21,842 nt of DNA from a bacterium. Lineage in GTDB: Bacteria > UBP6 > JAFGXH01. The stretch is from positions 1 to 21,842 of the forward strand of contig JAMOQH010000015.1 in NCBI GenBank assembly GCA_027064085.1, written 5' to 3'. Under the pieces are notes generated by a model that was given only the letters and a program-made list of their open reading frames with translations, was not told where the DNA came from and did no database searches. How positions within the stretch are numbered: the first letter of the stretch is position 1; every line of letters begins with the position of its first letter. This document shows, one piece after another, positions 1 through 21,842 of this stretch. A program made the position numbers and the translations under genes.

Positions 1-39
1 AACTCACCAGCATAAGTTTTATTTATGGAGATTAAAAAT

Positions 40-870
40 ATGAGTAAAGTTTTTTCAGGAAACCATAACAATTTAAAAGAATTTTCTTGGATGGAAAGCA
101 AAGGGAAAGCTGTTAATAGTAAAAAATCCAAAGAAAGACCTAAAACACAAACAAGAAAAAAGGAAAACCTTGAAATTAAAAAAGTTCTTTCAACTAACGA
201 AGAGAAAATACTTCAGGCTATGGAAATAGAAAAAAAAGAAATAGAAAAAAATGTTAAAGCAGATTTAACAAAAGAAATAGAAAAAGAGAAAAAAAACTAT
301 CAACATTTTAGAATTGCTTTTGAAGAACTAGATAAAATAAAAAAAGATGCCTACGATAAAGGTTTTAGTGAAGGTGTTGAAAAAGGTAAAATAAGCGGAG
401 AAGCTTTGGGATATCAAAAAGGAATGGAAAAAGCAGAACAAGAGTATAAAGAAAAGCTAGTTATATTTCAAAATAGTCTAGCATCTTCATTAGAAAACAT
501 TCAATTATTTAAAGAAAAAATATTAAATAATGCTAAATCGGATACTTTAGAACTTGCGATAATGATGACTAAAAAAATAATTGCAAGAGAAATAACTCTA
601 AATCCCAAAGTATTAATATCAATTATTGAAAATAGCTTACAAAATATAATTGCAAAAGATAAATTAAATATATTTTTGAATAAAGATGATTATGAAATTA
701 TAAAAAATGAAAAATTTACATTTGCCAATGCAGAAAAAATGGTATTAACCGCTGACTCTCAATTAAAAAGAGGAGAAATCAGAATAGAATCAGATTTAGA
801 ACAATTAAACTACTCTATTAATGAAAATGTCAATAAACTAGGAGATGAATTAAAAAATGAATTTCTTTGA
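40..870 (+). CDS. fliH: Flagellar assembly protein FliH (export ATPase regulator)
   Basis: FliH binds the flagellar type III export ATPase FliI, holds it as an inactive complex and links it to the export gate. The first half is a lysine/glutamate-rich, coiled-coil-prone segment. It is followed by the glycine-spaced stretch GFSEGVEKGK, SGEALGYQKG, typical of FliH, and a C-terminal domain (about residues 170-276) of the HrpE/YscL/V-ATPase E-subunit kind, ending in the motif LKRGEIRIES. I chose ATG 40 over the in-frame ATG 25 because GGAG at 27-30 sits nine bases before it, while nothing like a ribosome binding site precedes 25. The stop overlaps fliI by 14 bases, so the two are translationally coupled. 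The upstream gene, probably fliG, lies off the window. Confidence 0.88.
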   Translation: MSKVFSGNHNNLKEFSWMESKGKAVNSKKSKERPKTQTRKKENLEIKKVLSTNEEKILQAMEIEKKEIEKNVKADLTKEIEKEKKNYQHFRIAFEELDKIKKDAYDKGFSEGVEKGKISGEALGYQKGMEKAEQEYKEKLVIFQNSLASSLENIQLFKEKILNNAKSDTLELAIMMTKKIIAREITLNPKVLISIIENSLQNIIAKDKLNIFLNKDDYEIIKNEKFTFANAEKMVLTADSQLKRGEIRIESDLEQLNYSINENVNKLGDELKNEFL

Positions 871-2176
871 TAAAAATAAAATAGATGATATTTTAAATAA
901 AACTGCTATCTATAAAAGCTATGGAAGAGTAAATGCCGTTAAAGGTGTTACTATTGAAGGAGTTATGAGGCCTATTTCTTTAGGGGCATTATGCGATATA
1001 GAAATAGAAAATAATAATTATATTAGTTGTGAAGTTGTTGGTTTTAAAGAAGGAAAAACTTTACTTATGCCTCTTGGTAATATAAAAGGAATAAAATCTG
1101 GAGATAGAATAATAGCAAAAACAGATAAGCCTGAGATTAAGCTTGGAGATGAGCTCCTTGGTAGAGTAATAGATTCATTGTCTAATCCCGTTGATGGACT
1201 TGGAGACTTATATTTAGATAAAAAAAAATCTTTATATAATATAGCACCTAATGCAATGGAAAGAGAATTGATAAATGAACCATTAGACTTAGGAATCAAA
1301 ACAATTAATGGGCTTTTAACAACCGCAAAAGGACAGAGAGTTGGAATTATGGCAGGCAGTGGAGTCGGAAAATCTGTATTAATGGGAATGATTGCTAAAA
1401 ATTGTAAAGCAGATATAAATGTTATAGCACTAATAGGAGAAAGAGGAAGAGAACTAAGAGAATTTATTGAAGATGACCTCGGAAAAGAGGGTTTAGCTCG
1501 TTCTATAGTTGTTGTAGCTACAAGTGATAGATCTCCTTTAGAAAGAGTAAGAGCTTCTTATGTAGCAACTACTATTGCAGAATACTTTAGGGATCAAGGA
1601 AAAGATGTTTTATTGATGATGGATAGCTTAACAAGATTTGCAATGGCTCAAAGAGAAATTGGGCTTGCTGTTGGAGAACCTCCTACAACTAAAGGATATA
1701 CCCCTAGCGTATTTGATGCACTTCCTAAATTACTTGAAAGAGCAGGAAAACGAAAAGGAAAAGGAAGCATAACGGGACTCTATACCGTTTTAGTTGATGG
1801 AGATGATATGAATGACCCCATTGGAGATGCCGCAAGATCTATTTTAGATGGCCATATAGTTCTTTCTCGTGATTTAGCAGCAAAGGGACACTATCCTGCA
1901 ATTGATATATTGTATTCCGCATCAAGAGTAATGAATAGAGTGATTACAGACGAACAAAAAAAATTAGCTTTAAAAATTAAAAAGCTAGTTGCTTTATATA
2001 CACAATCAGAATCTTTAATTTCAATTGGTGCTTATGTAAAAGGAAATAATTCAGAACTTGATGAAGCGGTCGATAAAATAGATAGAATTAATAATTTTTT
2101 AATTCAAGATGTTAAAGAGGGTTTTAGCTTAGAGGAAACAGTTAAAGAAATGAAGAAAATTGTTGGAGGAAAATGA
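857..2176 (+). CDS. fliI: Flagellum-specific ATP synthase FliI (export ATPase)
   Basis: This is the ATPase of the flagellar type III secretion apparatus, acting at the cytoplasmic face of the basal body. The 439 residues match the usual family length. Walker A is GSGVGKS at residues 167-173, and Walker B ends in the hydrophobic run LLMMD at 252-256. The family segments GERGRELREF, SYVATTIAEYFRDQG, PPTTKGYTPSVFDALP and DAARSILDGHIVLSR are all present, so the enzyme looks intact. The start lies inside the end of fliH and the stop TGA overlaps the next ATG (ATGA), indicating one coupled operon. The expected fliJ partner does not follow. Confidence 0.97.
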   Translation: MNFFDKNKIDDILNKTAIYKSYGRVNAVKGVTIEGVMRPISLGALCDIEIENNNYISCEVVGFKEGKTLLMPLGNIKGIKSGDRIIAKTDKPEIKLGDELLGRVIDSLSNPVDGLGDLYLDKKKSLYNIAPNAMERELINEPLDLGIKTINGLLTTAKGQRVGIMAGSGVGKSVLMGMIAKNCKADINVIALIGERGRELREFIEDDLGKEGLARSIVVVATSDRSPLERVRASYVATTIAEYFRDQGKDVLLMMDSLTRFAMAQREIGLAVGEPPTTKGYTPSVFDALPKLLERAGKRKGKGSITGLYTVLVDGDDMNDPIGDAARSILDGHIVLSRDLAAKGHYPAIDILYSASRVMNRVITDEQKKLALKIKKLVALYTQSESLISIGAYVKGNNSELDEAVDKIDRINNFLIQDVKEGFSLEETVKEMKKIVGGK

Positions 2177-2700
2177 AAATATTGACATATTTATTATTAT
2201 TATTATTATTTTCAAGTTCAATAATTGCCAAGAAAGTAGATAAAGACTCCATTAAAATTGAAAACCTAGATGTTAATGAAGATTTCTTTAATAATTTACA
2301 AAAAATAAGAAATGAACTAGAAAAAAAAGACAATAAATCTGAAAGAAAAAAAGTTGAAATAGAAGAGTTAAAAAAAGAAATTATAGCAAGAGAAAAAAAT
2401 ATAAAGGTTTATGAAAAAAACATAACAAATACAATAAAATCATTTTCAACTAAAAAATCTAAAAAATTTAATTTAAGAGTTTCTAAATTAACAAAAGTAT
2501 TTTCTTCAATGAAACCTAAAAATGTTGCTAAAATAATTGAAAATTTGCCAGATGATTTAGTTATTGCTGTTTTTTTAAAATTAAAAGAAAATGAAATAGG
2601 TAAAATAATGAAATATTTAAAACCCAAAAAAGCAGCATTTTTAAGTGAAAAACTAATTGAATGGAAAAAACGATATAAACTAAAAAACAAGAAGAAATAA
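2173..2700 (+). CDS. MotE-like exported flagellar protein with MgtE-N-type domain
   Basis: The 175-residue protein has an N-terminal signal peptide (MKILTY, six leucines, FSSSIIA, likely cut before KKVDKD). A charged coiled-coil region follows at about residues 40-90. The C-terminal helical domain at about 105-160 contains SSMKPKNVAKIIENLPDD and MKYLKPKKAAFLSEKL. That pattern, with alternating MxPxxAAxIxExLP helices, is the MgtE intracellular N-domain/FliG-like fold of MotE-family proteins. Known MotE proteins are periplasmic chaperones for the motility scaffold MotC. The gene sits exactly where fliJ usually follows fliI and is coupled by an ATGA overlap. The family call rests on the C-terminal motif and position; the function is inferred. 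Confidence 0.7.
   Translation: MKILTYLLLLLLFSSSIIAKKVDKDSIKIENLDVNEDFFNNLQKIRNELEKKDNKSERKKVEIEELKKEIIAREKNIKVYEKNITNTIKSFSTKKSKKFNLRVSKLTKVFSSMKPKNVAKIIENLPDDLVIAVFLKLKENEIGKIMKYLKPKKAAFLSEKLIEWKKRYKLKNKKK
2191..2210 (+). repeat. TTA trinucleotide run in signal peptide
   Basis: Almost seven tandem TTA units encode six consecutive leucines in the hydrophobic core of the MotE-like signal peptide. Copy-number slippage would keep frame and only lengthen or shorten the core. Confidence 0.9.
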
Positions 2701-3011
2701 TGAAACAAAAAAATTATTTTGAATTTACCATAAAACCCATTCCATTTGCAATGTTAATATATTTAGCTGGATGGTATGATTTTAAACATGGTATATTTGG
2801 AAATGAAGTAACGGTAGGATTCTTTTTCATGACAGTTTCAGTATGGATATTTATTTCATACTTAATTCGTTATCGTTCTAAAACTAAAAATTCTTGCGAT
2901 AAATGTAAATTAAACAGAAAGCTAGCAGGTATTTTTTTAGTTTTTCTGCCTATTTATACTTTAATTTATTGGATAATTAGCATTTATGGACCATTTCAAC
3001 TTAAATTTTAA
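2700..3011 (+). CDS. Small inner-membrane protein of the flagellar operon, unknown function
   Basis: I do not recognise a family. The 103 residues show three hydrophobic stretches, at about 12-27, 37-57 and 76-97. Between the second and third lies a basic loop with a CxxC pair (CDKC). This would make a three-pass membrane protein with a possibly metal-binding or redox-active loop. The start ATG shares its first base with the TAA stop of the MotE-like gene (TAATG), so it is coupled to the fliH-fliI operon as its last gene. A role in motor or export assembly is inferred only from position. The last codons form the left arm of a long palindrome. Confidence 0.65.
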   Translation: MKQKNYFEFTIKPIPFAMLIYLAGWYDFKHGIFGNEVTVGFFFMTVSVWIFISYLIRYRSKTKNSCDKCKLNRKLAGIFLVFLPIYTLIYWIISIYGPFQLKF

Positions 3012-3030
3012 AAAATTTAAGTTGAAATGG
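2991..3030. repeat. 40-base near-perfect palindrome overlapping a stop codon
   Basis: Nineteen bases (CCATTTCAACTTAAATTTT) pair perfectly with their complement ending at 3030, leaving only two unpaired central bases. The left arm codes the C-terminus and stop of the preceding gene. No T-run follows on either strand, so it is more likely an mRNA 3'-end stabiliser or processing structure than a complete terminator. Confidence 0.85.
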
Positions 3031-3059
3031 AAAACTTAGCTTTATAAAATCTAAGTTTT
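3031..3059 (+). terminator. Probable intrinsic terminator of the fliH-fliI operon
   Basis: AAAACTTAG at 3031-3039 pairs perfectly with CTAAGTTTT at 3051-3059 across an 11-base loop, and the right arm itself ends in four Ts. The stem is AT-rich, so termination may be weak. It follows directly on the 40-base palindrome and precedes the next gene's ribosome binding site. Confidence 0.55.
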
Positions 3060-3094
3060 GATGTATATATAAACATATATTATGGAGTTTAATT

Positions 3095-3358
3095 ATGATA
3101 ATATTTGGATTAACACTTACGGGATTAATATGGATATTCTTATTTGGTGCATTAGCAGGATATATCGCTGCTTCAATTATAGGAGTTAAAGATTTAGGAT
3201 TTATAGCAATATCAATTATTGGTATTATAGGAGCTTTTATTGGAAACTTTTTACTTGGATTAATTGGAATACATTTTTTCGGCTTAGTAGGCTCTATTAT
3301 AACATCAGTATTAGGAGCATCTTTATTAATGCTTGTTGTAGGAAAATCTAAAAACTAA
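3095..3358 (+). CDS. GlsB/YeaQ/YmgE-family small membrane protein
   Basis: This 87-residue, very hydrophobic protein has three membrane segments. Its glycine pattern (GALAGYIAASIIG, IIGIIGAFIGNFLLG, GSIITSVLGASLLMLVVG) matches the transglycosylase-associated/GlsB family of stress-related small membrane proteins, whose molecular role is poorly defined. Length is normal for the family. GGAG at 3084-3087 lies seven bases before ATG. The gene stands alone between the flagellar operon's terminator hairpins and the convergent SSP411-like gene, only 18 bases from that gene's stop. Confidence 0.85.
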   Translation: MIIFGLTLTGLIWIFLFGALAGYIAASIIGVKDLGFIAISIIGIIGAFIGNFLLGLIGIHFFGLVGSIITSVLGASLLMLVVGKSKN

Positions 3359-3376
3359 TACATTCACGGTACTATA

Positions 3377-4684
3377 TTATTTAATTTCTTTTAAAATTTT
3401 ATTTTCTAAATTTGACAAATTTTCAACAGCCAATAAATACTTAGAGTAAATCAGGTTATCTATTGATGTCGTATTCATAAATGATAAAATATATTTAGCC
3501 ATAATTAAATCATTGAAATCAAGATTAATTTTATATAATTCAGTGTATAAATACGCAAGTTCTATATTATTCTCAATATCAACATATTTAAAACCAAAAG
3601 GTTCTGTTCCTTTTTTAACATCATAAAAAACACCCTTTTTTTTATCATAAAAATTATTTTCAAATTTATCAATAAAATTTAACATTTCACTTTTTATATT
3701 TTTATCATGTTTGTAAAAACTTAAATATGCTTTTAATATTGATGTTTGAACACCAAGATATTTAGAATTTTTATTATCATTTATTAAAGTTTTTAAATCA
3801 TTAGGAACATCTTTAGTTAAATTATTAGAAACAAAAGTTTTATACAATATTTTTTCTTCTATAGTCATTTTTTTATAATTAGCATAAAGAAAATGATCAA
3901 CTTTCAATGCCATAGTAGTATTACCTAATTTATATAATAATATTAGTAAATTAATATTATCCTTATAGATAATTTTTTTTATAGGTTTACTCCAATCTCT
4001 ATACGAAGCTTTAAATATATGATCTTTATCAAAAATTTTATTTTCCAATAAAGAATCAATATGAGCATCTATAATTAAGTTTTCATATCCTGTTGAATTA
4101 TCCATATTTAATATCGAAAAACAGTAATTATAAAGAGGTTTTAAATATGAAACATTAAAATACATTTTATTTAAACTTATCTTATTCGTTAAAAAACTTC
4201 TTACTTCATCACTTCGATTAACTAATTCTTTACTATTCTCTAAAAAATAAGCAGAATAATATACTTGATACATTGCCTGTTTTGAAATATCAGATAACAT
4301 TTTCCTCATACTTTTATTTTTTTCTGATTCTAAATAATTGTATAAATCTCTTTCTATTGTTAAAACAGAATAATTTCTCTTTTTAGTAATAATTATTCCA
4401 TTTTTATCTAATACGGCAATCGAAGGAGGAGTCATTAATAAGTATCTATTTTTAAAATCAGTTTTTTCATTTATATTAATTTTAATTGAGTAAAAATTTT
4501 CATTTAATAACTTAGCTAATCTTTTATTAGAAAATATTTTTTTGTCTGTTTGACTATTAAAATCATCAGTTAATAAAATAAAAACAGGTTTATTTATATT
4601 TTTTCTATACTCTTTCCAATTCACTAAATCATTAGAAAAAATATAAAAAGGTAATATTAAAAAAATAAGAAAAAAACTCTTCAT
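3377..4684 (-). CDS. Exported, shortened SSP411/YyaL-like protein with cysteine-less thioredoxin fold
   Basis: The 435-residue protein begins with a signal peptide (MKSFFLIFLILPFYIFSN). Residues about 20-125 follow the N-terminal thioredoxin-fold domain of SSP411/YyaL (DUF255) proteins: KPVFILLTDDF, a segment like 'NKRLAKLLNENFYSIKINI', then MTPPSIAVLDKNG with the cis-proline. The two cysteines normally found in the CHWCH motif are absent and aligned to DDFNSQTD. The C-terminal half carries helical-repeat segments with FYDKKKGVFYDV and GTEPFGFKY, echoing the GGFYD and PFDN regions of the family's barrel. Full-length relatives are near 700 residues, so this one is reduced. It is the last gene of the minus-strand run, 21 bases after the universal stress protein gene. 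The function is unknown. Confidence 0.55.
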   Translation of the reverse strand: MKSFFLIFLILPFYIFSNDLVNWKEYRKNINKPVFILLTDDFNSQTDKKIFSNKRLAKLLNENFYSIKININEKTDFKNRYLLMTPPSIAVLDKNGIIITKKRNYSVLTIERDLYNYLESEKNKSMRKMLSDISKQAMYQVYYSAYFLENSKELVNRSDEVRSFLTNKISLNKMYFNVSYLKPLYNYCFSILNMDNSTGYENLIIDAHIDSLLENKIFDKDHIFKASYRDWSKPIKKIIYKDNINLLILLYKLGNTTMALKVDHFLYANYKKMTIEEKILYKTFVSNNLTKDVPNDLKTLINDNKNSKYLGVQTSILKAYLSFYKHDKNIKSEMLNFIDKFENNFYDKKKGVFYDVKKGTEPFGFKYVDIENNIELAYLYTELYKINLDFNDLIMAKYILSFMNTTSIDNLIYSKYLLAVENLSNLENKILKEIK

Positions 4685-4705
4685 TGTTGCCCCAAGATTA
4701 TTAAT

Positions 4706-5155
4706 TTATTTTGAAAATTTATTTGTATTTATTGTTAAAACAGGAATTTGAGAATGTCTAACAACTTTCTCCGCAGTAGAACCGATTAAAAATCTTCTAA
4801 TCCCACCCTTACTATGTGTAGGCATTAGTATTAATTCAATTTTATGCTCATCGTCTTCTACATATTTAATAATTTCTTCAGCAGCAGAAGAACCAGAAAC
4901 GGTTACAATATCCCACTTTAAATCTTTTACATTATCAATTTTGTTAAGTTCTGACTTTTTATCTAAATCATCTAATTTAACTTCAACTTCATTTTTAAAT
5001 TGAGAAAAATCAGTTGTACTATCATTATTCTCATCATTTAATACATGGAAAAAAACTAATTCAGAATGATTATTTAAAGCAAATTTAATTGCAAAATCAG
5101 TTATTTTTACAGAACAACCAGAAAAATCAGTTGGAAAAAGTACTTTTTTAAACAT
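4706..5155 (-). CDS. Universal stress protein (UspA family)
   Basis: This is a single-domain 149-residue Usp. It opens with the typical strand FKKVLFPTDFSGCS. Near the C-terminus is the nucleotide-binding segment HSKGGIRRFLIGSTAEKVVR followed by HSQIPVLTI. The G-x2-G-x9-G(S/T) motif is nearly intact, with the first glycine replaced by serine, so ATP binding is likely but not certain. The start has a strong AGGAGG four bases upstream and lies eight bases after the thioredoxin stop. Pairing with thioredoxin and an exported thioredoxin-fold protein suggests a stress or redox-linked operon; that is inference. Confidence 0.93.
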   Translation of the reverse strand: MFKKVLFPTDFSGCSVKITDFAIKFALNNHSELVFFHVLNDENNDSTTDFSQFKNEVEVKLDDLDKKSELNKIDNVKDLKWDIVTVSGSSAAEEIIKYVEDDEHKIELILMPTHSKGGIRRFLIGSTAEKVVRHSQIPVLTINTNKFSK

Positions 5156-5163
5156 CTTACCTC

Positions 5164-5520
5164 CTATTTAGCTGCTTTTTTAGCAATTTTATCAGCTTTT
5201 TTAATAATTGAATTTAATGCTTTAATATAGTTTCTTTTGGGTCTAGCTCCAATAATAACATCTTGAACTTTTCCTTGAAAAAATATTGCAACAGTTGGAA
5301 TACTTCTAATATTTAAAGTTTGAGAAATACCTCTATTTTCATCAGTATTTACTTTACAAACTTTAGCCTTTCCTTCAAATTCACCTGCAAGTTCTTCTAT
5401 AATTGGTCCTACCATTCTACAAGGTACACACCAAGGTGCCCAAAAATCAACCATTACTGGAACTTTCGACTCAACAACTTCTTTAACAAATGTATTATCA
5501 ACAACATTAAGTGGTTTCAT
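5164..5520 (-). CDS. trxA: Thioredoxin with WCVPC active site
   Basis: This is a cytoplasmic dithiol-disulfide oxidoreductase. The 118 residues contain VMVDFWAPWCVPCRMVGPII with the redox pair C31 and C34, the buried acid D25, and the cis-proline loop RSIPTVAIF. The glycine-rich strand FFQGKVQDVIIGARPKRNY follows. The family's usual active-site glycine is valine here (WCVPC instead of WCGPC), which in known thioredoxins shifts redox potential or specificity. A lysine/alanine-rich tail (KKADKIAKKAAK) extends the C-terminus. The ribosome binding site AAGGAG overlaps the end of the upstream small exported protein gene (2-base gap), so it is co-transcribed. Confidence 0.95.
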   Translation of the reverse strand: MKPLNVVDNTFVKEVVESKVPVMVDFWAPWCVPCRMVGPIIEELAGEFEGKAKVCKVNTDENRGISQTLNIRSIPTVAIFFQGKVQDVIIGARPKRNYIKALNSIIKKADKIAKKAAK

Positions 5521-5522
5521 TA

Positions 5523-5873
5523 TTACTCCTTTTTATCAAAAATTTTTTGCTCACTTTTTAATTTTTTATTAAAATTTTTAAAAAACAGAATCAACTTATA
5601 GTGAGCTCCTTCAAAATTCATTTTTAACTCTGTTTTTTTATCGTTTATTTTTATTATTTCAATAACACCAGAAATCTCTTTTTTTGTACTCTTAAATTTT
5701 ATGTATGCACCTTCTATATCTTTTTGAGTAATATTAGAGTTTTGCTCAACAACTAAAAATCTAATCATTGTAGAATAAATTCTTTCAAAAGAATAATTAT
5801 AGGTTTTACTTTCTGTGAAAGCACATAGGTTAATAGAATATACTAATGTTAAAATAATAAAAAAATACTTCAT
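5523..5873 (-). CDS. Small exported protein, unknown function
   Basis: No family is recognised with confidence. The 116 residues begin with a signal peptide (MKYFFIILTLVYSINLCAF); the cysteine is not in a proper lipobox, because leucine precedes it, so a soluble periplasmic form is more likely. The mature part has alternating strands around 'KDIEGAYIKFKSTKKEI' and 'KINDKKTELKMNFEGAHYK'. This pattern resembles small alpha/beta periplasmic proteins of the DUF3568/DUF4410 sort, but the likeness is weak. Its ATG follows the stop codon of the yciO-like gene without a gap, and thioredoxin starts two bases after its own stop. Confidence 0.7.
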   Translation of the reverse strand: MKYFFIILTLVYSINLCAFTESKTYNYSFERIYSTMIRFLVVEQNSNITQKDIEGAYIKFKSTKKEISGVIEIIKINDKKTELKMNFEGAHYKLILFFKNFNKKLKSEQKIFDKKE

Positions 5874-6494
5874 CTACTCTTCTATAATCCAAGTATAATC
5901 ACCTAAACCTTTTCTTACAAGATTAACTTCATCATTAGTAAAATCAATTACTGTTGATAATCCTTGTGGCTCTACCATTTCTGATGGATCTATAACTATA
6001 TCAATTAACTTACCTAACTCCTCATTTATTTCCACTGCATCTAAAAAATACTGACCTTCTGAATTTTTTGCAGTTGTTGAAATTATGGGCCTTTCTAATT
6101 TTTCTACAATAGCTTGACAAATACTATCATCAGGAACCCTAATACCGACTTGTTTTCTTTTTGAAATCAAGGTTGTTGGAACCGTTTTTGCAGCATCTAA
6201 GATAAATGTATATCTACCTGGAACCAATCTCTTCATTGTTTTATATGCAAAATTTGAAACAACTGCATATTCTGAAACATTTGATAAGTTAGGACATAAA
6301 AAACTTAAATTTTTATTTTTAGGAAGATTTAAAATTTTATATATCTTTTCAACAGCTTTTTTATTCTTTAAATCACAACCTATTCCAAAAGATGTATCTG
6401 TTGGGTATGCAATAATTCCACCATTTTCTAAAACTTCAACAATTTGTTCAATTTTTCTTTTTTCTGGATTTCTACTATTTACAGTTATTAACAT
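5874..6494 (-). CDS. YciO/Sua5/YrdC-family protein (L-threonylcarbamoyladenylate synthase-like)
   Basis: The family includes TsaC/Sua5, which makes threonylcarbamoyl-AMP for the t6A37 tRNA modification, and YciO, whose in vivo role is uncertain. The 206 residues carry the KxR/SxN-type fold: GGIIAYPTDTSFGIGCD near residue 26-42, LSFLCPNLSNVSEYA, LVPGRYTFILDA, KRKQVGIRVPDD, and RPIISTTAKNSEG. The 'SFLC' plus 'PGRYTFIL' wording and the VRKG C-terminus are closer to YciO than to TsaC. AAAGGAG precedes ATG by five bases. A palindrome over a possible -10 box lies just upstream, so an internal promoter may begin here. Confidence 0.85.
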   Translation of the reverse strand: MLITVNSRNPEKRKIEQIVEVLENGGIIAYPTDTSFGIGCDLKNKKAVEKIYKILNLPKNKNLSFLCPNLSNVSEYAVVSNFAYKTMKRLVPGRYTFILDAAKTVPTTLISKRKQVGIRVPDDSICQAIVEKLERPIISTTAKNSEGQYFLDAVEINEELGKLIDIVIDPSEMVEPQGLSTVIDFTNDEVNLVRKGLGDYTWIIEE

Positions 6495-6512
6495 ATCTAC
6501 TCCTTTTAAAAA

Positions 6513-6525
6513 TGTTATTATAACA
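6513..6525 (-). promoter_or_regulatory. Palindrome over a TATAAT box before the yciO-like gene
   Basis: TGTTATTATAACA is a perfect 13-base palindrome and contains TATAAT when read on the minus strand (6518-6523). The -35 region at normal spacing (TAGAAT) is weak. The site lies about 20 bases before the yciO-like start, in the only gap above 25 bases in this gene run, so it could be a second promoter with an operator. AT-richness makes chance a real alternative. Confidence 0.35.
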
Positions 6526-6554
6526 TATTTTGCTATAATAATTCTATAAATTTA

Positions 6555-7187
6555 TCATAATCTTATTTTAACAATATAAGCCCCTTCTCCTCCTAATACC
6601 TTAGGAGCATATTCTATTAACTCAACTAGGTTTGCCATATTAATTAAAAGGTTTTTAATTCCTATTTTTAAAATTGGACCATTATCAGAATGATTTCCTT
6701 TTCCTGTTATAATTAATATGTTATCAAATTTTTCTCTATAACACCAAACCAATTTATCTTTAACCAATGCAATAGCATTATCAAGAGTTTTACCATGCAA
6801 ATCAATAGTATACATTATATCTTCTTCTTCTATGGTAGAAAACCTTTCGTGAAAGATTTTCTTACTTACAGAATGATTACTAGATAGATTATCTTCTTCT
6901 ATTTGTGGATTATATAGTTTCAACGCTTCTTCAAATGAATTTGAAAAGTCCTCTTTTTTTGACTTCTTATTTGACTTCTTGTTAGCAGAATAAATCTCTG
7001 ACTTATTCTTACTATTTTCTTTTTCTTTAAGTAAACCTTCCATTGTATAATCTTCAGGCAATATAGCTTTAACTTCCTCAAGATTAGACACCTCCTTATC
7101 CCTATGGTAAGGGGCGTTTTTTTCTTTTTTCTCTTTTTTTATTGGTTTTACACCTAAACTACTCATTAAATCATCAAAATCACTCAT
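6555..7187 (-). CDS. Smr-domain protein
   Basis: Smr (small MutS-related) domains bind or nick nucleic acids; some standalone bacterial forms cleave mRNA or act on stalled ribosomes. The first 120 residues are charged and low in complexity, with a long lysine/serine/asparagine-rich linker. The C-terminal 85 residues form the Smr domain, with the signature DLHG at 129-132, the second motif TGKG at 161-164 and the closing GGEGAYIVKIRL. No MutS2 ATPase is attached, so this is a standalone Smr. The gene starts two bases after the lipoprotein gene, whose last codons supply a weak ribosome binding site (TTGGAT). Confidence 0.88.
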   Translation of the reverse strand: MSDFDDLMSSLGVKPIKKEKKEKNAPYHRDKEVSNLEEVKAILPEDYTMEGLLKEKENSKNKSEIYSANKKSNKKSKKEDFSNSFEEALKLYNPQIEEDNLSSNHSVSKKIFHERFSTIEEEDIMYTIDLHGKTLDNAIALVKDKLVWCYREKFDNILIITGKGNHSDNGPILKIGIKNLLINMANLVELIEYAPKVLGGEGAYIVKIRL

Positions 7188-7189
7188 AT

Positions 7190-7540
7190 TTAATCCAACT
7201 TAATATAAAATTTACCATCAATTTTTTTTAATGTAACAAATCCAGCATTACCATCTTTTAATAAAATTTCCATATAATATAAATCTTTAACTTTATCTCT
7301 GCTTCTAAATCTTATAGATTTTACATTATATTTATTTATTTGAAAATTACTCCTTATTAATTTATCTTTGCCTCTACTATATTTCTTTTTGCTTTCAGGG
7401 GTTAACATTTCATATATTTTATCCATATTTTTTTCACTCGCATATTTTATAAATAATTTAATAGTCCCTTTTTTATTACCTCTTTCATTATTACACGACA
7501 TTGCTAAAAATATTGTTAAAACAATTATAATATATTTCAT
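7190..7540 (-). CDS. Small probable lipoprotein, NTF2-like
   Basis: The 116 residues start with a signal peptide ending FLAMSC, a slightly non-canonical lipobox with a lipidatable cysteine at residue 16. The mature part 'TIKLFIKYASEKNMDKIYEMLTPESKKKY', then 'YYMEILLKDGNAGFVTLKKIDGKFYI', has the layout of small NTF2-like DUF4878-type lipoproteins, which bind unknown ligands at the membrane. The assignment is by pattern only. GGAG lies five bases before ATG, and a sigma-70-type promoter lies at 7585-7612. It is the first gene of the long minus-strand run. Confidence 0.7.
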   Translation of the reverse strand: MKYIIIVLTIFLAMSCNNERGNKKGTIKLFIKYASEKNMDKIYEMLTPESKKKYSRGKDKLIRSNFQINKYNVKSIRFRSRDKVKDLYYMEILLKDGNAGFVTLKKIDGKFYIKLD

Positions 7541-7584
7541 TCAAACTCCACATAAAAAGCTAAAATTAATTCTAACTAGTAAAT

Positions 7585-7612
7585 ATTTTAATTATCTTTT
7601 ATTAATTGTCAA
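7585..7612 (-). promoter_or_regulatory. Sigma-70-type promoter of the lipoprotein-smr-trx run
   Basis: On the minus strand, a perfect TTGACA (7607-7612) is followed after 16 bases by TAAAAT (7585-7590). The first start codon is at 7540, giving a 5' leader of about 35-40 bases. It could drive all seven genes down to 3377. Confidence 0.65.
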
Positions 7613-7630
7613 GGATAATGAAATATATGT

Positions 7631-7660
7631 AAAAAAAAAAGGCTCCACTAATGTGAAGCC
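7631..7660 (-). terminator. Intrinsic terminator after the tRNA genes
   Basis: On the minus strand GGCTTCAC pairs with GTGGAGCC (eight pairs, one G-T) across the loop ATTA, followed by ten Ts at 7640-7631. It begins a few bases after tRNA-Glu ends. Confidence 0.92.
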
Positions 7661-7663
7661 TTT

Positions 7664-7740
7664 TGGTGATCCCAACGGGATTCGAACCCGTGTTACCGCC
7701 GTGAAAGGGCGATGTCCTAACCGGACTAGACGATGGGATC
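7664..7740 (-). tRNA. tRNA-Glu (anticodon UUC), CCA encoded
   Basis: Read on the minus strand, the acceptor arms GATCCCA and TGGGATC pair fully. The anticodon arm TCGCC-CTTTCAC-GGCGG presents TTC. The T arm is ACGGG-TTCGAAT-CCCGT, and the D arm begins GTCTAGTCC. Discriminator A is followed by an encoded CCA (7664-7666). It is the second gene of a two-tRNA transcript and sits three bases from tRNA-Lys. Confidence 0.97.
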
Positions 7741-7743
7741 ATG

Positions 7744-7816
7744 TGAGCCACGAAGGATTTGAACCTTCGACCACCTGATTAAAAGTCAGATGCTCTACCT
7801 ACTGAGCTAGTGGCTC
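7744..7816 (-). tRNA. tRNA-Lys (anticodon UUU), CCA not encoded
   Basis: Read on the minus strand, acceptor arms GAGCCAC and GTGGCTC pair fully. The D arm is AGCTCAGTAGGTAGAGC, and the anticodon arm CTGAC-TTTTAAT-CAGGT region presents TTT. The T arm carries GGTTCAAATCC. The discriminator A is followed by CAT and then the first base of tRNA-Glu, so the CCA end must be added after transcription. Confidence 0.96.
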
Positions 7817-7830
7817 AAACGAGTAAGTGT

Positions 7831-7859
7831 TTTATAATATATTTCTTTTTCATTGTCAA
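7831..7859 (-). promoter_or_regulatory. Strong promoter of the tRNA-Lys/tRNA-Glu transcript
   Basis: A perfect TTGACA (7854-7859 on the minus strand) is separated by 17 bases from TATAAA (7831-7836). The distance to the tRNA-Lys 5' end at 7816 is about 15 bases, as expected for a stable-RNA promoter. Confidence 0.85.
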
Positions 7860-7903
7860 GGCCTTTTTATTTTTTTTTAATTTTGAAAGATAAATAACCT
7901 CAT

Positions 7904-7928
7904 AAAATTTAAACTTCGGTTAAATTTT
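7904..7928. repeat. Hairpin with UUCG tetraloop
   Basis: AAAATTTAA(A)C and GTTAAATTTT pair over ten base pairs with one bulged A, closing on the loop TTCG within C-TTCG-G, an especially stable RNA tetraloop. It lies upstream of the tRNA promoter on one strand and of iorA on the other. Confidence 0.6.
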
Positions 7929-7939
7929 GAGCGTAAAAG

Positions 7940-7983
7940 ACTTTGGGCTTTGGAGCCAAAGTTTTAGATTTCAGCTAAAACTT
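7940..7983. repeat. Two overlapping, mutually exclusive hairpins
   Basis: ACTTTGGGCT (7940) pairs with AGCCAAAGT (ending 7962) around TTGG with one bulged G. AAGTTTTAG (7959) pairs perfectly with CTAAAACTT (ending 7983) around ATTTCAG. The stems share four bases, so only one can form fully at a time. Confidence 0.6.
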
Positions 7984-7988
7984 CCTTA

Positions 7989-8034
7989 CCCACCCCACCT
8001 ATCACAGGATGGGCACCCCTCTCAAAAGGGGAAT
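7989..8034. repeat. G+C-rich palindromic element (CCACCCC...CCCCT/AGGGG)
   Basis: The stretch is far richer in G+C than its surroundings. It contains CCACCT pairing with AGG-A-TGG around ATCAC, then CCCCT pairing with AGGGG around CTCAAA, followed by AATTAA. The layout CCACCCC, short stem-loop, CACCCCTCT, AGGGGAATT resembles dispersed extragenic palindromic repeats seen in many bacterial genomes, from memory of such sequences only. Confidence 0.5.
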
Positions 8035-8160
8035 TAACTATCTGTTACTTTTTCTTAATATAATAACAATAAAAAATCGCTATAAACTTGCATTCTTTCT
8101 TATAGTTTGATACTTATCTAATGATGTTTTGAAGTTTAGCCTTTATGGAGGATGATAAGA

Positions 8161-9936
8161 ATGAAAAAAACTATTGGAAAAGCAATGCTCTCAGGTAACG
8201 AAGCTATTGCAAGAGGAGCTTATGAAGCTGGTGTTCATGTGGCATCTGCGTATCCAGGTACTCCTAGTACTGAAATTTTAGAATCAATAGCACTGTACAA
8301 AGGTGAAGTTAAGGCAGAATGGGCTCCAAATGAAAAAGTTGCAATGGAAGTTGCAGGGGGAGCATCTATTGCAGGTGCAAAAGCTTTATGTGCTCAAAAA
8401 CATGTTGGACTAAATGTTGCAGCTGACCCCTTCTTCTCATTAGCTTATGCAGGAGTTACCGGTGCACTTGTTGTTGTTACAGCTGATGACCCAGGTATGC
8501 ATTCAAGCCAAAATGAACAAGATAATAGACATTATGCAAGAGCCGCAAAAGTCCCTTTATTTGAACCAACTGATAGTCAAGAAGCTCTAGAAATGACTAA
8601 AATCGCATTTGAATTAAGTCATAATTTTAATACACTTGTTCTACTTAGAACTACAACAAGGATTTCTCATGGTAGAGGAGTTGTTGAAATTAGTGAAAGA
8701 AACGCAGAACCGATCTTGCCTTATGTTAAAGATTTTAAAAGATTCGTTTTAATGCCAGCTGTTTCAAGGCCTATTCATGTTAAAATAGAAGAAAGATTAA
8801 AAGAATTAAAAAAATATGCAGAAAACTTTAAATACAATAACATAGAAATGAATGACAAGAAATTTGGTATCATTACTAGTGGAATTAGTTATCAATATGC
8901 CAAAGAAGTATTTCCTAATGCGTCATTTTTAAAATTAGGAATGAGTTTCCCTTTTCCTAGTGATTTAACCAAAAAATTTATTGATAGTGTTGATGAAGTT
9001 TTAATTATCGAAGAAGGGGATGATTTTATTGAAGGATATGTAAAACAACTAGGAATACATGATAAAAAAATAACCGGAAAAGATGTTCTTCCTTTTCATG
9101 GAGAAATGCTTCCTGAAGTTTTAAGAAAATACATTTTAAATGAAAGCAAGGAAGAAAGAGTTGTGGATATGACAGAAGTTCCAGATAGACCTCCTGTTTT
9201 ATGTGCAGGATGCCCTCACATGGGAGTTTTTGATGCAATTAAAAAGCAGAAATTAACTGTTAATGGTGATATTGGTTGTTATACACTTGCGGCTCTTCCA
9301 CCTTGGGATAGTATGGATACATGTATCTGTATGGGTGCGAGTATAAGTGCACAATCAGGTTTTAACAATAGTGGAATAGACCCAAATACCAATATTTCCG
9401 TAATTGGTGATTCAACATTTATTCACAGTGGAATTACTTCATTAATAGACATGGTTTACAATCAAAGAAATGCCACTGTTGTAATCCTAGACAACCGAAT
9501 TACAGGTATGACAGGTCAACAACAAAATCCTGCAAGTGGATTTACTCTTCAAGGAGACCCAACAATTGAAATTGATATTGAAGCAATATGCAAAGCAATT
9601 GGAGTAAAATGGGTTAAGCGAGTTGATAACTATGATATAAAAGCAACATCAAAAGCTTTAAGAGCCGCAAGAAAATTTGAAGGTGTATCAGTTTTAATAA
9701 CAACACAACCTTGTGTTTTAACCAAAGAAGTAAGAGCTAAAAAGAAAACTCCTTATGTTGTTGTTCAAGAAGAATGTACAGCTTGCTCTGCATGTTATAA
9801 GCTGGGTTGTCCTGCTATTAGTAAAAATGAAGCAGGATTAGCAGAAATTGACCCATTAGCGTGCATTGGCTGTGATTTATGTGCTCAAGTATGTTACCCT
9901 GGTGCGATGAAACCAATAACAGCAATTAAATCATAA
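8161..9936 (+). CDS. iorA: Indolepyruvate:ferredoxin oxidoreductase, alpha subunit
   Basis: With IorB this enzyme oxidatively decarboxylates arylpyruvates from aromatic amino acids to aryl-acetyl-CoA, reducing ferredoxin. The 591 residues start with the pyrimidine-binding domain (NEAIARGAYEAGVHVASAYPGTPSTE). The TPP-binding domain follows (CAGCPHMG, GDIGC at 369-373, GDSTF at 416-420, DNRITGMTGQQQNP). A C-terminal double-cluster ferredoxin domain has eight cysteines: C539, C542, C545, C550 and C568, C571, C574, C578. All are intact. ATG 8161 is preferred over the in-frame ATG 8152 because GGAGG at 8147-8151 is nine bases from 8161 and abuts 8152. iorB follows 24 bases later. Confidence 0.97.
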   Translation: MKKTIGKAMLSGNEAIARGAYEAGVHVASAYPGTPSTEILESIALYKGEVKAEWAPNEKVAMEVAGGASIAGAKALCAQKHVGLNVAADPFFSLAYAGVTGALVVVTADDPGMHSSQNEQDNRHYARAAKVPLFEPTDSQEALEMTKIAFELSHNFNTLVLLRTTTRISHGRGVVEISERNAEPILPYVKDFKRFVLMPAVSRPIHVKIEERLKELKKYAENFKYNNIEMNDKKFGIITSGISYQYAKEVFPNASFLKLGMSFPFPSDLTKKFIDSVDEVLIIEEGDDFIEGYVKQLGIHDKKITGKDVLPFHGEMLPEVLRKYILNESKEERVVDMTEVPDRPPVLCAGCPHMGVFDAIKKQKLTVNGDIGCYTLAALPPWDSMDTCICMGASISAQSGFNNSGIDPNTNISVIGDSTFIHSGITSLIDMVYNQRNATVVILDNRITGMTGQQQNPASGFTLQGDPTIEIDIEAICKAIGVKWVKRVDNYDIKATSKALRAARKFEGVSVLITTQPCVLTKEVRAKKKTPYVVVQEECTACSACYKLGCPAISKNEAGLAEIDPLACIGCDLCAQVCYPGAMKPITAIKS

Positions 9937-9960
9937 TTGATTTAGATATAGGAGATAAAA

Positions 9961-10542
9961 ATGGAAAATAAAAATATATCAGTTGTATTTGCAGGAATTG
10001 GTGGACAAGGAATTATTAGAGCTAGTTCTATTTTAGCAACCGCTGCTTTAAATGCTGGATTAGATGTAAAACAATCAGAAGTTCATGGAATGGCACAAAG
10101 AGGTGGAAGTGTTGTTTCTTATGTAAAATTTGGAGATAAAGTTTTTTCTCCAGCAGTGGAACCTGGAACAGCAGATGTAGTTATTGCATTTGAAAAGTCA
10201 GAAAGTTTAAGATGGCTACATTTTTTGAAAAAAGATGGTTTTATAGTTGCTAATAACATGATGATTAAGCCCACTTCCCTACTCTACACAGAAAAAGAAT
10301 ATCCTACAAGTGATAAAGTTGAAGAATACCTAAAGAATTACAAGTATTTATTTATTGATAGTATTGAAGAAGCGCAAAAACTTGGAAATGCAAAAGTTTT
10401 TAATACTATTATGCTTGGGGCAATATCAAAATACATTCCTAGCTTAACAAAAGAAAATTGGATTAATGCAATTAAAAAATCCGTTCCTCCCAAAACAGTA
10501 GAAACAAATTTAAAAGCCTTTGAGTTTGGATTAAAATACTAA
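9961..10542 (+). CDS. iorB: Indolepyruvate:ferredoxin oxidoreductase, beta subunit
   Basis: This is the gamma-type (2-oxoacid:acceptor) subunit completing the IorAB heterotetramer. The 193 residues match the usual length. Characteristic segments are FAGIGGQGIIRASSILA near the start, KQSEVHGMAQRGGSVVSYVKFG, VEPGTADVVIAFEKSE, NTIMLGAISKYIP and the closing VETNLKAFEFGLKY. AGGAGA lies five bases before ATG. It is the second and last gene of the operon, followed by a terminator at 10580-10613. Confidence 0.97.
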   Translation: MENKNISVVFAGIGGQGIIRASSILATAALNAGLDVKQSEVHGMAQRGGSVVSYVKFGDKVFSPAVEPGTADVVIAFEKSESLRWLHFLKKDGFIVANNMMIKPTSLLYTEKEYPTSDKVEEYLKNYKYLFIDSIEEAQKLGNAKVFNTIMLGAISKYIPSLTKENWINAIKKSVPPKTVETNLKAFEFGLKY

Positions 10543-10579
10543 GAGCTGTTTCAAAGCCCTAAATAGGTCTTTTACACAG

Positions 10580-10613
10580 AAAAAAGTAACCAAGCTTTGC
10601 TTGTTTCTTTTTT
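10580..10613 (+). terminator. Terminator after iorB, possibly bidirectional
   Basis: CAAGC (10591-10595) pairs with GCTTG (10599-10603) around TTT. The pairing extends outward, with two mismatches, into an A-run (from 10580) and a T-run (to 10613). The A/T symmetry would let it serve both iorB and the convergent HD-GYP gene. Confidence 0.7.
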
Positions 10614-10667
10614 AAAAACTAGACAAATACATGTAAAAATGAGCAATAAAACAAAATATCTCTTTTA

Positions 10668-12152
10668 TCATCCTTGATTCTCTTCATAAATTTTGGATAA
10701 CTCCAAATGATACTTCTTAAATAACTCCCATAGCTTTTTACCAAATTTTTCCTCTCCGGTAACGCCAGTTCTGTCATCTACAGCCATAATTTCATAAACT
10801 TTTTCATGTGTCATTGAACTTTTATAAGACCTTCTACTTCTCAAGGCATCATAAATATCAGCCATAGAAACAATTAGTGCCTCAAGAGGAATTTCTTCTC
10901 CTTTTAAAGGCCTAGATTCACCATTAATTTCTACCTTAGGATAACCGCTACCATCATAAGATTGATGATGATGTAAAGCAATATTTCTAGCAATTACAAA
11001 TTCATACTCCTCATTTGTAGAAAATTTTTGTATAATTTCAAAACCATAAATAGTATGTTTTTGCATTTCCTCTCTTTGCTCAGGAGAATATCTGCCCTTA
11101 AATTGTATCAGAGATTGAATTGCAACCTTGCCTATATCATGAAGAGCAGCTACCATTCCTATTGTAGAACAAAATTTTTCATCAAGATTTAATTTCCTTG
11201 CAATAAATTCAGAATACTTATTAACTCTTAAAACATGCTCTCCTGTTGTTTCATCACTGTATTCAGATGCAGCACATAAACCAATAATAATCTGATTTAA
11301 TTTTTCTTTATATATTTTTTGCTTTTCCAATTCATTTTTTATTTTTCTAAGCCTATTTAACTCTTCTGTATCAATATATGTTCCCGCGTAACCAATTATT
11401 TTTCCATCTGGAGAGTGAAGACTATCCACAGTTAACAACATAGTAATTTTAGAATTATCATTCTTTTTTATCTTAAGTTCTCCAGTCCAAAATCCTTTTA
11501 AAGGATTAGTAATATCTTTCCACATCTCTTCATAAATTTTTTCAGAATCAATACTTCTCTCACTTAATATTGAATTTTTTTTACCTATTAAATCCTCTTT
11601 TCTATATCCAAGAATTTCTAATAAAGTTTCATTTACATGGGTAATCTTTTTATCTAAATTTGTAACAATAACTCCATGCTTACTTTGATAAAATAAATTT
11701 TCAAAAATATCTCTTTCTAATGCTATTGTTTTCCATTTTTTTTCAGAGTTAACAATTTGCAACAAAGCTCTTTTTAATTTTACATGAGTAGAGATCCTTG
11801 CAATTAATTCACTAATATTAAAAGGTTTTAATATATAATCAACTCCTCCTGCTTCAAATCCCTTTACAATATCATTTGCAGTATCGTTACCTGATAAGAA
11901 AATAATAGGAATATCTTTCAATTGATTATCACTCTTCATTATATTAGCAGCTTCAATACCATTCATAACAGGCATATTAATATCTAGTAATATTAAATCT
12001 GGTCTTTCTATTCTAGCAATCTTAATTGCTTCATCGCCATTTAAAGCAGTTACAACCGCATAATGATTTTTAATTAATATTCTAGAAATCAAATGTACAT
12101 TATCTGCTTCATCATCGGTAACTAAAATTTTTGCATTTTTTAAATTAATCAT
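10668..12152 (-). CDS. Response regulator with PAS and HD-GYP domains (predicted c-di-GMP phosphodiesterase)
   Basis: The 494 residues form three domains. The receiver domain (1-125) has D13/D14, the phospho-acceptor D57 in LLLDINMP, S87 and K109 in LKPF. A PAS domain (about 148-270) has ITHVNETLLEILGYRKEDLIG. The HD-GYP domain (about 285-490) has EHVLRV, the H338-D339 pair in LHDIGK, HTIYG, HHQSYDGSGYP ending at G403-Y404-P405, and ADIYDALRSRRSYK. All metal-ligand motifs are present, with Q in place of the common E after HH, so it should hydrolyse c-di-GMP under control of phosphorylation and a PAS input. No histidine kinase lies nearby. It is transcribed divergently from the exported-protein/ankyrin pair. 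Confidence 0.95.
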   Translation of the reverse strand: MINLKNAKILVTDDEADNVHLISRILIKNHYAVVTALNGDEAIKIARIERPDLILLDINMPVMNGIEAANIMKSDNQLKDIPIIFLSGNDTANDIVKGFEAGGVDYILKPFNISELIARISTHVKLKRALLQIVNSEKKWKTIALERDIFENLFYQSKHGVIVTNLDKKITHVNETLLEILGYRKEDLIGKKNSILSERSIDSEKIYEEMWKDITNPLKGFWTGELKIKKNDNSKITMLLTVDSLHSPDGKIIGYAGTYIDTEELNRLRKIKNELEKQKIYKEKLNQIIIGLCAASEYSDETTGEHVLRVNKYSEFIARKLNLDEKFCSTIGMVAALHDIGKVAIQSLIQFKGRYSPEQREEMQKHTIYGFEIIQKFSTNEEYEFVIARNIALHHHQSYDGSGYPKVEINGESRPLKGEEIPLEALIVSMADIYDALRSRRSYKSSMTHEKVYEIMAVDDRTGVTGEEKFGKKLWELFKKYHLELSKIYEENQG

Positions 12153-12197
12153 AAAACACCCTTAACAACATTAATAGTTCGGAATTTAATAGACAAA

Positions 12198-12229
12198 AAC
12201 TTAATTTTTTTCATATTTTTTATTAAGTT
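12198..12229. promoter_or_regulatory. Inverted repeat between divergent genes, possible operator
   Basis: AACTTAAT (12198-12205) and ATTAAGTT (12222-12229) form a perfect eight-base inverted repeat separated by 16 T-rich bases, just upstream of the promoter at 12231-12259. Position and spacing suit a regulator binding between the HD-GYP gene and the ankyrin operon. AT-richness raises the chance rate. Confidence 0.35.
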
Positions 12230-12230
12230 C

Positions 12231-12259
12231 TTGAAATTTTATATTTTTTAAGCTATTAT
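12231..12259 (+). promoter_or_regulatory. Promoter of the exported-protein/ankyrin operon
   Basis: TTGAAA (12231-12236), exactly 17 bases, then TATTAT (12254-12259). The start codon at 12281 is 21 bases downstream with GAGAGG as ribosome binding site, so the leader is very short. Confidence 0.65.
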
Positions 12260-12280
12260 TAACGTAATTGAGAGGTTTAA

Positions 12281-12883
12281 ATGAAATATTTTTTATTAAC
12301 ACTAATATTTATTTTACTATCAACAAACATAGAAGCATCCAAAGGAGTTGTTTCTGTTATTGTTAATAGTAAAATAACTATACCAGATGATTTTCAAAGT
12401 GGAATAGAAGAAGAGCTTACATCATATGGTTATTATTTATGTCAAGAAACAGGTTGTAAAAATGTTTTCTTTCAAATAAAAGTAGATATAACTAAAAAAT
12501 CAAAAAATATATATAGATTCAAAGCTAAATTTCTTGATCTAAAAAACAAAAGAGCATTATCAATTAAATCTTTGTATTTTAAAGGAGCTATTTCTGATTA
12601 TGAAAAATTAATGGTTTTCGGTAAAGATTTAACTAAATTAATAGTAAAAAATATAAAAATAGTAGAACTAAAAAAAGATAAAAAACAAAAGACTAAAACA
12701 GACACTAAAAAGAAAAAAATAATTGTAAAAAATAAAAACAATGCCTTAAACACATTTGAAAAAATGGAAAGATTAATGAATAAGCATCAAAATATACAAA
12801 AAGTAAAACCTATTCAAAAAAATAATACGGATTTATTTTACAATTCTGTGATATCACATCCTCAAATTATAAATATAAGATAA
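12281..12883 (+). CDS. Exported protein of unknown function, ankyrin gene partner
   Basis: I do not recognise a family. The 200 residues start with a signal peptide (MKYFLLTLIFILLSTNIEA) followed by a beta-rich segment of about 100 residues (GVVSVIVNSKITIPDDFQSG, SYGYYLCQETGCKNVFFQIK). That segment has two cysteines, in CQETGC, that could form a disulfide in the periplasm. The C-terminal third is lysine/asparagine-rich and probably disordered (KKDKKQKTKTDTKKKK). It has its own promoter and is separated from the ankyrin gene by a single base, so both are made from one message. Confidence 0.7.
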   Translation: MKYFLLTLIFILLSTNIEASKGVVSVIVNSKITIPDDFQSGIEEELTSYGYYLCQETGCKNVFFQIKVDITKKSKNIYRFKAKFLDLKNKRALSIKSLYFKGAISDYEKLMVFGKDLTKLIVKNIKIVELKKDKKQKTKTDTKKKKIIVKNKNNALNTFEKMERLMNKHQNIQKVKPIQKNNTDLFYNSVISHPQIINIR

Positions 12884-12884
12884 A

Positions 12885-13913
12885 ATGAATAACATAATAG
12901 AATTTTCTCCTTGTAAAAAGAAAGAAAATTTAGAGGAGAAGTTAATTTATTATGTAAAACTAGGTGATTTCAAAAAGGTATCAATTTATTTAAATTGTGA
13001 TTTAGATTTAAATTATAAAGATAAATCTGGAAAAACAGCATTAATATGGGCAACAATTCAAAATTATTATAAATTAATTGAAATATTACTCAAAAATAAA
13101 GCATCTATAGAAGTAAGCGACAATGTAGGTAAAACTTCACTTATTTGGGCCGCTGAGTTGGGCTATATTAATATAATAGAAATATTATTAAAATATAATC
13201 CAATTATAGATAGAAGAGACCAAGACAGTATGAGTGCACTATCTTGGGCCTCTTTAAATGGCAATACAAAAGTTATGAACTTGCTTATAGAAAACAATGC
13301 AGATGTAAACTTAATAGATAGAGATGGAGTAACCCCACTAATGCATGCGACATGGTCTGAAAACTTAAATTCAGTAAAACTATTAGTTAACAATAACGCT
13401 GATATTAACAAAATTGATCATTCTCGGCAAACAGCAATATTTAGGGCATGTTATAAAAACAATACTGATATCTTAGAATTTTTACTTATGAATGGAGCTG
13501 ATTTCAATAAACTTGATATTAATCATTGGCCGGCATTTATATGGGCATTAATTCAAGAAAACTATCAAAGTTCTGATTTATTATTAAAATATGGATTTAA
13601 TATAAATAAATTGCTAAATAATAGAAAATCAATACTGGTTCTTTTTATAAAAGAAGAAAATTATTCTATAATTGAGTATCTTCTTAAACAAAGTATTAAT
13701 GTAGACATTAGAGATTACAGAAATAAAACTCCTTTAATGTATGCAGCTGAATTAGGAAACTTAAAAATTGTTAAATTATTATTAAAAAATGGAGCTAATC
13801 CATTCAAATCAGATAAATATGGTACTACTCCATTTTTATATGCAATAGAAAATAATTTTATACAAGTATCAAACTTAATACATGAAGAAATATTAAAGCT
13901 TAGAAAGTGCTGA
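12885..13913 (+). CDS. Ankyrin-repeat protein, about 9 repeats
   Basis: Ankyrin repeats are protein-binding scaffolds. After a short N-terminal stretch, the 342 residues consist of about nine 33-residue repeats. Clear ones are KTALIWATIQNYYKLIEILL, VTPLMHATWSENLNSVKLLV and KTPLMYAAELGNLKIVKLLL. The two repeats around residues 215-280 (WPAFIWALIQENYQS, KSILVLFIKEENYS) are degenerate. There is no signal peptide or membrane segment, so it should be cytoplasmic unless exported by another route. It follows the exported protein gene by one base. The last 21 bases overlap the end of the convergent second ankyrin gene. Partner and role are unknown. Confidence 0.93.
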   Translation: MNNIIEFSPCKKKENLEEKLIYYVKLGDFKKVSIYLNCDLDLNYKDKSGKTALIWATIQNYYKLIEILLKNKASIEVSDNVGKTSLIWAAELGYINIIEILLKYNPIIDRRDQDSMSALSWASLNGNTKVMNLLIENNADVNLIDRDGVTPLMHATWSENLNSVKLLVNNNADINKIDHSRQTAIFRACYKNNTDILEFLLMNGADFNKLDINHWPAFIWALIQENYQSSDLLLKYGFNINKLLNNRKSILVLFIKEENYSIIEYLLKQSINVDIRDYRNKTPLMYAAELGNLKIVKLLLKNGANPFKSDKYGTTPFLYAIENNFIQVSNLIHEEILKLRKC

Positions 13914-15656
13914 AACTAAATATTTTCGAATAGGCTCTTTGTTTGTATAAATAATAATATCCTGATTCTCTTTTAGATAGTTATTATAATATGAACCCTC
14001 AATAAAAAAGCTAATTATATCCATGTGTTCTTCTATAATTGCATACTTTAATGCATTAATATTATTATAATTTGTTGCAGTTAGAGAAGCTCCTGATTCA
14101 ACAAGAATTTTAACTGCATCAAGATGTCCACTTAAGCTAGCTAACATTAATGGAGTTCTATTATAATTATCATCCATGTCAATATGACTTCCTTTTGCAA
14201 GTAAAAGCTTTATTATTTCAACATGACCATAATATGCAGCGTATCCAAGCAAAGTAACCCCTTCATTATCGCTCGTTTCTAAATTTGCTCCTTTAGATAA
14301 TAGATACTCTACAACATTTTTATAACCTTTTCTTACTGCATGAGCCAATGAAGTAACACCATGATCATTTTTATTGTCAATGTTATCCATTAAATCAACT
14401 AAAATAAAAATAGATTCAATAGAGTTATTTTGCGAAGCATAAGCAAGAACACTATTCCCCATGATATCCTTAACATTAACACTAACATTATTTTCAATTA
14501 ATTTAAGTAGAGCTTTGGTATTATTCTTAATTGCAGCAAAAAATATAGGAGTCATATTATAATCATTTTTCTTTTCAATATATATTTTTTTTTCAAGAAA
14601 AAAATTAAAAATATCTTCTCTAAAATACTTAATTGCATACACTAAAGGAGAATTTCCCTCGTCATCGTAAACACCATTGTTGTTATAAAAATCAAATAAA
14701 TATTCAAGAACTTCCAAACTTCCATACTTTGCCGCATAGTGTACTGGAGCCAAACCATAATTATCTGAATCAAAAATATTTGCCTTCATAGAATGAAGTT
14801 TTTTTAATATTCCAAGCATATTATTTTCAGCAGCATATATTATAGAGGATTTACCGCTATAGCTTTTAATTGTTATTGAGGGATTATACTCTAATAATAA
14901 ATTTACGATATCAATATATTTATGCTTTACTGCTAGTAACAAGGCTGTTCGGCCATTTGAATCTCTTTTATCAATATTTTCAACAAGTGAATTCTCCAAA
15001 TATAATTTTGTAACCTTATAATTTCCCTCTATTACAGCCCAAAGAAATGAAGTTGCATTGTTGTAATCTTCCTTATTTAAATCAGCTTTTGCATTAATTA
15101 GGATTTTTATTAAAGGAATATTATCATGTGTTGAGGCATACATTATTGCCGTATAACCATTATTATCTGTAGCATTAACCATGGCACCTTTTTCTATCAA
15201 AAATTTAACAGTCTCAAATCTATCATATTTAGTTGCAATAATTAATGGTGTTTTTCCTTTTTTGTTTTTAGATTCAATATTTGCACCATTTTTTAACAAT
15301 ATTTCAACAGCTTTAAGTTCTCCATTCATACAGGCATAAGATAACGGAGTGGTACCTGAATTATCTTTTTGGTCAATCTTGACATTTTTCTTAATTAATA
15401 AATTTATTATTTTAGCATTACCATTTCTGGCAGCATATATCAACGGAGTAGCTCCATTAGCATTTTTAGTTTCTATATTTACTTTATTATCAATAAGGTA
15501 TTTTACAATATCAAAATAATTTTTTCTTACAGCAAGCGATAAAGCTGTTCTGTGATTTTGATCATAAGATTCTATTGAAACTCTTTTGCTTAACTTCTTT
15601 ACTTTATTAATATCCCCTAAATAAGCAGCAGATAAAAACTCTTTATTTCTACTCAA
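13893..15656 (-). CDS. Large ankyrin-repeat protein, about 16 repeats, TTG start
   Basis: The 587 residues are almost wholly ankyrin. A cap (EFLSAAYLGDINKVKKLSKR) is followed by about sixteen 33-residue repeats, for example ATPLIYAARNGNAKIINLLI, TTPLSYACMNGELKAVEILL and RTPLMLASLSGHLDAVKILV, then a short tail ending YLVSALSKL. There is no signal peptide or membrane segment. The start is TTG at 15656, chosen because AGGGAG lies five bases before it and no ATG precedes the first repeat helix. An extended -10 promoter lies upstream. The tail overlaps the smaller ankyrin gene, whose repeats are similar in kind, suggesting an inverted duplication that has since diverged. The target is unknown. Confidence 0.93.
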   Translation of the reverse strand: MSRNKEFLSAAYLGDINKVKKLSKRVSIESYDQNHRTALSLAVRKNYFDIVKYLIDNKVNIETKNANGATPLIYAARNGNAKIINLLIKKNVKIDQKDNSGTTPLSYACMNGELKAVEILLKNGANIESKNKKGKTPLIIATKYDRFETVKFLIEKGAMVNATDNNGYTAIMYASTHDNIPLIKILINAKADLNKEDYNNATSFLWAVIEGNYKVTKLYLENSLVENIDKRDSNGRTALLLAVKHKYIDIVNLLLEYNPSITIKSYSGKSSIIYAAENNMLGILKKLHSMKANIFDSDNYGLAPVHYAAKYGSLEVLEYLFDFYNNNGVYDDEGNSPLVYAIKYFREDIFNFFLEKKIYIEKKNDYNMTPIFFAAIKNNTKALLKLIENNVSVNVKDIMGNSVLAYASQNNSIESIFILVDLMDNIDNKNDHGVTSLAHAVRKGYKNVVEYLLSKGANLETSDNEGVTLLGYAAYYGHVEIIKLLLAKGSHIDMDDNYNRTPLMLASLSGHLDAVKILVESGASLTATNYNNINALKYAIIEEHMDIISFFIEGSYYNNYLKENQDIIIYTNKEPIRKYLVSALSKL

Positions 15657-15678
15657 ATTAACTCCCTTTAATCAATGC

Positions 15679-15687
15679 ATTATATCA
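15679..15687 (-). promoter_or_regulatory. Extended -10 promoter of the large ankyrin gene
   Basis: On the minus strand TGATATAAT forms a perfect extended -10 (TGnTATAAT), about 23 bases before the TTG start. The -35 region (TTGTTT at 18-base spacing) is weak, as is usual with extended -10 elements. Confidence 0.6.
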
Positions 15688-15778
15688 CAGCAACAGCCTC
15701 AAAACAAATAATTTCAAAATTTTCTAGAAAAACAAATAAAAAAATGTTATCCTACTTTGTAAGTTTTTAGAGGGAAAT

Positions 15779-17833
15779 ATGATTAATTTAGAATTAGTAA
15801 ATCCAAAATCAATTGTTATTATTGGTGGCTCAAATAATATAGAAAAACCAGGTGGTAAAGTTTTAAAAAACATACTAGATCATAGTTTTAAAGGAGATTT
15901 ATTTGTAATAAATCCTAAAAATGATAAAGTTCAAGGAATTAAATCTTATAAAAATCTATCAGAATTACCTAAAATAGATTTAGCCATATTTTCTATACCT
16001 GCTAAGTTTATTAATAATTCAGTAAAAGAGCTTATTGAAAATCATAGTACCAAAGCTTTTATTGTTTTATCCGCGGGCTTTAGCGAAGTTAGTGAAGAGG
16101 GTAAAAAACTAGAACAAGAATTAATTGAGATAGTAACAACTAATAATGTCTCTTTAATAGGCCCTAATTGTATGGGAGTTTTAACTCCTAGTTACAGTGG
16201 TAGTTTTGGTGGGCCTATCCCTAAACTTGATAAAAATGGAGTTGATTTTGCTAGTGGAAGTGGAGCAACAGCTGCTTTCATTTTAGAAAATGGAATTACA
16301 ATGGGGCTAAAATTTGCGTCTATGTTTTCTGTTGGAAATTCAGCGACAGTTGGAGTTGAAGATATTGTTGAATATTGGGACGAAACATTTGATATTAATA
16401 CTAGTAGTAAATCTAAATTGCTATATCTTGAAAAAGTTGATAACCCTAAAAAATTACTCAAGCATAGTTCTTCACTGATTAGAAAAGGATGTAAAATTGC
16501 AGCAATAAAAGCAGGAAGCAGTGAGGCTGGAAGCAGAGCGGCAAGCAGTCATACAGGTGCCTTATCATCTAGTGATGATGCCGTTGATACCCTTTTTAAA
16601 AAAGCAGGAATAGTAAGATGTTATAGCCGTGAAGAATTAGTTTATGCTGGAGCAATATTTCAATATCAAGAATTAGTTGGGGATAAAATCGCAATTATCA
16701 CACATGCGGGAGGTCCAGGAGTGATGCTTGCTGACTCTTTAAGTAAAAATGGCTTAAAAGTTCCTACAATTACAAATAAAGAAGGTAAAAAATTACTTGA
16801 AAAACTATATGATGGATCTTCTATTTCAAATCCAATTGATTTTTTAGCAACAGGAACAGCAAAACAACTTTCAGATATTATTGATTTTGTAAATGAAGAC
16901 CTTGATAATATTGATGCAATGGTTGTAATTTTTGGTTCTCCAGGTTTATTTGATGTGAAAGATGTTTATGATATTTTATTCGATAAAATTAAAGATTCAA
17001 GAAAGCCTATTTATCCAATTTTACCATCTATCGTTACAGCAAAAGATGAAGTAGAATATTTTATTTCTAAAGGTGGAATTAATTTGCCAGATGAGGTATT
17101 TTTCGCTAATATTTTGGGTCGTATTTACAATACTCCAAAGCCTAAACTTATAAATAATAATTTAAATATCTCCAAAACAGAATTGATACAAAAAGCAATT
17201 GATAACAATAAAAATCAATATATTTCACCTAAAGATGCAGGTGTATTCTTAGATTGTGCAAAAATTGAAAGAATAGAAGAATTCATTATAAAATCTAAAG
17301 ATAAAATCCTAGAACTTAAAAATAATCTAATGTATCCCCTTGCAATGAAAGTTATTGGACCACTACATAAAACCGATGTTGGTGGAGTTAAGCTAAATAT
17401 TGATAAAGATTCTATTATATCAACTTATGATGAATTAATGCAAATTAAAGATGCAAAAGGAGTTTTAATACAGCCTATGGTTACTGGTTTAGAACTTTTT
17501 ATTGGAGTAAAAAAAGAAAAGAATTTTGGACATATAATTTTTGCAGGACTTGGAGGAATATTTATTGAAGTCTTAAAGGATGTATCTAAAAGACTTGCAC
17601 CTATTTCAAGAGATGATGCATTTTCTATGCTTAGAGAACTTAAAAGCTATAAACTTCTTGAAGGAGTAAGAGGACAAAAAGGTATAGATATAGATAAATT
17701 TGCAGATACAATAATAAAAGTATCAAATTTAGTTACTTTGATTCCCGAAATAGAAGAAATGGATATAAATCCACTAATTGCAACAGAAAAGAATCTTAAT
17801 GCTGTTGATTTTAGAATTAAACTAGAAAAATAA
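15779..17833 (+). CDS. ADP-forming acetate/acyl-CoA ligase, fused alpha-beta
   Basis: This enzyme converts an acyl-CoA, ADP and phosphate into the free acid, ATP and CoA, conserving energy by substrate-level phosphorylation. The 684 residues fuse both subunits. The order is a CoA-binding Rossmann domain (1-130, SIVIIGGSNN), a succinyl-CoA-ligase-like domain (about 140-300) with the phospho-histidine H258 in SSHTGALSS, a second ligase-like domain (about 305-450) and a C-terminal ATP-grasp domain (about 465-684) with MKVIGPLHKTDVGGVKL and EEMDINPL. All key segments are present. Ribosome binding site AGAGGG precedes ATG. The gene is monocistronic and ends two bases from the convergent helicase stop. 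With IorAB it would complete arylpyruvate oxidation. Confidence 0.93.
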   Translation: MINLELVNPKSIVIIGGSNNIEKPGGKVLKNILDHSFKGDLFVINPKNDKVQGIKSYKNLSELPKIDLAIFSIPAKFINNSVKELIENHSTKAFIVLSAGFSEVSEEGKKLEQELIEIVTTNNVSLIGPNCMGVLTPSYSGSFGGPIPKLDKNGVDFASGSGATAAFILENGITMGLKFASMFSVGNSATVGVEDIVEYWDETFDINTSSKSKLLYLEKVDNPKKLLKHSSSLIRKGCKIAAIKAGSSEAGSRAASSHTGALSSSDDAVDTLFKKAGIVRCYSREELVYAGAIFQYQELVGDKIAIITHAGGPGVMLADSLSKNGLKVPTITNKEGKKLLEKLYDGSSISNPIDFLATGTAKQLSDIIDFVNEDLDNIDAMVVIFGSPGLFDVKDVYDILFDKIKDSRKPIYPILPSIVTAKDEVEYFISKGGINLPDEVFFANILGRIYNTPKPKLINNNLNISKTELIQKAIDNNKNQYISPKDAGVFLDCAKIERIEEFIIKSKDKILELKNNLMYPLAMKVIGPLHKTDVGGVKLNIDKDSIISTYDELMQIKDAKGVLIQPMVTGLELFIGVKKEKNFGHIIFAGLGGIFIEVLKDVSKRLAPISRDDAFSMLRELKSYKLLEGVRGQKGIDIDKFADTIIKVSNLVTLIPEIEEMDINPLIATEKNLNAVDFRIKLEK

Positions 17834-17835
17834 TA

Positions 17836-18978
17836 TTACCAGCCTTTTAAATCTAAATTTTCAATATCAACTATTTCTACATTTTTTTTCATCTTTTTTT
17901 CAATTATTTTGAAATGAGCCTCTTCGCTCGGTGTAATTAAAGTAATTGCTTCTCCATAAGAATCCGCCCTACCCGTTCTTCCTATTCTATGAACAAACAT
18001 TTTAGGCGAACGAGGTAATTCATAATTAATTACATAGGGTAAAAGTTCAATATCAATTCCTCTTGCAAGTAAATCAGTAGATACAAGTATATTAAGTTTA
18101 TGATTTTTAAATTTAGTTAATAAATTTGTCCTTGCTCCCTGGGATTTTTTTCTATGTATTGCCTCTGCTTCAAGACCATTTTTTCTAAGCTTTTCTGCTA
18201 CTCTATCAGCTCTTTTAACAGAGGAAGTAAATATTAATACTTGTTTCATATTTTGACTTATAATTAAATATCTAAGAAGTGGCCCTTTTTTTTCTTCTGA
18301 AATAAAATATACTACTTGATTTATTAAATCAATTTCATTTTCTTCTGATTCAATTTCTATAATTTTAGGATTATTTAGTATTATTTGCTTTATGTTGTTT
18401 ATATCATTATTTAAAGTTGCTGAAAACAATAAGTTTTGTCGTTTTTTAGGTAGTAAGTTTAAAATTTTATTTACTTCTATTGTAAATCCTTCATTTAACA
18501 TTTTATCAGCTTCATCTAATACCAAAGTTTCTATTTCTCCCAAATGAAGAGCATTAGATTCTATTAATTCTAACAATCTACCTGGAGTAGCAATCAAAAT
18601 ATCAATATCACTTAAATTTTTCATTTGAGGATTAATACTTACTCCTCCAAAAACAGCCATTGATTTAACATTTGACACAGCATTTTGAAACAATTTAAAT
18701 ACAGACTCAACCTGAATAGCAAGCTCCCGTGTTGGTACTAAAATGAGAATATTAATAAATCTATTTTTTTTATTTTTATTAGCAGAAGCATTTATTAAAA
18801 TAGGCAATACATAACTAACTGTTTTACCAGACCCAGTTTTTGCAATACCTAAAACATCTTTTTTATTTAAAATATATGGAATTGCTTCTTTTTGAATAGG
18901 AGTTGGTATTTTATAACCCTGAGTTTCTAATAATTTTAATAAAGAAATTGGTAAGCCTAGCGATTCAAAAGTTGTCAT
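17836..18978 (-). CDS. DEAD-box ATP-dependent RNA helicase
   Basis: This enzyme unwinds short RNA duplexes in ribosome assembly, mRNA decay or cold adaptation. The 380 residues carry every motif: Q motif ending at Q29, motif I AKTGSGKT (46-53), PTRELA (82-87), TPGR (131-134), DEAD (155-158), SAT (186-188), then VLIFTSSVKRADRVAEKL, VSTDLLARGID and HRIGRTGR. The protein ends shortly after the core, without a basic or RNA-binding tail, so it is a minimal helicase close in build to RhlE-type enzymes. AAAGGAG lies five bases before ATG, and a sigma-70 promoter lies at 19047-19075. Confidence 0.95.
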   Translation of the reverse strand: MTTFESLGLPISLLKLLETQGYKIPTPIQKEAIPYILNKKDVLGIAKTGSGKTVSYVLPILINASANKNKKNRFINILILVPTRELAIQVESVFKLFQNAVSNVKSMAVFGGVSINPQMKNLSDIDILIATPGRLLELIESNALHLGEIETLVLDEADKMLNEGFTIEVNKILNLLPKKRQNLLFSATLNNDINNIKQIILNNPKIIEIESEENEIDLINQVVYFISEEKKGPLLRYLIISQNMKQVLIFTSSVKRADRVAEKLRKNGLEAEAIHRKKSQGARTNLLTKFKNHKLNILVSTDLLARGIDIELLPYVINYELPRSPKMFVHRIGRTGRADSYGEAITLITPSEEAHFKIIEKKMKKNVEIVDIENLDLKGW

Positions 18979-19046
18979 TATACTCCTTTATTTTAGTTAT
19001 TTTTAATTATCTATAGTCTTAATCTACAGTTAATCTTTAACCATTA

Positions 19047-19075
19047 TATTTATCACTTATATTTTAGAAAGTCAA
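19047..19075 (-). promoter_or_regulatory. Promoter of the helicase gene with long leader
   Basis: Minus-strand TTGACT (19070-19075), 17 bases, TAAATA (19047-19052). The start codon is at 18978, so the leader is about 60 bases. It contains a small stem CTGTAG/CTATAG, a possible site for cold-type or autogenous control. Confidence 0.55.
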
Positions 19076-19182
19076 AAAGAATAAAAATATAATAAGTTAG
19101 ATAAATAATCTTATTTTACTTAAAGGAGATAACCCATAAATATGGGTGGAGAAAATCATAACTATTTTTCAATAATCAACTC

Positions 19183-19211
19183 TTGCAATAATAAACAATT
19201 AAAGTTATACT
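19183..19211 (+). promoter_or_regulatory. Promoter of the RsmI-like gene
   Basis: TTGCAA (19183-19188), exactly 17 bases, TATACT (19206-19211). The start codon at 19236 follows after 24 bases, with AGGAGAG as ribosome binding site. Confidence 0.7.
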
Positions 19212-19235
19212 CATTTTGCTTAATTTAGGAGAGTT

Positions 19236-19922
19236 ATGAGTAAATTATACTTAGTTGCAATTCATATAGGAAATGTTGAAGACATGACATTTAGAGCAGT
19301 TAACATTTTAAAATCGGTTAAAAACATTGTTTGTGAAGACTATAAAATTGGCAAAAGAATTATGCGAGAATATGACCTTGGTGAAAAAAATTTAATGAGA
19401 ATTAATGTAAAATCAAGAGATGAAGATATTAATGAAGTTTTAAATGAATACCTATTAAAAGGTGAAGATGTAGCATTGTTTTCGGATACCGGCACACCCG
19501 TTTTTGCAGATCCAGGCTTTAAACTATCTAAGCGAGCTTATAACTTAGGAATTGAAATTATCCCTATTCCAGGAGCATCTTCTTTAATGGCTGCAATTGT
19601 AAAATCAGATATTGAAATAAAAAGATTTTATTATTATGGTTTTTTATCAGCAAAAAGAGAACTTAGAGAAAAAGAATTAAAAAAATTAAAGAATTTCCCC
19701 GACCCTATTATATTTTTGGAAGCCCCCTACAGATTAGCTCCCCTTCTTGAAGCAATTAAAAAAAATATTGGAAATAACAGATACATTAATGTTATATGTG
19801 AATTAACTACTACACAAGAAAAAATTATTAGAGGAAATGTTAAAAAGGTGTATGAATACTTTAAGAAAACTCCTTTTAAGGGTGAATTTGTGATTATTTT
19901 AGATTCTGCTTCAATCAAGTAA
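19236..19922 (+). CDS. rsmI: RsmI-like 16S rRNA (cytidine-2'-O) methyltransferase
   Basis: RsmI methylates the ribose of C1402 of 16S rRNA using S-adenosylmethionine. The 228 residues follow the tetrapyrrole-methylase fold: KLYLVAIHIGNVEDMTFRAVNIL, an equivalent of the CEDTR region (CEDYKIGKR), ALFSDTGTPVFADPGF (S83-D84-T85-G86-T87-P88), IPIPGASSLMAAI, FLEAPYRLAPLLEAI, CELTTTQEKIIRG and KGEFVIIL. It is shorter than typical RsmI (about 270-290) because the C-terminal extension is missing. It has HIGN where PIGN is usual, so specificity could differ from RsmI. It has its own promoter and converges on flgM. Confidence 0.8.
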   Translation: MSKLYLVAIHIGNVEDMTFRAVNILKSVKNIVCEDYKIGKRIMREYDLGEKNLMRINVKSRDEDINEVLNEYLLKGEDVALFSDTGTPVFADPGFKLSKRAYNLGIEIIPIPGASSLMAAIVKSDIEIKRFYYYGFLSAKRELREKELKKLKNFPDPIIFLEAPYRLAPLLEAIKKNIGNNRYINVICELTTTQEKIIRGNVKKVYEYFKKTPFKGEFVIILDSASIK

Positions 19923-19940
19923 ACTTGTTTTACGCAGTTC

Positions 19941-19961
19941 GTTAAGCCTTAAAGTCTTAAC
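19941..19961. terminator. Possible shared terminator hairpin between rsmI-like gene and flgM
   Basis: GTTAAG pairs with CTTAAC six bases deep, with an additional CTT/AAG after one mismatch. No T-run follows on either strand, so this is weak. Confidence 0.28.
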
Positions 19962-19989
19962 TCAAATAAATTATTATACTCAATTAAGA

Positions 19990-20298
19990 TTAAATATCAT
20001 CGTTGATAATGCCATCAGCTATTTGATAAGCATCAATTTTGTAATTTCCTGAAGCAATTTGAGACTTTAGTTTTGCAACTTTTTCATGATTAATATCTGA
20101 AACTTCATCTATTAATTTCCCCATATCAATTGATTTGAGTTGCTCCTCAAAAGAGACATCTTTATTACTTAACTTTTCATAAGCCTCATTAGAAATAGAA
20201 ACTTCATCATATTTTTTATCTGTTGAATCTATTTTCTCTTTTTTAAAGTTCTTTTGTTTATATAAATCTAGAACTTGATTCAATGATGTAATTTTCAT
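19990..20298 (-). CDS. flgM: Anti-sigma-28 factor FlgM
   Basis: FlgM binds the flagellar sigma factor FliA until the hook-basal body is finished, then leaves through the export channel. The 102 residues have the family layout: MKITSLNQVL at the start, a disordered charged middle, EVSISNEAYEKL at about 33-44, and the sigma-binding C-terminal helices with HEKVAKLKSQIASGNYKIDAYQIADGII. AAGGAGG lies before ATG and a seven-base hairpin (20311-20331) stands directly upstream of it. A sigma-28-like -10 box is present at 20364-20371. It stands alone, far from the fliH-fliI operon. Confidence 0.9.
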   Translation of the reverse strand: MKITSLNQVLDLYKQKNFKKEKIDSTDKKYDEVSISNEAYEKLSNKDVSFEEQLKSIDMGKLIDEVSDINHEKVAKLKSQIASGNYKIDAYQIADGIINDDI

Positions 20299-20310
20299 AA
20301 TACCTCCTTC

Positions 20311-20331
20311 GTTTACTAATAAAGAGTAAAC
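20311..20331 (-). promoter_or_regulatory. Hairpin abutting the flgM ribosome binding site
   Basis: GTTTACT and AGTAAAC pair perfectly around a seven-base loop. The stem ends one base from AAGGAGG (20303-20309 on the minus strand). It could tune translation of flgM or protect the 5' end of its message. Confidence 0.45.
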
Positions 20332-20363
20332 TTTAAATGAGAGTTTTTATACCCTCACTTTAT

Positions 20364-20390
20364 ATATCGGTTATATCCCCTAATACTAAA
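20364..20390 (-). promoter_or_regulatory. Possible sigma-28 (FliA) promoter of flgM
   Basis: Minus-strand ACCGATAT (20364-20371) resembles the flagellar -10 GCCGATAA and the CGATWT form known in campylobacters. Fifteen bases upstream is TTTA (20387-20390), only a partial match to the -35 TAAA. Autoregulation of flgM by FliA is common, which supports the call. Confidence 0.4.
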
Positions 20391-20448
20391 ATAAAAATAT
20401 AACAATATTAAAATAACATTAAATTGCTTTATTTTCAATTGAAAATTT

Positions 20449-20571
20449 TTAATTCCCTGTTACTGTAAACACATGAATTTCAAATACTAAGTCATAAATA
20501 CCATCTTGCCTAAATTACTTCCGTCAATCCAAAGTAGCTTGTCCCCTTGCTAGTAACTATTTTGCATCACC
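20449..20571 (-). other. Degraded or repeat-derived sequence downstream of the rpn gene
   Basis: No intact gene. The minus-strand frame 20449-20514, lacking a start, reads RQDGIYDLVFEIHVFTVTGN then stop, which looks more protein-like than expected for AT-rich intergenic DNA. Upstream of it in the same frame lie several stops. At 20534-20557 is a segment that is an imperfect inverted match to 21814-21834 on the other side of the rpn gene. It may be a pseudogene scrap or the conserved end of a mobile element. Confidence 0.4.
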
Positions 20572-21774
20572 CTATTCTTTTTTAATTTTATTTATTTCTT
20601 CTTTTGATAATCCTGTTAATTCCATAATTTTATTAATGTCTGTTTTAGTATTTATTAATAATTTTACTAAATTAGTAATCTGTTTTCTAGCTTCTTCTTC
20701 TCTTTTTTTAGCTTCTTTTGCTCTTTTTTCTGCCTCTTTTGCTTTTTTAGCTTCCTCTTTTGCTTTTTTAGAAAGAGTTTCTACTTCTCCTGAAAGATTT
20801 TCTACTTCTCCTGAAAGATTTTCTACTTCTCCTGAAAGATTTTCTACTTCTCCTGAAAGGTTTTCCACTTCTCCCGAAAGTTTTTTAAGTTTTTTTGAAG
20901 TTTCAATAACCTTTTTTTCCTTTTCAATAAGAACAGAAGTATATTTTAAATATGCTTCTTTTAATTCATCTTCCTTGGTAATATATTTAATTTCTTCTTC
21001 CGTTAATCTATCCTTTAAAAGAATATTCATTATTTCCATGAACAAGTTATCATCTTGATAGTTTTTAAAATCAGATTTTTTGTTCTTTTTGTTGTTGGTC
21101 TTTTTGGCAAAATCAAACCATTTACCATATTTACCACTTTTATTTTTGTTATTTTTTAAATTTTTAACAATGTTTTTCTGAAAAATAAAAGTTAGTCTAC
21201 TTTCTGATAAAAAATTTAATCCTTTGGTATCATTATTTTGTATATTTAAAACTCTTTCCCGTTCTTTAAGGATTTGGTCAAAAGGTTTACTCCACAAATC
21301 ATTATCTTTTACAAAATCATGTAATTCTTCAACTCCCATTTTAAAGCTTACAAAATCTTCTTTAAAATTTAAAGTATCATCAACCATCCATATTAAAGTA
21401 ATAGCAGGTTTTAAATCATTGTAAAGTTTATCTTTGATTATATTACCCGTTTGTGAATCAATGGAAACAATTTGCTCTTCAAGGGTTTCAAGTTGTAGAG
21501 AAGTTGATAAGGCATGATATAAATAAAATCTTTTAATTATATCAGTTTTATACCATTGTTGCATTTCTATTATAACAATTTCACCATTATCAAGTTTACA
21601 TCTATAATCAAACTCAACAGGAAGAGCTTTATCAGTTATAAAATTCTTTCTTTCAAGAATTTCTATATCTTCTATTTTTATATCAAGAAAATCCTGCAAA
21701 AAGGCTTTGGCAAATTTCTTTTGCCCAAATACTTTTTTAAAGAATCTATCATAATTTAATGGTGCTAAATACAT
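20572..21774 (-). CDS. Rpn-family PD-(D/E)XK nuclease/transposase with repeat coiled coil
   Basis: Rpn (recombination-promoting nuclease, 'PD-(D/E)XK nuclease family transposase') proteins are DNA endonucleases linked to RecA-independent recombination and phage defence. The 400 residues open with the family start LAPLNYDRFFKKVFGQKK. The nuclease core follows: LPVEFDYRCKLDNGEIVIIEMQ, with D56 and the E-x-Q pair in IIEMQQ, then KTDIIKRFYLYHALSTSL. After a basic linker there is a helical segment, a five-fold LSGEVEN heptad repeat, an alanine/lysine/glutamate coiled coil and a C-terminal helix-turn-helix-like end (MELTGLSKEEINKIKKE). The start has AAGGAGGG two bases away. The catalytic core looks intact. 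It stands alone with no obvious partner gene. Confidence 0.88.
   Translation of the reverse strand: MYLAPLNYDRFFKKVFGQKKFAKAFLQDFLDIKIEDIEILERKNFITDKALPVEFDYRCKLDNGEIVIIEMQQWYKTDIIKRFYLYHALSTSLQLETLEEQIVSIDSQTGNIIKDKLYNDLKPAITLIWMVDDTLNFKEDFVSFKMGVEELHDFVKDNDLWSKPFDQILKERERVLNIQNNDTKGLNFLSESRLTFIFQKNIVKNLKNNKNKSGKYGKWFDFAKKTNNKKNKKSDFKNYQDDNLFMEIMNILLKDRLTEEEIKYITKEDELKEAYLKYTSVLIEKEKKVIETSKKLKKLSGEVENLSGEVENLSGEVENLSGEVENLSGEVETLSKKAKEEAKKAKEAEKRAKEAKKREEEARKQITNLVKLLINTKTDINKIMELTGLSKEEINKIKKE
20776..20880 (-). repeat. Five tandem 21-base units coding LSGEVEN heptads
   Basis: Units fall at 20776-20796, 20797-20817, 20818-20838, 20839-20859 and 20860-20880. The three middle units are identical. 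The unit first in the protein differs only at synonymous positions, and the last changes N to T. Each adds one heptad to a coiled coil. Confidence 0.97.
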
Positions 21775-21813
21775 AGCCCTCCTTGTTCTAAAATCTTTAG
21801 TTACAATAATCCC

Positions 21814-21834
21814 GTTCCCAAGGAGGAGCTAGAC
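21814..21834. repeat. Flank of the rpn element, inverted match to 20534-20557
   Basis: GTTCCCAAGGAGGAGCTAGA here and, on the opposite strand at 20534-20557, GTTACTAGCAAGGGGACAAG continuing CTAC share GTT, CAAGG, GG and AGCTA in order with small gaps. The two stand either side of the rpn gene in inverted orientation. The left part also recalls the common dispersed GTTCCCAAG palindromic repeats. Confidence 0.3.
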
Positions 21835-21842
21835 AGAGCAAT

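Follow-up and report, generated by a model that had tools for sequence, protein, structure and literature searches.

Rpn proteins are widespread anti-phage toxins. Zhong et al. found that the C-terminal domains of these proteins are also produced as separate products, from an internal start located 8–20 residues before a repeat, and that they block the full-length toxin, with the C-terminal domain dimerising via its first helix (PMC10327210). The repeats, in a hypervariable helix of the Rpn C-termini, are of four residues, their number differs between strains, and one repeat added to only one of the partners abolishes inhibition (PMC10327210); heptads or other seven-residue units are mentioned nowhere in the text of that study. 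In NeuO, the activity of the enzyme rises linearly with the number of heptads in its poly-psi RLKTQDS heptad VNTR (PMC3046976), and in TolA the number of intragenic tandem repeats affects phenotype, their contraction being RecA-dependent (PMC3477136), so both show that a protein can be tuned through the number of its in-frame repeats. According to the account cited in PMC10327210, the number of TAEL repeats in the spacer of EcoR124I/II is a ruler on which the gap in the DNA site depends.

In this study, we analysed a stretch of bacterial DNA of 21,842 nucleotides (hereafter, the window), for which an initial annotation had proposed a slippage-prone heptad repeat inside an Rpn nuclease gene. 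The features of that gene are as follows.

20572–21774, minus strand: Rpn-like PD-(D/E)XK nuclease gene, 400 amino acids with an ATG start (open reading frame; PF12784 match)
21777–21784, minus strand: Shine-Dalgarno sequence AAGGAGGG of the full-length gene (read from the sequence)
21025–21774, minus strand: nuclease part, residues 1–250, with D9, D56, E70, Q72 and R82 (residue conservation and fold match)
20650–21000, minus strand: single predicted long helix, residues 259–375 (AlphaFold2)
20860–20880, minus strand: repeat unit 1, CTTTCGGGAGAAGTGGAAAAC, LSGEVEN, residues 299–305
20797–20859, minus strand: repeat units 2–4, three copies of CTTTCAGGAGAAGTAGAAAAT without differences, LSGEVEN, residues 306–326
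20776–20796, minus strand: repeat unit 5, CTTTCAGGAGAAGTAGAAACT, LSGEVET, residues 327–333
20683–20775, minus strand: degenerate heptads LSKKAKE EAKKAKE AEKRAKE AKKREEE (Tandem Repeats Finder and register listing)
20727–20770, minus strand: seam at which paralogs change C-terminal tail, residues ~337–350 (ends of BLAST alignments with loci L002, L005, L006 and L008)
20575–20724, minus strand: RpnS-like three-helix tail, residues 351–400 (structural alignment and tail profile)

The placement of the repeat in an Rpn nuclease gene was substantiated by a match to the PDDEXK_2 profile (PF12784) of 34.8 bits, above the curated cut-off of 27.4, and by the catalytic residues. D9, D56, E70, Q72 and R82 of the window protein match the residues required in RpnA, namely D11, D63, E82, Q84 and R94 (PMC5350276), the last three being spaced identically; 29 homologs from several phyla all have D9, D56, Q72 and R82, and each has either E or D at residue 70. 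The score against TIGR01784, the NCBI naming model for Rpn, was 30.9 bits, below its cut-off of 52.1 that several paralogs in the same genome pass, and at an E-value of 0.001 the window protein had no match to Transposase_31/YhgA-like (PF04754), which was matched by one of the 29 homologs. PADLOC returned weak coiled-coil matches and nothing else, and matches to the full protein in a sequence search of the PDB were mostly to coiled coils. An AlphaFold2 model produced from a 29-row alignment reached a mean pLDDT of 80 and comprises a mixed alpha/beta core, one helix spanning residues 259–375 and two short helices. By VIA-align, its core has middling similarity to PD-(D/E)XK nucleases (Z 4–6; McrC, Can2, Card1 and EndoMS at Z 5–6), and its last 50 residues superpose on crystallised E. 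coli RpnA-S (7th0) with 46 of 46 residues aligned, an rmsd of 1.4 Å and a Z of 6.1. By sequence, a tail profile of heptad and tetrad tails (A2) matches 7th0 with an E-value of 2.6e-6, and a heptad-only profile (A3) with an E-value of 0.07. The PF12784 match, the RpnA residues and the tail superposition together therefore identify the protein as a PD-(D/E)XK nuclease of the Rpn-like type whose tail is RpnS-like, and the array is situated in the predicted helix leading into that tail. The model also upholds the coiled-coil setting of the initial annotation, as the array lies in one long predicted helix beside the RpnS-like dimerisation tail. Continuity of the helix is uncertain at residues 325–332, inside the array, because pLDDT there is below 50, and the glycine and serine in every LSGEVEN unit make for a weaker helix.

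Elsewhere in the window there are two large ankyrin-repeat ORFs at 12885–15656, which run on opposite strands and overlap at their 3' ends, and genes for tRNA-Glu and tRNA-Lys at 7664–7816 on the minus strand; a plus-strand ORF across the two tRNA genes (7368–7778) is probably spurious.

Positions 20776–20880 of the minus strand consist of exactly five 21-mers, encoding four LSGEVEN peptides and one LSGEVET at residues 299–333 of the 400-residue protein. Tandem Repeats Finder reported an array at 20771–20885 with a period of 21, 5.5 copies, 94% matches and a score of 195, which together with direct listing confirmed five tandem units of which the middle three are identical. The tandem self-match score of the window ORF was 98, compared with a maximum of 15 among 965 codon-shuffled ORFs from our survey (see below). 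The coordinates first given for the repeat were exact but the heptad stretch proved longer than had been described, since decayed heptad periodicity extends beyond the five units to ~20683, where the second-best array of the window adjoins the first (20683–20771, 21 bp, 74%, score 94). Every array unit has Val at position a and Leu at position d, and the degenerate heptads keep the same a/d register, which continues toward the tail with weaker core positions that are mostly alanine.

Paralogs in the same genome provided evidence of how the array changes. Five units are present in the window gene, one in the paralog on contig C130, two in that on C27 and four in that on C144; the identity of the upstream DNA to the window gene is 99.1% over 71 codons for C130, 97.1% for C27 and 92.3% for C144, and the sole unit of the C130 paralog has the same sequence as unit 5 of the window, CTTTCAGGAGAAGTAGAAACT. 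The C130 and C27 paralogs sit at contig ends. Near-identical paralogs with 1, 2, 4 and 5 units bear out the earlier proposal that each unit adds one heptad and keeps the frame, and judged from these genes of one genome the repeat is unstable. The inner units of C144 are three copies of CTTTCAGGAGAGGTTGAGAAT, identical to one another, and differ from the inner units of the window at nine of 21 codons (three per unit), all synonymously and with no amino-acid changes; the synonymous difference between the two genes upstream is 50 of 276. Because inner units are identical within each gene but different between the genes, each array must have been homogenised locally after the genes parted, in agreement with the recent expansion or homogenisation suggested by the initial annotation; the coding sequences compared indicate that it is the peptide, not the DNA, that has stayed the same between the two arrays. 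Among these paralogs, then, neither is copy number fixed nor does the divergence between units equal that of the rest of the gene, the two outcomes that had been named as counting against the proposal. Taken as a whole, the interpretation in the initial annotation is supported in part. More widely, copy number differed by at least 0.9 in 55 of 64 within-genome pairs having the same unit and at least 80% identical upstream DNA, although the count takes in degenerate units and pairs that are not independent of one another.

Several observations on other loci touch on repeats of this type. Two Bacteroidetes/Bacteroidales MAGs (L060 and L065) have rpn duplicates side by side whose upstream stretches are 100% identical and whose repeat numbers are 6.2 and 5.2, and 4.9 and 6.9, respectively, a clean snapshot of copy-number change. 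A paralog in the window's own genome (L020, contig C96, ~500–870) has a QREKEKA heptad array in which one unit lacks a single base. Its tail is lost to the resulting frameshift, and this may be the mark of a pseudogene, a slippage-type off state or an error in the assembly. Loci L012, L015 and L016 of genome G001 have long arrays of 21-bp period outside rpn genes with several frames open (HREKVTE, GSEKVYQ), and a TTNYKLQ-type tandem array (L002, 2778–2930) is directly downstream of the C144 paralog.

The extent to which such arrays occur in related proteins was surveyed in 193 distinct Rpn-type ORFs obtained by iterative phmmer searches over fetched loci. Strong tandem arrays were found in 93 of them, 91 of which have the array near the C-terminus with a unit of 4 (n = 58), 8 (n = 13), 7 (n = 18) or 14 codons (n = 2; L177 and L182 were left out of this class as their arrays are upstream of the gene). 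A scan of all nucleotide periods from 5 to 63 in the 193 ORFs found only 12, 21, 24, 42 and 63. Tetrads mostly contain glycine (KGIE, EEGR, EGKI) and most heptads are rich in Lys, Glu and Ala; arrays at the same site in other genes have unit size, but not DNA sequence, in common. Heptads are present in the window's family, Victivallales, Bacteroidales and at least three further genomes, and no report of heptads in Rpn proteins was found in the open-access literature. The nuclease parts of L022, a heptad gene of the window's own genome, and L085, a tetrad gene of G001, are 67% identical, which suggests that one nuclease lineage can carry either unit. No relatives were found in the plasmids or viral contigs searched, nor did a heptad tail query match plasmids; of the plasmid-borne Rpn proteins retrieved by another heptad query, the four examined each had either tetrads or no array.

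Tetrad and heptad genes also differ in the presence of an internal start, for which our strict criterion was at least five Shine-Dalgarno bases within the 35 codons upstream of the array. All 11 tetrad rpn genes with a clear array in the window's genome have an internal Shine-Dalgarno sequence and start, typically AAGGAGGATAAAATG at 10–17 codons before the array, in agreement with the published 8–20 residues, whereas none of the eight clear heptad genes of that genome does (L020 has a weak TTG). No start preceded by a Shine-Dalgarno sequence was found within 45 codons upstream of the array in the window gene or its close paralogs. Outside the MQQW subfamily, internal starts are present in 36 of 54 tetrad genes versus one of 11 heptad genes (Fisher p = 6e-4, a value that ignores phylogeny); inside the subfamily the numbers are 0 of 17 and two of nine, respectively. 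Both heptad positives in that subfamily are G001 homologs (L012 and L014) with AAGGAGGATGAT-ATG upstream of the array, and therefore a missing antitoxin start is no rule for heptads. LSGEVEN was at first taken for an RpnS-type antitoxin lock, a reading abandoned once no internal start was found in the window gene. As the heptad genes here are without one, the most likely role of their array is in the full-length protein, in homo-oligomerisation and not in antitoxin matching.

The window's tail DNA is 92% identical to that of L008 (132 nt) and 86% identical to that of L006, although the nuclease of L008 is 27% identical to that of the window and the nuclease of L006 has no significant similarity to it. 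The converse is found in L002, whose nuclease DNA is 92% identical and whose tail is unrelated. The points of switching are directly behind the array, in the degenerate coil and outside the LSGEVEN units. Tails thus appear, from these alignments, to have been exchanged between paralogs just 3' of the array; in single cases this could be misassembly at rpn repeats, because rpn genes lie at the ends of many contigs of the genome. The window's own contig ends 68 bases upstream of the start codon (window 21774–21842), many others start or stop within an rpn gene, and the more than 30 rpn matches are therefore probably what breaks up the assembly.

In a coiled coil, seven residues make two turns, or about 10 Å with no net rotation, and four residues make a rotation of about 50 degrees. 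Taken with the a/d register of the units, this geometry would make heptad arrays length rulers and tetrad arrays rotational locks. Units would be gained or lost via local slippage or unequal recombination, each heptad (a = Val, d = Leu) adding two turns and about 10 Å while register and rotational phase are kept; the array would then be a ruler for the distance between nuclease and tail, and perhaps for dimer stability. With each tetrad copy the tail would turn by about 50 degrees, and such a rotational lock fits the published role of tetrads as an allele-specific lock between RpnL and RpnS. Heptads probably lengthen the linker without rotating it. Overall, the array is a 21-bp repeat that varies in length and keeps the frame, in the predicted helix from nuclease to RpnS-like tail, and we put at about even the chances that it acts as a length ruler. 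We propose more tentatively, and consider possible though doubtful, that Rpn-like nucleases with heptad arrays form a regulatory class apart, which lacks an intragenic antitoxin, grows its linker with the register preserved and exchanges tails between unrelated nucleases immediately behind the array.

The same array could vary with no function attached to its length, as an A-rich coding stretch of a surplus family that varies freely by neutral slippage and tolerates any in-frame, helix-compatible unit. The genome has more than 30 rpn-type matches, several of them fragmentary or with stops, one paralog has the frame-breaking deletion inside its array, and selection is unnecessary for such arrays to vary. 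However, only 4, 8, 7 or 14 codons form the unit in 91 C-terminal arrays, the heptad peptide was kept while synonymous sites changed, and the catalytic residues are intact; we regard neutral variation as rather unlikely, a judgement that also extends, with less weight still on its side, to a system like that of the tetrads. There, an RpnS-type antitoxin, made from an unrecognised internal start or another gene, would have to match the repeat number of its toxin, as might be expected from the RpnS fold of the window tail, the perfect internal starts of tetrad paralogs in the same genome and the AAGGAGGATGAT-ATG before the array of G001 heptad homologs. Against it are the missing start in the window gene and close paralogs and the fact that heptads keep register, so that a mismatch should be better tolerated.

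The sharing of tail DNA by genes with dissimilar nucleases, and the converse case of L002, would also be accounted for if the array and the coil behind it served mainly as a homologous seam for exchange of C-terminal tails. That role is improbable, as the switch points are in the degenerate coil and not in the LSGEVEN units, and exchange could be a side effect. Least credible of all, to the point of being negligible, is that the 21-bp repeats act as DNA, in the form of iteron-like binding sites or an antisense product. Their period does equal two turns of DNA and an ORF on the opposite strand (20636–21058) spans the array, but L002 keeps the same peptide with different DNA and other arrays at the site share unit size and no DNA sequence; DNA-element and antisense readings were rejected on this synonymous-site evidence.

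If heptad arrays do define a regulatory class of their own, linker length and tail would represent two independent evolutionary dials of its nucleases. The restriction of one site to units of 4/8 or 7/14 residues, with unit type tracking the internal start in one genome, offers a direct test of helix rotation (tetrads) against helix length alone (heptads), and the in-frame variable repeat of the window gene would allow slippage to be measured cleanly in a gene for a nuclease.

Comparison with known systems shows that the idea has more precedent than was first apparent, since variable repeats at this site of Rpn proteins were already established (PMC10327210), a point missed in the initial annotation: the known repeats there are of four residues, and the difference lies in the unit of seven. 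RpnL–RpnS is alike in gene layout, in having a nuclease and a three-helix C-terminal domain homologous to that of the window protein, and in the site (the first helix of the RpnS domain) and variable number of its in-frame tandem units. It differs in that the window unit has seven residues, not four, and is without glycine at every fourth residue, and in that no internal RpnS start was found in the window gene. NeuO likewise has coding units of 21 nt in variable number, each giving one heptad, but it is an unrelated acetyltransferase whose repeat is N-terminal, has 7-nt units that also switch frame and is unresolved in the crystal. TolA shares in-frame intragenic repeat variation and is an unrelated envelope protein, whereas EcoR124I/II, a defence enzyme with a ruler in its spacer, parallels the ruler proposed for the window gene, though it has four-residue units and belongs to a restriction system.
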